From positions 1,302,001 to 1,366,000 of the forward strand of contig NZ_CP069362.1 of the NCBI RefSeq assembly GCF_029910535.1: a stretch of 64,000 nucleotides of DNA, written 5' to 3'. A program made the translations under genes and the position numbers. How positions within the stretch are numbered: position 1 is the stretch's first letter; every line of letters begins with the position of its first letter. Below the pieces are notes generated by a model. The model was not told where the DNA came from and ran no database searches. It saw only the letters and a program-made list of their open reading frames with translations. Shown in pieces: positions 1-64,000 of the stretch. Source of the stretch: Marinitoga aeolica (lineage in GTDB: Bacteria > Thermotogota > Thermotogae > Petrotogales > Petrotogaceae).

Positions 1-189
1 TTTTTCTCCATTGAATATGTAATATAATGTCGATATTGTTAAGCTCTTCCCAAATCTTCTTGGGCGAGATAGAAATATTGGCACTTCTGAGCTTATTAAG
101 TTATATATATATTTTGTTTTATCTACATATATATAATTACCTTCTATTATTTTTTTATAATCCTGTATCCCTATTGGTAATTTTTTCAT
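1..189 (-). CDS. AAA-ATPase-like / PD-(D/E)XK nuclease family protein (5' part)
   Basis: Only the first 63 codons are in the window; the gene runs off the left edge. The peptide starts MKKLPIGIQDYKKI, continues with YIYVDKTKYIYNLI and then SRPRRFGKSL. This is the N-terminal signature of the AAA-ATPase-like family (Pfam AAA-ATPase_like, usually followed by a PD-(D/E)XK domain), in which RPRRFGKS is the P-loop. The ATG at 187-189 has a strong GGAGGTGG ribosome binding site and a TATAAT -10 box at 209-214 on the minus strand. These proteins are common multicopy genes in thermophiles with no settled function. The catalytic C-terminus cannot be judged here. Confidence 0.85.
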   Translation of the reverse strand, partial: MKKLPIGIQDYKKIIEGNYIYVDKTKYIYNLISSEVPIFLSRPRRFGKSLTISTLYYIFNGEK

Positions 190-229
190 CGATTCCACCT
201 CCGATTCAATTATACCATATAAAAATAAA

Positions 230-247
230 ATGAGGCTTTCACCTCAT
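230..247 (-). terminator. Intrinsic terminator (bidirectional stem)
   Basis: A 6-bp stem (ATGAGG/CCTCAT) is followed on the minus strand by TTTTATTTTTA. It ends the GAF gene and sits just upstream of the next minus-strand gene. Confidence 0.7.
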
Positions 248-270
248 TTTAGTACTTTGACTACAAACCG
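247..270 (-). repeat. Fossil left end of the family-1 terminator element
   Basis: Read on the minus strand, CGGTTTGTAGTCAAAGT matches the family-1 left end CAGTTTGTAGACAAAGT at 15 of 17 positions. It lies immediately after a hairpin (273-292, AGGAGTTC/GAACTCCT) that has no U-tract of its own. That is the same arrangement as in the intact copies. The rest of the element is missing. Confidence 0.45.
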
Positions 271-293
271 TAAGGAGTTCTTACGAACTCCTC

Positions 294-1232
294 TTAAATT
301 AACTCTTTTAATTCCTCTATATTTTTTAAATCTTCTGGTATGTTATAAAAATTATATTCGAATTTTGGATAAATTTCAGTATTCCAAAAAATTGGTTTTT
401 CCAATTCTTCTTTTAACTCTGTTTTGAAAAAATAATCAGAAATATATTCGGATAAAATATAAAAAGTATTGTCTTCATATGCAACTATATCTTCCTCAAA
501 TAATTTATTTATTCTATGAAAAATTGATTCCAAACTTTTCTCATCTAATTTATTCTTTATAGTTATCATTACAAAAATGAATTCTTCATATTTTTCAAAA
601 AAGTCTTCGAGAGATTTAAGTAAAAATGTTTTATTATATAATATACCATTTGAAATCTTTGAATTATTTAAAAGCTTCTCTTTAATTTTTAAGTTTCTCT
701 TGTCTTTTATATTTTCATATATATGTCCCATAAACTTAGCAAAAAGTTTAGCAATATTAATTATCTCACCATCGATAAATATATTTTTTTCTGAATAATT
801 GTCTATATTCAAAAATCCTACAACTTCATTTTTTACTAAAATTGGAACTGAAAGATACGATTTTAATCTTAATAAGTTTCCACCTTTTACTAATAAATCT
901 AATTGTTCTGTTGTTTCCCTTTCAATTCGAGAAGTAATAATGTGAGCTCCATGAAATTTTTCTTCAAAAATATGATTCTTTTTGAATCTAATATCTTTTA
1001 ATATATTCATATTATGACCTTTGACAGCAACATATCTAAAATATCCATCATCATCTCTTAAAATAACACTGCCTGTAGTTAATCTACTATCAAAATCCAT
1101 TATGGATATTAATATATATTCGAATATATTTTTCATATCTAAAAATTCATTATATTCTTTTTCAGAAATCATTTCAAATACTTTTGAAAAAATATTTATG
1201 AATTTTCTATTAATTATTTTAACCATCCCCAT
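294..1232 (-). CDS. GAF-domain protein, possible degenerate GGDEF-like C-terminus
   Basis: This 312-residue soluble protein has a GAF-type sensory region at about residues 30-170. The segments GSVILRDDDGYFRYVAVKGH and LKSYLSVPILVKNEVVGFLNID are typical GAF strands. Residues 200-300 (FVMITIKNK, IFHRINKLF, IVAYEDNTFYILSE) resemble the layout of a GGDEF domain but lack any GG(D/E)EF motif, so the protein is probably not a cyclase. It is monocistronic, with its own promoter and terminator. The first ATG has no good ribosome binding site, and the ATG two codons later is an alternative. The ligand is unknown. Confidence 0.7.
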   Translation of the reverse strand: MGMVKIINRKFINIFSKVFEMISEKEYNEFLDMKNIFEYILISIMDFDSRLTTGSVILRDDDGYFRYVAVKGHNMNILKDIRFKKNHIFEEKFHGAHIITSRIERETTEQLDLLVKGGNLLRLKSYLSVPILVKNEVVGFLNIDNYSEKNIFIDGEIINIAKLFAKFMGHIYENIKDKRNLKIKEKLLNNSKISNGILYNKTFLLKSLEDFFEKYEEFIFVMITIKNKLDEKSLESIFHRINKLFEEDIVAYEDNTFYILSEYISDYFFKTELKEELEKPIFWNTEIYPKFEYNFYNIPEDLKNIEELKELI

Positions 1233-1252
1233 ATAAAAATTTATTTATATTT

Positions 1253-1282
1253 ATTATATCAATAATTACATGGTTTTGTCAA
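1253..1282 (-). promoter_or_regulatory. Promoter of the GAF-domain gene
   Basis: A TTGACA -35 box (1277-1282) and a TATAAT -10 box (1253-1258) are separated by 18 bp. The transcript would have a very short leader of about 15 nt. Confidence 0.7.
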
Positions 1283-1322
1283 ATTAAAAAAATATAATTC
1301 TAATTTTTAACATAAATAACAT

Positions 1323-1342
1323 AAAACTCCCGAAGGAGTTTT
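1323..1342 (-). terminator. Terminator of the suf operon
   Basis: An 8-bp stem AAAACTCC/GGAGTTTT has a CGAA-type loop. The sufU stop codon overlaps its foot. Confidence 0.75.
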
Positions 1343-1766
1343 ATTCTTCAAGTTCTTCTATTGAATTTTCAAGCGTATGCCACGCAAGTGTAAAACATTT
1401 TACCCTAAGTGGAAACTTTGATATTTCAGAATATACAGCTACATTTCCAATTATTTCTTCATTAAATTCTTCGCCCTGAGCCATTTTTTCCACTTCTTCT
1501 AATATTTCTTCTGCTTCTTTTAATGTTTTTCCTTCAATAGCTTCACATAATAATGCCGCAGATGATTGACTTACTATACATCCATGACCACTAAATTTAG
1601 CATCTTTAATTATTCCATTTTCAACTTTTAAATAAAGAGTTATTTCATCTCCGCAGGATAGATTTTTCCCATCTTCTTTTATCGTTGCATCTGGTATTTC
1701 TCCCTGAAATTGTGGATTTCTTGCATAATCCAATATAATATCAGAATATAAATCTTCCAGGCTCAT
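1341..1766 (-). CDS. sufU: SufU-type iron-sulfur cluster assembly protein
   Basis: This 141-residue protein is the last gene of the suf operon. In the SufS/SufU systems of Gram-positive bacteria, SufU is a zinc protein that takes persulfide sulfur from SufS and passes it to SufB. The ligands are visible: C38 and D40 in LSCGDE, C63 in GHGC and C124 in RVKC. Its start codon overlaps the sufS stop (ATGA), which indicates translational coupling, and GGGAGTGG provides the ribosome binding site. Distinguishing SufU from IscU rests on the suf context. Confidence 0.93.
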   Translation of the reverse strand: MSLEDLYSDIILDYARNPQFQGEIPDATIKEDGKNLSCGDEITLYLKVENGIIKDAKFSGHGCIVSQSSAALLCEAIEGKTLKEAEEILEEVEKMAQGEEFNEEIIGNVAVYSEISKFPLRVKCFTLAWHTLENSIEELEE

Positions 1767-2974
1767 TTAAACCACTCCCTGATATATTTTAAGCCTTCAA
1801 TTAATTGATCGACTTCTTCCTCTGTATTGTAAAAATAAAAACTGGCTCTACAAACAGATTTTGTTCCCATTTGTTTTAAAAGAGGTTGAGCGCATAAGTG
1901 TCCGCTTCTAACAGCTACACCGAATTTATCACTTAAAACCTGTGCAACATCATGTGGATGAACGCTATCAATATTAAATGTAATTATTGAAACTCTATCT
2001 TCTAATCCATATAATTTTATAAAATCTAATTCTTTTATTTTTTCTATTGCGTATTTTGTCAATATTTCAGAATGCTTTTTTATATTTTCCATTCCGATTT
2101 TATTTAAATAATCAATTGCTGCTTTTAATCCAATTGCTCCGCCAACATTAGGTGTTCCTGCTTGAAATTTTTCTGGCAATTCGGCAAAATCTGTTTGTTC
2201 AATACTTACCCAATTTATCATTTCTCCGCCATAATGGAAAGGAGGTAATTTTTTTAATAATTTTTTCTTTCCATAAAAAACACCAATTCCCATAGGACCA
2301 AGCATTTTATGTCCGGAAAAAGAAAGAAAATCAACATCTAAATCTTTTACATCTATTCCAAAATGAGGAACTAATTGAGCACCATCAACATGAACGAGTA
2401 TCTCTTTCTCATGTGCATAATTTATTATTTCTTTTATTGGTATAACCTGTCCAGTAACGTTTGACATTCCAGTTATACTTATTAATTTAGTGTTTTCTGT
2501 TATATTAGATATAAATTCATCTAAATTAAAAATTCCATTTTCTGGATTGTAGTATTTTACAGTAAAATCAAAAGTTTTAGACAATTGTTGCCATGGAACA
2601 AAATTAGAATGATGTTCTATTGATGTAATTAAAACTTCTTTGTTTTTTAGCCATCCGCTTTTTCCTATTGAATATGCAAATAGATTAATAGATTCTGTTG
2701 TGCCTCTTGTGAAAATTATCTCTTGTGTTTTAGCGTTAATAAACTTAGCTACAGTTTTTCTTGCATTTTCATACATTTCTGTTGCTTCGTTAGAAAGCAA
2801 ATGTGCACCGCGATGCACATTTGCATTATGATAATCATAAAAATCTTTAATAGCATTGGTTACATTAACTGGAGTTAATGTAGTTGCAGCATTATCAAAA
2901 TATACTAATTTTTTTCCATTTATTTGTCTATTAAGAATCGGAAAACTCTCTATCAAATCTTTTTTGTATAACAT
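1763..2974 (-). CDS. sufS: SufS-type cysteine desulfurase (class V aminotransferase fold)
   Basis: This 403-residue PLP enzyme releases sulfur from cysteine as an enzyme-bound persulfide. The PLP lysine is K223 in SFSGHKMLGP, H121 lies in SIEHHSN, and the persulfide-forming cysteine is C361 in VRSGHLCAQP, the type II pattern. The start MLYKKDLIESFPILN matches the family's usual N-terminus. It overlaps the end of sufD by 44 bp, so the two are likely coupled. Confidence 0.95.
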   Translation of the reverse strand: MLYKKDLIESFPILNRQINGKKLVYFDNAATTLTPVNVTNAIKDFYDYHNANVHRGAHLLSNEATEMYENARKTVAKFINAKTQEIIFTRGTTESINLFAYSIGKSGWLKNKEVLITSIEHHSNFVPWQQLSKTFDFTVKYYNPENGIFNLDEFISNITENTKLISITGMSNVTGQVIPIKEIINYAHEKEILVHVDGAQLVPHFGIDVKDLDVDFLSFSGHKMLGPMGIGVFYGKKKLLKKLPPFHYGGEMINWVSIEQTDFAELPEKFQAGTPNVGGAIGLKAAIDYLNKIGMENIKKHSEILTKYAIEKIKELDFIKLYGLEDRVSIITFNIDSVHPHDVAQVLSDKFGVAVRSGHLCAQPLLKQMGTKSVCRASFYFYNTEEEVDQLIEGLKYIREWFK

Positions 2975-4157
2975 CTCTTAATTCCCCCGCTAATTTAGTA
3001 TTGTATTTGCTTATAAACTCAATAGATGGTTCAAAAATACCAGCTGCAATTTCCTTTTTCGCTTCATTCTTACTGTATCCTCTTGTCATCATATAATACA
3101 ATTGATCTTCTTCAATACTTCCAATACTTGCAGCATGACCAGCAGTAACATCATTTTCATCAACGTATAATGAAGGATAAGCCATTACTCTTGCTTTTTC
3201 TGAAAGTATAAGATTGAAATCTTGCTCACCAGCATCAGCTTCTTTTGCACCTTTTTTGATATCAAGATTACCTCTAAATACAACTCTTGAAGAATCCATT
3301 AATACCCCATGACCTAAAATGTGACCAAATGTTTCTGGAGCATAATATCTTATTAAATAAAACATATCTATAATTTCTTCATCTTGAGTTAAATAGTATG
3401 GATATATGTTTACATTTCCTTTTTTTGCAGCCATTCTAACAACAATATGAGGAGCTGTAACTTTTCCACCTATATTAATATCATATATTGTTAATTTGGC
3501 ATTTTCACCAATATCAAAGAATATATTGTCTGTAGATATATCATTTTCAAATAAATTCAAGTTAATTAAAGTTAATTCAGAATTTTCATTTAGTTTTCCC
3601 CTTAAAGAGGATATTTTTGAACTATTTCCATTTGATTTTACAAATCTGATTAATGTAGCTTTACTATTTTCTGCTAAGTTTATTATTCCTAAATCGTATA
3701 AAGGATTTTTATTGTCGATTATTGATTCAGTTGTATAAACATCATTTTTTTGATTTTTTTCTGTTTTTAAGTAGAATCCATTATTGAAAAATATATCAGA
3801 CATCAATAAAAATTTTCTATGAGAACCATCAAAATCCATATCATTTAATATTTCAATACCTTCATCATCAAGATCATTTAAACTTTTAAGATTCTCTGAA
3901 GTTAGAGTGTTGAATTTAGAAATGAATGGAAGTGGATCAAAGCCGTTTAATCTCGATCTTTTCCATTTTGGAAATCCTAATTTTTTATATTCTTCATATC
4001 TATTTAATCTAAATTCGTTTAGTTTATTATTTGTAAAAATTTTTTTTGATTCATCTATTTCAATTATACCATAATCTTTATCAGATTCTATCTCTGGCAC
4101 TGTCCATTCTGTTGCAAAAAAATCATCATGCCTCAAAATAAGCGCTTTTTCATACAT
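2931..4157 (-). CDS. sufD: Fe-S cluster scaffold protein SufD
   Basis: This 408-residue protein is the partner of SufB in the SufBC2D scaffold. The C-terminal SufBD core is clear: GHGVLMDSSRVVFRGNLDIK, then AGEQDFNLILSEKARV, then AGHAASIGSIEEDQLYYMMT with the conserved histidine. The N-terminal part is poorly conserved, as usual. It lies 41 bp downstream of sufB with a clear GGAGGTG ribosome binding site. Confidence 0.92.
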   Translation of the reverse strand: MYEKALILRHDDFFATEWTVPEIESDKDYGIIEIDESKKIFTNNKLNEFRLNRYEEYKKLGFPKWKRSRLNGFDPLPFISKFNTLTSENLKSLNDLDDEGIEILNDMDFDGSHRKFLLMSDIFFNNGFYLKTEKNQKNDVYTTESIIDNKNPLYDLGIINLAENSKATLIRFVKSNGNSSKISSLRGKLNENSELTLINLNLFENDISTDNIFFDIGENAKLTIYDINIGGKVTAPHIVVRMAAKKGNVNIYPYYLTQDEEIIDMFYLIRYYAPETFGHILGHGVLMDSSRVVFRGNLDIKKGAKEADAGEQDFNLILSEKARVMAYPSLYVDENDVTAGHAASIGSIEEDQLYYMMTRGYSKNEAKKEIAAGIFEPSIEFISKYNTKLAGELRDVIQKRFDREFSDS

Positions 4158-4198
4158 AAATACACCTCCGGTGATAAAAATTTATAAAAATCATTTAA

Positions 4199-5614
4199 TT
4201 ATCCAATAGAAGATTCCACTTCTAAATTAATCAACTTATTCAATTCAAGAGCATATTCTAAAGGCAATTCCTTTACTAGTGGTTCAATAAATCCTCTAAC
4301 AATCATGTTTTTAGCATCTATTTCTGATAGCCCTCTTGACATTAAATAATATATTTGTTCTTCAGAAATTCTTCCTATTTTAGCTTCATGCCCAACATCT
4401 GCATCGTCAGTAAATACTTCTATTAATGGAACTGTATCACTCTTTGATTTGTTATCAAGCATTAAAGCATTACATTCTACAGAAGATTTAGCGCCTTTTG
4501 CATTTTCTCCAATTTTTACCCAACCTCTGTAAAATGCCCAACCGCCACCAATACTGATACTTCTTGCATTTACAATAGAACTTGTATAAGGAGCTAAATG
4601 AAATACTTTAGAACCTGTATCAAGATGTTGATTTGGCCCAGCATATGTTAAGGTAACGGAACTATTCTTAGCACCTTTTCCTCTTAAAATAGTCATTGGA
4701 TATAACATAGTTTTAAAACTACCTAATGAGCCAGATACCCATTCCATAGAACCATCCTCATCTACAATAGCTCTTTTGGTATTTAAATTATATGTATTTT
4801 TACTCCAGTTTTGAATTGTAGAATATTTCATCTTAGCCCCTTTTTTTACATATATTTCAACCATACCAGCGTGCAAATTGGTTACATTATAAAACGGAGC
4901 AGAACATCCCTCAATGAATTCAACTTCTGATCCTTCATCAGCAATAATTAATGTGTGTTCTAATTGACTCATCCCTGGGTTATTCATTCTGAAGTAAGCT
5001 TGTAAAGGTAAAGGGACTTTTACGCCTTTTGGAACGTATAAGAATGAACCTCCGCTCCATAATGCTCCATGTAAAGCAGCATATCTATGATTATGTGAAG
5101 GAACTAATTTCATAAAATATTCCTTTACTAAATCAGGATATTCTTTAACAGCAGTTTCCATATCTAAAAATACAATGCCTAAATCATTTAATTCTTTTTG
5201 TATGTGCTGATATACAACTTCTGAATCATATTGTGCGCCAACTCCTGCTAATGCTTTTCTTTCTGCTTCTGGAATTCCTAATTTTTCAAAAGTATCCTTA
5301 ATTTCTTCAGGTACATCTTCCCATGAATTAGATTTTTTTGCATCTGGTTTCATATATGCAACTATTTTACTTAAATCTAACTTTCTTATATCAACACCAA
5401 AATGAGGTTCATGATAATTCTCAAATATTTTAAATGCTTGTAATCTATGCTCCAACATCCATTTGGGTTCATTTTTAGCTTCAGATATTTCCCTTATAAC
5501 CTTTTCATTTAATCCGGGAGGAGTTTTATATGCATATTTAGCTTCATTTCTGAAGTCGAATTTTGACTGATTTATCATCAAATCTTCATAATTTATTTCA
5601 TTAACATCTTTCAT
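4199..5614 (-). CDS. sufB: Fe-S cluster scaffold protein SufB
   Basis: This 471-residue central scaffold subunit is where the Fe-S cluster is built from sulfide, iron and electrons. The conserved cysteine in FIEGCSAPFYNV and the later one in SVECNALMLD fit the known sulfur-transfer pair. GHEAKIGRISEEQIYYLMSR is the typical C-terminal motif. I chose the ATG at 5614 (MKDVNEINYE) because AAGGAGTGG sits 5-10 nt upstream. An upstream in-frame start at 5653 would lie inside sufC and has no ribosome binding site. Confidence 0.95.
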   Translation of the reverse strand: MKDVNEINYEDLMINQSKFDFRNEAKYAYKTPPGLNEKVIREISEAKNEPKWMLEHRLQAFKIFENYHEPHFGVDIRKLDLSKIVAYMKPDAKKSNSWEDVPEEIKDTFEKLGIPEAERKALAGVGAQYDSEVVYQHIQKELNDLGIVFLDMETAVKEYPDLVKEYFMKLVPSHNHRYAALHGALWSGGSFLYVPKGVKVPLPLQAYFRMNNPGMSQLEHTLIIADEGSEVEFIEGCSAPFYNVTNLHAGMVEIYVKKGAKMKYSTIQNWSKNTYNLNTKRAIVDEDGSMEWVSGSLGSFKTMLYPMTILRGKGAKNSSVTLTYAGPNQHLDTGSKVFHLAPYTSSIVNARSISIGGGWAFYRGWVKIGENAKGAKSSVECNALMLDNKSKSDTVPLIEVFTDDADVGHEAKIGRISEEQIYYLMSRGLSEIDAKNMIVRGFIEPLVKELPLEYALELNKLINLEVESSIG

Positions 5615-5615
5615 A

Positions 5616-6386
5616 TTACCACTCCTTAACTTCTTCGATGTCTGTATACTCACTTAATACAGCATAACCTTTTTCTTCAATTTCTTCAGCAAGATGAGCA
5701 TCTCCTGTGTATACTATTTTTCCATCAACATATACATGAACAAAATTTGGATATAAGTATTTTAATATTCTTTGATAATGTGTAATCATTAATACGCTCA
5801 TATCATCAGTTTTTAATTTATTAATAGCTTCAGCAACGTCTTTTAATGCATCAACATCAAGTCCGGAATCTATTTCGTCTATAATAACTAATTTTGGTTT
5901 TAAGAAGAATAATTGTAAAATTTCACTTTTTTTCTTTTCTCCGCCGGAGAAGCCAGAATTAACATATCTATCTAAAAATTCTGGTTTTAGATTTATATCT
6001 TCACATAATTTCATTAATCTCTTATTTAATTCAATTGGTGAAACTTTTTCGTCTGGATGCATATGTCTGTATGCGTTTATTAAAAATTGTCTCATTTTAA
6101 CTCCATCTATTTCCTGTGGGTGCTGAAATGTTAAGAATATTCCTTTTTTTGCTCTTTCATTGGTATCTAAATCTAAAATATTTTCTCCTTCAAATAATAC
6201 TTCTCCATCTATAACTTTAAATTTTGGAGAACCCATTATAACATTAGATAATGTTGATTTACCAGAACCATTTGGCCCCATTAAAACGTGAATTTCTCCC
6301 GATTTTATATTTAAATTAACTCCCTTTAATATTTCCTTGTCATCTTCGATAACTTTAGCCCTAAGATTTTTCACTTCTAACAACAT
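5616..6386 (-). CDS. sufC: Fe-S assembly ATPase SufC
   Basis: This 256-residue ABC-type ATPase powers the SufBCD complex. Walker A is GPNGSGKST at about residues 37-45, the signature is SGGEKKKSEI near 148, and Walker B is LVIIDEIDSGLD. The ATG at 6386 (MLLEVKNL) is preferred because AAAGGAGG lies just upstream; the open frame extends eight codons further. It is the first gene of the sufCBDSU operon and 1 nt separates it from sufB. Confidence 0.95.
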   Translation of the reverse strand: MLLEVKNLRAKVIEDDKEILKGVNLNIKSGEIHVLMGPNGSGKSTLSNVIMGSPKFKVIDGEVLFEGENILDLDTNERAKKGIFLTFQHPQEIDGVKMRQFLINAYRHMHPDEKVSPIELNKRLMKLCEDINLKPEFLDRYVNSGFSGGEKKKSEILQLFFLKPKLVIIDEIDSGLDVDALKDVAEAINKLKTDDMSVLMITHYQRILKYLYPNFVHVYVDGKIVYTGDAHLAEEIEEKGYAVLSEYTDIEEVKEW

Positions 6387-6425
6387 TTTAATTCCTCCTT
6401 TTTTTGTCATATTTATTCTAATGTT

Positions 6426-6454
6426 ATTATACTAAATTAGACAAAAAAAGTCAA
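6426..6454 (-). promoter_or_regulatory. Promoter of the suf operon
   Basis: A TTGACT -35 box (6449-6454) and a TATAAT -10 box (6426-6431) are separated by 17 bp. No obvious Rrf2/IscR-type palindrome was seen around it. Confidence 0.8.
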
Positions 6455-6504
6455 ATTATATTTTGTACTTTTTGTAACTAATACAAGGATTTTATATTAA
6501 AAAA

Positions 6505-6526
6505 AATCGACTCTTTCGAGTCGATT
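6505..6526 (-). terminator. Distal copy of a duplicated terminator hairpin (with U-tract)
   Basis: A 9-bp stem (AATCGACTC/GAGTCGATT) is followed on the minus strand by an eight-T run. It is a direct duplicate of 6762-6783 with one loop difference. Confidence 0.85.
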
Positions 6527-6527
6527 A

Positions 6528-6760
6528 CAGACTGTTGACAAAATAAAATATGAAAAAATAATATGAGAGAATCCTTGGAAATTCCCGAAAAAATGTGAAT
6601 GGAGCCTGGCAATTTTGCATGGATGCAAAATTGAGCGAAACCGAACATGGATGTGAGTTTGAGCGCCAGGCAAGAATGAGCATTTTTGAGGAATAAGAAT
6701 TTTCACTGGATGAGCGAATATTATTTTGAATATTTTATTTTGCACTTTGCCTACAAATTG
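6528..6760 (-). mobile_element. Family-1 terminator element, copy 1
   Basis: This 233-bp element has imperfect terminal inverted repeats (CAATTTGTAGGCAAAGTG at its left end, CAGACTGTTGACAAA at the other) and long complementary arms. The core has a GCCTGGC/GCCAGGC closing stem and a 9-bp hairpin (AATTTTGCA, loop TCCA, TGCAAAATT). It lies between two copies of a terminator hairpin, 22 bp each with one mismatch. Oriented with the upstream minus-strand gene, it is about 96% identical to copy 2 by eye. It fills most of the 395-bp gap between the genes. Confidence 0.88.
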
Positions 6761-6761
6761 A

Positions 6762-6783
6762 AATCGACTCTTTTGAGTCGATT
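6762..6783 (-). terminator. Proximal copy of the duplicated terminator hairpin (no U-tract)
   Basis: This has the same 9-bp stem as 6505-6526, beginning at the stop codon of the upstream gene. It is followed only by TTTC and then by the element, so it has lost its own U-tract. Confidence 0.75.
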
Positions 6784-7492
6784 AGATGTATTTGAGTAAT
6801 ATTTCAAGTTTCTTTTCATCGAGTTTTGTTATTCCATTTTTATATTTGGCAAGAGTATTAAGATTGAACTTTAAAATAAAATGCTCTTTTAATTTATATT
6901 CAATAGGTTTATTATTTTCTGGTTTGAAAATAGTAATTTTATTATTGTCAATGGATAATAAATATGTTGATAATGAAGAGGATATAGCATTTTGATCAAA
7001 ATTTTCTAATTTACAAAGTGAATTATTCACTATTAAAAAATCCGGATTTTCTAGTCTGATATCCATTAATTGATACAATAATTCAGAAGAATTATTTAAA
7101 AAATAGAATTTTGTAGTTTTGAGATAAAGCGAATCGTTATTTTTTATTTTTTTAAGAGTATTTTCTTTTAGTAAATATACATCTTTTTTAATAATCGCAA
7201 TAAGGGGCACATCAAAAATTTCTGCAATTTCCGATATATAGCGTATATATTTTGATGGGCAGTTATTTAATGTGATAATACCCAGTTTGTTTTTGAAATT
7301 AAGGCAATTTCTTAATTGTTGAGTAAAATTGGATAAAGGTTTTAATTTAAAAAAATTCAACGATAATGTTCCAAAATTTATGAAGTAAAAATGAGATTCA
7401 TCATTTTTTATTTCTTTGAAAGGTTTATAATAAGCATGTTTTATTACTTTGAATAACCATTTTTCAATTAAAATATCAATTATATTTTTCAT
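6782..7492 (-). CDS. Hypothetical protein, 236 aa
   Basis: I do not recognise this protein. It is lysine- and asparagine-rich with no signal peptide and no convincing membrane helix. A central alternation of hydrophobic strands (LGIITLNNC, PLIAIIKKDVYLL, PDFLIVNNSL) suggests an alpha/beta fold. The start is set at ATG 7492 with AGGTGACC upstream; a GTG three codons earlier is possible. It overlaps the preceding gene by 17 bp and forms an operon with it and the aminopeptidase. Its stop codon is the first base triplet of the terminator hairpin. Confidence 0.65.
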   Translation of the reverse strand: MKNIIDILIEKWLFKVIKHAYYKPFKEIKNDESHFYFINFGTLSLNFFKLKPLSNFTQQLRNCLNFKNKLGIITLNNCPSKYIRYISEIAEIFDVPLIAIIKKDVYLLKENTLKKIKNNDSLYLKTTKFYFLNNSSELLYQLMDIRLENPDFLIVNNSLCKLENFDQNAISSSLSTYLLSIDNNKITIFKPENNKPIEYKLKEHFILKFNLNTLAKYKNGITKLDEKKLEILLKYI

Positions 7493-8075
7493 TGAGGTCA
7501 CCTACTTTTTTCAAAAAAGAAGACAATTTGTTGTGAATCATATTTCTATAATAACCATGTAGCATAATTATATTGTCTTTTGTTTTGTTTATTTCAATAT
7601 AAGCATATGGAGAATCTTTGAAAATAATGTAATCATTTCTATCTGGATAGAAGTAAGATATCTCGTGAGATTCTTTAAATATTTTGAACAATAAAATAGG
7701 TATTTTTACGAGAAACATATTTGAAATAATAACATTTAAAAGATAGTCATAATGAGATTTATTTAATAAGTCTATTCTTAAAACGATTAAATCAATATTT
7801 CTCATTTTAGCATAAAAATAATTTTCAAATTTGAAACCTTCATGTTGTAACAGGAAACATATTTTATTTTCATCATTTATATTTATTACTCTTTCTTCAA
7901 AAGGAGTTAGATTTTCTTCAGATAAACCATCGAAAAGGCTTATCGTATCTTTATTTAATATCATAGAAACCCCACTCTGGCCTAAAAAAGACCAGGAGTG
8001 GGAGGTAATATTCAAATTTATATTATCATTTTCAAATTCCATTAAATGGATTGGGTGACCTGCAAAAATTTTCAA
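7476..8075 (-). CDS. Hypothetical protein, 199 aa, TTG start
   Basis: This protein is unrecognised. The N-terminal half (MKIFAGHPIHLMEFENDNIN, GQSGVSMILNKDTISLFDGL) looks like a small beta-rich domain. It then has ICFLLQHEGFKFENY and IDLIVLRIDLLNKSHYDYLL. The start is TTG at 8075 with CGGGAGTG spaced 5 nt upstream. It begins 14 bp after the aminopeptidase stop, so it is likely cotranscribed with that gene. No functional link can be argued beyond position. Confidence 0.65.
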   Translation of the reverse strand: MKIFAGHPIHLMEFENDNINLNITSHSWSFLGQSGVSMILNKDTISLFDGLSEENLTPFEERVININDENKICFLLQHEGFKFENYFYAKMRNIDLIVLRIDLLNKSHYDYLLNVIISNMFLVKIPILLFKIFKESHEISYFYPDRNDYIIFKDSPYAYIEINKTKDNIIMLHGYYRNMIHNKLSSFLKKVGDLNEKYN

Positions 8076-8089
8076 AATTTCACTCCCGA

Positions 8090-9490
8090 TTAATTTTTGT
8101 TTAAAAATACTTTATAAGCATAATATGTTTCGTATAAATCGGCTTTTGAAGCTAATTCGTATGGTGAATGCATCCCAAAGAGTGCAACACCAGCATCAAT
8201 AACACTTAAACCTTTTTCGGCAAAGAATTTTGCTATTGTTCCACCGCCACCTTGATCTACTTTGCCTAATTCACCTGTTTGCCAGATAACACCATTTTCA
8301 TTGAATATTTTTCTTAATTTACCGAAAACTTCTGCATTTGCATCATTAGTTGCAACCTTTCCTCTGGCTCCAGTATATTTTGCTATTGCTATTCCATAAC
8401 CTAATTTTGGGGCATTAGCTGGATCATGAACATCTTTAAAGTTTGGATCAAGTGCAGCGGAAACATCTGCTGATAATAAAGTAGAATTTAATAATGTATC
8501 GTCTATATCCAATTCAATATTAATGCTTCCTTGGAGTTTTAATAATTTCTTTAGTATAGTAATCCAGAAATGATGTTTTGCGCCGGTATTTCCATCGCTT
8601 CCGATTTCTTCTTTATCCACTAATAAAATTGCAGCGCTTCTTATTTCTGGTTCTGCTTCTATTAAAGCAGTTAATGCAGTGTAAGAACATATTCTGTCAT
8701 CATGACCATAAGCAGCAATTAATGATCTATCCAATCCAACATCTCTTGCTGGTAATGAAGGTACTACTTCTAATTCTGCAGAAATTAAATCTTCTTCAAC
8801 AATACCATATTTTTCGTGCAAAATATTTAAAATATTTAATTTTACTCCTTCTTTTACTTCTTCTTCATAAGATATTGATATTGTTCCTAATAATAAATTT
8901 AAATTTTCTCCTTTAAATACTTCAGAAACTTCACCTTTTCTTCTATCAAGATGTGGTAATAAATCTGATATTACAAATACAGGATCTTCAGGTTTATCTC
9001 CAATTGAAACATCTATTTTTGTTCCATCATTTTTAATAACAACGCCATGCAATTCAAGAGGGATATTTAACCATTGATATTTTTTTATTCCACCATAATA
9101 ATGAGTTTTTGCCATAGCTATGTCTGTATCTTCGATTATTGGTTCTGGTTTTAAATCAAGTCTTGGAGCATCAAGATGAGCACCAACAAGACTAATACCA
9201 TTTGTTATATTACCTTTTATTTTAATAGCGAAAATGGCTTTTGAATTGTTAACATAATATATTTTGTCACCATCTTCGATTTTGCCTTTTTCTAAATAGA
9301 AATCTAAAGGTTTAAATCCATGTTTTTCTAATTCTTTCACGCTATATTCAACAGCTTTTCTTTCTGTTTTTGAATAATCAATAAAATCTTTATAACCTTT
9401 AGAATATTCATCAATAATTTTCCTATCTCTTTTTTTCCATACAGACACTTTTTTTCTTGTAAGTTTTTCTTGAAGCTTTTTTATCTCCAC
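8090..9490 (-). CDS. M18-family aminopeptidase
   Basis: This 466-residue cytosolic dinuclear-zinc exopeptidase removes N-terminal, often acidic, residues from peptides. Metal and catalytic motifs are in order: GAHLDAPRLDLKP (His), YGHDDRICSYTAL (Asp), VDKEEIGSDGNTGA (catalytic Glu-Glu), SADVSAALDPNF (Asp) and GMHSPYELASKADLYETYYA (His). The start is GTG 9490 with GGAGGTG eight bases upstream. It heads a three-gene operon with two unknown genes. Confidence 0.93.
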   Translation of the reverse strand: MEIKKLQEKLTRKKVSVWKKRDRKIIDEYSKGYKDFIDYSKTERKAVEYSVKELEKHGFKPLDFYLEKGKIEDGDKIYYVNNSKAIFAIKIKGNITNGISLVGAHLDAPRLDLKPEPIIEDTDIAMAKTHYYGGIKKYQWLNIPLELHGVVIKNDGTKIDVSIGDKPEDPVFVISDLLPHLDRRKGEVSEVFKGENLNLLLGTISISYEEEVKEGVKLNILNILHEKYGIVEEDLISAELEVVPSLPARDVGLDRSLIAAYGHDDRICSYTALTALIEAEPEIRSAAILLVDKEEIGSDGNTGAKHHFWITILKKLLKLQGSINIELDIDDTLLNSTLLSADVSAALDPNFKDVHDPANAPKLGYGIAIAKYTGARGKVATNDANAEVFGKLRKIFNENGVIWQTGELGKVDQGGGGTIAKFFAEKGLSVIDAGVALFGMHSPYELASKADLYETYYAYKVFLNKN

Positions 9491-9722
9491 CTTTTTTCAC
9501 CTCCGGAAAATATGATTAAAATTATTCTATTACAATTAAATTGTATCATATTGATGTTTTTTTTCAAAGTATGTAAAGAGGGTCATAAAATCTGTTATTG
9601 ATTATAATTACATTTATTCAATTTATATGGGTAAAAATAGAGGTTTAAAAAAAAATTTTTTTTTAGTATAATAATAATGCTTGATATTGGTTAAATAAAT
9701 ATTTTATCATAGGGGGGATTTC

Positions 9723-10769
9723 ATGCCAAATAAAGTAGATAGAGAAATAACTCTTGATTTGGTTAGAGTCACAGAAGCGGCAGCTTTGACTAGTAGTTTG
9801 CATTTGGGGATGGGTAATAAAAATGCTGTGGATCAAGCAGCAGTAGATGCTATGAGAGGAATGCTGGATTATATAGAAATAAAAGGTACTGTGATAATTG
9901 GTGAAGGTGAAAAAGATGAAGCTCCAATGTTGTATATTGGTGAAAAGGTTGGAACATGGAATGAAGATGATGAGGAATATGATATAGCTGTTGATCCAAT
10001 AGATGGAACAAGACTTGTGGCTTATGGATTACCAAATGCAATTAGTGTTATGACTTTGGCAGAAAAAGGTAAATTAGCATATTTGCCAACATTTTATTCG
10101 TATAAGCTTGCGGTTGGTCCGGAATTAAGGGGATTACTGGATATTAGAAGTTCTATTAGAGAAAATTTAAGAGTTGCGGCGGCAGCGTTGAAGGTTCCAG
10201 TTAGTGAAATAACAGTAGTAGTTTTAAATAGAGATAGACATAAGAAAATTATTGAAGAAATAAGAGAAGTTGGAGCCAGAATAAAACTAATTGGCGATGG
10301 AGATATTGCAGCAGCTTTAGCAACTGCTATGCCAGATAGTGGTGTTGATATATATATAGGTATTGGAGGTTCTCCAGAAGCAGTATTAGCCGCAGGTGCT
10401 TTAAGAACATTGGGAGGAGAATTGCAGGTTCAGTTGTGGCCTCAAACCGAAGAAGAAAAGGAAAAACTGTTGATTGAAGGTTGGGACTTGAATAAGGTAT
10501 ATTATACAGAAGATTTAGCTGGAGGAGAAAATGTTTTGTTTTCAGCAACCGGAGTAACAGATGGTGATTTCTTAAAAGGCGTTCATTTTTATAAGGGTAA
10601 AGCTATTACTGAAAGCATAGTTATGAGATCCAAAACCAGAACAATAAGAAGAATTACTACATATCATGATTTGAAATATAAAACAATTAGGTTAAAATCT
10701 ACAGATGGTGATTCTAAATTGTTGAATATTCACAAAAAAAGAGAGGATTATATGGGGGGAGGTATATAA
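9723..10769 (+). CDS. glpX: Fructose-1,6-bisphosphatase class II (GlpX type)
   Basis: This 348-residue gluconeogenic phosphatase is metal-dependent. The hallmarks are IIGEGEKDEAPMLYIGE and VDPIDGTRLVAYGLPNAISV (the DPIDGT metal site), followed by the glycine-rich IGIGGSPEAVLAAGALR. A strong GGGGGG ribosome binding site precedes the ATG. It is followed after 3 bp by the SAM hydrolase-like gene and is probably cotranscribed with it. Confidence 0.95.
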   Translation: MPNKVDREITLDLVRVTEAAALTSSLHLGMGNKNAVDQAAVDAMRGMLDYIEIKGTVIIGEGEKDEAPMLYIGEKVGTWNEDDEEYDIAVDPIDGTRLVAYGLPNAISVMTLAEKGKLAYLPTFYSYKLAVGPELRGLLDIRSSIRENLRVAAAALKVPVSEITVVVLNRDRHKKIIEEIREVGARIKLIGDGDIAAALATAMPDSGVDIYIGIGGSPEAVLAAGALRTLGGELQVQLWPQTEEEKEKLLIEGWDLNKVYYTEDLAGGENVLFSATGVTDGDFLKGVHFYKGKAITESIVMRSKTRTIRRITTYHDLKYKTIRLKSTDGDSKLLNIHKKREDYMGGGI

Positions 10770-10772
10770 TAA

Positions 10773-11576
10773 ATGATAGCCTTTTTCACTGATTGGGGGA
10801 ATGATAGTTATTATGTAGGTGTTTGTAAAGCAGTAATGAAAACCATTAATAAAAATGCTGAAATAATAGATGTGTTACATGACACAAGAAAATTTGATCC
10901 TAAAATTAATGCGCATATTTTATATAGATTTTCTAAGGATTTCCCGGAAGGAACAATATTTTTAAGTGTTATAGATGCTGGTGTAGGAAGTAGTAGAAAG
11001 CCCATTATTTTAAAGGCAAAAAAAAGGAATTTTTATTTTGTTGCACCGGACAATGGATTATTAACTCTTGTAGCAGAAGAATATGGTATTGATAAATTAA
11101 TAGAAATTAATAATGAGAAATATTATTTTAGAAAGAGGTATTCTACAACATTTCATGGAAGGGATATATTTTCTCCAGTAGCTGCATATTTGTCAAAAGG
11201 AGTTCCGATTGAAGAATTTGGTTCTGAAATTAATACCATAAATCTATTTAGATATAAGGCACCAGAAATTAAAAATGACGCAATTGAAGGTGAAATAATA
11301 TTCTTTGATACATTTGGGAATGTTCAAACAAATATACCTGCTGAACTTGGTGAAACATTATTTAAAAAAGATGATGAAATAATGATTCACTTTGAAAATA
11401 AAAAGTTTAAAGCATATTATGAAAGAGTATTTAGTGATGTGTTACCAGGAGAGCTTTTGATTCATCCGGAAAGTTCTGGGTATTTGGAAATAGCAATTAA
11501 TCAGGGTAACGCAAAAGAATTTTTAGAATTGAGTTCGGAAGGAGTGGAAGTAGTATTAAGAAAAGAAACCTATTAG
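10773..11576 (+). CDS. SAM hydroxide adenosyltransferase-like (DUF62) protein
   Basis: This 267-residue protein belongs to the fluorinase/chlorinase superfamily whose common member hydrolyses S-adenosylmethionine to adenosine and methionine. The N-terminal FFTDWGNDSYYVGVCKA, central SVIDAGVGSSRKP and VAPDNGLLTLV are the family's motifs. The C-terminal domain starts near IIFFDTFGNVQTNIP. The physiological role of this family is poorly defined. It sits between glpX and a histidine kinase. Confidence 0.88.
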   Translation: MIAFFTDWGNDSYYVGVCKAVMKTINKNAEIIDVLHDTRKFDPKINAHILYRFSKDFPEGTIFLSVIDAGVGSSRKPIILKAKKRNFYFVAPDNGLLTLVAEEYGIDKLIEINNEKYYFRKRYSTTFHGRDIFSPVAAYLSKGVPIEEFGSEINTINLFRYKAPEIKNDAIEGEIIFFDTFGNVQTNIPAELGETLFKKDDEIMIHFENKKFKAYYERVFSDVLPGELLIHPESSGYLEIAINQGNAKEFLELSSEGVEVVLRKETY

Positions 11577-11617
11577 GTTGGGATCTGTCGGAAAAGATAT
11601 CTATTATACATACTATA

Positions 11618-12823
11618 GTGATGCTTTTTGTTTTTTATTTCTTACATCTTTTAGCTTATTGGTATTTAATACCAATAAGTTTTGTTTTTTTGTATTTTAT
11701 CGTATATATATTTATAGAAAAAAGAATCAGGAGAATATTACATAAAGGTAATGCTTATACTACCAAACATTATAATCTGGAATATTCTGGTTTATTACGA
11801 GAATTGGATGAAATGATCAGAACATATTCATTATTATTATTAAGAGAGAGAGAAGGATTAAAAGAATATTATGAGAAATTTAATGCCATTTTTGATAGCA
11901 TAGGTTCAGGATTATTGGTTTTTAATGAAAATAATATTTTACAAAGATCCAATCATAAAGCTAAAGAAATTTTTCATAACATTACGCTGAAATATGGAAT
12001 GCAACTTTCAAAAATATTTATTAAAAGTGGAATAAAAATCACATTAGAATCTGGTATATATGAAGTATATTCTAAAAAATTAAGGAAAAATTTGCAATTG
12101 ATTATAAGTAAAAAAAGCAATTTTATAATTATAGCTGTAAATGATATTACTACATATAAAAAATTAAAAAAGAATCTTGAAAATGCCAGACATTTTGCAA
12201 GGCTTGGAGAAATACTTGCCAACGCTGCTCATGGTTTAAAAACACCTATAGCAAGGTTAAAAATGACGTTCCAAATGTATGAGCTTACAAATGATAAAAA
12301 CTATTTAAATCAAGTAAAAAATGAAATTGACAATATTCAAAACATAGTTCAGGAAACGCTAGAATTATTTAAAATACCAGAAGATATTAAATTGTTTAGT
12401 TTAAATCTGGTAATAAATGATGTGATAAATAATTTTAAAAAGGTATATCCTCAGATTAAATTTATTGTACAGGATATGGTAAATGTTGAAATCAAAAGTG
12501 ATGAATGGCTTTTTAAATCGGCAATGTTTAATGTGATTCAAAATTCTATAGATGCTGTTTTAATGAAAAAAGATCAAAGTATTATAATTGTAAAAATGTT
12601 GAGAAAAAAGGGATGTTATAAAATTATGTTAGCAGATAATGGAATAGGAATGGATAAAACCGAGAAGGAAAAATATTTGAAACCATTTTTTACTACAAAG
12701 GATAATGGTACGGGGCTTGGTACTGTTTTCTTAGAAAGATTTGTTATTTTTCAAAATGCGAGATTGCGGGTTAATTCAATAAAAGGCAAGGGGACAATAA
12801 TAAGTATAATTTTAGAAAAATAG
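11618..12823 (+). CDS. Membrane-bound sensor histidine kinase
   Basis: This protein of about 401 residues has two N-terminal membrane helices (residues 1-40), a PAS-like region (FDSIGSGLLVFNENNIL, near 92), a HisKA-type helix and a HATPase domain (N-box NVIQNSIDAV; DNGIGMD; GTGLGT). The phospho-histidine region reads AAHGLKTPIARL near residue 204, so the acidic residue normally following the histidine is a glycine. The start is uncertain. GTG 11618 has no ribosome binding site, and the frame stays open upstream into the preceding gene. No response regulator is adjacent. Its TAG stop lies inside the terminator hairpin. Confidence 0.85.
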   Translation: MMLFVFYFLHLLAYWYLIPISFVFLYFIVYIFIEKRIRRILHKGNAYTTKHYNLEYSGLLRELDEMIRTYSLLLLREREGLKEYYEKFNAIFDSIGSGLLVFNENNILQRSNHKAKEIFHNITLKYGMQLSKIFIKSGIKITLESGIYEVYSKKLRKNLQLIISKKSNFIIIAVNDITTYKKLKKNLENARHFARLGEILANAAHGLKTPIARLKMTFQMYELTNDKNYLNQVKNEIDNIQNIVQETLELFKIPEDIKLFSLNLVINDVINNFKKVYPQIKFIVQDMVNVEIKSDEWLFKSAMFNVIQNSIDAVLMKKDQSIIIVKMLRKKGCYKIMLADNGIGMDKTEKEKYLKPFFTTKDNGTGLGTVFLERFVIFQNARLRVNSIKGKGTIISIILEK

Positions 12824-12842
12824 TGAACTTATGTTCACTATT
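12819..12842 (+). terminator. Proximal copy of duplicated terminator hairpin
   Basis: A 10-bp stem (AATAGTGAAC/GTTCACTATT) contains the kinase stop codon. It has no U-tract because the element starts directly after it. It is identical over 24 bp to 13076-13099. Confidence 0.8.
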
Positions 12843-13075
12843 CAGTTTGTAGACAAAGTGCAAAATAAAATATTCAAAATAATATTCGTTCATCCGGTGA
12901 AAATTCTTATTCCTCAAAAATGCTCATTCTTGCCTGTCGCTCAAACTCACATCCGTGTTCGGTTTCGCTCAATTTTGCATCCATGCAAAATTGTCAGGCT
13001 CCATTCACATTTTTTCGGGAAATTTCAAGGATTCTCTCATATTATTTTTTCATATTTTATTTTGTCAACAGTCTG
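12843..13075 (+). mobile_element. Family-1 terminator element, copy 2 (type copy)
   Basis: This 233-bp element runs from CAGTTTGTAGACAAAG to CTTGTTGTC-like complement CAACAGTCTG. It is flanked by a perfect 24-bp direct duplication of a terminator hairpin. The arms pair over most of their length. The core carries a GCCTGTC/GTCAGGC closing stem with one mismatch, a small ACA-TCCG-TGT hairpin and the 9-bp AATTTTGCA hairpin with TCCA loop. It is oriented with the upstream kinase gene. No transposase is encoded. Confidence 0.9.
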
Positions 13076-13099
13076 AATAGTGAACTTATGTTCACTATT
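13076..13099 (+). terminator. Distal copy of duplicated terminator hairpin (with U-tract)
   Basis: This is identical to 12819-12842 but followed by TTTGTTTT, so it is the functional terminator of the pair. Confidence 0.85.
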
Positions 13100-13203
13100 T
13101 TTGTTTTAATTAATGTAAATTTTTAATTTTTTGTTCTCTAAAATATCGGCGAATAAGGAAAAATATGTTATAATTATAATTAGACTTATTTTAGGAGGAT
13201 AAT

Positions 13204-14508
13204 ATGAAGGAAAAAGTATATATTTTGACATTGGGCTGCCCGAAAAACGAGGCAGATATGGATGTTTTAAAAGGTATTTTTTTACAAAAAGGATATGAAT
13301 TAACGGATAATCCTGTTGAAGCAAATTACTCTATTATAGATACTTGTGGGTTTATTGAACCAGCAAAGGAAGAATCTATAAATGAAATTTTTAATATTGT
13401 ATCTTTGAAAGAAGAAAACCCTAACATGAAAATTATTCCTATTGGATGTCTTGTTGAGAGATATTATGATGATTTAAAAAAAGAATTGACAGAGGTTGAT
13501 GGATTAATAGGTGTCGTTCCACCGGCAAAAATTGTTGAAGCAATAGAAAAGAAAAATTATTATTTTAAATTATCAAAACCATATGATGTTTATAAATGTG
13601 ATTATCGTATAGTTCAAGATAAACCATATGCATATATTAAGATTGCAGATGGGTGTAATAGGAAATGTGCTTTTTGTTCTATCCCGTATTTTAAAGGAGA
13701 TCCTGTTAGTAGAGAAATTGAGGATATCAAAAAAGAAGCAGAATTTTTAATAAAAAATGGAGTAAAAGAAATTGTTCTTGTTTCACAGGATAATACATTA
13801 TATGGTGTTGATTTGTATAAAAAACAAGCATTACCAGAACTCTTAAAAGAAATTAATTCTATTAAAAGTGATTTCTGGATAAGAGTAATGTATTTACATC
13901 CTGATTTCATCAATGATGAAATTATAGAGGCGATAAATTCACTTGATAAAGTTGTAAAGTATTTTGATATTCCTATGCAACATGGTTCAAATAATGTATT
14001 GAATTTAATGGGAAGAGTTAGAAAAACTCAGCAATTAAAAGATATTATCGCTAAAATAAGAAAGAATCCTGATGCAATAATTAGAACTACAATAATTGTA
14101 GGTTTTCCTGGAGAAACAGATGAAGATTTTGAAGCATTAATGGATTTTGTTGATGAAGTTGAATTTGATAGATTAGGTGCTTTTACATATTTTGATGAAG
14201 AAGGAACACCTTCCTATTTGTTACCGAATAAGGTTGATGATGTAATTAAAGAAAAAAGAATGGAAGAGTTGATGGAATTACAAAAAGAAATATCCACAGA
14301 AAGGCTTGAAAGATTTGTAGGTATGACTTTAAAAGTTTTAGTTGAAGAGTATGAAAATGGTGTATATATAGGTAGAGCTTACTCAGATGCTCCTGAGATA
14401 GATGGGAATGTATTTTTTAAATCTGAAGATAAATTGGAATTAGGTGATTTTGTAGATGTTGAAATAGTGAATTCATCGGAATATGATCTGGAGGGTATAA
14501 TAAGATGA
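13204..14508 (+). CDS. rimO: Ribosomal protein S12 methylthiotransferase RimO
   Basis: This 434-residue radical SAM enzyme methylthiolates an aspartate of ribosomal protein S12. The N-terminal MTTase domain has LGCPKNEADMD, DTCGFIEPAKEE and IGCLVERY, whose three cysteines bind one cluster. The radical SAM motif is GCNRKCAFCSIP, and a C-terminal TRAM domain follows. The N-terminal CPKNEAD pattern favours RimO over MiaB. It has an AGGAGG site and overlaps pgsA by 4 bp. Confidence 0.94.
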   Translation: MKEKVYILTLGCPKNEADMDVLKGIFLQKGYELTDNPVEANYSIIDTCGFIEPAKEESINEIFNIVSLKEENPNMKIIPIGCLVERYYDDLKKELTEVDGLIGVVPPAKIVEAIEKKNYYFKLSKPYDVYKCDYRIVQDKPYAYIKIADGCNRKCAFCSIPYFKGDPVSREIEDIKKEAEFLIKNGVKEIVLVSQDNTLYGVDLYKKQALPELLKEINSIKSDFWIRVMYLHPDFINDEIIEAINSLDKVVKYFDIPMQHGSNNVLNLMGRVRKTQQLKDIIAKIRKNPDAIIRTTIIVGFPGETDEDFEALMDFVDEVEFDRLGAFTYFDEEGTPSYLLPNKVDDVIKEKRMEELMELQKEISTERLERFVGMTLKVLVEEYENGVYIGRAYSDAPEIDGNVFFKSEDKLELGDFVDVEIVNSSEYDLEGIIR

Positions 14509-15041
14509 CGTTATGGACGGCCCCAAATATACTGACGTTTATAAGAATATTGGCAACAATACCTATGTTTATTATTACATATGATGAAAAATACTATTTA
14601 ATTGCATTTTTTGTATATATTCTTGTTTCTCTAACAGATTTACTTGATGGATATATAGCAAGAAAGTATAATCTTGTTAGCGATTTTGGTAAATTTATGG
14701 ATCAAATTGCGGATAAAATACTCATTAATGCTTTATTTATTGCTTTTTTAGAAATGCATAAAGTTTCAGGATGGTTTGTTGCTATTATAATTGTTAGAGA
14801 TATTTTTATTAGTGGATTAAGAATGTTTTTGGCTAATAAGAACGTTGTGGTAGCTGCAGACAAGTGGGGAAAATTAAAAACCTTTTCACAGACAATATTA
14901 ATAGCTTCACTTTATTTAACGCCATTATTTTCTTTTTTAGACACAGTTAATCTTGTGCTTGTTATTTTGACAACTTTCTTTTCGTTATTTTCTGGTTATA
15001 ACTATTTGGTGAAGAATTTAGTCTATCTTAAGGGGGAGTAA
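14505..15041 (+). CDS. pgsA: CDP-diacylglycerol-glycerol-3-phosphate 3-phosphatidyltransferase
   Basis: This 178-residue integral membrane protein catalyses the committed step of phosphatidylglycerol synthesis. The CDP-alcohol phosphatidyltransferase motif is seen as DLLDGYIARKYNLVSDFGKF followed by MDQIADKI. Several membrane helices surround it. Its ATGA start is coupled to the rimO stop. Confidence 0.92.
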   Translation: MTLWTAPNILTFIRILATIPMFIITYDEKYYLIAFFVYILVSLTDLLDGYIARKYNLVSDFGKFMDQIADKILINALFIAFLEMHKVSGWFVAIIIVRDIFISGLRMFLANKNVVVAADKWGKLKTFSQTILIASLYLTPLFSFLDTVNLVLVILTTFFSLFSGYNYLVKNLVYLKGE

Positions 15042-15042
15042 T

Positions 15043-15636
15043 ATGAATAACAGAAATAAACATTTACGGACATTCATAGCACTCGATGTAAATCAAAGTG
15101 TTAGAGATATTTTAAGAGATACAATTTTAAAACTTGAAAGAATGGGTTTTAAAGGTAACTGGACAAAACCCGAGAATGTTCATTTAACATTATATTTTAT
15201 GGGGGATACATATATTACTAAAATTACAGAAATAGCTAAGAGAATGGAAGAAAGAATAACAGGATTTCCAACATTTGCATTTACTTTAAATAAAGTTGGA
15301 TATTTTAAAACGAGGGATTTTCCAAGGGTTATTTGGTTGGGCATTGAAGGTGGAAATACGCTAAAGCAATTACATAATGAAGTTATAAAATCTTTAAAAC
15401 TATCAGGGATTCAGGTTTCTGATAGTGAAAAAGATTTTCATCCTCATTTAACTGTTGGAAGAATAAAAAAAGCTCCAGATTTCTGGGAAAAACTTATAAA
15501 AGTTTTAGATGTTGAAAAGGTTATTGTTCCTGTAAATGCGGTTCATATATATTCATCTACATTAACAAAAACCGGACCAATATATAAGAAGATGTACACT
15601 ATTGATTTTGAGGGAGGAATGATTATTAATGGCTAA
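15043..15636 (+). CDS. thpR: RNA 2',3'-cyclic phosphodiesterase (2H superfamily)
   Basis: This 197-residue 2H phosphoesterase has both HxTx motifs: VHLTLYF near residue 46 and PHLTVGR near 141. The family is known as 2'-5' RNA ligase or RNA 2',3'-cyclic phosphodiesterase. It starts 2 bp after pgsA and overlaps recA by 8 bp. Confidence 0.9.
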
Positions 15637-16744
15637 AAAACCAGCTAAAAAAGACGCCATAAATAAAGAAGATATGTTAGATAAATTGGTAAAAGAATTA
15701 GAGAAAAATTATGGCGAAGGTTCAATAATGATTTTAGGTAAAGGATTGGAAGAAGAAAGAAAATTGGATATAGTTCCAAGTGGTGTATTATCTGTTGATG
15801 TTGCCCTTGGTGTAGGTGGTTATCCAAGAGGTAGGATTATAGAAATATATGGTAATGAGTCAAGTGGAAAAACCACTCTTGCATTGCATTCAATTGCAGA
15901 AGTCCAAAAAAGAGGCGGAATTGCTGCATTTATTGATGCTGAACATGCCCTTGACCTTGAATATGCAAAGAAATTGGGTGTAAACCCTGATACTTTGATA
16001 TTGTCACAACCAGATTTTGGAGAACAGGCTTTAGAAATTGTTGATAGTATTGTAAGATCTAATATTGTAGATCTGGTAGTTATTGACTCAGTAGCAGCTT
16101 TGGTGCCAAGAGCAGAAATTGAAGGTAGTATGGGAGATTCCCATATGGGATTACAGGCAAGATTGATGTCACAGGCATTAAGAAAATTAGCTGGAAGTAT
16201 AAACAAATCGAAAACCATCGTAATTTTCATCAACCAAACACGTATGAAGATAGGTGTTGTATATGGAAATCCTGAAACTACAGCTGGTGGTGTGGCATTA
16301 AAATTTTATTCCACAATAAGAATGGAAGTTAGAAAGGGAACAGCTTTAAGGGAAGGTAAAGAAGCTTATGGTAATGAAGTAAATATTAAAGTTGTTAAAA
16401 ATAAAGTAGCTCCACCATTTAAGGAAGTAAAGGTGGATATGATTTATGGTGAAGGATTGGCAAAAGAAAATGATATTTTCAATTTGGCAGTTGCAAATGA
16501 TATTGTAAAAAGAAGTGGTGCATGGTTTTCATATACTGATTTAGCTGGAAATGAAATTAGTCTTGGTCAGGGAAAAATAAAGGCTCTTGATTATTTGAAA
16601 AAGAATTCATACCTTTTTGATGAGATAGAATATAGAATTAGAGAAAAATTAGACCTTGTTATTCCAGAAGATTTAAAAGAAAAAATTGAGAATGCATCTA
16701 AAGAGACAGCTGAGGTAAAAGATGAAGAAAAAAAGGATAATTGA
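15629..16744 (+). CDS. recA: Recombinase RecA
   Basis: This 371-residue DNA strand-exchange ATPase has Walker [12 protein letters not shown] near residue 72, the [12 protein letters not shown] Walker B, L2-region [19 protein letters not shown], and an acidic lysine-rich C-terminus. The start overlaps thpR, with GAGGGAGGAATG upstream. It sits in one long transcript from rimO to rny. No LexA-type operator was noticed upstream, as expected for a gene inside an operon. Confidence 0.98.
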
Positions 16745-17195
16745 CCCTTTTGATGAAGAGGCAGCCCAAAGAGCTGCGGTTAATTTACTAAAATTTAGAG
16801 CTAGATCAGAATTTGAAATGAAAAATAGACTGTTAGAAAAAGGATTTAATTTAACTGTAGTAGATCGAGTTATTGAAAAATTGAAAGAATTTAAAATGTT
16901 AGATGATGAGTTATTTGCTTATTTATATGCATATGATAAACTAACGTTGAATAAAAAAGGTCCATTTATTATAAAAATGGAATTATTAAACAAGTTTCAT
17001 ATAGAAGAAGATACTATATATAAGGCTATAAATAAGGTGTTGGAAGAAGTTAATTTGAAAGAAATTATTCGTGATATAGTTTTATCTCAAATGAAACTAA
17101 AAAAAGATAAAAGAAAAATAAAAGAATATATTTATAAAAGAGGTTTTGAATCATATTTGATTGAAGAAGTATTAGACGAAGTTGGAGGTGAATAA
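16722..17195 (+). CDS. recX: Regulatory protein RecX
   Basis: This 157-residue helical protein modulates RecA filaments. It has the usual repeats of three-helix units: [20 protein letters not shown], then [17 protein letters not shown] and a later [18 protein letters not shown]. The start lies inside the last codons of recA (23-bp overlap) with GAGGT upstream. Its position after recA supports the call. Confidence 0.9.
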
Positions 17196-17197
17196 AG

Positions 17198-18769
17198 ATG
17201 GATGTTTTATATATAATTATTATTGTACTTTTAGCAATAATATCTGGTGTTTTATATAAAATAGGGTTAAATAAAGGATTAGAAAAAGGGAATAAGGAAT
17301 TTATTGAAAAATTAAAATCTGAAAAAGAACAATTAAAAATGGAAATAGAAATAGCGAAAAGAGAAAAAAATGAAATATTAAGAAATGCAGAAAAAGAAGC
17401 TGACAATATTGTAAAATCAGCGCTTATTGAAAGTAAAGAAGAAATTCAAAAAATGAAAGATGAGTTTAACAGGGAATTAAAGCTTGAAAAAGAAGAATTA
17501 AAATCAATGGAAGAAAGATTAATTAGAAGAGAAGAAATGATAGATAGAAAGGAACAAAATCTTGAAGAATTAAAAAGCAAATTGGATAAAGAGAAAGAAG
17601 CAACACAAAAATTAAAAGAGGAATTAGAAAATAAATTATATGAAATAGCTAATTTGACAATGGAAGAAGCAAGAGAAAAGGTTTTAAATGAAGCAAAAGA
17701 AAAATATGAATTAGAATTAGCTCAAAAATATAAATCTTTGAAAGAAGAATATGAGGAAGATGCGAAAAGACATGCGCAATGGGTAGTAAGTATAGCTGTC
17801 CAAAGATATGCATCAGATGTAACCTCAGAGATTACAACTTCTACAATTGCATTGCCTACAGATGATATGAAGGGTAGAATTATAGGTAGAGAAGGAAGAA
17901 ATATCAGGGCATTTGAAAAGATGACGGGTTGTGACTTGATTATTGACGATACACCAGAAGTTGTAGTTATTTCTGGATTTAATCCATTGAGAAGAGAAAT
18001 AGCAAAAAGAACACTTGAAGCATTGGTTGCAGATGGTAGAATTCATCCAGCCAGAATAGAAGAAGTTTATGAAAAAACAAAGAAAGAATTAGAAGATATA
18101 ATTAAAGAAGCTGGAAAAGAAGCAGTAATGAGGGTTGGAATTAAACCATTGCATCCAGAATTAGTAAAATTGTTAGGTAGATTAAAATTCAGAACAAGTT
18201 ATGGTCAGGATGTATTAGAACATTCAATTGAAGTGGCAAACTTTGCAGGTTTAATGGCTGCTGAATTAGGATTAAATGTTGAATTGGCTAAAAGGGCAGC
18301 GCTGTTACACGATATTGGAAAGGCAATTGATCATGAGGTTGAAGGATCACATGCTATAGTTGGTGGCCAAATTGCAAAAAGATATAATGAAAAGTTGGAA
18401 GTAGTAAATGCAATTCAATATCATCATAATGAAGTAGATCCAATGACACCTGAAGCAGTGATTGTAGGTGCAGCTGATGCAGTTTCTGCAGCAAGACCTG
18501 GTGCCAGAAGAGAAACACTTGAAAATTATATTAGAAGAATAGAGCAATTAGAAGAAATAGCAAAAGGGTTCAGACATGTTGATAAAGCCTATGCTATTCA
18601 AGCAGGAAGAGAATTAAGGGTTATAGTACAGCCTGATAAAATAGATGACGCTTTAGCAGATAAATTAGCAAGAGATATTTCTGCTCAGATAGAGGAAACT
18701 ATGGAATATCCAGGAGTTATTAAGGTTACGGTTATTAGAGAAAAAAGAAGTGTAGCATATGCATCATAA
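17198..18769 (+). CDS. rny: Ribonuclease Y
   Basis: This 523-residue membrane-anchored endoribonuclease initiates mRNA decay. In order it has an N-terminal membrane helix (residues 1-20), a long charged coiled coil (about 25-200), a KH domain (GRIIGREGRNIRAFEKMTG) and an HD domain (LLHDIGKAIDHEVEGSHA). It begins 2 bp after recX with GGAGGTG upstream. Confidence 0.96.
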   Translation: MDVLYIIIIVLLAIISGVLYKIGLNKGLEKGNKEFIEKLKSEKEQLKMEIEIAKREKNEILRNAEKEADNIVKSALIESKEEIQKMKDEFNRELKLEKEELKSMEERLIRREEMIDRKEQNLEELKSKLDKEKEATQKLKEELENKLYEIANLTMEEAREKVLNEAKEKYELELAQKYKSLKEEYEEDAKRHAQWVVSIAVQRYASDVTSEITTSTIALPTDDMKGRIIGREGRNIRAFEKMTGCDLIIDDTPEVVVISGFNPLRREIAKRTLEALVADGRIHPARIEEVYEKTKKELEDIIKEAGKEAVMRVGIKPLHPELVKLLGRLKFRTSYGQDVLEHSIEVANFAGLMAAELGLNVELAKRAALLHDIGKAIDHEVEGSHAIVGGQIAKRYNEKLEVVNAIQYHHNEVDPMTPEAVIVGAADAVSAARPGARRETLENYIRRIEQLEEIAKGFRHVDKAYAIQAGRELRVIVQPDKIDDALADKLARDISAQIEETMEYPGVIKVTVIREKRSVAYAS

Positions 18770-18777
18770 AAATTGAC

Positions 18778-18795
18778 GGCGGCAGTTATGCCGCC
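18778..18795 (+). terminator. Probable terminator after rny
   Basis: A GGCGGCA/TGCCGCC stem is followed by ATTTATATAAT, a weak U-tract. It also lies within the leader of the next gene. Confidence 0.5.
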
Positions 18796-18822
18796 ATTTA
18801 TATAATAATTTAGAGGTGAAAT

Positions 18823-20244
18823 ATGAAAAAATCCATCTTTTTTGTTTTAACATTAGTTATTTCCTTTTTTTTATCTTCATGTATAACCTTTGATAAACAA
18901 AGTCCATTATTAACAAATGAATATTTAGAAGGAATACCTCTGGTTTTAGAATTTTCAAGACCAGTGGTAAAGGTTGATATTTATGATGGGAACAATAAAA
19001 TTTATTCATATAGTGGAGATATAATTTATGAATTAAAAACAAATTTGATTTTACACAATGATGTAACCGTAAAAATTACAGAATTTTATAAAGAAAGACA
19101 ATATACGGATATTATAAAAAAAGTGGAACCACAGATACAATTTTTGTTATATGGTGGTGCAGATAATAATCTGGATATGAAATATGAAGATCCGCTAACA
19201 AACGAAACAGATTATTTTTTTGATCTGGATATTGATGAAATTGAAAGATCTATACGGAAATCATTGCTGAATATATCAGTTGTTATTCTGGGAGATAGGA
19301 GTGCAAAAAATGATGAAATAATATTTATTTCTAATTTTAAAGGGAATTATATGGAATATAGATTCTCTCCATCGGATTTTGGATTTTCTAGTGAGTTGAG
19401 TTCAGCATCAACAAAAACATTATTCGAATTTATGGATAAATTAGCAGTAAGAAATAATAATACCGTAAAAGCATTGGATTTGTGGGATCATGGAAATGGA
19501 TGGGCATGGGAATCAAAAAGTCTCTCAATTCAACCTAAAGCTATTATACAGGATGATACAACAAATAAAGTTTTAAGAATAAAGGACATAAAAGATGTTA
19601 TTAATGAGTATGAAAAAAAATACAATACAAAGATAGATATTCTTGCTTTTGATGCATGTAATATGACCAGCCTGGAAATTATATATGAATTTAAAGACTT
19701 AGTTGATTATTTTATAGGTTCTGTATATTCTATTGCAGGATTTGGATTCTATTATGATATTTTTTATGATTTAGATATAAATAATCTCGAATCATCATTG
19801 GTATACAATATAATAGATAAATATAAATATTATTATACACAGGTTTCTTATCTTGATAGGTTAAGTTTAGTTGGAGTTAATATGAGAGCTTTTTCGGAAG
19901 TATGGAATAAAATAAATGATGTTAAGACAGTAAAAAGCAATTTTGTATTATACAAAAATGATGGCAAATATCGGTCAGAACCAACTGATATGATAGACGT
20001 TAATGATTTAATATTAAATACAGGAGAATTTTTAAGTAGTTATGTTAAGCCAGCAATTGTGAATTCTGTTGTAAGGATTGATGGTGTAGATTATCTGAAT
20101 TATAGTGGAATTGGAGTAATGTTTGAAAATATTTTTGATACAAATCCAAATGGTTATTATGATGATTATAAAGCCCTTGATTTTTATAATGATTTTCAGC
20201 AGTGGATAGAAAGCACGTGGAAAAATATTATAAAAAATTATTAG
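18823..20244 (+). CDS. Clostripain-like (C11) cysteine peptidase, lipoprotein
   Basis: This 473-residue predicted lipoprotein has a signal peptide ending in LSSC, so Cys20 would be lipidated. The body has LLYGGADNNLDM, then ALDLWDHGNGWAWES (catalytic His near 223) and ILAFDACNMTSLEIIYEF (Cys near 279), the clostripain His-Cys dyad. An external, membrane-tethered protease is likely. The substrate is unknown. It is probably monocistronic, with AGAGGTGA upstream. Confidence 0.87.
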   Translation: MKKSIFFVLTLVISFFLSSCITFDKQSPLLTNEYLEGIPLVLEFSRPVVKVDIYDGNNKIYSYSGDIIYELKTNLILHNDVTVKITEFYKERQYTDIIKKVEPQIQFLLYGGADNNLDMKYEDPLTNETDYFFDLDIDEIERSIRKSLLNISVVILGDRSAKNDEIIFISNFKGNYMEYRFSPSDFGFSSELSSASTKTLFEFMDKLAVRNNNTVKALDLWDHGNGWAWESKSLSIQPKAIIQDDTTNKVLRIKDIKDVINEYEKKYNTKIDILAFDACNMTSLEIIYEFKDLVDYFIGSVYSIAGFGFYYDIFYDLDINNLESSLVYNIIDKYKYYYTQVSYLDRLSLVGVNMRAFSEVWNKINDVKTVKSNFVLYKNDGKYRSEPTDMIDVNDLILNTGEFLSSYVKPAIVNSVVRIDGVDYLNYSGIGVMFENIFDTNPNGYYDDYKALDFYNDFQQWIESTWKNIIKNY

Positions 20245-20247
20245 TAA

Positions 20248-20444
20248 AAGAAAATTATAAAATAATGCTCTTCACCAGGTGAAAATTCTGAGTCCTCGAA
20301 AATTCTCATTCTCGCAGGTCGTATCAGACTCACATCCGTGTTCGGCTTCACTCAATTTTGCATCCGTGCAAAATTGACCTGCTCCATTCGAATTTTTTCG
20401 GGAATTTTCAATGGTTCATCACATTATTTTTATAAATTTTCTTA
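20248..20444 (+). repeat. Divergent structured repeat (family-3) related to the terminator elements
   Basis: This element of about 197 bp has terminal inverted repeats AAGAAAATTATAAAATAATG and CATTATTTTTATAAATTTTC. The core has the shared architecture but a different closing stem, GCAGGTC/GACCTGC, around ACA-TCCG-TGT and AATTTTGCA-TCCG-TGCAAAATT hairpins. No flanking duplicated terminator is present. It begins four bases after the upstream stop codon and may itself end that transcript. Confidence 0.7.
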
Positions 20445-20462
20445 TAAAACCGAGTGGACATA

Positions 20463-20491
20463 TTGTTTTTTAAAATGAAATCTTGTATAAT
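20463..20491 (+). promoter_or_regulatory. Promoter of mreB
   Basis: TTGTTT (20463-20468) and TATAAT (20486-20491) are separated by 17 bp. Confidence 0.65.
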
Positions 20492-20522
20492 ATTAAAAGA
20501 ATAGAGTGTGGGAGGAAAGAAT

Positions 20523-21524
20523 ATGGCAAAACATGATCTTGGAATAGATTTAGGGACAGCAACTTTTATTGTATATAAAAAAGGAGAAGGTATAATAATA
20601 AACGAACCATCTGTGGTAGCGGTTGATAAATTGACGAATACAATAGCAGCTTTTGGTAATGAAGCTAAAGCGATGATTGGGAAAACACCATATGGTGTCG
20701 AAATAACCCATCCAATGCAGGATGGAGTTATTGCTTATCCGTCTTTAATTGAACAATTATTAAGATATTTTATAAAACAAGCAAAGACAGGATTTTTACC
20801 ATCGAAACCAAATCTTGTAATTGGAATTCCCGCAAGAACTACTGATGTAGAAAGAAGAGCAGTTAAGGATGCTGCAGAAAAGGTGGGAGCAAACAAAGCC
20901 TTTTTGGTTTTAGAACCAATTATAGCTGCTATAGGTATAGGCCTTGATATAACAAAACCAAATGGACATTTAATAGTAGATTTGGGTGGTGGAACCACAG
21001 ATATTGCAGTTATTAGTTTAAGTGGAAGTGTTATTTCCGAGTCAATAAAATTAGCTGGAGAGGCTATGGATGCAGAGATTATTAAATATATTAAAAGAAA
21101 GTATAAATTCTTGATTGGTGAAGCAACAGCAGAACTTTTGAAAAAAGAGATAGGTAAAGCGCATAAAGATATTGAAACGCTGGAAATAGAAGTAAGAGGT
21201 CAGGATATAGCAAGTGGAATGCCATCATCAAGGGTAATAAATTCAGATGATATTTTTGAGGCTATAGAAGGCGTTTTAGATGAAATAATTCAGAAAACAA
21301 AGGCTGTATTAGAAAATACACCACCAGAGTTGTCGGCAGATATATTGAAAAATGGCATTTATCTTGCAGGTGGAACAGCTAATTTACGTGGGTTGTCACA
21401 ATTATTTGAAGAAAGGACAGGAGTTAAAACTGAAGTTGCAGAAAATCCTCAATTATGCGTTGCACAGGGGGCAGGTATATTATTAGATAATCCTCAATTA
21501 TTATCAAAAGTTGCTGTAATATAA
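20523..21524 (+). CDS. mreB: Rod shape-determining protein MreB/Mbl
   Basis: This 333-residue bacterial actin guides lateral wall synthesis. It starts MAKHDLGIDLGTATFIVYKKG and has VIGIPARTTDVERRAVKDAA, HLIVDLGGGTTDIAVISLSG and GIYLAGGTANLRGL, the nucleotide-binding motifs of the actin fold. The ATG at 20523 follows GGGAGG by 6 bases; a GTG five codons earlier is the ribosome binding site region itself. mreC and mreD are not adjacent, so it stands alone. Confidence 0.93.
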   Translation: MAKHDLGIDLGTATFIVYKKGEGIIINEPSVVAVDKLTNTIAAFGNEAKAMIGKTPYGVEITHPMQDGVIAYPSLIEQLLRYFIKQAKTGFLPSKPNLVIGIPARTTDVERRAVKDAAEKVGANKAFLVLEPIIAAIGIGLDITKPNGHLIVDLGGGTTDIAVISLSGSVISESIKLAGEAMDAEIIKYIKRKYKFLIGEATAELLKKEIGKAHKDIETLEIEVRGQDIASGMPSSRVINSDDIFEAIEGVLDEIIQKTKAVLENTPPELSADILKNGIYLAGGTANLRGLSQLFEERTGVKTEVAENPQLCVAQGAGILLDNPQLLSKVAVI

Positions 21525-21526
21525 TA

Positions 21527-21553
21527 AAACGGTGGAATTATTTTCCACCGTTT
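21527..21553. terminator. Bidirectional terminator between mreB and mscS
   Basis: AAACGGTGGAA/TTCCACCGTTT stem with A- and T-runs on both sides serves the convergent genes. Confidence 0.85.
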
Positions 21554-22338
21554 TTTATATTAACATCAAGTTGATTAAATGGAATTTCTATATTATTTTT
21601 GTTTAATAAATCAAAAATCTCTGTAGCAATTTTTTTTGTTCCTTCAAAAAAATCCTCTTTTTTTAACCAGAATTTTATGGAAAAATCTATTGAAGAAGCT
21701 CCAAATCCGGAAAACAAAACGATGGGATTGTGGTTTTCATCTTTATATATAAGATTTGATTTCTTAAGGTATCCGTTGATTATTTCTAAGAAATCATTTA
21801 AATTTGTATCATATGACACGCCGATATTTATTTCACTTCTCCTAATATCTGAAGGCCAGTAATTAGTGATAGAGCTACTCCACATGGTTTTGTTTGGTAT
21901 TCTTACCAGTTTTCCATCAAAAGTATTTATTATGGTGTGATTTAAATCGATTTGTTTAACACTTCCAGAAACCCCATTTACTTCAATTGCATCGCCTTCT
22001 TTTATTGTTTTTGAAAACATTAAAAGAATTCCACAAATAAAATTAGCTAATGGTTCCTGTATTGCAAAAGCTACAATTACACCAGAAACTCCTAATCCAG
22101 TTAAAAATGGCATAAAATCTTTAAATATAAGAGATAAAATAATAAAACCGCCAAGTGTATATGAAGCAATATTTATTAATACCTTTAAGGTATTTTTATA
22201 AGATAATGATTTTCCTGCTTTTTCAACAATTTTTATAACTGAAGAATAGGTGATCTTTGAAAATATTTTTGTTAGTATTAAAACTATTATACTAATGCCT
22301 ATTCTGATGGAATAATCTATAATCAACTCCACATTCAT
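21538..22338 (-). CDS. Small-conductance mechanosensitive channel (MscS family)
   Basis: This 266-residue membrane protein has three predicted N-terminal helices. The pore-lining helix and beta-domain motif is LTGLGVSGVIVAFAIQEPLA, with FICGILLMFSKTIKEGDAIE next. It protects against hypo-osmotic shock. The stop codon lies within the bidirectional terminator. The start has AGGAGTT upstream. Confidence 0.92.
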   Translation of the reverse strand: MNVELIIDYSIRIGISIIVLILTKIFSKITYSSVIKIVEKAGKSLSYKNTLKVLINIASYTLGGFIILSLIFKDFMPFLTGLGVSGVIVAFAIQEPLANFICGILLMFSKTIKEGDAIEVNGVSGSVKQIDLNHTIINTFDGKLVRIPNKTMWSSSITNYWPSDIRRSEINIGVSYDTNLNDFLEIINGYLKKSNLIYKDENHNPIVLFSGFGASSIDFSIKFWLKKEDFFEGTKKIATEIFDLLNKNNIEIPFNQLDVNIKNGGK

Positions 22339-22359
22339 AATTTTAACTCCTATTAATTA

Positions 22360-23145
22360 TTATCTCTTCAATGTTCCTACTGTTCTTAAGAAGTCATCTG
22401 CAGTTTGTACAGCTCTTGCGTTTAAATCATATGTTCTTTGAGCAACTATCATATTAACCATTTCTTTTACAACATCAACATTTGATTTTTCTAAAGAGCC
22501 CTGTTCAATTGAACCAAATCCATCTTGATTTGGAATACCTTCAGTTGCTACACCTGATGCTGGAGTTGATAAAAAGAGATTACTTCCAATAGCTTTTAAA
22601 CCAGCGGGATTTACAAATTTTACAAGAGTGATGTTTCCAACATTTTGAATTGTTCCATCAGGTAATTTTGCACTGACAATTCCATCAGGTGAAACATTAA
22701 CACTTTCTGCATTTGTAGGTAAAGTAATGTTTGGAACAAATAATAAGCCCTGAGAATTTACAAGTCTTCCATTTGAATCTACTTTAAATGAACCATCTCT
22801 TGAATATGCTATTCTTCCATCTTGTAATTGGACTTGAAAGAAACCATCTCCCATAATTGCCATATCAAATGTTCCGCCAGTTTGTTCGATGTTTCCCTGG
22901 GTGAAAATTCTATTCGTAGCTCCTATTTTTACACCATGTCCAACATATTCTCCAGTAGGTAACACAGAATTTTGAGCTGTTGGAGTTCCAGCTTCTTTTA
23001 TGGGAGTGTATAATAAATCTTGAAACTCAATCCTTTGAGCTTTATAACCTGTAGTGTCTACGTTAGATAAGTTATTAGATATTGTGTCGAGTCTTCTTTG
23101 TTGAGCAATCATCCCTGTAGATGCAGAATAAAGAGATACTAACAT
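22360..23145 (-). CDS. flgG: Flagellar distal rod protein FlgG
   Basis: This 261-residue protein has the N-terminal rod/hook signature MIAQQRRLDTISNNLSNVDT, a central domain (GDGFFQVQLQDGRIAYSRDG) and the C-terminal VDVVKEMVNMIVAQRTYDL motif. Length and the complete pattern fit FlgG. It is exported to the flagellar rod. It lies 30 bp downstream of a paralogue and the two form an operon. Confidence 0.9.
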   Translation of the reverse strand: MLVSLYSASTGMIAQQRRLDTISNNLSNVDTTGYKAQRIEFQDLLYTPIKEAGTPTAQNSVLPTGEYVGHGVKIGATNRIFTQGNIEQTGGTFDMAIMGDGFFQVQLQDGRIAYSRDGSFKVDSNGRLVNSQGLLFVPNITLPTNAESVNVSPDGIVSAKLPDGTIQNVGNITLVKFVNPAGLKAIGSNLFLSTPASGVATEGIPNQDGFGSIEQGSLEKSNVDVVKEMVNMIVAQRTYDLNARAVQTADDFLRTVGTLKR

Positions 23146-23175
23146 ATTCTTTTCCTCCTTGAAATTATATTATTT

Positions 23176-23910
23176 TTATATTCTTTGAGCACTTTCTATG
23201 ATTTTTCCAGTCATATAATCTTGAGTTTGCACAGATTTTTCTAATATATTAAAAGCTCTATTAGCGTTTATTAAATTAATCATCTCTTTTAATGTATTAA
23301 CGTTTGATTTTTCTATACTGCCCTGTATTATTTTATAGTTATTTGATACAACTTCAGTTCCGGTAAAAAGATTAATACCAAATTTAGAAGGTTTTTTAAG
23401 ATTAACTATTGAAATTTTTTGTCCTGTAGATTGAGTGCCGTTATAAATATTTCCTGATTCATCAACGGTAAAATTTTTAGGTACTTGAATATGTTTATTG
23501 TTTGAATCCAATAGGTAATCCCCTTCTGATGTAACCAGATATCCTTCCTGGTTTCTTTTGAATTCGCCATTTCTAGAGTAATAAATTTTTCCGTTTCTTT
23601 CGACCTTGAAAAAACCATCACCAAAAATAGCGAAATCTGTAGGATTATTTGTTTCTACTATTTGTCCCTGAGATATTATTGGTTTTGTTTCATCTGCAAC
23701 CAAAGCTGTTTCCATGTAACCAACATGTTTTCCTCTTTTTATGTCTACTGAATCATAATTTCTAAATTCTTTTTTTAGATACGCTTTAAAGGTTATTTCA
23801 TCTTTTTTATACCCTGTTGTATCAGCATTTGCAAGATTGTTTGAAATTGTATCTAATTGAGCCATATTAGCAAGCATCCCCATAGTGGAAATGTAAAGTC
23901 CTCTATTCAT
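23176..23910 (-). CDS. flgF: Flagellar proximal rod protein FlgF-like
   Basis: This 244-residue paralogue of FlgG has MLANMAQLDTISNNLANADT at the N-terminus and SNVNTLKEMINLINANRAFN at the C-terminus. The shorter length and its position just before flgG suggest FlgF, but FlgF and FlgG are hard to tell apart by eye. The start has GCAGGAGGCG upstream. Confidence 0.85.
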   Translation of the reverse strand: MNRGLYISTMGMLANMAQLDTISNNLANADTTGYKKDEITFKAYLKKEFRNYDSVDIKRGKHVGYMETALVADETKPIISQGQIVETNNPTDFAIFGDGFFKVERNGKIYYSRNGEFKRNQEGYLVTSEGDYLLDSNNKHIQVPKNFTVDESGNIYNGTQSTGQKISIVNLKKPSKFGINLFTGTEVVSNNYKIIQGSIEKSNVNTLKEMINLINANRAFNILEKSVQTQDYMTGKIIESAQRI

Positions 23911-23982
23911 TTAATCGCCTCCTGCGATAGTACTCATTAATATATTTCTTTTAAAAAAACTTTTTATCCTAAAAAAATAAAA

Positions 23983-23997
23983 TGCCGCATAGCGGCA
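23983..23997 (-). terminator. Distal copy of duplicated terminator hairpin
   Basis: A TGCCGC/GCGGCA stem is followed on the minus strand by TTTTATTTTTTT. It is part of a 19-bp perfect duplication (23979-23997 and 24237-24255). Confidence 0.85.
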
Positions 23998-24236
23998 CAG
24001 ACTGTTGACAAAGTATTTTCTAAAAAAATAATATGAACGAATACTTGAAAATTCCCGAAAAAATATGAATGAAGGCGGATAAAATCACATGGATGTGATT
24101 TTAAGCGAAACCAATCAGGATGTGCGTTTGAGCGACCGCCGGGAATGAATATTTTTGAGGATTTAGAATTTTCCGTATGAGTGAATATTATTTTTGAAAA
24201 TACTTTGTATTTAATTATAAAGTTTGTCTACAAACT
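23998..24236 (-). mobile_element. Family-1 terminator element, copy 4 (subfamily b)
   Basis: This element of about 239 bp is flanked by a perfect 19-bp duplication of a terminator hairpin. It is about 97% identical by eye to copy 10 (57783-58021) and clearly different from copies 1 and 2. Its closing stem is GGCGG/CCGCC and its main hairpin AAAATCACA-TCCA-TGTGATTTT. It is oriented with the upstream minus-strand gene. It occupies most of the gap between the genes. Confidence 0.88.
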
Positions 24237-24240
24237 AAAA

Positions 24241-24255
24241 TGCCGCATAGCGGCA
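24241..24255 (-). terminator. Proximal copy of duplicated terminator hairpin
   Basis: This has the same TGCCGC/GCGGCA stem, followed on the minus strand by TTTTA and then the element end AGTTTGTAG. Confidence 0.75.
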
Positions 24256-24271
24256 TTTTATTGAGAGTTTT

Positions 24272-25213
24272 TCAACTCATAAATGAGGATATTTTTGACA
24301 TTTCAGAGGAAATATTTATTTTGCAGGTATATTGTGACATTTCAAAATTATTTGAAACAAGTGTAGAATCATCTTTTTGTATAAAATTATTTAAATCTTT
24401 TAATGTAATATCTCCGATGTAATTAATAACAACAAAAACATTAGAAGGTATTTCCAATATCAGATTACTTACTTGAATGTTAATATCAATGTTAGAATCA
24501 CTTTTTGATGAGGGAATTAAATGTAGTTTTGACGCTTTTGAATTTATTTTTATATAATTTGAATTTATTTCATATAAGTCCAACATTAAATCACTTACAT
24601 TAGATTGAACGTTAAAAATAGTATTTGTTTTATAAGGTATATAAATGCTGCTTTGTGCTCTTTCTGGTATGTTAATAGAATTAATTCTTAATTTTTCCTC
24701 AAAATTTAAAATATTATCTTTAAAATCAATTTTTTGTTTAAATATGGATTTGTTGTATTTACTGCTTATTTTTAAAGTGCTTTCATTATGAGATATAATA
24801 TTACATTTATTCCAATCAAGGTCAAGATTTAATTCCAGGGGTTTGTCATTTTGAATTTCAAAGATTTTATTATTTTGTGTTTGATAATTTTTAGAATATT
24901 TTAGAGAAAGGTCTCTAAAAAACAAAGTCACTAAACCACTTGATAATAATTGAGAACCTATAAATAATAGAATTAGTTCTCCAACAGAAGCGTTAAAATC
25001 AAAAAGATTAAAAAGATCAAAAAGCAAAATAATACCAAATATAAGATTTCCTAGATTTTCACTTTTTATTTTTTTAAATATTTTCATTCCATCAAAAATA
25101 AATATTAATGCAAGAATTAATTCTATTACAGCGCTTATAGTAAAAGATACTTTAAAAATCAAACTGGCAAAGATTAGGATACCTATGAGTACAGAAATAA
25201 TTCCCATTATCAT
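24272..25213 (-). CDS. Membrane protein with LiaF-like architecture
   Basis: This 313-residue protein has four short hydrophobic helices in residues 1-110 (GIISVLIGILIFASLIFKVS, VIELILALIFIFDGM, LIFGIILLFDLFNLF, LILLFIGSQLLSSGLVTLFF). A soluble beta-rich C-terminus follows, with repeated short strands (IYIPYKTNTIFNVQSNVSDL, IQVSNLILEIPSNVFVV). This matches the layout of LiaF/DUF4097-type envelope-stress proteins but is not a firm assignment. It is coupled to the next gene upstream with an AAGGAGG site. Confidence 0.6.
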   Translation of the reverse strand: MIMGIISVLIGILIFASLIFKVSFTISAVIELILALIFIFDGMKIFKKIKSENLGNLIFGIILLFDLFNLFDFNASVGELILLFIGSQLLSSGLVTLFFRDLSLKYSKNYQTQNNKIFEIQNDKPLELNLDLDWNKCNIISHNESTLKISSKYNKSIFKQKIDFKDNILNFEEKLRINSINIPERAQSSIYIPYKTNTIFNVQSNVSDLMLDLYEINSNYIKINSKASKLHLIPSSKSDSNIDINIQVSNLILEIPSNVFVVINYIGDITLKDLNNFIQKDDSTLVSNNFEMSQYTCKINISSEMSKISSFMS

Positions 25214-25214
25214 T

Positions 25215-25655
25215 TTATTTCCTCCTTAGAAATATTCTGGAAAGTCCAGAAGCTATTAACCATGCTGCTACTATCACTAATAATATTTCCCAGAAGCTTA
25301 GTTCAGTTTTAATGATGTTTAGACTATCTAATATTAATGTTATTCCAGATATTAAGCCGAATATAAGGCTTTTAAATCTGAAATTTCTATGAGTCCTTTT
25401 TAATAGTTTGAAAAACCATCCATTTTGAGGTTCTAAAATATCATCTATTACTTTTTCAGCATCTTTACCATTTAAAATCAATTTTCTATTATTTTTTGTA
25501 ATTTCAACTTTTTGTGTAGGATTAAAACCTATAATAATAAATCCACATCCAACAATAAATTCGATAATCCTCCAGAAAGTTAAAGAATATCCCCAGAAAA
25601 CCGATAATATAATTACTAAACCAATAATTATAAAAATTAAAGCTAATGATTTCAT
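25215..25655 (-). CDS. Small membrane protein, LiaI/LiaF-like N-terminal type
   Basis: This 146-residue protein has two membrane helices at the N-terminus (MKSLALIFIIIGLVIILSVF and IIEFIVGCGFIIIGF), a charged cytosolic middle, and two more at the C-terminus. It resembles the membrane part of its operon partner and probably works with it. The function is unknown; envelope stress sensing is a guess from the fold layout. Confidence 0.6.
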   Translation of the reverse strand: MKSLALIFIIIGLVIILSVFWGYSLTFWRIIEFIVGCGFIIIGFNPTQKVEITKNNRKLILNGKDAEKVIDDILEPQNGWFFKLLKRTHRNFRFKSLIFGLISGITLILDSLNIIKTELSFWEILLVIVAAWLIASGLSRIFLRRK

Positions 25656-25873
25656 AATTCACCCCCATCAAAAAAATTTTTTATATAAAAGTAATATACC
25701 ATATTTCTTTAAAAAAATCAATATCGAATTCAAAAAGTTTAAAAAAAGAATAAAATTTTTTATGTAAAAATAGGGGAAAATTGAAATAATTGAAAATGTA
25801 TTCTTTATTTGAATATTAAAAAAAATATGTTATAATTTATCTAAGACATAAAAATGAAATTGGAGGTGTAATA

Positions 25874-26203
25874 ATGGATTTTACAGTAGATTTTTCTGAA
25901 CAGGAAAAATTTTATTTGATTAAGGTTGAAGGGGAAATTGATGCTTATCATTCTGCAACATTCAAGCAAAAAACTAAAGAGAAATTAACAGAATTATCCT
26001 ATACTAAATATGTTATTGATATGTCTTTGGTTTCTTATATTGATAGTGCTGGGTTAGGTGCAATTGTAAGTTTGTTAAAAGAATCAAGAAATTTGAAAAA
26101 AGAGTTAGTCTTAGTTGGATTACAACCTCAGGTTAGAAAGATATTTGAAATGACTAAACTTGATAAAATTGTAAAAATCGTAGATACTATAGAAGAAATA
26201 TAA
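25874..26203 (+). CDS. Anti-sigma factor antagonist (STAS domain)
   Basis: This 109-residue single STAS domain is of the SpoIIAA/RsbV type. The phosphorylatable serine lies in VSYIDSAGLGAIVSLLKES, the family hallmark. Such proteins release a sigma factor from its anti-sigma kinase when dephosphorylated. No kinase or sigma gene is adjacent. A SpoIIE-type PP2C phosphatase at 40341 could be the matching phosphatase. A promoter (TTGAAT-16-TATAAT) and GGAGGTG lie upstream. Confidence 0.9.
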   Translation: MDFTVDFSEQEKFYLIKVEGEIDAYHSATFKQKTKEKLTELSYTKYVIDMSLVSYIDSAGLGAIVSLLKESRNLKKELVLVGLQPQVRKIFEMTKLDKIVKIVDTIEEI

Positions 26204-26227
26204 AACCGCTCCATAAGGAGCGGTTTT
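26202..26227. terminator. Bidirectional terminator between STAS gene and murC
   Basis: The AAAACCGCTCC/GGAGCGGTTTT stem overlaps both stop codons of the convergent genes. Confidence 0.88.
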
Positions 26228-27569
26228 ATATTACACTTTCATATTTTTTTATAAATATATCGCTAACTTTTTTTGCAACATTTGTTATGTCTCCAGCACC
26301 AAGAAATAAAAATACACCATCACTTATATCTAAAACTTTATCTATCATTTGGTTTTCTGAATCAATAAATTCAGAGTTTTCTATTAATCTTGCCATCTTT
26401 AATTCATCAACACCTTCGATGGGGTCTTCAAATGCGGAATAGATCCTATATACAAAAACTCTATCTGCTTTTTTTAGAACATGGCTGAATTTTTTGTAAT
26501 GTCTGAATAATCTTGTGTATCTATGAGGTTGAAATATTGCAATTATAGGATATCCTGGGAAATATTCTCTGGCAGCTTTAATTGTATGTTCCACTTCTTC
26601 CGGAGTATGTGCATAGTCGTCTACAACAAAAATATGACTGTTTTTAAATAATACATTAAATCTTCTATTAACAGAATTGAATGTTTCAAATGCAGTTTTT
26701 ATTTTTTCAAAACTAACGCCCGCCTCCAATGCATATGCGATAGCAGCAATTGCATCATATGCATAATGAATGCCAGGTAAATTCATTTTTATTTTTCCAA
26801 TAAATTTATTTTTGTAATTAACATCAAATGTTTGATAATATCCGTGTGGAACTCTATTTGTGAAATAATATTCAGATTTATCTGTTGAACCAAATTTAAT
26901 TACTAAATTATCATAGAAAGTATTTAATATAGAGTCATCACCATTTAATAAAACGAAATCTCTGGCGTTTGACGCATGATTATAGATAGAATCAACAAGA
27001 TTTTCAAATGAATTATTATAATGTTCTAAATGATCTGGTCTTAAATTTGTTATTATAGAAACATCTGAAACTGTATTTCTAATGAATCCGTCACTTTCAT
27101 CAACTTCGCTAATAATAGGTCCAGAACCTATCCTGAAGTTACCATCTTCTAAGCTATCGTGTATTCCACCAAGAAATACAGTTGGATCAAAATGAGATTT
27201 TTTTAAAATATGAGATATCATAGCTGTAGTAGTTGTTTTTCCATCTGTTCCAGTAATTCCGACACTATAATTGCTTTTCAAAATGTAATTTAAATACTCC
27301 ATTCTATTTAAAACAGGTATATTGAATTTTTTTGCATATTGAATTTCGGGATTTGTATCTTTAATAGCTGTGCTTTTTATAATCAAATCTATTCCTTTTA
27401 CATTTTCTTCACTATGCCCTATATTAACGTTTATATTTTTGTTTTGTAAATATTTTGTTCTTTCGCTTTCAAGATTATTTGAACCAGAAACATCAAAACC
27501 TTTATATTTTGTATAAAGAGCTAAAGAACTCATTCCAATTCCGCCAATACCGGAAAAAAAGTATTTCAT
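26226..27569 (-). CDS. murC: UDP-N-acetylmuramate-L-alanine ligase
   Basis: This 447-residue Mur ligase adds L-Ala to UDP-MurNAc in the cytosol. It has GIGGIGMSSLAL near the N-terminus, the ATP loop GITGTDGKTTTTAM, and EVDESDGFI and DDYAHTPEEV in the later domains. It is the last gene of the mur operon, 1 bp after murG. Confidence 0.95.
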   Translation of the reverse strand: MKYFFSGIGGIGMSSLALYTKYKGFDVSGSNNLESERTKYLQNKNINVNIGHSEENVKGIDLIIKSTAIKDTNPEIQYAKKFNIPVLNRMEYLNYILKSNYSVGITGTDGKTTTTAMISHILKKSHFDPTVFLGGIHDSLEDGNFRIGSGPIISEVDESDGFIRNTVSDVSIITNLRPDHLEHYNNSFENLVDSIYNHASNARDFVLLNGDDSILNTFYDNLVIKFGSTDKSEYYFTNRVPHGYYQTFDVNYKNKFIGKIKMNLPGIHYAYDAIAAIAYALEAGVSFEKIKTAFETFNSVNRRFNVLFKNSHIFVVDDYAHTPEEVEHTIKAAREYFPGYPIIAIFQPHRYTRLFRHYKKFSHVLKKADRVFVYRIYSAFEDPIEGVDELKMARLIENSEFIDSENQMIDKVLDISDGVFLFLGAGDITNVAKKVSDIFIKKYESVI

Positions 27570-27570
27570 T

Positions 27571-28608
27571 TTAGGCGCCTCCTAATGAATCTAAAATAGT
27601 TTTTGTAATAATTTTTGAAGGGTTTTCCTTTTTTATAATATAATCTTTTCTTTTATGTACATTAGATATTATATCAATTATATCTTTTGAATTTATGTCA
27701 TTTTCAGTAAATATATGTATATTTTCTTTATTAAAACTCTTTGCGTTTAAAAATTGTTGATTTTCTGCTGAATTTCCCCACGGTATAATTATAGCAGGTA
27801 ATTCAAAAAAGTCAATCTCTGATAAACTTGTTGCTCCTCCACGGCTGATTGCCATGTCACTAATAGAGAGGTATTCAGTTAAATTATCTAAATATTTAAA
27901 AACTCTTACATTACTCCACTGTGATTTTAAATTTTTTGAAATATGTAAGAAATTAATGTCGTTAATGTGATTGTAAACATCTATCATTAGATTATCAATA
28001 AAATCTGAGCCAAGACTTCCGCCAAATACAGTAACTAATGGTTTGTTATCATCAAATTTTAAATTTTTCAGTAATTTTGTTCTGTTAATGGTGTTTGGAA
28101 CTCTTAAAGGATTTCCGCTAATTATACTTTTTTCTGGATACTTATTTCCAATTGTATTTTTAAAGGTTAAAAATATTTTTTTTGCATATTTACTTAAAAC
28201 TTTATTAGCTATTCCCATAATTTTATTTTGTTCAAGTATAAATATAGGAATTTTTAGATCTTTTGCAGCTAATCCTACAGGAACGGTAACATACCCTCCA
28301 GTTAATATAACAAAATCAGGTCTGTTATTTTTCATTATTTTTTTTACTTTCAAATAATTTTTATATGTGTTTAATAATATGCTGATATTTTTTATTGAAT
28401 ACAAAGGTCTTATTAAGCCTTTTACCCTTAATGGGATATGTGTAGCTTCTGGAAAATCTTGAGGCACTTTAAAGTAATCCAATCTGTTGTATATAGTAAA
28501 ATATGTTAAATTAAAATCTATATTGTTTTCTAATTCTTTGATAACTGAATAAGCAGGATAGTAATGTCCACCGGTACCACCACCTGACACAACAATATTA
28601 TACTTCAT
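27571..28608 (-). CDS. murG: UDP-GlcNAc-undecaprenyl-pyrophosphoryl-MurNAc-pentapeptide transferase
   Basis: This 345-residue GT-B glycosyltransferase makes lipid II. It has VSGGGTGGHYYPA at the N-terminus and SRGGATSLSEIDFFELPAII in the donor site. The start is set at ATG 28608 (MKYNIVVSGGG) because AAAGGTGG lies upstream. It overlaps ftsW by 11 bp. A longer frame from 28644 exists inside ftsW. Confidence 0.95.
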   Translation of the reverse strand: MKYNIVVSGGGTGGHYYPAYSVIKELENNIDFNLTYFTIYNRLDYFKVPQDFPEATHIPLRVKGLIRPLYSIKNISILLNTYKNYLKVKKIMKNNRPDFVILTGGYVTVPVGLAAKDLKIPIFILEQNKIMGIANKVLSKYAKKIFLTFKNTIGNKYPEKSIISGNPLRVPNTINRTKLLKNLKFDDNKPLVTVFGGSLGSDFIDNLMIDVYNHINDINFLHISKNLKSQWSNVRVFKYLDNLTEYLSISDMAISRGGATSLSEIDFFELPAIIIPWGNSAENQQFLNAKSFNKENIHIFTENDINSKDIIDIISNVHKRKDYIIKKENPSKIITKTILDSLGGA

Positions 28609-29758
28609 CAGTATTTTCCACCTTTTTTTCATTTTCAATTTCATCAGTTGGTTGTTCTTCTATAATTTCATAGTAAATCATACCCATGATATAGCCAATT
28701 GAAACAAGAGTTATTAATAATGATGAATTTCCATAACTCATTAATGGGAGTGTAACTCCTGTGGTTGGTAACATGCCAACAGAAACTCCAATGTTAATAA
28801 AACTTTGGAAAAATATCCAGAATGCAAAAATTACCATAAAATTTTGAGCAGCAGAATTTCTAATATAATGAGATATTAGAATCAATTCCCTCGAAATTAA
28901 GAAATATAATGTAATAACCATTATAATACCTATTTTCCCCCATTCTTCACCAATTACAGCTATAATAAAATCACTGTATGAATATGGAACAGTGTATTTT
29001 TCCTCACCAATAAAGGTTCCAGAACCAAACAAACCACCATTGGTTATAGCGTCGAGAGATTGTTGAAGCTGGTAATTTTCCTCTTTATTTGAGAATTTTT
29101 CTAAACGGGATTTTTGATATCCCTGTAAAAAATCAGTATTTGTTATAATAAATATCCCTAATATTATTATTAAAGCTATAGTCAAATAAAAATGTATATT
29201 TTTTACGCCATTTACATAAATTGTAAGTATTGAAAGTATAAATATTAGAATAGACGCGCTTAAATCAGGTTCTAGAAATATTAATCCAACTTCCAGGAAA
29301 ATAATAAACATAGGAATTATAATTCCAAAAGTAAAATTAGATTTTTTTCCTTTGATTTTATAATAGTACCAGGATAAATATAATGGCAAAAATAATTTCA
29401 TAAACTCAGATGGTTGAACTTGAATACCCAATAATGTTATCCAGCGCTTCGTGCCATTTATAGGTGTTTGAGTTAGAACCAAAACCAATAACATTGTAAA
29501 AAATATAAAGAGTAAATTCATAAAGTGTTTGCTTTTTGTAATGAATTTGGATAAAACAAAAGCTATGAATCCTAAAAATGATGATAATAATATTGTAAAA
29601 ATGTGTTTTTGAAACATTTTATCAATTTGCACTGATGAAAAAGTGTATTCCATAGCTTTTAAAGAACTATAAACAAAAAATGTACCCAATGTCAAAGCCA
29701 TTCCAACTGTGATTATGAATAAGATAATTCTATTTTTTAATACTTTATTTTTATTCAC
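28598..29758 (-). CDS. ftsW: Peptidoglycan polymerase FtsW (SEDS family)
   Basis: This 386-residue polytopic membrane protein polymerises lipid II at the septum. SEDS motifs include FVYSSLKAMEY, TPINGTKRWITLLGIQVQPS, LFLEPDLSASILIF and GMLPTTGVTLPLMSYGNSSL. The mur-operon context favours FtsW over RodA. The start is GTG 29758, sharing one base with the murD stop. Confidence 0.92.
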   Translation of the reverse strand: MNKNKVLKNRIILFIITVGMALTLGTFFVYSSLKAMEYTFSSVQIDKMFQKHIFTILLSSFLGFIAFVLSKFITKSKHFMNLLFIFFTMLLVLVLTQTPINGTKRWITLLGIQVQPSEFMKLFLPLYLSWYYYKIKGKKSNFTFGIIIPMFIIFLEVGLIFLEPDLSASILIFILSILTIYVNGVKNIHFYLTIALIIILGIFIITNTDFLQGYQKSRLEKFSNKEENYQLQQSLDAITNGGLFGSGTFIGEEKYTVPYSYSDFIIAVIGEEWGKIGIIMVITLYFLISRELILISHYIRNSAAQNFMVIFAFWIFFQSFINIGVSVGMLPTTGVTLPLMSYGNSSLLITLVSIGYIMGMIYYEIIEEQPTDEIENEKKVENTDEV

Positions 29759-31065
29759 TATATCATCTCCATTAGCTTGTACACTTCTTCTTTAAAGGCT
29801 TTTCCTCGTTCTTTGTAATTTTTAAAAAGGTCATAACTTGCACCTGCAGGTGATAATATTATACAATCATCTCTATCAGCTAACGAAACAGCTTTTTTAA
29901 ACGCAGCAGTTAAATCTTTTTCTATAATATAATTTGTAAAAAAAGGGTATTTTTTTACTTCCATAACCATTTCTCCAAAAACGATAACTTTTTTTGCGTT
30001 TTTTTGCAATTCATTTAAAAAGTCGGACATATCTTCATTTTTAGGGCGCCCAGACAATAAAGCAATATAATTTTTATTTCTAAAAGATTTATATGCAGAA
30101 AATGCTGCATGTACATTTGTTGCTTTTGAATCATTGTAAAATTTTATATTTTTATATTCTCCAACAAATTCTAATCTGTGTTCTAATGTTCTAAATGATT
30201 CTATATTTTTTTCAATTAATTCTTTTGATATGCCAAGGTTTAGAGATATTGCCACAGCAGCTAAAACATCTTCTTTATATATATCCAATTTTAACGATTC
30301 GTTTTTTATTTTTATGTTAATATTATTTTTTGTTTTTATCATGTTATCATTCCATAAATAGTCACCGTTTTCCCCGAAGAAAAATAGATTTTTATTATTA
30401 AAATCAAAATAGGATTTGAGATTTGAATTAACGAAACCAAGCCCTTCGGTATTAATACTTTTTAAGATTAAATTTATTTTTGTGTTATAATATTCCTCAA
30501 TTGAAGAATGCCAATCTAAATGGTCTGGCATTAGGTTTATTAAAACAGAAAATTCTGGAGTAAATTCTTTGCTCCAGAATAATTGAAAGCTGGAAACTTC
30601 AACTACATATATTTCTTTGTTAAATTCAGCAGTCGAAAGAGGGGTTCCAAGATTTCCTCCAATAAATGTATTATATGTATTTTTTAATATATGACCTATT
30701 AATTTAGTAGTTGTAGACTTTCCATTTGTTCCTGTAATAGCTATAAAAATAGCTTTAGGGTTTTTCATTTTTATTTTTTCCCAGGCATATTCAATTTCTG
30801 TAGTATATGGAATATTATTTTCTTTTATAATTTTTATAGGAAGACTTTTAGGATTTATACCAGGGCTGATTATTGCCAGATCAGAATTTTTTAATAATTC
30901 TCCATGTTTTTCTTCATACAAAATATTGTTATTTTTAAAAAACAGAATTTCTTTATCAGAAAAACCTTTATTATTACTTACGCATATTTCATCATCTTCG
31001 TATATCAGAATATTTTTTAAAAGTTCTTCATTACTTATACCATATCCTACGAGACAGATTTTCAT
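29758..31065 (-). CDS. murD: UDP-N-acetylmuramoyl-L-alanine-D-glutamate ligase
   Basis: This 435-residue Mur ligase has the ATP loop AITGTNGKSTTTKLIGHIL, LMPDHLDWHSSIEEYYNTK, and YNDSKATNVHAAFSAYKSF with LSGRPKNEDM. It adds D-Glu to UDP-MurNAc-L-Ala. It overlaps mraY by 4 bp. Confidence 0.95.
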   Translation of the reverse strand: MKICLVGYGISNEELLKNILIYEDDEICVSNNKGFSDKEILFFKNNNILYEEKHGELLKNSDLAIISPGINPKSLPIKIIKENNIPYTTEIEYAWEKIKMKNPKAIFIAITGTNGKSTTTKLIGHILKNTYNTFIGGNLGTPLSTAEFNKEIYVVEVSSFQLFWSKEFTPEFSVLINLMPDHLDWHSSIEEYYNTKINLILKSINTEGLGFVNSNLKSYFDFNNKNLFFFGENGDYLWNDNMIKTKNNINIKIKNESLKLDIYKEDVLAAVAISLNLGISKELIEKNIESFRTLEHRLEFVGEYKNIKFYNDSKATNVHAAFSAYKSFRNKNYIALLSGRPKNEDMSDFLNELQKNAKKVIVFGEMVMEVKKYPFFTNYIIEKDLTAAFKKAVSLADRDDCIILSPAGASYDLFKNYKERGKAFKEEVYKLMEMI

Positions 31066-32012
31066 AATATACCTCCAAGAGCTATTATAGAAAATATTAA
31101 GTTAATAATAATAAATCTAAATGTAATATTTTCCTCCGGCCATTTTTTTAATTCAAAATGATGATGTATGGGTGACATTAAAAAGACTCTTTTTCCAGTT
31201 ATTTTAAATGATATTACTTGAATAATAACGCTTAAGGTTTCAATGATGAATATAAAGCCAGTAAATAATAAAAAAAGTTCAATATGATAATATGTGGTTA
31301 AAGCACTTAAAATTGCGCCAAGAGCTAAAGAACCAGTATCTCCCATAAAGATTTTTGCAGGTTTTGCATTAAAAATAAGAAAAATTGATATAGGAAGTAC
31401 AATTGAAAATAGTAAATATACTGGCGCATTAAATGATAATATAGCTATTAATATTGTAAATATAGAAGAAATTGTAAATGTACCACCAGCCAAACCGTCA
31501 AGACCATCTGTGAGATTTGTTGCATTAGAAAATCCAGTATAAAGAAAAATATATAAAATAAAGTATATTATGGAGTTAATCTCAAAAGTATTTTTTATAT
31601 AGGGAATATTTAGTTTAAAAGGAGAAGAAAACTTGAAAAAAAGGAAATATAATATCACTGAAAATAATATCTGTAATATTAATTTTCCTTTTGGAGTTAG
31701 TCCCATAGCTTCTTTTTTTAATATAGATTTAAAATCATCGAAAAAACCTATAAAACTAAATAATAATGCGGAAATAGCTATATATAAAAATACAACATCT
31801 TTTAAAAATATAAAACCTATAAAATTTAAAATAGCAATTACCGGAATAAATATAATACCACCAGCTGTTGGAGTTCCTTGCTTGTACCCATGAAGATCTG
31901 GTCCTTCGGGACGGATATATTGTCCAAATTGTTTTTTTCTTGCCCAATTGATATATTTTGGATATAATAAAAATTCAATAAAGATAATGATGAGAGATAT
32001 CGGTAATAACAT
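31062..32012 (-). CDS. mraY: Phospho-N-acetylmuramoyl-pentapeptide transferase
   Basis: This 316-residue polytopic enzyme forms lipid I. It has GTPTAGGIIFIPVIA, FIGFFDDFKSILKK, NLTDGLDGLAGG, FNAKPAKIFMGDTGSLALG and MSPIHHHFELKKWPE, all family signatures. I placed the start at ATG 32012, where AAGGAGG lies upstream. The frame is open for 35 more codons overlapping the end of murF. Confidence 0.95.
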   Translation of the reverse strand: MLLPISLIIIFIEFLLYPKYINWARKKQFGQYIRPEGPDLHGYKQGTPTAGGIIFIPVIAILNFIGFIFLKDVVFLYIAISALLFSFIGFFDDFKSILKKEAMGLTPKGKLILQILFSVILYFLFFKFSSPFKLNIPYIKNTFEINSIIYFILYIFLYTGFSNATNLTDGLDGLAGGTFTISSIFTILIAILSFNAPVYLLFSIVLPISIFLIFNAKPAKIFMGDTGSLALGAILSALTTYYHIELFLLFTGFIFIIETLSVIIQVISFKITGKRVFLMSPIHHHFELKKWPEENITFRFIIINLIFSIIALGGIL

Positions 32013-32049
32013 TTCTTCCTCCTTGATGTTTTTATAATTTATTTTCTCT

Positions 32050-33303
32050 TTAAGTTTTATTATTAAAAAGTTCTTCGACGAATCTCCATAAGCCGGTGCC
32101 ATTAGACCCTTTAACATAAATAAAAGATTTTGGTGTATTTAAAACTCTAAAAACATCGTCTTTGTTTTTTATAAAATACACATCTTTAAAATCAAATTTT
32201 TCTTTTGGATCGTAAAAATAAATTTCATCAAAAAATTCTTTAGCCTTTTCAATTATTTCTTTATGATATTCATAACTTTGCTTTCCAATTTCTAAAACCT
32301 CTGCCATTAATAATATCTTTTTATTATCGAATTCCATTTTTTTAAAACTTTCAAAAGCGGCAAAAAAAGCTTCTTTTGAGGCATTATAGGCATCATTTAT
32401 AATAATCGAATCCTTATATTGTTTTAAATTAAATCTCTTTTCCGGTAATCTAAAACTTGAAATATAAAAAGGGTCTAATGGTATTTCGAAGTATAATGAA
32501 ACCATTAAAGCAGCTAATGCATCTAATAATTGACCCTTATTCCATATTCCGTTGAAAGTAAGCATTAAATTTTCACCATAAATATTATAAAAAGCTCGCG
32601 TATTTCCATTTAAATATTCAAAATCAATTAAATATCCGTCATTTTCGGGTTTTTCACCAAATTTAAAAGTTTTAATATCTGAAGGATATTTTATATTCAA
32701 TAATGGTTCATCACCATTAATGAATGCAATACCTGGTTTTTCGCTATGTGACAAAATTTTTAATTTTTCTTCTGCAATTTTCTCTCTTGTTTTAAAAAAT
32801 TCCAAATGTGAACTACCTATATTAAGAATAAGGGAAACATTTGGATTATAATATTTAGAAAGATATTCTATATCATTTTCTTTTCTTAATCCCATTTCTA
32901 AAATTGAAACTGGCTCATTCCTGTAATTATTTAGTATGCTTAAAGGAATACCTATCTCAGTATTATAATTTTTTTCTGTTGTAAAAACATTAAATCCATA
33001 TGATAATAAATGAAAAAGGAAAAACTTTGTGGTAGTTTTTCCATTTGAACCTGTAATGCCTATTCTGATTTTAGAATGTGATTTCAGATATTTTGAGGAA
33101 ATATCGTTTATGTAATTAATTACATTATCCACTAAAATGACATCTTTTATATAATTTCTTTTTTCTTCAACTATAGCGCTTTTAGCGCCTTTGCTAAAAG
33201 CGTCATTAACAAAGTCATGGCCATTATTACGTTCTCCATTAATAGCAATAAAAATATCTCCTTCTTTAACATTTCTCGAATCTATTTCATAATGATTATT
33301 CAT
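32050..33303 (-). CDS. murF: UDP-MurNAc-tripeptide-D-alanyl-D-alanine ligase
   Basis: This 417-residue Mur ligase has the N-terminal RNVKEGDIFIAINGERNNGH, ATP loop GITGSNGKTTTKFFL, EMGLRKENDIEYLSK and NDAYNASKEAFFAAFES. It adds D-Ala-D-Ala to the stem peptide. It overlaps murE by 4 bp. Confidence 0.94.
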   Translation of the reverse strand: MNNHYEIDSRNVKEGDIFIAINGERNNGHDFVNDAFSKGAKSAIVEEKRNYIKDVILVDNVINYINDISSKYLKSHSKIRIGITGSNGKTTTKFFLFHLLSYGFNVFTTEKNYNTEIGIPLSILNNYRNEPVSILEMGLRKENDIEYLSKYYNPNVSLILNIGSSHLEFFKTREKIAEEKLKILSHSEKPGIAFINGDEPLLNIKYPSDIKTFKFGEKPENDGYLIDFEYLNGNTRAFYNIYGENLMLTFNGIWNKGQLLDALAALMVSLYFEIPLDPFYISSFRLPEKRFNLKQYKDSIIINDAYNASKEAFFAAFESFKKMEFDNKKILLMAEVLEIGKQSYEYHKEIIEKAKEFFDEIYFYDPKEKFDFKDVYFIKNKDDVFRVLNTPKSFIYVKGSNGTGLWRFVEELFNNKT

Positions 33304-34787
33304 CTCTTCATCACCTTTCTAAATTTCTGAATAATATCATATGCAACTTCATAATCATTGAAAGGTATCTTTTTGCCGTTTTCATATAATTGAAATTTTT
33401 CATGTCCTCGTCCTGCTATAATAACGATATCATCCCTTGAAGCAAAACTAACTGCCGCTTTTATAGCAGTTTTTCTATCTCTGATAACTATAAATGTTTT
33501 TTCTTTATCGATTCCTTCTAATATATGTTCTACTATTTCATCTGGGTCATCATCTTTGGGATCATCATCTGTAATTACGATTAAATCGCTATATCTGGAA
33601 GCAATTTCACCCATTATTTTTCTTTTACCAATGTCAGCAGCACCTCCGGCACCAAACACAAGAATAATTCTTCCTTTTGTGATTTTTCTGGCACTTTTTA
33701 AAACTTTTTCTAAAGCATCTGGAGTATGAGCAAAATCAACATATACTTTATACTCAATATCCCTTGTATTTTCAACCAGTTGAAATCTTCCCGGAACACC
33801 ATTGAATGTTAAAAGACCATGTCTTATTGTTTCGTTGTCTATTTTCATTAATTTTAAGGCTATAAATGCAGCTGTAATATTTTGTGCGTTATATTCACCA
33901 ATTAAATGTGTGTGGATTTTATTTTCTGTTCCGTCAGGTTCTGTTATAATAAAACTCATTTGAGCATTGTTATATTCAACATTTGATATAGTATAATCTG
34001 CAACCTTATTGAAACCATAAGTTATAATATTATCTTTCTCTAACGGAACTTCATTTAAATTTATGCAGTCTAAATTGATGATTCCATAGCCTGTGTTTTT
34101 TAGCTGTTTGAATAAAGATAATTTTGTCTTTTTATATTCTTTAAAATCTTTATGATAGTCAAGATGATCTCTTGTTATATTTGTTAAAATTGCGATAGAA
34201 AAAGGAATTTTATATATTCTTTTTTGATCTATAGCATGTGATGAAACTTCAAGACAAATATTTTTTATGGACCTTTCTTTGGAAAGGCTTAAAATTTTTG
34301 CAATCTCATCTACACCTGGTGTGGTGTTATAAGGCTCATACAACAACTCATTCCCAAGTTTAATACCAACTGTACTCATCAAAGAACTATTTTCTTTTGC
34401 TTGCGTCAAAACATAATGAATTAAAGATATTACTGTTGTTTTACCATTTGTTCCAGTAACTCCTATAATATTAAAATCATTAAAGTTTATGTTATAATAT
34501 GCATAATTAAGCAATGCGTAAGCCTTTTTTGTATCACTAACCAAAATATATGGATGAGATTGTGGGATTTTTTTAGGGTTTTCAGCAATAATTAAAGCGG
34601 CTTTGAATTCTATAGCAGTTTTTATAAAATCGTGGCCATCGAAATAAGTTCCTTTTATACAAACAAAAACCGATCCCGGTTTTATTTTATTTGTATTATT
34701 GGTAAAGAATGTATATTCTTTTTCCAGAGGGAAATTGTATTCAATTATCAAGTTACCCAATACATCAATAATCTTATGGCCAATCAT
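33300..34787 (-). CDS. murE: UDP-MurNAc-L-alanyl-D-glutamate-amino acid ligase
   Basis: This 495-residue Mur ligase adds the third stem-peptide residue. Motifs are GVTGTNGKTTVISLI, TTPGVDEIAKILSLSKER, EVSSHAIDQKRIYKI and VDFAHTPDALEKVLKSA. The residue-specificity loop contains TDDDPKDDDPDEIV rather than the DNPR typical of meso-DAP-adding enzymes. That suggests a different third amino acid, possibly lysine as known for Thermotoga. It is the first gene of the operon. Confidence 0.94.
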   Translation of the reverse strand: MIGHKIIDVLGNLIIEYNFPLEKEYTFFTNNTNKIKPGSVFVCIKGTYFDGHDFIKTAIEFKAALIIAENPKKIPQSHPYILVSDTKKAYALLNYAYYNINFNDFNIIGVTGTNGKTTVISLIHYVLTQAKENSSLMSTVGIKLGNELLYEPYNTTPGVDEIAKILSLSKERSIKNICLEVSSHAIDQKRIYKIPFSIAILTNITRDHLDYHKDFKEYKKTKLSLFKQLKNTGYGIINLDCINLNEVPLEKDNIITYGFNKVADYTISNVEYNNAQMSFIITEPDGTENKIHTHLIGEYNAQNITAAFIALKLMKIDNETIRHGLLTFNGVPGRFQLVENTRDIEYKVYVDFAHTPDALEKVLKSARKITKGRIILVFGAGGAADIGKRKIMGEIASRYSDLIVITDDDPKDDDPDEIVEHILEGIDKEKTFIVIRDRKTAIKAAVSFASRDDIVIIAGRGHEKFQLYENGKKIPFNDYEVAYDIIQKFRKVMKR

Positions 34788-34819
34788 AATATCACGCTCC
34801 CATATATCATTTCTTAACT

Positions 34820-34849
34820 AATTTTACACCAATAATTAATTTTTTACAA
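34820..34849 (-). promoter_or_regulatory. Promoter of the mur operon
   Basis: On the minus strand TTGTAA (34844-34849) and TAAAAT, about 17 bp apart, precede murE. It is divergent from hrcA and shares the same AT-rich spacer. Confidence 0.6.
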
Positions 34850-34868
34850 CCCTTTTTTTATGTTATCA

Positions 34869-34900
34869 TATAATTAGCACTCAAAAAAAAGGAGTGATAA
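34869..34900 (+). promoter_or_regulatory. hrcA -10 box and CIRCE operator overlapping the ribosome binding site
   Basis: The TATAAT -10 box is 34869-34874. The CIRCE-type inverted repeat TTAGCACTC (34874-34882), nine bases, GAGTGATAA (34892-34900) matches the HrcA operator consensus with one mismatch in the right half. The right half contains the GGAGTG ribosome binding site of hrcA. HrcA bound here would block its own operon. Confidence 0.9.
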
Positions 34901-34901
34901 A

Positions 34902-35912
34902 ATGCCAAAAGAACTGAGTAGTAGACAAAAAAAGGTTTTATTTTCTATAATAGAGAATTTTATAAAAGAAAAAAAACCTATAAGCTCATCAGAAATATTA
35001 AAAAAGTCTAATTTAAGTGTTAGTTCTGCAACTATCAGGAATGATATGCAGAAATTGCAGCATCTTGATTTGATATTTCAGCCACATTCAAGTGCAGGAA
35101 GAATTCCTACAGATAAAGCACTGAGGTTATATTTTGAGGCAATAAAAGAGAGTTTTTCTGTTAAAAGCAAGAATATCGAATTGCCACAGGATTATAAATT
35201 CTATGATATAAATATTATGTTTGATAAGTTTTCGAAAATGCTTTCTGAGTTAACCAATAGTTTGGTTATTTTGGAATTACCGGATTCAAGATATATATAT
35301 ATAACAAGAGCTGTAGTTTCGGATTTAACAAATGATTTTTATCAAATAACTTTAATGACGAATTTAGGATTATCTATTACAAGAACTGTTGAAAAATATG
35401 GTTTCCCATCTCCTAAAGAACTTGAAAAAATATTAAATGATGGGTTAGTTGGAAAGTCAATGAATGAAATTATTAATATTATAAAATCAAAAAGTATAGA
35501 AAAAGAACAAGACATTAGATTAATGAATTTATATAATCTTGTATTTTTACTGGCAGAAGAATTTTTTAGAAATAAATTTATTGTAAATGGATTGGCAAAA
35601 GTTATCTCTTCAGGATATTTTAACACAAAAGAGATAGTTTTTCTATCTAAGATAGTAGAAGAAGATAAAATGAAAGTTCAATTATTATCCCTAAAGCCTT
35701 TTGATATTGAAATAAAAGCTACAATAGGAAATGAATTTCGTATTAATGAATTGAGGAACTTTATAATGATTGAAACGTCATATTGTCATAATGCAAATCC
35801 ATTAGGGAAAGTTGCACTTTTAACCTTCAAATATAGTGATTACAAGAGGATATATACTATTTTAAATGAATACACTTCCAGATTATCTAAAATAATATCA
35901 AAAAATCTATAA
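34902..35912 (+). CDS. hrcA: Heat-inducible transcription repressor HrcA
   Basis: This 336-residue repressor of heat-shock genes has a winged helix at the N-terminus (SSRQKKVLFSIIENFI, SSATIRNDMQKLQHLDLIFQ, HSSAGRIPTDKALRLYFE) and the HrcA GAF-like dimerisation domain after it. It leads hrcA-grpE-dnaJ and carries its own CIRCE operator. Confidence 0.96.
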   Translation: MPKELSSRQKKVLFSIIENFIKEKKPISSSEILKKSNLSVSSATIRNDMQKLQHLDLIFQPHSSAGRIPTDKALRLYFEAIKESFSVKSKNIELPQDYKFYDINIMFDKFSKMLSELTNSLVILELPDSRYIYITRAVVSDLTNDFYQITLMTNLGLSITRTVEKYGFPSPKELEKILNDGLVGKSMNEIINIIKSKSIEKEQDIRLMNLYNLVFLLAEEFFRNKFIVNGLAKVISSGYFNTKEIVFLSKIVEEDKMKVQLLSLKPFDIEIKATIGNEFRINELRNFIMIETSYCHNANPLGKVALLTFKYSDYKRIYTILNEYTSRLSKIISKNL

Positions 35913-35924
35913 GGAGGGATTTTA

Positions 35925-36590
35925 ATGCCACAGAAAAAGAAGAAGGAAGAAAAGAAGATGGAAGTTGAGAATAAAAATGTAAAAAACAAAGAAAAGGAAT
36001 TAGATAAAGATATGGAAGATTTAAAAAAAGAGATAGAAGAATTGAAAAAAGAACTGGAAAATCAAAAAGGTGAAAAAGAGAAGTTAATAGAGGAGTATGA
36101 AAAAATAAAGAATTATGCTATTAATTTAAAAGTAGATTTTGAGAATTATAAGGATATAGTTCAAAAAGAAAAGGTTAGAATAAAGAAAGAAGCAAAAGAA
36201 AATGTAATAAAACAACTATTGCCAATATATAAAAATTTCTCAATTGTAATGAATAACAGAGAAAATCTTGATGTTTTTGCACAGGGTGTTGAAATGGTTT
36301 ATAAATCTTTTGTTAAAACAATTGAAAATATTGGTGTTGAATTTATTACCCCAGATAAAAATGATAAATTTGATCCTTTTGAACATGATGCTATTGAAAG
36401 GGTAGAAACAGAAGAAGTAGAAGAATATCATATATATAGTTTGGAGTCACCTGGAATAAAATTAGAAGGAAAAATAATTGAACCGGCAAAGGTAAAGGTT
36501 GCTGTAAAACCACTAAATAAAAAAGAAGAGGTTAAAGAAAAAGAAGAATCAAAAGATGAAGAAATAGATGAAAAAGAAAGGGGTGAATGA
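35925..36590 (+). CDS. grpE: Nucleotide exchange factor GrpE
   Basis: This 221-residue DnaK cochaperone has a long lysine/glutamate-rich coiled coil (residues 1-75) and the GrpE core [28 protein letters not shown] and [13 protein letters not shown]. The highly charged ends fit a thermophile. It starts 12 bp after hrcA. Confidence 0.94.
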
Positions 36591-36592
36591 TA

Positions 36593-37726
36593 TTGAATCA
36601 GAAGAAAGATTATTATGGAATACTTGGAGTTTCTAAGAATGCAACACCAGAAGAAATAAAAAAAGCATATAGACAATTGGTCAAAAAATGGCATCCAGAT
36701 AGACATCAAGAAAATAAAAAAGAAGCAGAAGAAAAATTTAAAGAAATCCAGGAAGCATATGAAGTATTAAGCGATCCTCAAAAGAAAGCTCTTTATGATA
36801 GATTTGGTTTTGTTCCAGAAAATGGTATGCCACCTCCGGGCCAAGGTGGAGGAAGAGGTGGATTTGAAGATTTATTTGAGGATTTATTTGGTAATTTTGG
36901 AGATTTTGGTGGAACATTTTCTGATATATTTGATATGTTTATGGGTGGAGGAACTGCTTCTCAAAGAAGGCAAAGAACATCAAAACCTCCAGTAAAGGGA
37001 GAAGATAAATTTTTCTCAATTACAGTTGATTTAAAAGATGTATTAAATAATATAAAAAAACATATAGAATACGATAGATATGCTGTATGTAAAGCTTGTA
37101 ATGGAACTGGAGCAAAAAATGGGACAAGCTTTACAACATGTCCAAGGTGTAACGGAACTGGTACAATAAAGGAAGAAGAAAGAACATTTTTTGGAGTATT
37201 TGTTAGAAATTATCAGTGTCCAACCTGTCATGGAGAAGGAAAGATAATAAATGAACGATGTGATGTGTGTCATGGTAGTGGAAAAATAATACATAGGGAA
37301 AAAATAGATATAACAATTCCAGCTGGTGTAGAAGACGGATATACTTTTAGAATACCAAACAAAGGAAATGATGGTAAAAATGGCGGGCCAGCAGGAGATT
37401 TGATAATTAAGGTCAATGTAAGAAGACATCCAAAATTTGTAAGAAATGGAAATAATTTAGAAACTACAGTAGATATCGATTATGTACAGGCTTTGTTAGG
37501 ATCTACTATAGAATTAGAATTGTTAAATGGAAAAACAACATTAAAAATTCCAGAAGGAACAAATCCTGGAACAGTTCTTGTTTTAAAAGGGCATGGACTT
37601 CCTGATTTTAGGACGGGAAAATTTGGGGATTTATATGTAAAGATAAATGTTAAAATTAAAAAACCAGGATTAAGGGAGAAGAAGCTACTAAAAGAAATTG
37701 CTAAATTAAAAAGACTGGGGGAATAA
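36593..37726 (+). CDS. dnaJ: Chaperone DnaJ
   Basis: This DnaJ of about 377 residues has a J domain with HPD ([13 protein letters not shown]), a glycine/phenylalanine-rich linker, four CxxCxGxG zinc repeats ([32 protein letters not shown]) and the C-terminal substrate domain. The start is probably TTG 36593, seven bases from AGGGGTG. An in-frame ATG at 36587 overlaps the grpE stop. dnaK is not in this cluster. Confidence 0.95.
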
Positions 37727-37729
37727 ATT

Positions 37730-38620
37730 TTGGAAAAAAGATTTGATTTTAAAAAAGAGACCGTTAATTATATTATAATAACAATTGGAACATTATTAAC
37801 AGCGTTGGGGATTGTATTATTTCTTGATCCATTTTCTATAGTTGCTGGTGGTGTTAGTGGTCTCGCTATTGTGTTAAAAAGTTTGTTTGGATGGTGGCTG
37901 GGATTACAGATGTTAATTTATAATGTGATCCTTTTTGCTTTGGGATTTTGGTTATTAGGCGTAGGTTTTGGTTTTAAAAGTATTTATGCAGCATTACTAT
38001 TGTCATTTTCAATTGACTATTTTGAACAGGTCTGGCATTTGGATTCGAAAATGAAGTCTTTGCTATTAAATTCTAATTTTAATATTGACCCGTTATTAAT
38101 AAGTGCTATTTATGGTGGTGTTTTAGCTGGTATTGGTATAGGACTTGTCATATGGAGAAATGCCTCTACTGGAGGTACTGATATTATAGCAATGATAATA
38201 AACAAATATTTTCATATTTCAACTGGTAAAGGTCTTTTATTAGTTGATACATTGGTCACTATGTCAGCATTTTTGATTAATCCAATTGTTCCAATGTTTG
38301 GTGTTATAACTATCTTTGTAACTTCAAAAATGATAGATACTGTAGTTGAAGGATTTGAGGCAACAAGAACAGTGTTGGTTATAAGCGAAAAATATGATAA
38401 AATTAAAGAGATGATATTTGAAAAACTCGATAGAGGCGTTACTTTTTTAGAGGGCGAAGGAGGATATACATCAAAGGAGCGAAAAATTTTAATGGTTGTA
38501 TTAACAAGAAGAGAAATTGGAGAATTAAGAAGGATAATAAAAAATGTTGATGATAAAGCATTTGTAAGTATATTCCCAAATTCGGAAACTTTAGGTTATG
38601 GATTTAAGAGGTTAAGATAG
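37730..38620 (+). CDS. YitT-family membrane protein (DUF161/DUF2179)
   Basis: This 296-residue protein has about five membrane helices (ITIGTLLTALGIVLFLDPFS, YGGVLAGIGIGLVIWRNAST) and the signature SIVAGGVSGLAIVLKSLFGW. A soluble C-terminal domain follows, KIKEMIFEKLDRGVTFLEGE with YTSKERKILMVVLTRREIG. The role of the family is unclear. The start is TTG 37730, with GGGGGAATAAA upstream, 4 bp after dnaJ. Confidence 0.85.
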   Translation: MEKRFDFKKETVNYIIITIGTLLTALGIVLFLDPFSIVAGGVSGLAIVLKSLFGWWLGLQMLIYNVILFALGFWLLGVGFGFKSIYAALLLSFSIDYFEQVWHLDSKMKSLLLNSNFNIDPLLISAIYGGVLAGIGIGLVIWRNASTGGTDIIAMIINKYFHISTGKGLLLVDTLVTMSAFLINPIVPMFGVITIFVTSKMIDTVVEGFEATRTVLVISEKYDKIKEMIFEKLDRGVTFLEGEGGYTSKERKILMVVLTRREIGELRRIIKNVDDKAFVSIFPNSETLGYGFKRLR

Positions 38621-38631
38621 GAGGTTGAGTT

Positions 38632-39966
38632 GTGGACGACCCCAGTAGTTATAAGGATATTATTGTTATGATTTTGGAAATAGTGGGATTATTATTCTTA
38701 TCAGCGTTTTTTTCTGCATCAGAAACGGCATTAACTTCTATGAGTAGGTTGAAGATAAAGGATTTAATAGAAAGTGAGGATGATGAAAAATCTAAAGAAA
38801 ATCTTCACCATTTTTTACATCATCCTAATCAATTGTTAACTACAATTCTTGTAATGAATAATTTGGTAAATATTTTGGTTTCTTCTTTGACAACAGCTTT
38901 TATTATTGAATTGGTACCAGGAAATACAGGGAAAGCGGTAGGAATAGTTACTGGTGTTTTGACATTGATGATATTAATTTTTGGAGAAATAACGCCTAAA
39001 GTTTATGCGAGAGAAAATACGGAAAAATTTTTTAATATAGTATTTCCTGTAATTTCATTTTTAACCTATATATTAAAACCAATAATATGGTTACTGGTAA
39101 ATATTTCTAATTTTTTCATTAAATTATTTGGTGGTGAAAAAATAAGTGAAGCTCCTTTTATAACAGAAGATGAAATAATGAATTATCTTGATATTGGGCA
39201 TGAAGAGGGAGTTATAGAAAAAGATGAAAAGTTTATAATGAAAAGAGGCCTTGAATTAAAAGAAATTTCTGTAAAGGAAATAATGACTCCCAGGGTAGAT
39301 ATTATCGCTATACCAGAAGAAGATACTTTGAATGAATTGATCAAAATAATAAATGAGGAAGGATATTCAAGGATACCGATATATAAAGAATCAATAGATA
39401 ATATAATAGGTGTTTGTTATGCGAAAGATGTATTTAAAATTCTTGAAAAAGAGGGTATAAATGAAGATGTTTTAGAAATAAATATAAAAAATATTATGCA
39501 TAAAGTAGAATTTATTCCAGTAACCATGAAAGTTAAAGATGTAATGAAACTGTTTTTAGAAAAGCATACTCATATGGCTATAGTAGTTGATGAATATGGT
39601 GGAACAGCAGGGTTGGTAACTTTAGAAGATATATTAGAAGAATTAACAGGAGAAATATTAGATGAATATGATATAGTATCTGAAGAAATTAATATAGTGA
39701 AACTTGGTAAGAACATATATTTAGTTAATGGTACAACACCAATTAATGACTTAGAAAGAGAACTGGATTTAGAATTACCAGAAACTGATTTTGAAACAAT
39801 AGGAGGATTATTATTAGAAGAATTTGAAAGATTTCCAAAAGCCGGGGAAAAGATTACATTAGAAGGCGTAATTTTTGAAATAGTCTCTGTTTCAAAAAAT
39901 AAAATTGATAAGGTTAAAATTACCGTTAAGGAGGATTTTAATGAAAACAAATCAAGAGAAGGTTGA
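38632..39966 (+). CDS. CNNM/CorC-type hemolysin-family protein with CBS pair
   Basis: This 444-residue protein has an N-terminal DUF21 membrane domain (LFLSAFFSASETALTSMSRL, LILIFGEITPKVYARENTEK), two CBS domains (MTPRVDIIAIPEE, EEGYSRIPIYKES, HTHMAIVVDEYGGTAGLVTL) and a C-terminal transporter-associated domain. Members are linked to magnesium or sodium transport. It starts at GTG 38632 after AGGAGG and overlaps cdd by 26 bp. Confidence 0.9.
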   Translation: MDDPSSYKDIIVMILEIVGLLFLSAFFSASETALTSMSRLKIKDLIESEDDEKSKENLHHFLHHPNQLLTTILVMNNLVNILVSSLTTAFIIELVPGNTGKAVGIVTGVLTLMILIFGEITPKVYARENTEKFFNIVFPVISFLTYILKPIIWLLVNISNFFIKLFGGEKISEAPFITEDEIMNYLDIGHEEGVIEKDEKFIMKRGLELKEISVKEIMTPRVDIIAIPEEDTLNELIKIINEEGYSRIPIYKESIDNIIGVCYAKDVFKILEKEGINEDVLEINIKNIMHKVEFIPVTMKVKDVMKLFLEKHTHMAIVVDEYGGTAGLVTLEDILEELTGEILDEYDIVSEEINIVKLGKNIYLVNGTTPINDLERELDLELPETDFETIGGLLLEEFERFPKAGEKITLEGVIFEIVSVSKNKIDKVKITVKEDFNENKSREG

Positions 39967-40366
39967 ATTATTATATGAAAAAGCCAAAGAAGCTTTAAAT
40001 AATTCATATTCACCCTATTCAAAATTTAAAGTTGGAGCTGCTTTAATAACAAAAAGTGGTAAAATATACACAGGCACAAATGTTGAAAATGCATCTTATG
40101 GATTATCAATGTGTGCAGAAAGAATAGCGATATTTAAGGCGATATCAGAGGGAGAAAAAGATTTTGAAACATTAGTTGTAATTGGTGATACTGAAAAACC
40201 AATAAGTCCATGTGGTGCATGCAGACAGGTTATTGCGGAGTTTGGTGTTGATGAGGTTATACTAACAAATTTAAAAAAAGATTTCAAAGTTATGAGTGTT
40301 GAAGAACTGCTTCCATATGGTTTTTCTGGGGAAGAATTAGATGATAAAAATACTAATAATAGATGA
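39941..40366 (+). CDS. cdd: Cytidine deaminase
   Basis: This 141-residue homotetrameric-type enzyme converts cytidine to uridine for pyrimidine salvage. The zinc motifs are CAERIAIFKAI and SPCGACRQVIAEF. The start ATG 39941 has AAGGAGG upstream. It overlaps the following regulator gene by 26 bp. Confidence 0.93.
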   Translation: MKTNQEKVELLYEKAKEALNNSYSPYSKFKVGAALITKSGKIYTGTNVENASYGLSMCAERIAIFKAISEGEKDFETLVVIGDTEKPISPCGACRQVIAEFGVDEVILTNLKKDFKVMSVEELLPYGFSGEELDDKNTNNR

Positions 40367-41486
40367 AAATGAAGATCATCGTTATTTCTTAAAATATTTA
40401 TTTTCAAATGAAAATGAAATTTTAAAAGCATTGGAGTTCAACGAAGAGTTTAAGGTATATGAAGCAAAGAATGGATTAGAAGGTATAAAAATGGCTCAAT
40501 TGTATGAGCCAAATGTTGTTATATTAGAAGAGAAATTACCTGAAATGAGTGGGATTAAAGTTTGTGAAAGATTAAAATTAATAAAAAGGGATTTTGATAT
40601 TCCTATAATATTTTTCACAGCAGTAAATGATTTAAACACCAAAGAAAGAGCTTTTCAAATTGGAGCATCAGATTATATTGTGAAACCAGCTCATCCATAT
40701 GAAATTTTAATAAGGGTAAAGAAACATCTTGATTTTTATAATACTCAAAAAAAGTTAAAACAAACATTGGAAAACTATGAGAAGGATTTAAAAATAGCGA
40801 GAAATGTTCAAAAAAATTTATTGCCAAAAATAAAGAAAATTAATAATATTGTGTTTGACTATATATATATTTCATCGCATAATACTTCCGGAGATATGCT
40901 TGAAATAATTCCTATGACAAGCAATAAAATCTTTGCATATATATATGATATATCCGGACATGGGGTAACTTCTGCCCTTTTATCTATAATTGTTAAACAA
41001 GAAATAGATAGAATAATAAATAATGATAAACTGACAGATTTAAAAGAAATAATATTAAAGTTAGAAGAAAGTGTAAAGGAATATTTTTTTGATGGTAGAT
41101 ATTTTACAGGTATTTTTTCTATAATATCAGAAAATAATATTGAATATGTAAATTTAGCCCATAGAGAAGTAATATTTTTAAAAAACAACAATATTGAATA
41201 TGATAACAGAACTGATTTTCCGCTGGGAGTAGGATTGATTAACGAAAATAATATAAATATATTTAAAAGAGAAATTGATAAAGATACGTTTGTTATATTT
41301 TATACTGATGGAATTTTAGATATGACAAATTTCACTGAAAAAGAATTGCATAATATTATGGTTGAAAAAGAGTATAAAAACATTAAAGAAATAATAGATA
41401 CATTAAAGGAAGAAATAAGTAACCACCTTGACTGGAATTTTCCAAATGATGATATAACAGTGTTAGCATTAAAACAGGAGGAATGA
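40341..41486 (+). CDS. Receiver domain-SpoIIE-type PP2C phosphatase
   Basis: This 381-residue fusion has an N-terminal receiver (residues 1-125) and a C-terminal PP2C/SpoIIE phosphatase (about 165-380). The phosphatase has NTSGDMLEIIP, YDISGHGVTSALLS, YTDGILDMT and NDDITVLAL. In the receiver, the acidic pair D8/E9, T93 and K115 are present. The phospho-acceptor aspartate is replaced by E63 (VVILEEKLPEMSG), a possible constitutive mimic. RsbU-like proteins dephosphorylate a STAS anti-sigma antagonist, such as the one at 25874. Confidence 0.88.
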   Translation: MIKILIIDENEDHRYFLKYLFSNENEILKALEFNEEFKVYEAKNGLEGIKMAQLYEPNVVILEEKLPEMSGIKVCERLKLIKRDFDIPIIFFTAVNDLNTKERAFQIGASDYIVKPAHPYEILIRVKKHLDFYNTQKKLKQTLENYEKDLKIARNVQKNLLPKIKKINNIVFDYIYISSHNTSGDMLEIIPMTSNKIFAYIYDISGHGVTSALLSIIVKQEIDRIINNDKLTDLKEIILKLEESVKEYFFDGRYFTGIFSIISENNIEYVNLAHREVIFLKNNNIEYDNRTDFPLGVGLINENNINIFKREIDKDTFVIFYTDGILDMTNFTEKELHNIMVEKEYKNIKEIIDTLKEEISNHLDWNFPNDDITVLALKQEE

Positions 41487-41488
41487 AT

Positions 41489-42025
41489 ATGAATTTTGAA
41501 GAAAGAGTTTTAAATGAAGAAAAAGTATTTAAAGGAGTTTTGCTTGATGTAAGGAAAGCAACTGTTGAATTGCCAAATGGGAAAGAATCTACAAGAGAAT
41601 TTGTTGTTCATCCTGGAGCGGTTGCAATTTTGCCAATTGAGAATAATAGCATATATTTAGTAGAACAATATAGATTTCCGATTGGAAAACAACTGTTGGA
41701 AATACCAGCGGGGAAATTTGATGAACCTGGTGAAGAACCGTTGGAATGCGGTAAGAGAGAATTAGAAGAAGAAATAGGGAAAAAGGCAAATACATGGACA
41801 TATTTGGGATATATTCATACAACACCAGGATTTTCTAATGAAGTAATTCATTTATACATGGCAAAAGATTTTGAAGAATCTAAAATGAATTTGGACGAAG
41901 ATGAATTTTTAGAGGTAAAAAAAATAAAGATATCAGATTTTGAAAAAATGATATTAAACAATGAAATAACAGATGCTAAGACAATAGCAGCATATACAAG
42001 AGCTAAATTACTAGGAGGGATATAA
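41489..42025 (+). CDS. NUDIX hydrolase (ADP-ribose pyrophosphatase-like)
   Basis: This 178-residue protein has the Nudix box [20 protein letters not shown] followed by [15 protein letters not shown] is preceded by [19 protein letters not shown], typical of ADP-ribose pyrophosphatases. The ATG at 41489 sits seven bases from AGGAGGA, better than ATG 41483. Substrate specificity is inferred. Confidence 0.88.
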
Positions 42026-42027
42026 AA

Positions 42028-43488
42028 ATGAGCGTTAGGGTAAGATTTGCACCAAGTCCAACAGGATTTTTACACGTAGGAGGAGCAAGAACCGCATTAT
42101 ATAATTATCTTTTTGCAAAAAAACACAATGGCGTGTTTGTATTAAGAATTGAAGATACAGATATTGAGAGATCAACAAAAGAATCAGAAAATCAATTGAT
42201 TGAAGCTTTGACATGGTTAGGTTTAGATTGGGATGAAGGTCCTAATGTAAAAGGGGAATATGGTCCATATAGGCAAAGTGAAAGAACATATATATATAAA
42301 CAAATGACAGAAAAATTAATTAATGAAGGGAAAGCATATTATTCATATGTATATCCAGAAGAAATGGAAGAGATAAAAGAAAAATTAGCCAAAGAAGGTA
42401 AACCGCCACATTATTCATATGAATTATTAGAACCATACAATACAGAAGAAAGAAAAAAAGAATTTGAAGAAAAAGGTTTAAATCCAGTTGTATTTTTTAA
42501 GATGCCAAGAAAACCATTTTCTATTAATGATTTAATAAAAGGACCAGTTACATTTGGTGAAGGGGCTATAGGTGATTTTATCATTATGAGAAGCAATGGG
42601 TTACCAACATATAACTATGCAGTAGTTATAGATGATATGACAATGGAAATTACCCATGTTATTCGTGGAGATGATCACTTATCCAACACATTAAGACAGG
42701 TTGCATTATATGAAGCATTTGGGGTTAAAGTTCCAGAATTTGCACATGTCTCAATGATTTTAGGTCCAGATGGTAAAAAATTATCTAAAAGACATGGAGC
42801 AACATCTGTAGAAGAGTTTAGAAATAAAGGGTATTTGCCAGAAGCATTGGTAAATTATTTAGCATTATTAGGTTGGTCTCACCCTGAAGGGAAAGAAATA
42901 ATGCCATTATCAGAAATGATAGAGAACTTTGATTTAAACAGAGTAAATTCAAGTCCTGCTATTTTTGATAATGAAAAATTAAAATGGATGAATGGAGTAT
43001 ATATAAGAAATGCAAATTTAGAAAGAATTGTAAAATTATCAAAACCATTTATATTGGAAAAAGAACTATTAACAGAAGAACAATTTGAAAATAATAAAAA
43101 ATGGGTAACAGAAGCAGTCGATATTGTAAGAGAATCTGTTGAAGATTTATCTCAAATTCCTGCTAAATTGGAAATATTCTTAAAAGATTTTGAAGTAGAT
43201 CTTGAAGATGAAGAATTAAAAGAATTTTTAGATGCAGAAGGTGTAAAAAACACAATAAAATTAATACATGAAAAGGTATTAAATGATCCTGATTGGAAAG
43301 TAGAAACTATATTAAAAAATATTAAAGAAGCTATGAAAGAAGCAAAACCTAAGAAAAAACCTTTCTATATGTCATTAAGAAAAATCTTGACAAATTCTTT
43401 TGAAGGACCAGATTTAGTAAAAACCATTCATTTAATTGGAAGGACAAGAGTCCTTCAAAGATTGGAAAGAGTGGTGGCAAAATGGTGA
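42028..43488 (+). CDS. gltX: Glutamate-tRNA ligase
   Basis: This 486-residue class I synthetase has the HIGH-like [16 protein letters not shown] and KMSKS-like [17 protein letters not shown]. The C-terminal helical anticodon domain is complete. Thermotogota often have two glutamyl-tRNA synthetases, one of which can be specific for tRNA-Gln; which this is cannot be told here. It overlaps cysS by 7 bp. Confidence 0.94.
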
Positions 43489-44885
43489 AAAAAATAAAAA
43501 TATTTGATACATTAAAAGGGGAATTAGTTGATTTTGAACCTATAGAAAAGAATCATGTGAGAATGTATGTTTGTGGTCCAACAATATACAATTTAATACA
43601 TGTGGGAAATGCAAGACCTATGATAGTTTTTGATGCTTTTAGAAGATTTCTTGAATACGCTGGATATAAAGTAACGATGGTTCAGAACTTTACAGATATT
43701 GATGACAAAATAATAAATAAGGCTAATGAAGAAGGAGTTCCTTTTGAAGAAATTGCGGAGAGATATATAGTTGAATATTGGAAGGATTCATATTATTTAA
43801 GAATTAGACCTGCAAATTATCATCCAAAAACATCAAATTATGTATCAGAAATTATAGAATTCATTGAAGATCTGATAAATAAAGGATTTGCTTATGAATC
43901 TGAAGGTGATGTTTATTTTAACGTATCAAAATTTGAAAAATATGGAGAATTATCTCATAGAAAACCTGAAGATATGATAGCAGGTTCAAGGATTGAAATA
44001 TCAGATAAAAAGAAGAATCCGTTAGACTTTACATTATGGAAAGCTGCAAAAGAAGGAGAACCATATTGGGAAAGTCCATGGGGTAAAGGAAGACCAGGTT
44101 GGCATATAGAATGTTCTGTTATGTCTAATTGTTTATTAGGTGATTCATTTGATATACATGCTGGTGGAAATGATTTAATATTTCCTCATCACGAGAATGA
44201 AAAAGCTCAATCAGAAGCAAGACATGGAAAAACATTTGCAAAATATTGGATGCACAATGGTATGATAAGATTTTCTGGTGAAAAAATGTCAAAATCTATT
44301 GGAAATATCTGGTTGGTAAGGGAATTGATAAAAGCATATGACGCTGATACTATAAAAACATTTATATTATCTAAACATTATAGATCACCACTTGATTTTA
44401 CAGAAGAGGGTTTAAATGCTCAAAAGAAAGCCGTTAAAAGAGTAAATGAGGCATTAAAAAGAGTGGAAGAAAAATACGAAGAACATGTTCCATATATACC
44501 AAAATCAGAATATATGAAGAAAAGAATAGAAGAATTTGTGGATTATTTGGCCACAGATTTTAATACACCTAAGGCTATAGCTTTAATATTTGATCTTGTT
44601 AACGAACTAAATAAAGCATTTGATGAAAATAACGAGCAAAGAGTATTAGAAACATATCATTTAATAAGAAATGAATTTGGGCCAGTTTTAGGAATTTTTG
44701 AATTACCAACAAAAGAAGAAAAAGCTTTAAAGACAGAAGAATTAATGAATATATTGATTGATGTTAGAAATACTTTAAGAAAAGAGAAGAATTTTCAATT
44801 AAGTGATTATATAAGAGATACATTGAAAAATATTGGAATAACATTAAAAGATACACCAGAAGGAACTAAATATACAATTGACTAA
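43482..44885 (+). CDS. cysS: Cysteine-tRNA ligase
   Basis: This 467-residue class I synthetase has the [21 protein letters not shown] motif, zinc ligands ([27 protein letters not shown]), the KMSKSIGN motif and a C-terminal helical domain. The start overlaps the gltX stop and an intrinsic terminator follows. Confidence 0.95.
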
Positions 44886-44886
44886 A

Positions 44887-44916
44887 AATAATCCCACCAA
44901 TTTTTGGTGGGATTAT
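44887..44916 (+). terminator. Intrinsic terminator after cysS
   Basis: An ATAATCCCACCAA/TTGGTGGGATTAT stem is followed by TTTTGTTTTTT. Confidence 0.9.
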
Positions 44917-44950
44917 TTTTGTTTTTTATGAAAAAAACTTCATTGAAAAT

Positions 44951-44978
44951 TTGACAAGTGCAAAAAATGTGTTATAAT
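44951..44978 (+). promoter_or_regulatory. Promoter of the GAF histidine kinase
   Basis: TTGACA (44951-44956) and TATAAT (44973-44978) are separated by 16 bp. Confidence 0.75.
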
Positions 44979-45009
44979 TGTAAAGAAATAGAAAAATGGA
45001 GGTAGGGTG

Positions 45010-46230
45010 ATGAACTGCGAAAATGATATTTTATCTAATTTTGAGCTAATGGCAGAATTATCATTAAAATTAACAGGAGAAGAAAATGAAAAGGAATTTA
45101 TGAAAAAACTTTTATCTGTTGCAATTGAAAGTATTCCGGAAGCAGAAGCTGGAACAATTTGGCTTATTGATAATACGCTATATAAAGCGGTGGTGGGATA
45201 TAATTATAATGATGATGTTGTCGAAAATCTTGTTGTTCCCCTTGAAGATTCATATATATATAAATATATGAATTCTATGGATATTATAGAGATTGATTCG
45301 TTTGAAGAGTTTAAAAGCCCATCAAGATTGTTCAAAGAAAATTTAAAGGTATTACATGCAAAACATGAAACAATGATAACTCTTGCATATCCATTAAAAG
45401 TAGGAAATACTATAAAAGGACACATATACATAGATAATTTTCAATTAAAAAAATTCAGTGAGACCGCAAAAAAATCATTAAAAATATTTGGCAGTTTTGC
45501 TTCTACTTTTTTAACATTAAAATCTTTACGTGATGAAGAGAAAAAAGCAAATGAATTAAATAGAATATATTTAAGTTTTATTACTCATGAAGTAAGGACT
45601 CCATTAACTGCAATTTTAGGATATGCAGAGAGTATATTAAGAGGGAAAGAGGATTTTTCTAAAGAAGAAGTTGTGGATCTTGTAAAAAGAATATATTTAA
45701 GTTCTAAACACATGAATTCTTTAATTTCAGATTTGTCAACTTTTAATAAATTAAATAGAGAAGAAGAATTGAATATCAATGAATTACATTTAAAATTTCT
45801 TGTATATGAATCAATCTCTATTGTTGAACCGCAGTTGTCTCCAGATGTTGAATTGAATATTAAATTTGGCGAAAACATTCCTGAAATGATAGAAACAGAT
45901 CCCATTAAAATGAAACAAATATTGGTAAATATAGTGGGAAATGCAATAAAATACACGGATGAAGGATATGTTAATGTATATATAGATTTTGATAGAAAAA
46001 CAAAAGAGTATATTATCCTTGTAAAAGATAGTGGTCCAGGCATGCCAAAAGAAAAATTAGAAGAAATTTTTAAGCCTTTTGTTAGATTAGCTAAAAATAA
46101 ACCTGGTAGTGGTTTAGGGTTGGCCATTGTAAAAAAATTAATAGAAAAGCTAAAAGGAAGAATTCATATTAATTCTGAAATTAATAAAGGTACTACAGTA
46201 GAGCTTAGATTTCCACAACGTATAAGTTAA
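45010..46230 (+). CDS. GAF-domain sensor histidine kinase
   Basis: This soluble kinase of 406 residues has a GAF domain (about 30-165) followed by HisKA (FITHEVRTPLTAILGYAESI, His near 193) and HATPase (VNIVGNAIKYTDEG, KDSGPGMPKEKLEEIF, GSGLGLAIVKKLIE). No membrane helix is seen, so it senses a cytosolic ligand. No regulator is adjacent. The ATG at 45010 is 7 bases from GGAGG; GTG 45007 is an alternative. Confidence 0.9.
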   Translation: MNCENDILSNFELMAELSLKLTGEENEKEFMKKLLSVAIESIPEAEAGTIWLIDNTLYKAVVGYNYNDDVVENLVVPLEDSYIYKYMNSMDIIEIDSFEEFKSPSRLFKENLKVLHAKHETMITLAYPLKVGNTIKGHIYIDNFQLKKFSETAKKSLKIFGSFASTFLTLKSLRDEEKKANELNRIYLSFITHEVRTPLTAILGYAESILRGKEDFSKEEVVDLVKRIYLSSKHMNSLISDLSTFNKLNREEELNINELHLKFLVYESISIVEPQLSPDVELNIKFGENIPEMIETDPIKMKQILVNIVGNAIKYTDEGYVNVYIDFDRKTKEYIILVKDSGPGMPKEKLEEIFKPFVRLAKNKPGSGLGLAIVKKLIEKLKGRIHINSEINKGTTVELRFPQRIS

Positions 46231-46295
46231 TAATAAAATAATCAAAATAATATTCGCTCATATTGTTTTTTCATATTTTATTTTGTCAACAGTCT
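46231..46295 (+). repeat. Internally deleted family-1 element remnant (copy 5)
   Basis: The sequence joins a left-arm piece (AATAAAATAATCAAAATAAT, ATTCGCTCAT) directly to the right end (TTTTTTCATATTTTATTTTG, TCAACAGTCT). The core and the outermost left end are gone. An intact terminator follows directly, as in the complete copies. Confidence 0.75.
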
Positions 46296-46297
46296 AT

Positions 46298-46336
46298 AAT
46301 AAAATCAGGAAGCTTTTTAAGCTTCCTGATTTTATT
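46298..46336. terminator. Bidirectional terminator after the element remnant
   Basis: A 16-bp perfect stem (AATAAAATCAGGAAGC and its complement) separates the convergent kinase and radical SAM genes. Its position next to the element end matches the distal hairpin of intact copies. Confidence 0.85.
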
Positions 46337-46341
46337 AAGTA

Positions 46342-47787
46342 TTAGCCTTTTTTATCAAGAGCTAATTTTTCTTCATTATCGGCATATCTTCTCATTCTTG
46401 TTTCGTAATTATAAACACCTCGTTTGGAAGGATATTTTTCAGCATAACCTCTTTCGTACCATAATTTATCTGCATATGGTTTCCAGCCTTCTGCTAATTT
46501 ATCTATCTCAGGAGCTAATACTGTAATTGTTCTTTCGCTACCTGGATGTTGAGGTATGGCATTGAATTTTTTAACCATTGATCTAAATACTTTTGGATTA
46601 TCAATAATTGGACATGGTCTGAATAAATTATTTGAATATGGTATTGTTCTCTTATATGCTTCAAAGAATGGAGATTTTAATATTTCTATTATAGATTTTT
46701 CTCTTATGTTATCAACTGCAAATTGTTGGAATACACATGGTTCAACATATCCTTTTGCATTGATGTGCAAGTATTTTGCGCCTGCTGCTAAACAACCATG
46801 TGTTAAGAATCCGTGGTTCCAGAAGTCTGCAACAAATGCAAAGTCTCCACCAAGTCTTTCTCTTTCTGTTACTTCAAATCTTTCATATCTTTGTTCTGGA
46901 GTTGGAACAAGATCCATGGTTGCATCCATACCTACAGGCATAAATTGATATATCCATACATATGCAACATTATGATCTTTTAAGAATTGCCAGAATTCAT
47001 CGCTCATTATTAAATCATGATTCTTCCTTGTTGCTGTTACTGATGCTCCATATATTACACCGTATTTTGTTAATAATTCCCATGCATTTAATACTTTTTT
47101 GAATACTCCTTTACCTCTTCTCCAATCAGTCATTTCTTCAAATCCTTCAACTGATATAGAAAGTGTTGCATTACCTAATTCTGCTAATCTCTTTGCTTTT
47201 TCTTCTGTTATTAATGTTCCATTTGAATATATCATGAAATAAGAATCATTAAATTCTTCAAGCATTTCAAATAAATGTGGGTAAATAAATGGTTCACCAC
47301 CAGTAATTACGAAGAAGTATATTCCTAAATCGTTAAATTGTCTAATTACACTAAATAATTCATCTTTGGATAATTGATATTTGTGTCCGTATAATCCAGC
47401 ATAACACCCAACACATCTTAAATTACATGCATATGTAGGACTGATAACTGCTAATTTAGGTAATACAACTTTATGTTCGTGCATTTTTTCCTGCCTTACC
47501 TTTTCACCAATAGCAAATTCGTTGATAATGAGATTATTAATAACTTTTTCTACAACTTTAGGATTTGATCTTTTAAATAAATTTGACCAGTTAACAAGCA
47601 TTGGATCACGGTTTTCAGCACCTTCTGCTAATTTTCTTAAACCACTTTTTGCTGGTTCTTTTGCTAAGTTGGAAAGTGTTCTTAATAACTTTGCTAAATC
47701 TTCAACATCAGAATTTCTTACAACGTTAGTTACCAATTTTGATGCCTGCTTTAACATCATGGTTTTCATACTGTCAAGGATTTTCAT
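46342..47787 (-). CDS. Radical SAM enzyme with SPASM-like C-terminus
   Basis: This 481-residue protein has a helical N-terminal region (1-110), the radical SAM motif C121xxxC125xxC128 (ACNLRCVGCYAGLYGH), TGGEPFIYPHLFEMLEEF, and a C-terminal auxiliary-cluster region with cysteines in THGCLAAGAKYLHI, GYVEPCVFQQF and LFRPCPIID. The substrate is unknown. It is cotranscribed with a tetR gene 13 bp upstream. A role in modifying a lipid, peptide or cofactor cannot be chosen from the sequence. Confidence 0.85.
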   Translation of the reverse strand: MKILDSMKTMMLKQASKLVTNVVRNSDVEDLAKLLRTLSNLAKEPAKSGLRKLAEGAENRDPMLVNWSNLFKRSNPKVVEKVINNLIINEFAIGEKVRQEKMHEHKVVLPKLAVISPTYACNLRCVGCYAGLYGHKYQLSKDELFSVIRQFNDLGIYFFVITGGEPFIYPHLFEMLEEFNDSYFMIYSNGTLITEEKAKRLAELGNATLSISVEGFEEMTDWRRGKGVFKKVLNAWELLTKYGVIYGASVTATRKNHDLIMSDEFWQFLKDHNVAYVWIYQFMPVGMDATMDLVPTPEQRYERFEVTERERLGGDFAFVADFWNHGFLTHGCLAAGAKYLHINAKGYVEPCVFQQFAVDNIREKSIIEILKSPFFEAYKRTIPYSNNLFRPCPIIDNPKVFRSMVKKFNAIPQHPGSERTITVLAPEIDKLAEGWKPYADKLWYERGYAEKYPSKRGVYNYETRMRRYADNEEKLALDKKG

Positions 47788-47800
47788 AAAAACCCCTCCT

Positions 47801-48385
47801 TTATGATATAATTTTTCCTATTATGTATTCTAAAGATGTACATAATTCTCCTTCTTTAAAATCAACACCAACAGATTTGTAAATACCAATCCCATCAATC
47901 ATTGCCTGTAATATAATAGCAGTTGTTTTATTTGGAACAAATTCAGACCATAAATCAAATAATTGTGAATAATAATCATGAAATAAATCTCCGAGTTCTT
48001 TTAGCCTCTTTTTATCGTGAATAGAGTTGATTAAAATCTCAAAAAGTCTTAAAAGATCATCAGAAGGAAATTCCTTAATAATCTTTGAGTATAATTTAAT
48101 AATAGCTTTTGCTTTTTCCTCTTTGGGAGTATCTTTTGGCAAAAGAGCACTAATATAGTTTTTTAAACGTTCTACCAATATACCAAAAGCGGTTATAATT
48201 AATGTATCTTTGCTATCAAAATATAGATATAATGTTCCTTTTGATACACCAGTTTCTCTGGCGACATCATCCATAGTAAAGTGAGATAATCCTTTATTTA
48301 AAATCAAATCTAAAGCATTTTCTGCTATTTTTTTCTTCTTTTGTTCTTTATATGCGTTTTTCTTATTTTTTGTATCTGCCACCAT
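47801..48385 (-). CDS. TetR-family transcriptional regulator
   Basis: This 194-residue regulator has the N-terminal helix-turn-helix region KIAENALDLILNKGLSHFTM, DDVARETGVSKGTLYLYFDS. The C-terminal ligand domain is variable. It begins 16 bp downstream of an 18-bp palindrome that also lies over its own promoter, so it likely represses itself and the radical SAM gene. The start has AGAGGTG upstream. Confidence 0.9.
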   Translation of the reverse strand: MVADTKNKKNAYKEQKKKKIAENALDLILNKGLSHFTMDDVARETGVSKGTLYLYFDSKDTLIITAFGILVERLKNYISALLPKDTPKEEKAKAIIKLYSKIIKEFPSDDLLRLFEILINSIHDKKRLKELGDLFHDYYSQLFDLWSEFVPNKTTAIILQAMIDGIGIYKSVGVDFKEGELCTSLEYIIGKIIS

Positions 48386-48400
48386 TTATAATCACCTCTA

Positions 48401-48418
48401 TGACTGACTGGTTAGTCA
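48401..48418. promoter_or_regulatory. TetR-type operator 1
   Basis: The 18-bp near-palindrome TGACTGACTGGTTAGTCA overlaps the transcription start region just after the -10 box of tetR, a classic repression position. Confidence 0.75.
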
Positions 48419-48540
48419 ATGATATTATAATACTTTTTACATTTCGTTTCAAATATGACAAAAAAAGTCATAAAATTAAACCGTCATATTTTATGATTAT
48501 AAAAATACCAAGAATAAAAGATCTTCTAATGTGTAAAAAC

Positions 48541-48558
48541 TGACTGACTGGTTAGTCA
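48541..48558. promoter_or_regulatory. TetR-type operator 2
   Basis: This is an exact copy of the 18-bp operator, 140 bp away. It has no obvious gene of its own. It may be a second binding site for the same repressor, for looping or an alternative promoter. Confidence 0.65.
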
Positions 48559-48633
48559 AATATATAACATAATAGCAAAAAAACTGTTACTAAAAAATAA
48601 TAAAGAATAAAAATGAAATTAAAAATAAAATTT

Positions 48634-48735
48634 ATTCAGACGCTTGATTGTTTTTCTGAGTTCGATTTCACTCAATTTTGCATCCGTACAAAATTGACCG
48701 GTTCCATATGTTATTTTTTTATCGATAATCTGAAT
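48634..48735 (+). repeat. Short structured repeat related to family 2 (copy 6)
   Basis: This 102-bp element is bounded by ATTCAG/CTGAAT inverted ends. It has the shared core segment TTCACTCAATTTTGCATCCG and a partly paired AATTTTG(C/T) hairpin. It lies just upstream of the riboswitch promoter. It is shorter and more decayed than the other copies. Confidence 0.6.
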
Positions 48736-48745
48736 GAGTTATATA

Positions 48746-48774
48746 TTGATTTTTCTTATTTTTAGTGATATAAT
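48746..48774 (+). promoter_or_regulatory. Promoter of the TPP-riboswitch gene
   Basis: TTGATT (48746-48751) and TATAAT (48769-48774) are separated by 17 bp and directly precede the riboswitch. Confidence 0.75.
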
Positions 48775-48784
48775 TATTTTGTAG

Positions 48785-48881
48785 AACCGCCGGGGGAGCT
48801 CCTAGGCCGGAGCTGAGATTAAGGTGGAAGCCTTAGACCCCAGCACCTGATCCGGGTAATACCGGCGTAGGGAGAGCGGAG
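48785..48881 (+). ncRNA. TPP riboswitch (thi box)
   Basis: The leader has the conserved GGAGCTGAGATTAAGG and CACCTGATCCGGGTAATACC, then GGCGTAGGGA, the pyrimidine- and pyrophosphate-binding elements of TPP riboswitches. CCGC (48787) and GCGG (48876) close the P1 helix. It precedes a terminator and a thiamine-binding protein gene. TPP binding would favour termination. Confidence 0.95.
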
Positions 48882-48900
48882 TTAACAATAGATAAATTAA

Positions 48901-48923
48901 CGCCTTCCAATGCCGGAAGGCGT
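48901..48923 (+). terminator. Riboswitch-controlled terminator
   Basis: A CGCCTTCC/GGAAGGCG stem is followed by an ATTTTTTT run, just upstream of the AAGGAGGT ribosome binding site (48943). Confidence 0.88.
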
Positions 48924-48957
48924 ATTTTTTTATAAAATTTTTAAGGAGGTAAGATAT

Positions 48958-49935
48958 ATGAAAAAAGTTTTGATGGTTTTAATTAGTATTTTAATTGTTA
49001 GTGCAGTTTTGGCAAATACTCTCACTGTATATGTTTATGACAGTTTGGATTGGATAAAGAAAGGAACTATTCAAAGGTTTGAAAATATGTATGGGGTAAA
49101 AGTGAATGTTGTTGTTTTAGGCGATGGTGGAAATGTTTTAGCAAGGTTAAAACTTGAAAAAAAGAATCCAAAGGCTGATGTAGTAATTGGGTTAGACCAA
49201 TCATTATCTGTTTTAGCAATAAATGAAAATTTAGTAATTCCATATAAGCCATTGAATATTAATAAAATTAAAAATAATAGTTTGATTTATGACAAAACAT
49301 ATCATTTGATTCCTTATGATTATGGAGCAATTGCAATTGTTTATGATCCAGAGAAATTAAATGTTGTACCTAAAAGTTTTGAAGATTTAACTCAAATGAA
49401 GAAAAAACTAATTATAGAAGATCCAAGAACATCGTCTACAGGTCAAGCATTTTTATTATGGACTATTGCTGTATATAAAGATCAATGGAAAGATTTCTGG
49501 AAAAGGTTAAAACCAGCGATTTTAACTGTAACCCCTGGTTGGAGTGAAGCATTTGCAAAATTTGAATCTGGTGAAGCACCAATGATGGTAAGCTATGCTA
49601 CGGATGGAGCTTATTCATACTATTATTATAAATCAACTAAATATAAAGCATTTATTCCAAAAGAAGGAGCATATGTTCAAATAGAGGGTGCTGGAATAGT
49701 AAAAGGAACAAAAAATTTAGAATTAGCTAAAAGATTTATAGAATTTTTATTATTTGATGATTTTCAAAAAAATGTCCCATTAAATCAGTGGATGTTTCCT
49801 GTAACCAATGTTAAAATGCCAGAAGCTTTTAATTATGCACTTATTCCAGAAAAGATAGTGACAATATCTTCTGAAGAAATGAATAAAAATATGGAAAAAT
49901 GGCTTGAAGAGTGGGAAGAAATAATGTTACAATAA
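48958..49935 (+). CDS. Thiamine ABC transporter substrate-binding protein
   Basis: This 325-residue periplasmic binding protein has a signal peptide (MKKVLMVLISILIVSAVLA). Then TLTVYVYDSLDWIKKGTIQR, ARLKLEKKNPKADVVIGLDQ and PYDYGAIAIVYDPEKLN follow, the ThiB/TbpA pattern. The start ATG 48958 sits behind AAGGAGGT; an upstream in-frame ATG falls inside the terminator. It is under a TPP riboswitch. No permease or ATPase gene follows. Confidence 0.9.
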   Translation: MKKVLMVLISILIVSAVLANTLTVYVYDSLDWIKKGTIQRFENMYGVKVNVVVLGDGGNVLARLKLEKKNPKADVVIGLDQSLSVLAINENLVIPYKPLNINKIKNNSLIYDKTYHLIPYDYGAIAIVYDPEKLNVVPKSFEDLTQMKKKLIIEDPRTSSTGQAFLLWTIAVYKDQWKDFWKRLKPAILTVTPGWSEAFAKFESGEAPMMVSYATDGAYSYYYYKSTKYKAFIPKEGAYVQIEGAGIVKGTKNLELAKRFIEFLLFDDFQKNVPLNQWMFPVTNVKMPEAFNYALIPEKIVTISSEEMNKNMEKWLEEWEEIMLQ

Positions 49936-49943
49936 TAAAACTG

Positions 49944-49967
49944 AACAGGCTATTTTGGTAGCCTGTT
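49944..49967 (+). terminator. Proximal copy of duplicated terminator hairpin
   Basis: The AACAGGCTA/TAGCCTGTT stem is extended by AACTG pairing with the element end CAGTT. It has no U-tract. It differs at two positions from the distal copy at 50281-50302. Confidence 0.75.
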
Positions 49968-50280
49968 CAGTTTGTAGGCAAAGTTTAAAATAAAATAATT
50001 GAAATTGGAATCAAAATAAAACTCATTCAAACGCTTGATTGCTAATCTGAAAAAATTAATCATTCCCGGTTTCCGTTCAGACTCGCATCCATGCTCGGCT
50101 TCACTCAAAATCACATCCATGTGATTTTGGAAACCTCCATTCATAATTTTTTCAGGCAATCTTCGAGTTTTCATTCATTTTATTTTTGAATCCCAATATA
50201 TTCAACTTCTTTTATATTCTTCCGGAAAATTTCATATATCTATATATTATTTTTTCATATTTTATTTTGTCAACAATTTG
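49968..50280 (+). mobile_element. Family-1 element, copy 7, with its core replaced by a family-2 element
   Basis: The left end (CAGTTTGTAGGCAAAGTT) and right end (TTTTATTTTGTCAACAATTT) are of family 1. The core has been replaced by a family-2 element at 50005-50195. The composite is flanked by duplicated terminator hairpins and oriented with the upstream thiamine-binding gene. Confidence 0.85.
50005..50195 (+). mobile_element. Family-2 structured element (nested)
   Basis: This 191-bp element has terminal inverted repeats TTGGAATCAAAATAAAA and its counterpart TTTTATTTTTGAATCCCAA. The core has a perfect GGTTTCC/GGAAACC closing stem, a GCA-TCCA-TGC hairpin and an AAAATCACA-TCCA-TGTGATTTT hairpin. 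It lies inside family-1 copy 7. The copy at 54231 is about 95% identical by eye. Confidence 0.85.
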
Positions 50281-50302
50281 ACAGGCTACTTTAGTAGCCT
50301 GT
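50281..50302 (+). terminator. Distal copy of duplicated terminator hairpin (with U-tract)
   Basis: The ACAGGCTAC/GTAGCCTGT stem is followed by TTTTTGTTTGG. Confidence 0.85.
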
Positions 50303-50327
50303 TTTTTGTTTGGAAATTAAAGTTTAC

Positions 50328-50356
50328 TTGACATAATGTTAATAATCTTCTATAAT
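50328..50356 (+). promoter_or_regulatory. Promoter of the ArsB/NhaD-like transporter
   Basis: Consensus TTGACA (50328-50333) and TATAAT (50351-50356) are separated by 17 bp. Confidence 0.85.
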
Positions 50357-50383
50357 TTAATTACGCGTGATAGGGGGGAGTAT

Positions 50384-51661
50384 ATGATTGCTAAAATCAT
50401 AGCACTAATAATTTTTTTCTTTACTTATTATTTAATTATATTTGGAAAAGGAAATAAAGCAGTAATTGCTTTTAGTATGGGATTATTAATTTCTTTGGTA
50501 AAAGTTTCAGAAACTTTACGTGTTTCCAATGTGGGGGATTTTATAGATTTTAATACATTAGGTATTCTTCTTGGAATGATGATTGTTGTAGGAATACTTA
50601 AAACAACGGGTTTGTTTCAGGCAATAGCAATATATATTGTTCGAAAGTCGAAAGGAAATGTAATATCCATATTTATTTTTACAATGCTTGCAGTTGCAAC
50701 TCTCTCCAGCTTTTTGGATAATGTAACAACATTAATACTTTTTTCTCCGGTTATTATATATATATGTCAAGAAATGGAGATTAAACCGGAAACATTTTTG
50801 TTTCCTATGATATTTTCGGCTAATATTGGTGGTACTGCGACAATGATAGGTGATCCTCCAAATATTTTAGTTGGTAGTGCGTCGGGAACAAGCTTTTTGG
50901 AATTTTTACTCATAATGTCTATACCTTCATTAATAGCACTTTTTTTATCTATAATATATTTTTTATCCATTCATAAAGAATTAAAAGTAATAGAAAAAAA
51001 GAAATTAGATAATTTAATGAAAGCCGATCCTAAAAAAGCTATTGTAGATTATGCATTATTAAAAAAAGGTTTACTTGTATTTGGACTGGTAATATTAGGT
51101 TTTTTTATACATGAGTATTTGGATTACGAAGCTGCATTAATAGCGTTGACAGGCGGAGCAGTAATGCTTATGATTTCAAAAAAAGATTTTGATGAAATTT
51201 CAGGTGAAGTAGAATGGGATACATTATTTTTCTTTGTAGGACTTTTTGCAATAGTAAAAGCACTTGAAGATGTTCATGTTATAGAAGATGTAACAAATTT
51301 GATATATAATTTTACTTCTCATCCCTATGTTTTATTAATAATAGTATTATGGGGAGCGGGTCTTTTAGCAGCTTTCATGGGTGCAGTTCCTGTTGTAACG
51401 ATTTTTATCCCTATAGTTAGAGCTTTGATGGGAACATTCCCTCATAGTGAATTATTATGGTGGGCTTTAGCTTTAGGTGCAAGTTTTGGTGGTAATGGAA
51501 CTATAAGTGGTGCAGCTTCAAATATGGTTATTGTTGGAATGATAGAAAGTAATTTTAATAGAAAAATTAAGTTTTTTGATTTTATGAAACTTGGAATGAA
51601 AATAGCTATTTTAGGGTTATTACTTTCATCATTATATTTATATGTATTAATAAAAATATAA
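50384..51661 (+). CDS. Ion transporter of the ArsB/NhaD superfamily
   Basis: This 425-residue polytopic membrane protein has ten or more helices and the motifs SSFLDNVTTLILFSPVIIYI, IGGTATMIGDPPNILVGSAS, EWDTLFFFVGLFAIVKALED and ASFGGNGTISGAASNMVIVG. These define the ArsB/P-protein/NhaD group, whose substrates include arsenite and Na+/H+. No ars genes are near, so sodium-proton exchange is a guess. The start ATG 50384 follows GGGGGGAG. Confidence 0.85.
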   Translation: MIAKIIALIIFFFTYYLIIFGKGNKAVIAFSMGLLISLVKVSETLRVSNVGDFIDFNTLGILLGMMIVVGILKTTGLFQAIAIYIVRKSKGNVISIFIFTMLAVATLSSFLDNVTTLILFSPVIIYICQEMEIKPETFLFPMIFSANIGGTATMIGDPPNILVGSASGTSFLEFLLIMSIPSLIALFLSIIYFLSIHKELKVIEKKKLDNLMKADPKKAIVDYALLKKGLLVFGLVILGFFIHEYLDYEAALIALTGGAVMLMISKKDFDEISGEVEWDTLFFFVGLFAIVKALEDVHVIEDVTNLIYNFTSHPYVLLIIVLWGAGLLAAFMGAVPVVTIFIPIVRALMGTFPHSELLWWALALGASFGGNGTISGAASNMVIVGMIESNFNRKIKFFDFMKLGMKIAILGLLLSSLYLYVLIKI

Positions 51662-51689
51662 TGTTTTTAGATAGTAAAGGGGTGGAAAA

Positions 51690-53345
51690 ATGGGATATGT
51701 TGTAAAAACTGATTTTGATATTATTAAAGTAAGTAAGGGTGAGCAATTTTTTAAAATAGCAGATGAATTACAAAAAAATAATAAGCATAAGATTCTTGCT
51801 ATAAAATTTAATAATGAAATTAAGGAATTATGGAAAAAAATTCATGATAATGGTTATGCAAAACCAGTAGATATTACTTCAAATGAGGGTATGAGAATAT
51901 ATAGACGTGCATTACTTTTTATTATTTATATTGCTTTAAAAAGGCTACATAAAAAAGCTAATTTAGTAGTACATCATGCTATTGGACCTGGATTGTATTT
52001 TGAAATTAAAGGTATGCGAAATACTCAAAAAAATATAAATAAGTTAAAAGGAGAAATGAAAAAAGTAATCGATGAAAATATATTATTTGAAAAAATCACA
52101 TTGAGTAAATTTGATGCTATAAAATATTTTAAAGAAGTTGAGGAACAAGATAAGGCATTATTATTTAAATATAGAAAAAAGACAACAGTAAAAGTATATA
52201 AATGTGAGGAGTATATAAATTATTTTTATGAGTATATGCCACCATCAACAGGATATATTGATAAATTCGATATTATTTCATATGACAAAGGATTTATATT
52301 ATTGCATCCAACTAATATGAATCCAGATGAAATACCTGAGTTTAAACCATTACCTAAATTATCAGCAACGTTTATAGAATATAAAAAATGGCTTGATATA
52401 TTAAATATCAAAAGTGTAGGGGAATTAAATTCATTAATAGCAAAAGGAGTAAAAAAAAGTGGTGAATTAATTAGGATTTCTGAAGCATTACATGAAAAAA
52501 AGTATGCAAATATTGCAGATGAGATAATTAAAAGAAAAAATGTTAGGTTGATATGTTTGGCAGGGCCCTCATCTTCGGGGAAAACCACAAGTGCAAAAAG
52601 AATAGCTCTTGAATTAAAAGTTCATGGTAAAGAACCACTCCAAATTTCATTGGATAATTATTATATGGATTACGAAAAAATCCCATTGACTCCCGATGGT
52701 AAAAAAGATCTTGAATCATTGAGAGCTTTAGATCTTGACTTGCTAAATAAAAATTTGAAGGATTTAATAGAGGGAAAAGAAGTTGAGTTACCATATTATA
52801 ATTTTGTTACTGGAAAAAGAGAATGGACAGGAAAAAAAGTTAAGGTTGGCAAAAAGCAACCAATAATAATAGAAGGTATTCACGGTTTAAATGAAAAGCT
52901 CACAGAAAGTATTCCAAGAGATCAAAAGTTTAAGGTATACGTAAGTGCATTAATCCAAATGAATCTTGATGAAATGAATAGGATACCAACAACAGATACA
53001 AGATTAATTAGAAGAATAGTTAGAGATTATAATTTTAGAGGTGCAACAGCATTAAGAACATTGCAACTGTGGCCAGAGGTTAGAAAAGGTGAGGAAGAAA
53101 ATATTTTTCCATATCAGGAAGAAGCTGATGTAATGTTTAATTCATATTTAATATATGAATTGCCTATATTAAAATTATTTGCAGAGCCTTTATTATTAGA
53201 AATAGATAATACATTACCGGAATATACCGAAGCAAAGAGACTATTAAGATTTTTGGATTATTTTTTGCCACTTCCAGCAATTAATGAAGTACCAAGAATT
53301 TCTGTTTTAAGAGAATTTATTGGTGATAGTGCCTTTGAATATTGA
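51690..53345 (+). CDS. Uridine kinase-like protein with ThrRS-like N-terminal region
   Basis: This 551-residue protein has a C-terminal P-loop kinase domain (LAGPSSSGKTTSAKR near residue 292; SLDNYYMDYEKIP; IIIEGIHGLNEKL; TDTRLIRRIVRDYNFRGATA) like uridine kinases. The N-terminal 280 residues carry a TGS-like start and a VVHHAIGPGLYFEIKGMRNT segment resembling the second additional domain of threonyl-tRNA synthetase. Such fusions are known in bacteria. The true substrate is unproven. Confidence 0.85.
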   Translation: MGYVVKTDFDIIKVSKGEQFFKIADELQKNNKHKILAIKFNNEIKELWKKIHDNGYAKPVDITSNEGMRIYRRALLFIIYIALKRLHKKANLVVHHAIGPGLYFEIKGMRNTQKNINKLKGEMKKVIDENILFEKITLSKFDAIKYFKEVEEQDKALLFKYRKKTTVKVYKCEEYINYFYEYMPPSTGYIDKFDIISYDKGFILLHPTNMNPDEIPEFKPLPKLSATFIEYKKWLDILNIKSVGELNSLIAKGVKKSGELIRISEALHEKKYANIADEIIKRKNVRLICLAGPSSSGKTTSAKRIALELKVHGKEPLQISLDNYYMDYEKIPLTPDGKKDLESLRALDLDLLNKNLKDLIEGKEVELPYYNFVTGKREWTGKKVKVGKKQPIIIEGIHGLNEKLTESIPRDQKFKVYVSALIQMNLDEMNRIPTTDTRLIRRIVRDYNFRGATALRTLQLWPEVRKGEEENIFPYQEEADVMFNSYLIYELPILKLFAEPLLLEIDNTLPEYTEAKRLLRFLDYFLPLPAINEVPRISVLREFIGDSAFEY

Positions 53346-53354
53346 TAAATATAT

Positions 53355-53393
53355 CATTCAAACGCCGATTGCTAATCTGAAAAAATTAATCAT
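53355..53393 (+). repeat. Fragment of a family-2 element left arm
   Basis: CATTCAAACGCCGATTGCTA plus the following AATCTG and AAAAAATTAATCAT repeat the family-2 left arm (for example 50024 onward). It is cut off by the family-1 element that follows. Confidence 0.65.
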
Positions 53394-53399
53394 GAACAT

Positions 53400-53632
53400 C
53401 AGTTTGTAGACAAAGTGCAAAATAAAATAATCAAAACAATATTCGCTCATCTAGTGAAAATTCTTATTCCTCAAAAATGCTCATTCTCGCCTGGCGCTCA
53501 AACTCGCATCCGTGCTCGGTTTCGCTCAATTTTGCATCCATGCGAAATTGTCAGGCTCCATTCGCATTTTTTCGGGAATTTTCAAAGATTCACTCATATT
53601 ATTTTTTAATATTTTATTTTGACAATAATTTA
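53400..53632 (+). mobile_element. Family-1 terminator element, copy 8
   Basis: This element of about 233 bp has an intact left end (CAGTTTGTAGACAAAGTG) and a decayed right end (GACAATAATTT). The core has GCCTGGC/GTCAGGC and a GCA-TCCG-TGC small hairpin, a compensated version of ACA-TGT in copies 1 and 2. No duplicated hairpin flanks it. It is oriented with the upstream kinase gene. Confidence 0.82.
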
Positions 53633-53779
53633 ATATATATATATATATATCACTATTAAGTTTTTGATATTAAATTTTTATATAAATATGATATAATAAG
53701 TAAGGTATTAAACGAAGTTAGTTTTCTTTTAGATAATTTACGTAATTTAGAAAATTGTAAAGGTTTTGGAGGTTTTAAT

Positions 53780-54139
53780 ATGCCAGGATACGGAAGAGGT
53801 CAGGGAAGATTTAGAAGAGGATGGATAGAATCTTTTGTTCTTTTAATAATAGCAGAACAACCTGCTCATGGTTATGAAATTGCAAATAAATTATCCGATT
53901 TTGGGGTTATTTTAAATGGAATAGGACAGATGGGAAATTTATATAGAACTTTATCAAAGTTAGAAGATATGGGACTTGTTGTTACTGACTGGGATACAAC
54001 AGATTCCGGTCCTTCAAAGAAAATATATAAAATTACAGAAGATGGTTTGATGTTCTTGAGGAATTCAAAAGAAGAATTTGAAGAATTTAAAAAAATTATA
54101 GAAGTTTTCATTCAAAGAGTATCTAAATTTGAAAAATAA
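53780..54139 (+). CDS. PadR-family transcriptional regulator
   Basis: This 119-residue winged-helix regulator has the PadR pattern WIESFVLLIIAEQPAHGYEI, MGNLYRTLSKLEDMGLVVTD and a C-terminal dimerisation helix. A glycine/arginine-rich leader (MPGYGRGQGRFRRG) precedes the domain. It stands alone, has GGAGG upstream, and its TAA stop is the first base of the terminator. Its targets are unknown. Confidence 0.88.
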   Translation: MPGYGRGQGRFRRGWIESFVLLIIAEQPAHGYEIANKLSDFGVILNGIGQMGNLYRTLSKLEDMGLVVTDWDTTDSGPSKKIYKITEDGLMFLRNSKEEFEEFKKIIEVFIQRVSKFEK

Positions 54140-54155
54140 GTGCCGAAAGGCACTT
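54138..54155 (+). terminator. Proximal copy of duplicated terminator hairpin
   Basis: The AAGTGCC/GGCACTT stem is followed by TTTTT. It is part of a perfect 30-bp duplication (54138-54167 and 54506-54535) that includes the U-tract and TTGACA. Confidence 0.85.
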
Positions 54156-54160
54156 TTTTT

Positions 54161-54505
54161 GTTGACAAAGTACAAAATAAAATAATCAAAATAATATTTG
54201 CTCATCCAGTGAAAATTCTAATCATCAAAATTGGAATCAAAATAAAACTCATTCAAACGCTTGATTGCTAATCTGAAAAAATTACTCATTCTCGGTTTCC
54301 GTTCAGACTCGCATCCATGCTCGGCTTCACTCAAAATCACATCCATATGATTTTGGAAACATCCATTCATAATTTTTTCAGGCAATCTTCGAGTTTTCAT
54401 TCGTTTTATTTTTGAATTCCAATAATATATTTGATTTAATTAGAGGAGGAATTTTCAAGGATTCACTCATATTATTTTTTCATATTTTATTTTGTCAACA
54501 GTCTG
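54161..54505 (+). mobile_element. Family-1 element, copy 9, with family-2 core
   Basis: The family-1 left arm (GTTGACAAAGTACAAAAT, to about 54230) and right arm (GGAATTTTCAAGGATTCACT onward, 54449-54505) enclose a family-2 element. The outer CAG of the left end is replaced by the target sequence. It is flanked by a 30-bp perfect duplication and oriented with padR. Confidence 0.85.
54231..54422 (+). mobile_element. Family-2 structured element (nested, second copy)
   Basis: This 192-bp element has the ends TTGGAATCAAAA and TTTTTGAATTCCAA. The core is nearly identical to 50005-50195, with one mismatch in the closing stem. It sits at a different point of the family-1 arm than the first nested copy. 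Confidence 0.85.
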
Positions 54506-54523
54506 AAGTGCCGAAAGGCACTT
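54506..54523 (+). terminator. Distal copy of duplicated terminator hairpin
   Basis: The same AAGTGCC/GGCACTT stem is followed by TTTTT, immediately upstream of the next promoter. Confidence 0.85.
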
Positions 54524-54529
54524 TTTTTG

Positions 54530-54558
54530 TTGACAGAGAAAAATAAATATGATATAAT
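54530..54558 (+). promoter_or_regulatory. Promoter of the UDP-sugar operon
   Basis: Consensus TTGACA (54530-54535) and TATAAT (54553-54558) are separated by 17 bp. The -35 box is inside the duplicated segment. Confidence 0.88.
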
Positions 54559-54608
54559 TCACTCAGTGAATGAAAAATAAAACGATATTAATATATGGAG
54601 GGATGGAA

Positions 54609-55913
54609 ATGAGTTTAATGGAAAAAATTCAAAACAAAACAGCTAAAATAGGGGTTATAGGTTTAGGATATGTTGGATTACCTTTAGCAGTAGAAAAAGC
54701 AAAAGCAGGATATAATGTAATAGGATTTGATGTTCAAGAAAAGAAGGTTGAAATGGTTAATAAAGGGATTAATTATATTGGAGATGTTGTTAATGAAGAG
54801 TTAGAAGATTTAGTAAAAACTGGAAAAATTACAGCAACTACTAATTTTGATGAATTAGCAAATTGTGATGCTGTAATGATTTGTGTCCCTACACCATTAG
54901 ATAAATTCAAACAACCTGATTTACAGTATGTAGTAGCTTCTACAAAGGAAGTTGCAAAAAGATTACACAAGGACATGTTAATTACTTTAGAAAGTACAAC
55001 ATATCCAGGAACTACAGAAGAAGTAATGCTTCCTATTTTAGAAGAAACTGGATTAAAAGTAGGAAAAGATTTTTATTTAGCTTTTTCTCCAGAAAGAGTA
55101 GATCCAGGAAATTTAAGATTTAAAACAAAAAATACTCCAAAAGTAGTTGGTGGTGTAACTGAAGAATGTACAAAACACGCAAAAGCATTATATGAAAATG
55201 TCCTTGAAGCAGAAGTTTTTGCAGTATCTTCACCAAAAGAAGCAGAAATGGCAAAAATATTAGAAAATACATTTAGAATAGTGAATATTGCCTTGATTAA
55301 TGAAATGGCAGTTGTTGCAAAAAAATTAGGAATTAATATATGGGAAGTTATAGACGCAGCCGCTACTAAACCATTTGGATTTATGCCGTTCTATCCTGGA
55401 CCTGGTGTTGGAGGACATTGTATTCCAATAGATCCATTTTATTTAACGTATAAAGCAAGAGCTGTAGATTATCATACAAGGTTAATTGAAATGGCAGGAG
55501 AAATTAATGATGCAATGCCAGAATATGTTGTTTCAAGACTTCAGGATATTCTTAATGATAGGAAGAAATGTTTAAATGGAGCAAAAGTATTATTACTCGG
55601 TGTAGCATATAAAAATGATATTGATGATTTAAGAGAATCGCCAGCATTAAAGGTTATAGAACATTTAGAAAAGAAACATGCAGATATTATAATTCATGAT
55701 CCATATATTCCAGAATTTAAACATGATGGTAAAGAATATAAAAGTGTGGAATTGACAAAAGAATTATTGGAAAATGTAGATGCAGTTGTTTTAACAACAG
55801 CGCATTCTAATATAGATTATGAATTTGTGTTAGAACATGCACCATTCTTATTTGATACGAAAAATAAAACTAAAAATATAGAAAAAAATAAAGAAAAAGT
55901 TATATTGTTATAA
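54609..55913 (+). CDS. UDP-GlcNAc/UDP-ManNAc dehydrogenase (WbpA/WecC type)
   Basis: This 434-residue NAD-dependent sugar dehydrogenase oxidises C6 of a UDP-N-acetylhexosamine. It has KIGVIGLGYVGLPLAVEKA, ESTTYPGTTEEVMLPIL, and the catalytic cysteine in GPGVGGHCIPIDPFYL. The following genes suggest it makes UDP-GlcNAcA. ATG 54609 is seven bases from GGAGG; the frame extends 13 codons further upstream. Confidence 0.92.
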   Translation: MSLMEKIQNKTAKIGVIGLGYVGLPLAVEKAKAGYNVIGFDVQEKKVEMVNKGINYIGDVVNEELEDLVKTGKITATTNFDELANCDAVMICVPTPLDKFKQPDLQYVVASTKEVAKRLHKDMLITLESTTYPGTTEEVMLPILEETGLKVGKDFYLAFSPERVDPGNLRFKTKNTPKVVGGVTEECTKHAKALYENVLEAEVFAVSSPKEAEMAKILENTFRIVNIALINEMAVVAKKLGINIWEVIDAAATKPFGFMPFYPGPGVGGHCIPIDPFYLTYKARAVDYHTRLIEMAGEINDAMPEYVVSRLQDILNDRKKCLNGAKVLLLGVAYKNDIDDLRESPALKVIEHLEKKHADIIIHDPYIPEFKHDGKEYKSVELTKELLENVDAVVLTTAHSNIDYEFVLEHAPFLFDTKNKTKNIEKNKEKVILL

Positions 55914-55934
55914 TAATGTAAAGGAGATGTGCTG

Positions 55935-57020
55935 ATGATTAGATTAGCTTTAATTGGATGCGGAAGAATTGCAACAAAAAAACATACAGAAGCAATTATA
56001 AAAAATAAAGAATTATTTGATCTTGTAGCAGTAGTTGATCCTGTGAAAGAAAAGGCAGAAAATGTAGCTAATATTATAGAAAATGCTGGATTAAAAAGAC
56101 CTGAAGTATATACCGATTATAATGAAGTAATAAAAAGAGAAGATATTGATATGGTAACTATAGCAACAGAAAGTGGTTATCATTATCAAATATCAATAGA
56201 TGCTATGAATAATAATAAACATGTTTTAGTTGAAAAACCAATGGCGTTATCAACAAAAGATATGGATCATATGATTCAATTATCAAAAGAAAAAGATTTA
56301 AAATTAGGTGTGTGTTTCCAAAATAGATTTAATCCACCAATTCAAGAAATGAGAAAGAAATTAGAGAATGGTGAATTTGGAGATTTATTACACGGTCAAA
56401 TATCAATTAGATGGAATAGAAATAAATCGTATTACGAACAGGCACCTTGGAGAGGAACATGGGAATTAGATGGTGGCACATTAATGAATCAATGTACGCA
56501 TGGAATAGATCTATTACAATGGACTTTTGGGGAAATAGAGGAAATAACGGGAAGAATTGAAAATTTCAATCATCCCTATATAGAAGCAGAAGATTTTGGA
56601 AGTGCTATTGTTAAATTCAAAAATGGTGCAGTTGGTATAATTGAAGGAACAGCAAATGTTTATCCTAAAAATTTAGAAGAAACATTATCTGTATTTGGTG
56701 AAAATGGGACTGTAGTTATAGGTGGCCTTGCAGTAAATAAAATAGAAACATGGAGATTTGAAAATGAAGATTCACATCCATTTCAAAATTTACCAGACCC
56801 TGATACTGTATATGGTGCAGGTCATGTGCCATTATATAGAGATTTCTATGATTCAATAGTAAATGATAGAAAACCATATGTTTCTGGTGAAGATGGCAAA
56901 AGAGCAGTTGAAATAGTTTTAGCTATTTATAAATCATCTAAAGAAGGAAAACCAGTTAAATTTCCATTTGAATTTTCAACAGAAGAAATGAAAGGATATT
57001 TTAAGAGGGTGAAAGAATGA
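55935..57020 (+). CDS. Gfo/Idh/MocA-family oxidoreductase (WbpB-like)
   Basis: This protein of about 361 residues has the N-terminal Rossmann [17 protein letters not shown] and the [11 protein letters not shown] lysine motif, followed by the alpha/beta C-terminal domain ([20 protein letters not shown]). Between a UDP-GlcNAc dehydrogenase and an acetyltransferase it most likely oxidises C3 of UDP-GlcNAcA. The assignment is by context. It overlaps the next gene by 4 bp. Confidence 0.85.
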
Positions 57021-57769
57021 TTTCTGAATATGCACAAATTGATTATACAGTTGAAATGGGGCATAATATTGAAATTGAAGAAAATGTTATTATAGAAGAA
57101 AATGTAAAATTAGGAAATAATGTTGTTATTAAAAAGGATACTATTATAAAAAAGGGAAGCGTTATAGCAGATAATACAGTTTTGGGTAAAAAGCCATTTA
57201 AAGCTTCAAATTCTGCAGTAACTCAAGAAAAAGAATTAGAACCTTTAATAATAGGTGCATATGTAACAATAGGGGCAAATTGTGTGATATATAGAGGAGC
57301 AAAATTAGATAATTTTGTTTTTGTTGGAGATTTGGCAAGTATTAGAGAAGATGTAGAAATAGGTGAATATACTATTATTGGTAGAGGAGTTGCTGTAGAA
57401 AATAAAACTAAAATCGGGAAAAAGGTAAAAATAGAAACAAATGCATATATTACAGCATTATCTACAATAGAAGATTATTGTTTTGTAGCTCCTGAAGTTA
57501 CATTTACTAATGATAATTTTTTAGGTAGAACAGAAGAAAGAAAAAAATATTTTAAAGGAGCTACATTAAGAAAAGGAGCAAGAATAGGAGCAAATTCAAC
57601 AATTTTACCTGGAATTGAAATAGGTGAAGATGCACTTGTTGCTGCAGGTTCTGTGGTAACAAGAAATGTGCCTCCAAAGAAGATTGTTATGGGTAGTCCT
57701 GCAAAGATTTACAAGGACGTGCCAGAAGAACAATTACTTGAAAATCAAAGTTATTATAAAGAGGTGTAA
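57017..57769 (+). CDS. Left-handed beta-helix N-acetyltransferase (WbpD-like)
   Basis: This 250-residue protein is built of hexapeptide repeats (for example [40 protein letters not shown]) with [20 protein letters not shown] at the C-terminus. In the WbpA-B-E-D pathway such enzymes acetylate the 3-amino group of UDP-2-acetamido-3-amino-glucuronate. The aminotransferase step (WbpE) is missing here. Its stop codon lies inside a terminator palindrome. Confidence 0.87.
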
Positions 57770-57782
57770 TTTTTACACCTCT
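57760..57782. terminator. Proximal copy of duplicated bidirectional terminator
   Basis: The AGAGGTGTAA/TTACACCTCT stem holds the acetyltransferase stop codon. It is part of a perfect 23-bp duplication with 58022-58044. Confidence 0.85.
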
Positions 57783-58021
57783 CAGTTTGTAGACAAACTC
57801 AAAATTAAATACAAAGTATTTTCAAAAATAATATTCACTCATACGGAAAATTCTAAATCCTCAAAAATATTCATTCCCGGCGGGCGCTCAAACGCACATC
57901 CTGATTGGTTTCGCTTAAAATCACATCCATGTGATTTTATCCGCCTTCATTCATATTTTTTCGGGAATTTTCAAGTATTCGTTCATATTATTTTTTTAGA
58001 AAACACTTTGTCAACAGTCTG
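57783..58021 (+). mobile_element. Family-1 terminator element, copy 10 (subfamily b)
   Basis: This 239-bp element runs from CAGTTTGTAGACAAACTC to TTTGTCAACAGTCTG. It splits the shared terminator of two convergent genes, each of which keeps a full copy of the 23-bp palindrome. Its GGCGG/CCGCC stem and AAAATCACA hairpin match copy 4. It fills most of the gap between the genes. Confidence 0.9.
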
Positions 58022-58044
58022 AGAGGTGTAATTTTTACACCTCT
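58022..58044. terminator. Distal copy of duplicated bidirectional terminator (with U-tract)
   Basis: This is identical to 57760-57782 and followed by TTTTTT on the plus strand. On the minus strand it carries the stop codon of the epimerase gene. Confidence 0.85.
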
Positions 58045-59039
58045 TTTTTTATTGATAATTTGTAATACTCTTGTATCCACGCAATGGTATCTTTTAAACT
58101 TTCATATAAAGGTCGTGGATTATATCCAAAATCTTTTTCTGCTTTTTTATGAGAAAATTTATAATATCTAAGAAGTGTATGGACGCTATAAGGGCTAAGT
58201 GAAAGATTTTTTCTTGAAGAAGAAAGATAATTAAATAATGTTAAGTAAGATACAAAATAAGCACTTGAAGGATTAATGAATTTTATTTTGTAATTTTTCT
58301 GGGTAATTTGATTTAGATAATAGAAAATTTTTCTCATTGTTATATTTTCTCCGCTTAAAATATAAATCTCACCGTTCTTTCCATATTTAGCTGCTTTAAT
58401 TATTCCGTTAGCCACATCTCTTACATCAACAAAATCAAAAGCTCCATCAACGCAATATTTTAAATTTCCTTCTAAAAAAGATTTAAAAACTTTTCCAATT
58501 TCTGAAAATTTATAATCATATGGTCCAATAACTCCGCTTGGGCAAACAATTGTAGCATTGATTTCATTATTTTTTACAGCATTAAAAACTTTTAATGTTG
58601 CAATGGCTTTTGATTTTCCGTATGCACCAGAAGTTAAATCTGGATCAATAGGAGTATTTTCATCTATGGTAGCTCCTTTTTCTATTTCTGCAAAAGCATG
58701 AACGGAACTAACGTATAATAATTTCTTTACGTTAGTTTCTTTCATAGCTTTAATTATATTTTCAACACCATTGATATTTACAGAATATACTAAATCATTT
58801 TTCCATGGAAGTATAGAAATAATTGCAGCAAGATGATATATAATATCAACATCTTTGCTTGCTTCTCTTATATCATTATAATTTCTAATATCACCATAAT
58901 AAATTTCAATTTCCATATCATCAAAAATACTTGTATCTTCGTTTGGCAATACAAAAATCCTTATTTTTTCTCCAACTTCATATAACTTTTTTACTAATAC
59001 ATTTCCAATATGGCCAGTTGCACCCGTAATAAGTACCAT
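58035..59039 (-). CDS. NAD-dependent epimerase/dehydratase (extended SDR)
   Basis: This 334-residue SDR-fold protein has LITGATGHIGNVLVKKLYE at the N-terminus, the YxxxK active site in GAYGKSKAIATLKVF, and a C-terminal substrate domain. It resembles dihydroflavonol-4-reductase-like SDRs. The start ATG 59039 has GGAGTG upstream; GTG 59048 is possible. It is the second gene of a marR operon. The substrate is unknown. Confidence 0.85.
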   Translation of the reverse strand: MVLITGATGHIGNVLVKKLYEVGEKIRIFVLPNEDTSIFDDMEIEIYYGDIRNYNDIREASKDVDIIYHLAAIISILPWKNDLVYSVNINGVENIIKAMKETNVKKLLYVSSVHAFAEIEKGATIDENTPIDPDLTSGAYGKSKAIATLKVFNAVKNNEINATIVCPSGVIGPYDYKFSEIGKVFKSFLEGNLKYCVDGAFDFVDVRDVANGIIKAAKYGKNGEIYILSGENITMRKIFYYLNQITQKNYKIKFINPSSAYFVSYLTLFNYLSSSRKNLSLSPYSVHTLLRYYKFSHKKAEKDFGYNPRPLYESLKDTIAWIQEYYKLSIKKEV

Positions 59040-59040
59040 A

Positions 59041-59478
59041 TTAGTCACTCCTTAAGTTGTTATAAATTTTAATTATTTTATAAAAACCTTCTGAAATGAT
59101 TTTGAAATCACCATCTGAAACACGAGACATAAAATCTTCAAACATCAATTTGAAGTTGTTTAATGTTTCATTAAACACAGTTTTTCCCTTATTTGTTAAA
59201 TCTATTAATATAACTCGTCTGTCTGAATCATTTCTAACCCTTTTTACATAATTATTTTTTTCTAAATTATCGATAATATTTGTAATATTACTTTTGGTCG
59301 TAGAAAAATATTCTGCTAAGTAAGACATTTTTTGTGGTCCTTTTAGTCCAATGTATAAAACAATATAAAATTCCAAAGTTTTTAATTTTTCTGCTTCAGA
59401 AAAATCTGTAATAACTTTTGTAAAATTAGACATAAAATCAAAGGTTAATTCAAAAGTGTCTTTAAAATCTAAATTCAT
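59041..59478 (-). CDS. MarR-family transcriptional regulator
   Basis: This 145-residue winged-helix regulator has the pattern LAEYFSTTKSNITNIIDNLE, KNNYVKRVRNDSDRRVILID and LTNKGKTVFNETL. The start is ATG 59478 with AAAGGAGTG upstream. A palindrome (AATAGTC/GACTATT) lies 19 bp upstream, so it probably regulates itself and the SDR gene. Confidence 0.88.
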   Translation of the reverse strand: MNLDFKDTFELTFDFMSNFTKVITDFSEAEKLKTLEFYIVLYIGLKGPQKMSYLAEYFSTTKSNITNIIDNLEKNNYVKRVRNDSDRRVILIDLTNKGKTVFNETLNNFKLMFEDFMSRVSDGDFKIISEGFYKIIKIYNNLRSD

Positions 59479-59496
59479 GATTTTCACTCCTTTATA

Positions 59497-59519
59497 AATA
59501 GTCAATTATTTAGACTATT
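59497..59519. promoter_or_regulatory. Probable MarR operator
   Basis: A perfect 7-bp inverted repeat AATAGTC, nine-base spacer, GACTATT lies directly upstream of the marR ribosome binding site. Confidence 0.65.
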
Positions 59520-59560
59520 AAAAAAATAAATAGTTCAAAAAATGAATAATTAAATAAAAA

Positions 59561-59591
59561 AATAATCGGATGGAATAACCATCCGATTATT
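59561..59591. terminator. Terminator after amt
   Basis: An ATAATCGGATGG/CCATCCGATTAT stem is followed on the minus strand by TTTTTTTATTTAATT. Confidence 0.88.
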
Positions 59592-59595
59592 ATAA

Positions 59596-60804
59596 TTAAA
59601 AGTAAGCTTCTTCTCCGAATTCTGCTTTATCAAGCCCTTCTATTTCCGCTTCGCCACTAACTCTAATAGGAGTTATTTTATTTATTAACCATAATGCTAC
59701 ATATGTAAAGATAAAAGCATAAATTGAAACTACAGTAACAGCAACAAATTCTTTCCAGAAAAAGGAGGCATTTCCATAAAATAAGCCATTAGCGCCATTG
59801 GAATTTACTGCTTTTGTAGCAAATAATCCCAATAGAAGTATTCCAAGATAACCACCTACACCGTGAACACCCCATACATCAAGTGCATCATCCCAACCTT
59901 TTTTATTTTTATAAGAAACAGCTGCGTAACTGACAATTGAAGCTATTATTCCAATTAACATGGAAGATTGTATAGTAACATAACCAGCGGCTGGTGTAAT
60001 AGTTGCTAAACCAGCGACTGCACCTGTTAACATACCCAAAATTTTTGGTTTCTTTTCAAAAATTACAGCTAAAATTAACCATGTTATAGCTGCAAAAGAA
60101 GCAGCAACATCTGTATTTAAAAAAGCATTAGCAGTTACAGCATCTACTCTTAATTCGCTACCAGCGTTGAAGCCATACCATCCAAACCATAACAATCCTG
60201 TTCCTAAAGCAACAAGAGGAATACTATGAGGCTTTGTATTAGCATTTTTTCTTTTACCGACAAAAAATACTGAAGCTAAAGCTGCTGCTCCAGCACTCGC
60301 GTGAACAACGATACCACCTGCAAAATCTAAAACGCCCCATTTTTGGAATAAACCGCCACCCCAAACCATGTGAACTAATGGGAAATAAACAAAAATTAGC
60401 CAGACAGTTAAAAATAACATATAAGCTTTAAATTTCACCCTGTCAGCAAAAGCACCAGTTATAAGAGCGGGAGTTATGATAGCAAACATCATTTGATAGG
60501 CGACAAAAACAATCATTGGAATACCCGTATTAGCCCCAAATGGAGTTGTAGTAGAAATTCCATGAAGGAATAAATATTTAAAATTACCTATTATTCCACC
60601 AATATCATTACCAAAACTCATAGTAAAGCCAAATGCTACCCATAAAATAGTAGTCCAACCCATAGAAACAAAACTCTGCATCATAATAGTCAAAACATTT
60701 TTTCGGCTAACTAAACCACCATAAAAAAATGCAAGACCTGGAGTCATAAGCATTACTAAACTTGTAGCAAGTAACATAAAAGCTGTGTTGCCAGTGTCAA
60801 ACAT
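59596..60804 (-). CDS. amtB: Ammonium transporter (Amt family)
   Basis: This 402-residue channel of about 11 helices has LMTPGLAFFYGGLVSRKNVL, the twin histidines in IVVHASAGAAALASVF and WGVHGVGGYLGILLLGL, and TGLLWFGWYGFNAGSELRVD. It conducts ammonia. No glnK/glnB gene is adjacent, which is unusual since the two are often paired. A consensus promoter precedes it. Confidence 0.94.
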   Translation of the reverse strand: MFDTGNTAFMLLATSLVMLMTPGLAFFYGGLVSRKNVLTIMMQSFVSMGWTTILWVAFGFTMSFGNDIGGIIGNFKYLFLHGISTTTPFGANTGIPMIVFVAYQMMFAIITPALITGAFADRVKFKAYMLFLTVWLIFVYFPLVHMVWGGGLFQKWGVLDFAGGIVVHASAGAAALASVFFVGKRKNANTKPHSIPLVALGTGLLWFGWYGFNAGSELRVDAVTANAFLNTDVAASFAAITWLILAVIFEKKPKILGMLTGAVAGLATITPAAGYVTIQSSMLIGIIASIVSYAAVSYKNKKGWDDALDVWGVHGVGGYLGILLLGLFATKAVNSNGANGLFYGNASFFWKEFVAVTVVSIYAFIFTYVALWLINKITPIRVSGEAEIEGLDKAEFGEEAYF

Positions 60805-61159
60805 CTTTTCACCCCTTTGCTAAATTTTTCCCACCCCCTGAAAGCTTGTGCAGGAAAATTATAGCTCTAATATAAAAGTAAATCAAGTTTAAAATTAGAA
60901 GAATTAAGAAAATTATCTGCCTTAATAACTGAAGATTAATTGTTATTAGTAGAGATATAAGTTTTTAACTGATTTGATTGTTGTAAGTAAATTTGAAAAA
61001 GTTAATTATTTTAAATCGAAATAAAAGTTAATTTTTGGTAAAATAAAGAATCTTTATATAGAAGATTAATTTTTTTTGCATAAAAAGTTTTTTATGGTAG
61101 AATATAAATTGATAAAATATTTTTTAAGATAGAATAGTTTTTTATCTGGAGGCAATATT
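60805..61159. other. 355-bp intergenic region between divergent genes
   Basis: No gene or repeat is seen. It contains the amt promoter (minus: TTGATT 60881-60886, 17 bp, TATAAT 60858-60863). A weaker TTTGCA-17-TAGAAT pair near 61076-61105 may serve the beta-helix gene. Confidence 0.6.
60858..60886 (-). promoter_or_regulatory. Promoter of amt
   Basis: TTGATT (60881-60886) and TATAAT (60858-60863) are separated by 17 bp. Confidence 0.8.
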
Positions 61160-63856
61160 ATGCAAAAAAAATATATTATTTTAATTGCAATTGTTGTATT
61201 AATACTTATAATTTTGGTTTTTAAACCAGTTAAAGTATCTATAAGTTTAATAATCCCAGATGAATTTAGAGGATTAAAATATGAAATAGAGATTAAAGGT
61301 CAAAACTATAGATTGAAAAATAATCTGAGAATAAAATTATTTCCGGGAAATTATAATATTTATGTGAAATTAGGGAATAACAAAAAAAGAATAGACCTTA
61401 AAGTCCCATATTTTTCATTTAGTAAATTAAATTATGAGGTTTATGTTGAAAAACCGATTATAAAAGCAAGTTTTGAAAGAAAAGATTATGACAGGATATA
61501 TGTTTATTTAAATTCTAAAAATTATAATATGGATTATTGGGTAATTAAATTTAATGATAAAGAATATAAAACTACATTATCTACATATAAATTATGTATT
61601 TCACCATATGATGATGGAAAGTTAACCATTTCTGCATATTTGCAAGGTAAAAAAATATATGAAAAAATATTTGATATAAAAGCTCCTTTATCTAAAATTA
61701 TAGACTATAAAATGGAAATAAAAGATTATATTGAAATTACATTAGATATAGGACATAAAATAATAGATCCTATTAAATATGAAATATATAAAAATAATAT
61801 ATTAATTGATACTACAAAGGAACCTAAATATAGAGATAACTTTACATATGATAAAGTAAAATATAGAATAATCCCTATATATTATAGTGGGTATAAAGGG
61901 GAATCAATAGAAATTGAAAAACCAAAATTATCATATATTCCAGATAAAATAAACACGAGAAAAATAAATATTGATATGCATTATGAGAAAATAATTTTAA
62001 ACGGTAAAGATTATAATGAAAGTAACTTTATTGAGGGTGAGAATAATTTAATTATACAAATAAGTAAAAATATTTTTTGGTATAAAAAAGTATTTTTAGA
62101 TACAACGCCACCTAAAATAAATAAAATTTCCTTATACTATAATGGAATATTTTATATAAACATTCAATCCAATGAAAAATCAAAATATATTTTAATTACA
62201 AATAATAGTACTTACACATATAATAGCGATAAATTTTCTTTGGCAGATCATAGTAAAGAGGCCACAATATTTGCTGTTGATGAGCTTGGCAATGAATCAA
62301 AACCGATAAAATTAGAATTAAATCCATTTCCAAAATATAAAATTGAAGAATCCAAAAATGATGTAACCTTTGAATTTGAAAATAAATTTATAACAGATAA
62401 ATGTGAATTAAGAATTATTGATGAAGAAAATAATGTGATTTCAACTATAAATGTAAAAAAATTAAATAGATTTACTTTTTCTAATTTTTTTCCGGGAAAA
62501 GAATATAGATTTATATTATATATAGATGAAAAATTCAATAAAGAAATATATAAAAAAATAACAAAACCAGAATTACCTATTATAAAAAGTATTGATAATC
62601 CAGAAACAGGAACATTTGAAATTGAGCTATTAAAGGATTATAAATATAATTATTATAGCGTTCAATTTGACGACTATAAGGAGAAAGGGAAATTTTCTGG
62701 AAAAGATTTGAGATTAGAAATTCCTTTGAAAAAGCTAACAAGAGAAGGAACATTAATCTTATGGCGAGAATTTAAAGGGTTAAAAACGGAAACTATAAAA
62801 TTCAATTTAAGAGATAGCGTTTTGTTTAATAAAAAGATATATAGTAATTTAGAAGGAACTTTAAAAGATGTTAATTCACCATACATTGTCTCTGAAGATA
62901 TTAAATTGAATAATGTTGAAATTAATGGTAAAATATTAGTGTATATTTTTCCAGGGAAGAAAGTATTTATAGATAAACCCATAAAATATAAAACTAGTAA
63001 TTCAAAACTAATATTTAAGCCTATAAAAGACAAATTTGAAGGAATTGTATTAAGTAATAATAATTTAAAAAATATTGAAATCTATAATGCTAAAATAGGA
63101 ATTTTTGCAAAAAACAATTTTGATTTATATAATCTTGTAATAAAGAAATGTGATATTGGAATATATGGAAAGAATGTTCGAGGAGTGGCATATAATATTT
63201 TAGCATCTGATAATAAAAAGGCTTTTGAGATAGTAAATAGTAATGTTGAAATAAAAAATTCATTATTTTTTGATAATGAAATAGCATTTAACATTTCTAA
63301 TTCAGAAGCATATCTTTATAATTTGTCAATTGCTGATTCTAATTTGGATATAGATAGTTATAACTCTAATTTGAAAATAAAAACATCGGACTTTTTAAAT
63401 AGTAAGCAATCAATAAAAAGTTATAAAGGGAATTTATATGTTGGGTATTCTTCGTTTAATAATAATTTGACAACGATAAAATCAGTAGAAAATAATAGTT
63501 TGTATATATTAAACACAAAATTTATGAATAATGTAATGTCAGTTGATATATTTAATTCACCTTTTGAAATTAATCAATCAGAGTTTGTTAATAATAAAAA
63601 AGCAATAAAGTTATTTAATTCTAAAAATGATAAATATTTTAAGATTAAAAACTCTCAATTTGAAAATAATAATATAGATATTTATGTAGACGGTAGCAAT
63701 GATGTATATGTGGAAAATTGTGATATAACCAAATATTATGATGGAAATACAGAACCAACATGGATGGATGAAAATGGAAATATACTTAAAAGAGGTAAAA
63801 TTATTTTAAAGGAGGAGAAAGATGAAAGCAATAATATTAGCAGGGGGGTCAGGTGA
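61160..63856 (+). CDS. Large membrane-anchored protein with right-handed beta-helix region
   Basis: This 898-residue protein has a single N-terminal membrane helix (YIILIAIVVLILIILVF), so most of it lies outside the membrane. Residues 30-550 look like tandem beta-sandwich modules (PLSKIIDYKMEIKDYIEITL, FWYKKVFLDTTPPKI, ATIFAVDELGNESKPIKL). Residues 600-860 have regular short strands with asparagine ladders (NVEIKNSLFFDNEIAFNISN, YILNTKFMNNVMSVDIFNS), typical of parallel beta-helices. It overlaps manC by 35 bp. The function is unknown; surface polysaccharide binding is an inference from the neighbour. Confidence 0.8.
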   Translation: MQKKYIILIAIVVLILIILVFKPVKVSISLIIPDEFRGLKYEIEIKGQNYRLKNNLRIKLFPGNYNIYVKLGNNKKRIDLKVPYFSFSKLNYEVYVEKPIIKASFERKDYDRIYVYLNSKNYNMDYWVIKFNDKEYKTTLSTYKLCISPYDDGKLTISAYLQGKKIYEKIFDIKAPLSKIIDYKMEIKDYIEITLDIGHKIIDPIKYEIYKNNILIDTTKEPKYRDNFTYDKVKYRIIPIYYSGYKGESIEIEKPKLSYIPDKINTRKINIDMHYEKIILNGKDYNESNFIEGENNLIIQISKNIFWYKKVFLDTTPPKINKISLYYNGIFYINIQSNEKSKYILITNNSTYTYNSDKFSLADHSKEATIFAVDELGNESKPIKLELNPFPKYKIEESKNDVTFEFENKFITDKCELRIIDEENNVISTINVKKLNRFTFSNFFPGKEYRFILYIDEKFNKEIYKKITKPELPIIKSIDNPETGTFEIELLKDYKYNYYSVQFDDYKEKGKFSGKDLRLEIPLKKLTREGTLILWREFKGLKTETIKFNLRDSVLFNKKIYSNLEGTLKDVNSPYIVSEDIKLNNVEINGKILVYIFPGKKVFIDKPIKYKTSNSKLIFKPIKDKFEGIVLSNNNLKNIEIYNAKIGIFAKNNFDLYNLVIKKCDIGIYGKNVRGVAYNILASDNKKAFEIVNSNVEIKNSLFFDNEIAFNISNSEAYLYNLSIADSNLDIDSYNSNLKIKTSDFLNSKQSIKSYKGNLYVGYSSFNNNLTTIKSVENNSLYILNTKFMNNVMSVDIFNSPFEINQSEFVNNKKAIKLFNSKNDKYFKIKNSQFENNNIDIYVDGSNDVYVENCDITKYYDGNTEPTWMDENGNILKRGKIILKEEKDESNNISRGVR

Positions 63857-64000
63857 AAGATTCTGGCCTTTGAGTACATCGAAAAAGCCGAAACAGTTTT
63901 TAAAAATATTTTCTGATAAATCTCTGATAAGAGAAACCTTTGAAAGGTTATTATTCAAATTAAAATCAGAAGATATTTTTGTTGTAACAGCAGAAAGATA
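63822..64000 (+). CDS. manC: Mannose-1-phosphate guanylyltransferase (5' part)
   Basis: Only the first 59 codons are in the window. MKAIILAGGSGERFWPLSTS, KKPKQFLKIFSDKSLIRETF is the nucleotidyltransferase N-terminus of ManC/ManC-ManA, which makes GDP-mannose from mannose-1-phosphate and GTP. AAAGGAGGAG lies upstream of ATG 63822. It overlaps the end of the beta-helix gene, so the two are cotranscribed. Confidence 0.9.
   Translation, partial: MKAIILAGGSGERFWPLSTSKKPKQFLKIFSDKSLIRETFERLLFKLKSEDIFVVTAER

Follow-up and report, generated by a model that had tools for sequence, protein, structure and literature searches.

Elements and flanking hairpins in the window

The window analysed here is a stretch of 64,000 nucleotides (G000:C1:1302001-1366000) within a single-contig genome of 2.44 Mb, taken here to belong to Marinitoga in accordance with the initial annotation. 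It contains six elements of 233-348 bp, each flanked by two direct copies of a terminator hairpin (Table 1), and all six had been proposed in the initial annotation. The perfect duplications reported there were recovered at copies 12843 (24 bp), 23998 (19-20 bp) and 57783 (23 bp), as were two mismatches at copy 49968, over 23 bp, and one mismatch at copy 6528, over 24 bp and not 22 bp. A further perfect duplication, of 30 bp at 54138/54506, did not hold: this repeat consists of a hairpin of about 20 bp, a U-tract and GTTGACA, which resembles the element end. The U-tract is present in both flanks of copy 54158 and the left end of the element lacks CAG, so that there is no clean duplication. In most copies, as initially described, the U-tract is kept only by the distal hairpin, because the duplication ends at the hairpin foot. 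At 54138-54167 and 54506-54535, the target U-tract and a promoter -35 element (TTTGTTGACA) are similar to the element end TTTGTAGACA. The left end of copy 54158 seems to have been swapped for flank sequence, perhaps by way of this microhomology between the U-tract/-35 region and the element end.

Table 1. Elements, flanking hairpins and TwoAYGGAY matches, with their positions in the window
Feature	Position	Strand	Remarks
Exception: solo left end CGGTTTGTAGTCAAAG flanked by unrelated hairpins	255..270	-	
Distal hairpin copy TAATCGACTCGAAAGAGTCGATTT	6504..6527	-	24 bp
MITE copy, 233 bp	6528..6760	-	24-bp flanking duplication
TwoAYGGAY (RF01731), interior of MITE 6528	6562-6709	+	45.6 bits, passes gathering score
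Proximal hairpin copy TAATCGACTCAAAAGAGTCGATTT, 1 mismatch	6761..6784	-	single-hairpin empty site in G003
Proximal terminator hairpin copy AATAGTGAACTTATGTTCACTATT (left target duplication)	12819..12842	+	24 bp, identical to 13076-13099
IS1182-type MITE, 233 bp, ends CAGTTTGTAGACAAAG / TTTGTCAACAGTCTG	12843..13075	+	ends match autonomous IS in G001 and G067/G070
Rfam TwoAYGGAY (RF01731) match, interior of MITE 12843	12894..13041	-	41.2 bits, below gathering score of 43
Distal terminator hairpin copy, then U-tract	13076..13099	+	same 24 bp as 12819-12842
Distal hairpin copy TGCCGCTATGCGGCATTTT	23979..23997	-	duplication of 19-20 bp, perfect
MITE copy, subtype of about 239 bp	23998..24236	-	between hairpin copies of 19-20 bp
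Proximal hairpin copy of MITE 23998	24237..24255	-	perfect duplication
Exception: internally deleted MITE remnant, truncated right-end copy	46225..46296	+	right end followed by hairpin
Proximal hairpin ACAGGCTATTTTGGTAGCCTGTT	49945..49967	+	23 bp
MITE copy, 313 bp	49968..50280	+	23-bp flanking duplication
TwoAYGGAY (RF01731), interior of MITE 49968	50022-50177	-	44.2 bits, passes gathering score
Distal hairpin ACAGGCTACTTTAGTAGCCTGTT, 2 mismatches	50281..50303	+	23 bp
Exception: MITE copy with degenerate right end, no hairpin flanks	53400..53625	+	93% identical
Proximal hairpin AAGTGCCGAAAGGCACTT plus U-tract	54138..54157	+	
MITE copy, CAG missing from left end	54158..54505	+	
Distal hairpin of MITE 54158	54506..54525	+	single orthologous hairpin in G006
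Proximal hairpin AGAGGTGTAATTTTTACACCTCT	57760..57782	+	23 bp, perfect
MITE copy, 239 bp	57783..58021	+	
Distal hairpin, perfect copy, then U-tract	58022..58044	+	

Distribution of the elements in the genome and in the sister species

Based on end patterns and similarity, the genome of the window (G000) carries dozens of copies of 131-401 bp, mostly of 231-240 bp, and the sister species (G003) carries a comparable set, also of dozens of copies. A copy table was built for G000 from end-pattern matches and retrieved stretches. Clear hairpin duplications of 17-28 bp, 10 of them perfect, were found in 14 of the 29 tabulated copies with paired ends, the rest having mostly diverged or one-sided hairpins; most copies with intact ends have hairpin duplications, which agrees with the initial proposal. 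When 32 duplications were pooled, dyad complementarity was observed at 250 of 350 positions, versus 99 +/- 8 (maximum 127) in 2000 shuffles, with a sharp peak of pairing at zero offset, and a chance origin of the hairpin duplications is excluded. One copy of the sister species lies at a non-palindromic site and is flanked by a 9-bp duplication (ATTATATTT). The copies of G000 show a 10:1 orientation bias.

Insertion sequences of the IS1182 family have the same ends as these elements (CAGTTTGTAGACAAAG / CAGACTGTTGACAAA). The elements are short, multicopy and devoid of a transposase gene, they share their ends with autonomous IS and they have target duplications; judged from these features, they are classified as MITEs, non-autonomous derivatives of the IS1182 family predicted to have kept the transposase-binding ends and lost the gene. 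No autonomous copy was found in G000, either among pairs of ends separated by at most 5 kb or in a PF13751 search, and no IS1182-type transposase was detected in G000 or G003. A right end followed by a left end about 3.4 kb away, in G006:C6 and G001:C27, was interpreted not as one transposon but as two elements, of which one is a decayed 401-bp copy.

Single copies flanked by two different hairpins were also observed, at L039 (G000), L195 (G070), L167 near 3626 (G003) and L298 (Romboutsia). They are probably products of recombination between copies, and would be useful markers of deletions or inversions.

Autonomous elements with the same ends in Thermotogota

A transposase gene with the same ends, which the initial annotation had suggested looking for, was found in a congener (G001) and in another Thermotogota family (G067/G070). 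About 15 autonomous copies are present in G001. Their ends (CAGATTGTAGACAAACC and CAGACTGTTGACAAACC) lie repeatedly at a distance of about 80-310 bp from the ends of contigs, the pattern that a multicopy IS collapsed in assembly would give. Just inside the left end is the 3' portion of a transposase gene, encoding the C-terminal part of PF13751, and at the right end is the start of an ORF. Pairing of contigs on their flanks yielded 12 pairable copies, all 12 with a perfect duplication of 18-31 bp that is exactly one inverted repeat, and the remaining unpaired intact ends likewise adjoin hairpins.

In the complete genomes G067 and G070, an IS of 1.58 kb with these ends is present in nine copies; its terminal inverted repeats of about 16 bp (CAGACTGTTGACAAAG..TTTGTCAACAATCTG, bounding about 1578 bp) enclose a single transposase gene. 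Hairpin duplications flank six of the nine, a seventh lies between two different hairpins, and the other two, at non-palindromic sites, are flanked by duplications of 10 bp (ATCTTATTAG) and 7 bp (CACTTTG). The G067 transposase matches NF033551 (478.5 bits, cut-off 270) as well as PF13751, PF05598 and PF01609, and the NCBIfam and Pfam models thus assign the predicted mobilising enzyme to the IS1182-family DDE transposases. The autonomous copies have no consistent orientation relative to the U-tract (5:4 in G001, 2:5 in Bacillus sp. OV166).

Empty sites and a target within an ORF

For five insertion sites of G001, the orthologous locus of G006 is uninterrupted and has one hairpin at the insertion point, except that the empty site in a coding sequence is a single imperfect palindrome rather than a hairpin. 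For the window, where the orthologous sites of copies 12843, 23998 and 57783 have diverged, the empty-site evidence comes from copies 6528 (single hairpin in G003) and 54158 (single hairpin in G006). Empty orthologous sites have one hairpin and not two in tandem, as the initial annotation had required of a mobile element that inserts at terminator hairpins and duplicates them whole; its proposal is supported by these sites, by the genome-wide duplications and by the autonomous IS with the same ends. Each duplication is a genuine target-site duplication and consists of one inverted repeat from foot to foot.

At the target site within an ORF (ATACTTCTATAGAAGTAT), the frame is open across the joined site, and ungapped conserved alignments were obtained with 3 of 4 relatives. 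Since one target lies within an ORF, the target need not be a terminator, and what is recognised appears to be the DNA palindrome in general.

Breadth across phyla and geometry of the duplications

Species genomes were scanned once with the G067 transposase. Nearly all relatives were found in Firmicutes (53-77% identity, many multicopy), where complete copies measure 1525-1738 bp. When the element ends are set at CAG/CTG, hairpin duplications flank 12 of 12 copies in Bacillus sp. OV166 and 13 of 13 in Neobacillus drentensis, and are also present in B. massiliglaciei, Romboutsia, Lysinibacillus and Ureibacillus. Single plasmid copies have hairpin duplications of 30 bp in Sutcliffiella, 22 bp in Enterococcus faecium and 20 bp in Rhizobium, where the relative shares 41% identity; no hairpin duplication was found at two ISEfa7-like copies of E. 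faecium. Autonomous IS1182 elements with the same ends thus duplicate palindromes in Thermotogota and Firmicutes, as do the single Rhizobium and Enterococcus copies. At ISCfr1 (L335, on a Citrobacter plasmid), a distant IS1182 member (27% identity), the duplication is itself a palindrome of 6 bp, CGGCCG, which suggests that a palindrome preference may lie deeper in the IS1182 family.

The pool comprises 77 palindromic duplications of 17-33 bp, of which 66 are perfect; palindrome targeting is known in some IS1182 members. Dyad pairing is 82% at offset 0, as against 23-32% at each of the offsets 1-5, and the duplications share their centre with the palindrome at single-base accuracy. In 71 of the 77 targets, the stem is bordered by a T-rich or A-rich flank of the kind typical of terminators. 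Many duplications fall short of the longest possible stem by a few A:T pairs, which means that the cut is not in every case made at the maximal foot. Insertions at non-palindromic sites are few and have duplications of 7-10 bp, clean short duplications having been seen only three times (7, 9 and 10 bp). The initial view that the target is no fixed sequence holds for the palindromes, and is to be completed by these insertions.

Terminators and their stems are also the targets of group IIC introns. In Thermoanaerobacter wiegelii (L233, 2341-2915), group II intron matches end beside an IS1182 left end, whose terminal sequence is unlike that of the sister copy L234. Group IIC introns and IS1182 elements may compete for terminator targets.

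TwoAYGGAY motif in the interior of the elements

The interior of the MITE matches the full-length RF01731 (TwoAYGGAY) model, and TwoAYGGAY also occurs at L074, L078, L081, L084 and L063. Among 31 genomes searched, it was found only in the genus of the window, with 24 matches in G000. In G005 and G004, the same core lies inside an unrelated MITE type with ends like TAGGGTGTCCAATTAGTAAAG. TwoAYGGAY was published as a candidate structured RNA and not as part of a mobile element (PMC2864571); unlike in that description, it is here cargo of at least two MITE types, and may be mobile-element cargo rather than a cis-regulator. A TwoAYGGAY-like remnant was also observed directly upstream of a TPP riboswitch (74.6 bits) in the window (48655-48718 and 48782-48891).

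Proposed mechanism and alternative explanations

According to textbooks, every DDE transposase makes duplications of one fixed length. The duplications described here measure between 7 and 33 bp, a length that can be predicted from the palindrome at the target, and this points to a DNA structure being recognised. The best model, which we consider very probable, is that these MITEs and IS are IS1182-derived and that their DDE transposase transfers the strands to both 5' feet of an extruded cruciform, the palindrome being copied by repair. A DDE transposase would attach each 3' end of the element to a 5' end of the sequence that is to be duplicated. In this case, the transposase would recognise the extruded palindrome, as a cruciform or as a hairpin in transiently melted DNA, and the two 3' ends would be joined to the two hairpins that face each other, in each at its 5' foot. 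The four-way junction would bring the feet together at any stem length, and gap repair would therefore copy the whole palindrome, the length of the duplication following the target. On linear DNA, the same spacing of active sites would give an ordinary short duplication. Such a scheme would explain the variable length, the exact centring and the duplications of 7-10 bp on non-palindromic DNA. Terminators would be hit most often because no strong palindromes are commoner and because an insertion does no harm there, the distal copy retaining the U-tract and termination being preserved.

Several observations count against this model: G000 and G003 lack a detected IS1182-type transposase, the current mobility of the MITEs being putative there; the 10:1 orientation bias of the G000 MITEs is not predicted by a symmetric model; copies with different hairpins (L039, L195, L298) are explained only by assumed recombination; and the cut lies inside the maximal stem foot in many duplications, while short duplications number only three.

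It is improbable that the target is the terminator RNA hairpin or a paused transcription complex instead of a DNA structure. The U-tract or A-tract beside the stem in 71 of 77 targets and the orientation bias among the G000 MITEs would fit such a target, but one insertion lies in a palindrome within a coding sequence, the autonomous copies occur in both orientations (G001 5:4, OV166 2:5), and symmetric joining of both DNA strands is not simply explained by a one-strand RNA signal. From the initial alternative of the palindrome or its transcript, the in-ORF insertion retains the palindrome, and this insertion and the two orientations speak against the transcript.

Loosely controlled long staggered cuts in duplex DNA, with terminators hit only as neutral intergenic DNA, are very unlikely. 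IS1549/IS1634 have been reported to make long duplications of variable length, 8-514 bp (PMC2266710), and the elements studied here are mainly intergenic; however, the duplications end at the palindrome feet (82% dyad pairing at offset 0 versus about 25% elsewhere), non-palindromic sites give duplications of 7-10 bp and not long ones, and one palindrome was hit within an ORF. The transposase moreover belongs to the IS1182 family and not to IS1634, so that an IS1634/IS4-type origin was dropped, and loose staggering as stated is refuted.

That the two hairpins pre-existed or are part of the element, the latter merely lying between tandem terminators, is hardly credible and was rejected: a few copies do have different hairpins on either side (L039, L195, L298), but empty sites have a single hairpin (five G001 loci and window copies 6528 and 54158), and the hairpin sequence differs at every locus whereas the element is constant. 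Insertion by a casposon-type integrase similar to Cas1, or by a group IIC intron, can be practically dismissed. Cas1 does integrate at leader-repeat boundaries with duplication of the whole repeat (the analogy initially drawn with Cas1-Cas2, which is not needed), and terminator stems are also targeted by group IIC introns, but an IS1182 DDE transposase is all that the autonomous element with these ends encodes, without Cas1 or intron reverse transcriptase. No intron was found by Rfam in the element, and terminal inverted repeats and target duplications are foreign to group II introns.

On balance, it is rather probable that a large multi-phylum IS1182 clade possesses a shape-sensing DDE transposase with strand transfer at four-way junctions, a duplication equal to the palindrome and a short-stagger fallback on linear DNA. 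If so, these elements would be natural in vivo reporters of cruciform extrusion. Cruciform formation at ordinary terminators in living cells becomes directly testable. Copying the terminator instead of breaking it would explain genome colonisation with low damage, and a tool that places cargo immediately downstream of genes can be envisaged.

Comparison with known systems

Hairpin targeting by IS1182 elements is already known, and these elements are described as having or lacking target duplications and as sometimes recognising DNA structure (2025 summary, PMC12056078). In the literature surveyed, nothing was found on MITEs with terminator hairpins; likewise, the rule that the duplication equals the palindrome, the cross-phylum breadth, the linear-DNA mode and the MITE family were not encountered in the readable literature, ISfinder and the main IS review lying outside this survey. 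According to the main text of its report, nearly all copies of ISCbo5 (IS1182 family, Clostridium botulinum group III / C. novyi) lie at gene-end hairpins, described as a 'surrounding hairpin' and probably terminators, and its behaviour is probably the same as that of the elements described here; that main text gives no duplication-length rule, empty-site test, non-palindromic mode or MITE (PMC3098183). MITEPye1 of Paracoccus yeei is likewise gene-less with IS1182-type ends but, unlike the MITEs of the present study, has 4-bp direct repeats and a low copy number of 1-3 (PMC11578231). IS1549 and IS1634 (IS4-related) share long target duplications of variable length, whereas they have a transposase of another family and no palindrome rule has been reported for them (PMC2266710).

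A similar target choice is known from IS1272/TnSha1 (IS1182 family, staphylococci), which inserts in hairpins and deletes them; there too, inverted repeats are targeted whatever their sequence, terminators being frequent among them, and the palindrome structure is recognised (PMC5678879, PMC4923244). A cruciform 5'-foot pathway with duplication of the whole hairpin was drawn in 2017 as a hypothetical pathway in place of deletion (pathway b, Fig 13, PMC5678879), and the present elements give concrete support to this pathway, previously only drawn. Stem-loop replacement of the IS1272 type does not apply to them, a hairpin being present on both sides, versus deletion without target duplication: by its published description, IS1272 removes all or part of the stem-loop and makes no duplication, whereas the elements described here duplicate the stem-loop whole.

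Follow-up and report, generated by a model that had tools for sequence, protein, structure and literature searches.

A TwoAYGGAY (RF01731) core in Marinitoga aeolica is cargo of small transposons at transcription terminators and a candidate CsrA-binding RNA

In a 64,000-nucleotide stretch of the Marinitoga aeolica genome (hereafter the window; GCF_029910535.1, contig NZ_CP069362.1, positions 1,302,001 to 1,366,000), the segment 12931-13007 folds in the same way as several other copies that spell the fold with different bases, which raises the question of what this structure is, on which strand and as which molecule it acts, and what maintains it. We found that this covarying core is the interior of a 233-bp mobile element (12843-13075) and that the fold belongs to the minus strand. 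The unit lies between a gene that we take, from its sequence, to be sensor-kinase-like and a gene on the other side that is presumably rimO-like. In the explanation that we develop here, to which we give about an even chance of being right, the core is a minus-strand TwoAYGGAY RNA that travels as the cargo of small non-autonomous transposons, and its loops would bind CsrA as dispersed sponge or landing sites.

For the covariation analysis, copies from five Marinitoga genomes were collected by profile (84 hits at E≤1), and the 77 with E<1e-6 were aligned with MAFFT by sequence only. Removal of duplicates and three fragments (L044_1555, window_48707, L027_213) left 70 rows for a tree-aware test, and a 67-row alignment also left out three copies with differing outer arms (L077_1616, L091_1515, L070_1957). 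The structure used for counting, 30 pairs, was read off the sequences themselves and Rfam's drawing of the family. In the 67 distinct copies, standard pairs filled 96.0% of the 2010 cells, against 31.5-48.6% when the pairing was slid by 1-3 columns. Changes on both sides were seen in 21 of the 30 pairs, the cells with such changes numbered 410 against 120 ± 13 in shuffles, and the covariation score was 0.532, compared with 0.182 ± 0.008 in 500 shuffles and 0.039-0.124 after sliding; the count of further pair types was not above that of shuffles (370 of 500 reached it). The closing stem changed on both sides in all six pairs and the main hairpin in six of nine, and an outward arm of eight pairs, five with both-side changes, extends the structure. 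Because related copies inflate simple pair counts, we added a G-test in the style of R-scape, the check proposed in the initial annotation, with average-product correction on the 70 distinct rows and 60 null alignments in which the parsimony changes of each column were moved onto random branches. Four pairs scored above every null (two in the closing stem, one in the outer stem and one in hairpin 2), and three further structure pairs lay at E 0.017-0.083, with ties at E 0.083 that include non-pairing columns. In the main hairpin, pairs whose only difference separates two clades gave E≥0.08, tied with non-structural pairs, and therefore carry no independent weight. These results support a structure under selection, as had been proposed from paired changes around fixed loops, and the stem variants named in that proposal are present in the sequence.

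Overall, the stems form a long rod, and both hairpins that it carries retain GGA in the loop; on the minus strand, hairpin 1 of the studied copy reads AATTTTGCATGGATGCAAAATT and the upper part of hairpin 2 reads ACACGGATGT. Besides the strand and the outward arm, two details of the initial annotation needed revision, and its most visible example, the switch of the main hairpin between AATTTTGCA and AAAATCACA, preserves pairing, with 99.5% of hairpin cells paired, but is statistically among the weaker ones. The segment described as conserved between the hairpins is actually one side of the lower stem of hairpin 2; its partner is GAGTTTGAGC, and the pairing spans two tandem G.A motifs, which are GA/GA in 61/67 copies for the outer motif and in 50/67 for the other. 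A main loop that is always TCCA or TCCG describes the window correctly, but outside it the loop is CAGGATG in 10 of the 67 copies, CAGGACG in one and CAGGGATG in one.

The search of Rfam and of other Thermotogota suggested at the outset gave an identity. The minus strand at 12894-13041 matches TwoAYGGAY (RF01731, clan CL00106 in Rfam) with 41.2 bits and E 0.0037, just below the 43-bit cut-off, and two sister copies in the window exceed it, at 6562-6709 (45.6 bits) and 50022-50177 (44.2 bits). The architecture is of the TwoAYGGAY type, with two hairpins bearing AYGGAY-type loops on one closing stem (CAYGGATG on both in the studied core; CAGGATG instead in some copies), so that the fold at 12931-13007 is an already known RNA family and not a new one. 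The 2.44-Mb window genome holds 24 RF01731 matches at E≤0.001, at least 11 of them over the cut-off among the matches listed. Within the 41 genomes searched, the family occurred in five, all Marinitoga (5/7 of its genomes), and covariance-model search found no match in the other two, G001 and G006. This absence, and the many copies that are decayed or nested, could fit a relic in which pairing inherited from an old RNA is now kept by MITE amplification alone, with no present function. We consider that very improbable, as compensatory changes exceed the tree-aware null and the loops hold while the stems change.

The studied copy belongs to a group of units with IS1182-type ends. Its two ends are CAGACTGTTGACAAA and TTTGTCTACAAACTG with 0 mismatches; in RNA orientation the 5' TIR, CAGACTGTTGACAAA, occupies 13061-13075 (minus), and the 3' TIR, at 12843-12860, reads inward as CAGTTTGTAGACAAAGTG on the plus strand. 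The element abuts a terminator hairpin, and this 24-bp hairpin is present in full on both sides as identical copies, at 12819-12842 and at 13076-13099, the latter followed by a T run. Sister units in the window with a duplicated hairpin are at 6528-6760 (plus; one difference between hairpins), 23998-24237 (plus; AAAATCACA type, hairpin 2 loop CAGGATG), 49968-50280 (minus; longer interior, hairpins with differences) and 57783-58021 (minus). A copy 93% identical to the studied one, with one end decayed, is at 53399-53625 (minus), and at 54155-54505 (minus) a second outer stem with the core is nested inside an IS1182-type unit, an element within an element, with the same terminator hairpin on both sides. 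The window also contains a copy of another subfamily at 20285-20411 (minus; closing stem GCAGGTC/GACCTGC), in which no IS1182-type end was found, a decayed core fragment at 48659-48707 (minus) and, at 46252-46300, a remnant consisting of one unit end beside a hairpin without the core. A TPP riboswitch (RF00059, 74.6 bits) was noted separately at 48782-48891 (plus).

The same arrangement extends through the window genome. The ends CAGACTGTTGACAAA and TTTGTCTACAAACTG recur there, with 52 and 36 sites for two end patterns that allowed 3 mismatches, and the hairpin differs from site to site. A strict hairpin-duplication rule was passed by 17 of the 37 units examined versus 0 of 1332 mismatched left/right flank pairs, and a hairpin with 7 or more pairs touched the 5' junction in 22/37 units versus 49/1000 random sites. 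Sites failing the rule include some with decayed hairpins (L066, L081, L053) and some without a recognisable duplication (L035, L049, L055). The 233-bp unit has the features of a MITE, being short, free of genes, bounded by TIRs, flanked by a target duplication and present in many copies. At the rimO locus, the element was absent from all 6 other Marinitoga genomes; G001, G003, G005 and G006 have a single hairpin at the insertion place, G004 has no clear hairpin and G002 has a different upstream neighbour. Since all six relatives lack the element there, the insertion happened within the genus. We conclude that small transposons which insert at transcription terminators carry RF01731 as mobile cargo, a finding that is new and well supported.

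Traces of a transposase were found in sister genomes. G001 has 35 end sites among the matches listed, many at contig ends beside terminator hairpins, as expected for a multi-copy IS that broke the assembly, and inside one of its TIR-type ends lies a fragment of PF13751 (DDE_Tnp_1_6; profile positions 79-125). In G005, a ribosome-binding site and then an open frame come after an end of the same type, and the first 55 residues of this frame gave no Pfam hit; we take this N-terminal piece to be IS1182-transposase-like. IS1182-family transposases are defined by DUF772 and DDE_Tnp_1_6 domains. Apart from these two pieces, no complete transposase gene was seen. A complete autonomous element was sought in the window genome and not found, with 0 PF13751 matches and all TIR pairs short among the matches listed.

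The RNA is not the only interior carried by these ends. In 10 of the 37 units a different interior, module B, lies in the same flanks (L024, L033, L040, L048, L052, L055, L057, L060, L062 and L066), and 3 of these pass the strict duplication rule; the RNA-bearing interior, module A, was assigned by a loop pattern that misses some A units (e.g. L046, L059). Since units with the same ends carry another interior, the RNA is not needed for transposition, and a role of the core as a transposition end in the window genome was rejected as the main reading, as module-B units lack the core yet have the same ends and target. Module B, bounded by CTTTCGCTTCGCGAA-type and TTAATGCTGCGCATTAA-type hairpins, replaces the core in two different outer elements and looks to us like an IS200/IS605-type derivative. 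The second outer stem likewise encloses either module: A in the window at 50 kb and 54 kb, B in L031 and L063. In the sister species G005, the same RNA is found in a second vehicle, a 189-bp unit with ends GGTGTCCAATTAGTAAAG / CTTTACTTTTTGGACA. Loci with these TGTCCAA/TTGGACA ends are L092-L095, L097 and L098 in G005 and L072 (360 bp) in G002. This vehicle makes duplications of about 12 bp (exact 12-bp at L093 and one L095 copy, similar but imperfect at the others), and no transposase family was found for it. With different ends and different duplications, different vehicles therefore carry one RNA.

Carriers are also found beyond Thermotogota. A genome-wide pattern scan returned at least 120 stretches, mostly from Pseudomonas, and an Rfam check of 18 loci among the 80 listed gave 9 with RF01731 above the cut-off. 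Of 16 genomes behind the pattern-scan loci, 10 carried RF01731 at E≤0.001, with 4 to at least 95 copies each, and in Clostridia the family was found in 36/391 genomes (at most 7 candidates scored per genome). Pseudomonas and Lachnospiraceae often have divergent core pairs in inverted-repeat units of about 0.6-1.3 kb, and some long units lie directly after terminators (L262, L263, L264, L144). Divergent TwoAYGGAY pairs were noted at L258, L260-L264 and L120 (Lachnospiraceae, Ruminiclostridium, Pseudomonas), most of them inside inverted-repeat units. At L255 (G042 C81), 1103-4282, an open frame that looks IS91-like by eye and an acetyltransferase-like frame lie between two divergent copies; a link of the IS91-like gene to the RNA was set aside as a single case.

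The divergent pairs resemble the ends of mobile units, and the whole Marinitoga unit is a long imperfect palindrome that folds well as DNA (z -7.9, minus strand), so that the fold might be a single-stranded DNA hairpin or cruciform recognised by the transposition machinery, with RNA irrelevant. We regard this as unlikely: window-genome units without the core have the same ends and can still show a duplicated terminator hairpin, vehicles that differ in their ends and in their duplications share this core, and the fit of both loops to the CsrA consensus would be left unexplained. Minimum free energy did not decide the strand or between RNA and DNA, with z -7.4 and -6.7 for the two strands folded as RNA and compared with shuffles. 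Three features favour a single-stranded form of the minus strand: the Rfam match, the conserved tandem G.A motifs and an excess of G.T over A.C cells in the stems, which is 29 to 9 with one poorly paired pair left out (10 A.C and 4 G.T in that pair alone) and 33 to 19 over all positions. We infer that the core probably acts as RNA rather than single-stranded DNA, because its loops are of the CsrA/RsmA type and it is dispensable for transposition.

How such an RNA would be transcribed was considered next to its gene context. The region contains 3 promoter-like sites against 2.5 ± 1.1 in shuffles, the best being a weak one within the 5' repeat (13041-13068, minus; TTGACA-16-AATAAT, 11/12), and none was seen by eye in the 189-bp vehicle; an own promoter as a general rule was dropped. 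Among 71 copies (77 minus six without usable gene neighbours), genes running into the copy were on the opposite strand in 45 and on the RNA strand in 29; read-through would therefore mostly yield the complement, and a 3' UTR function on the RNA strand is not supported. A structured RNA selected for some role other than CsrA binding, such as 3' UTR stability, an RNase III site or binding of a protein to the tandem G.A stems, would explain why the outer arms and G.A motifs are conserved beyond the needs of a CsrA hairpin and why copies adjoin gene ends and terminators. Yet the gene orientations show no preference for the RNA strand and the GGA loops, in the forms of CsrA sites, are among the most constant positions, and we consider this alternative doubtful.

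The loops themselves suggest CsrA as a candidate ligand. Hairpin 1 fits CANGGAYG or CAGGAYG in 66/67 copies and hairpin 2 in 64/67, and GGA is kept in 67/67 and 65/67, respectively. Loop sequences are CAYGGATG, CAAGGATG, CAGGGATG and, in a shorter form, CAGGATG, and this alternation of a hexaloop with a shorter loop involves two forms that are both CsrA site types. Described CsrA/RsmA sites include RUACARGGAUGU, CAGGA(U/A/C)G and the ANGGAN hexaloop in the consulted part of PMC7652899, and CANGGAYG with the CLIP consensus AUGGAUG in that of PMC7705225. Against this reading, hairpin 1 has at least 9 pairs and is longer than most SELEX hairpins, which mostly have four or fewer pairs (PMC7652899, in part). 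On these sequence grounds, CsrA binding by the TwoAYGGAY core is likely. TwoAYGGAY as a CsrA-binding sRNA is an idea of Gardner and Eldai (PMC4333381, the part consulted), and the pattern of fixed loops and changing stems in another phylum supports it.

CsrA is encoded in 7/7 Marinitoga genomes, including G001 and G006 without RF01731, and in 9/10 foreign RF01731 genomes (of 16 searched), the exception being a gammaproteobacterial MAG. In Clostridia, CsrA was present in 31/36 carriers versus 94/355 non-carriers (odds ratio 17, Fisher p 2e-12, relatedness ignored), leaving five carriers without a CsrA hit. Flagellin, the chosen control, was as strongly linked: it occurs in 33/36 carriers and in all 125 CsrA genomes, and CsrA and motility are therefore not separated. 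Among flagellin-positive Clostridia, carriers made up 31/125 genomes with CsrA and 2/17 without, a difference that is not decisive. The TwoAYGGAY-rich G042 (Lachnospiraceae) encodes six extra CsrA-like proteins (MLKLTVKAGEYLLVG..., L247-L252, frames of about 110-124 codons), and another carrier, G423, has two more of similar score; inspection of the regions around the G042 paralogues established no link to neighbouring RNA.

Under the TwoAYGGAY-CsrA explanation, transcription of the core would start at a promoter within the element's 5' repeat or reach it by read-through, and the two loops of one core would bind one CsrA dimer. Many dispersed copies might then form a low-level CsrA sponge or give CsrA places to land on whichever transcripts include a copy; a transposase supplied in trans would spread the cassette, and selection on CsrA binding would hold the loops fixed while the stems drift in pairs. 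In a broader version, which we offer tentatively as a possible but less than probable one, a mobile CsrA-decoy cassette would have been picked up by several unrelated vehicles in Thermotogota, Clostridia and Gammaproteobacteria, transposition would tune free CsrA/RsmA, and the window-genome vehicle would add a second terminator hairpin on landing. The cassette recurs in several mobile vehicles, and most of the bacteria concerned encode CsrA, which would also suit a selfish use in which CsrA on the element transcript regulates transposition or protects element RNA with no gain for the host. Such a use seems to us quite improbable, as the units seen encode no transposase to control and G001 has IS-like ends but no RF01731 match.

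If CsrA binds TwoAYGGAY, transposons would supply several phyla with sponges and with sites of post-transcriptional regulation, and the RNA would be, to our knowledge, the first candidate CsrA-antagonising RNA in Thermotogota. The parts of the literature since 2010 that we consulted give RF01731 no established function, and its status as mobile cargo with CsrA-like loops opens its function to direct tests and accounts for the scattered contexts in which it is found. Transposons are not mentioned in the consulted parts of the papers naming TwoAYGGAY, nothing relevant was found among the listed papers on Marinitoga repeats, and PMC4383904 names both CsrA and MITEs in unrelated sections.

Compared with known systems, the vehicle resembles IS1272 of the IS1182 family, which targets terminator stem-loops that share no sequence (PMC4923244 and PMC5678879, in the parts consulted): the units here also target stem-loops, and a partial PF13751 transposase adjoins the same ends. 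Unlike IS1272, which is described there as deleting or replacing its target hairpin with no target duplication, they have the whole hairpin duplicated, a variant drawn as a possible outcome in the model of PMC5678879 (Fig. 13, 6b). Bacterial MITEs and BOX, RUP and SPRITE repeats are described in the consulted part of PMC10969869 as short, intergenic sequences with inverted repeats and nested insertions, for which structured RNA has been proposed; the units here are likewise short, intergenic, inverted-repeat and nested, whereas their interior, unlike that of BOX/RUP/SPRITE as presented there, is a named covarying RNA family common to vehicles with different ends. Like published TwoAYGGAY, the window copies have two AYGGAY-loop hairpins in a closing stem plus an outer stem, with loops that agree with the proposed role as a CsrA-binding sRNA (PMC4333381, in part). 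The 2010 listing, in the part of PMC2864571 consulted, gives human gut, gammaproteobacteria and Clostridiales, and the present case differs from it in its Thermotogota genus, high copy number and mobile-element cargo. CsrB, with its CAGGA(U/A/C)G repeats (PMC7652899, in part), and RsmZ-type sponge RNAs share with TwoAYGGAY copies the GGA in hairpin loops; those RNAs gather many sites in one sRNA, while each TwoAYGGAY copy offers two putative sites and the copies are scattered across many loci.
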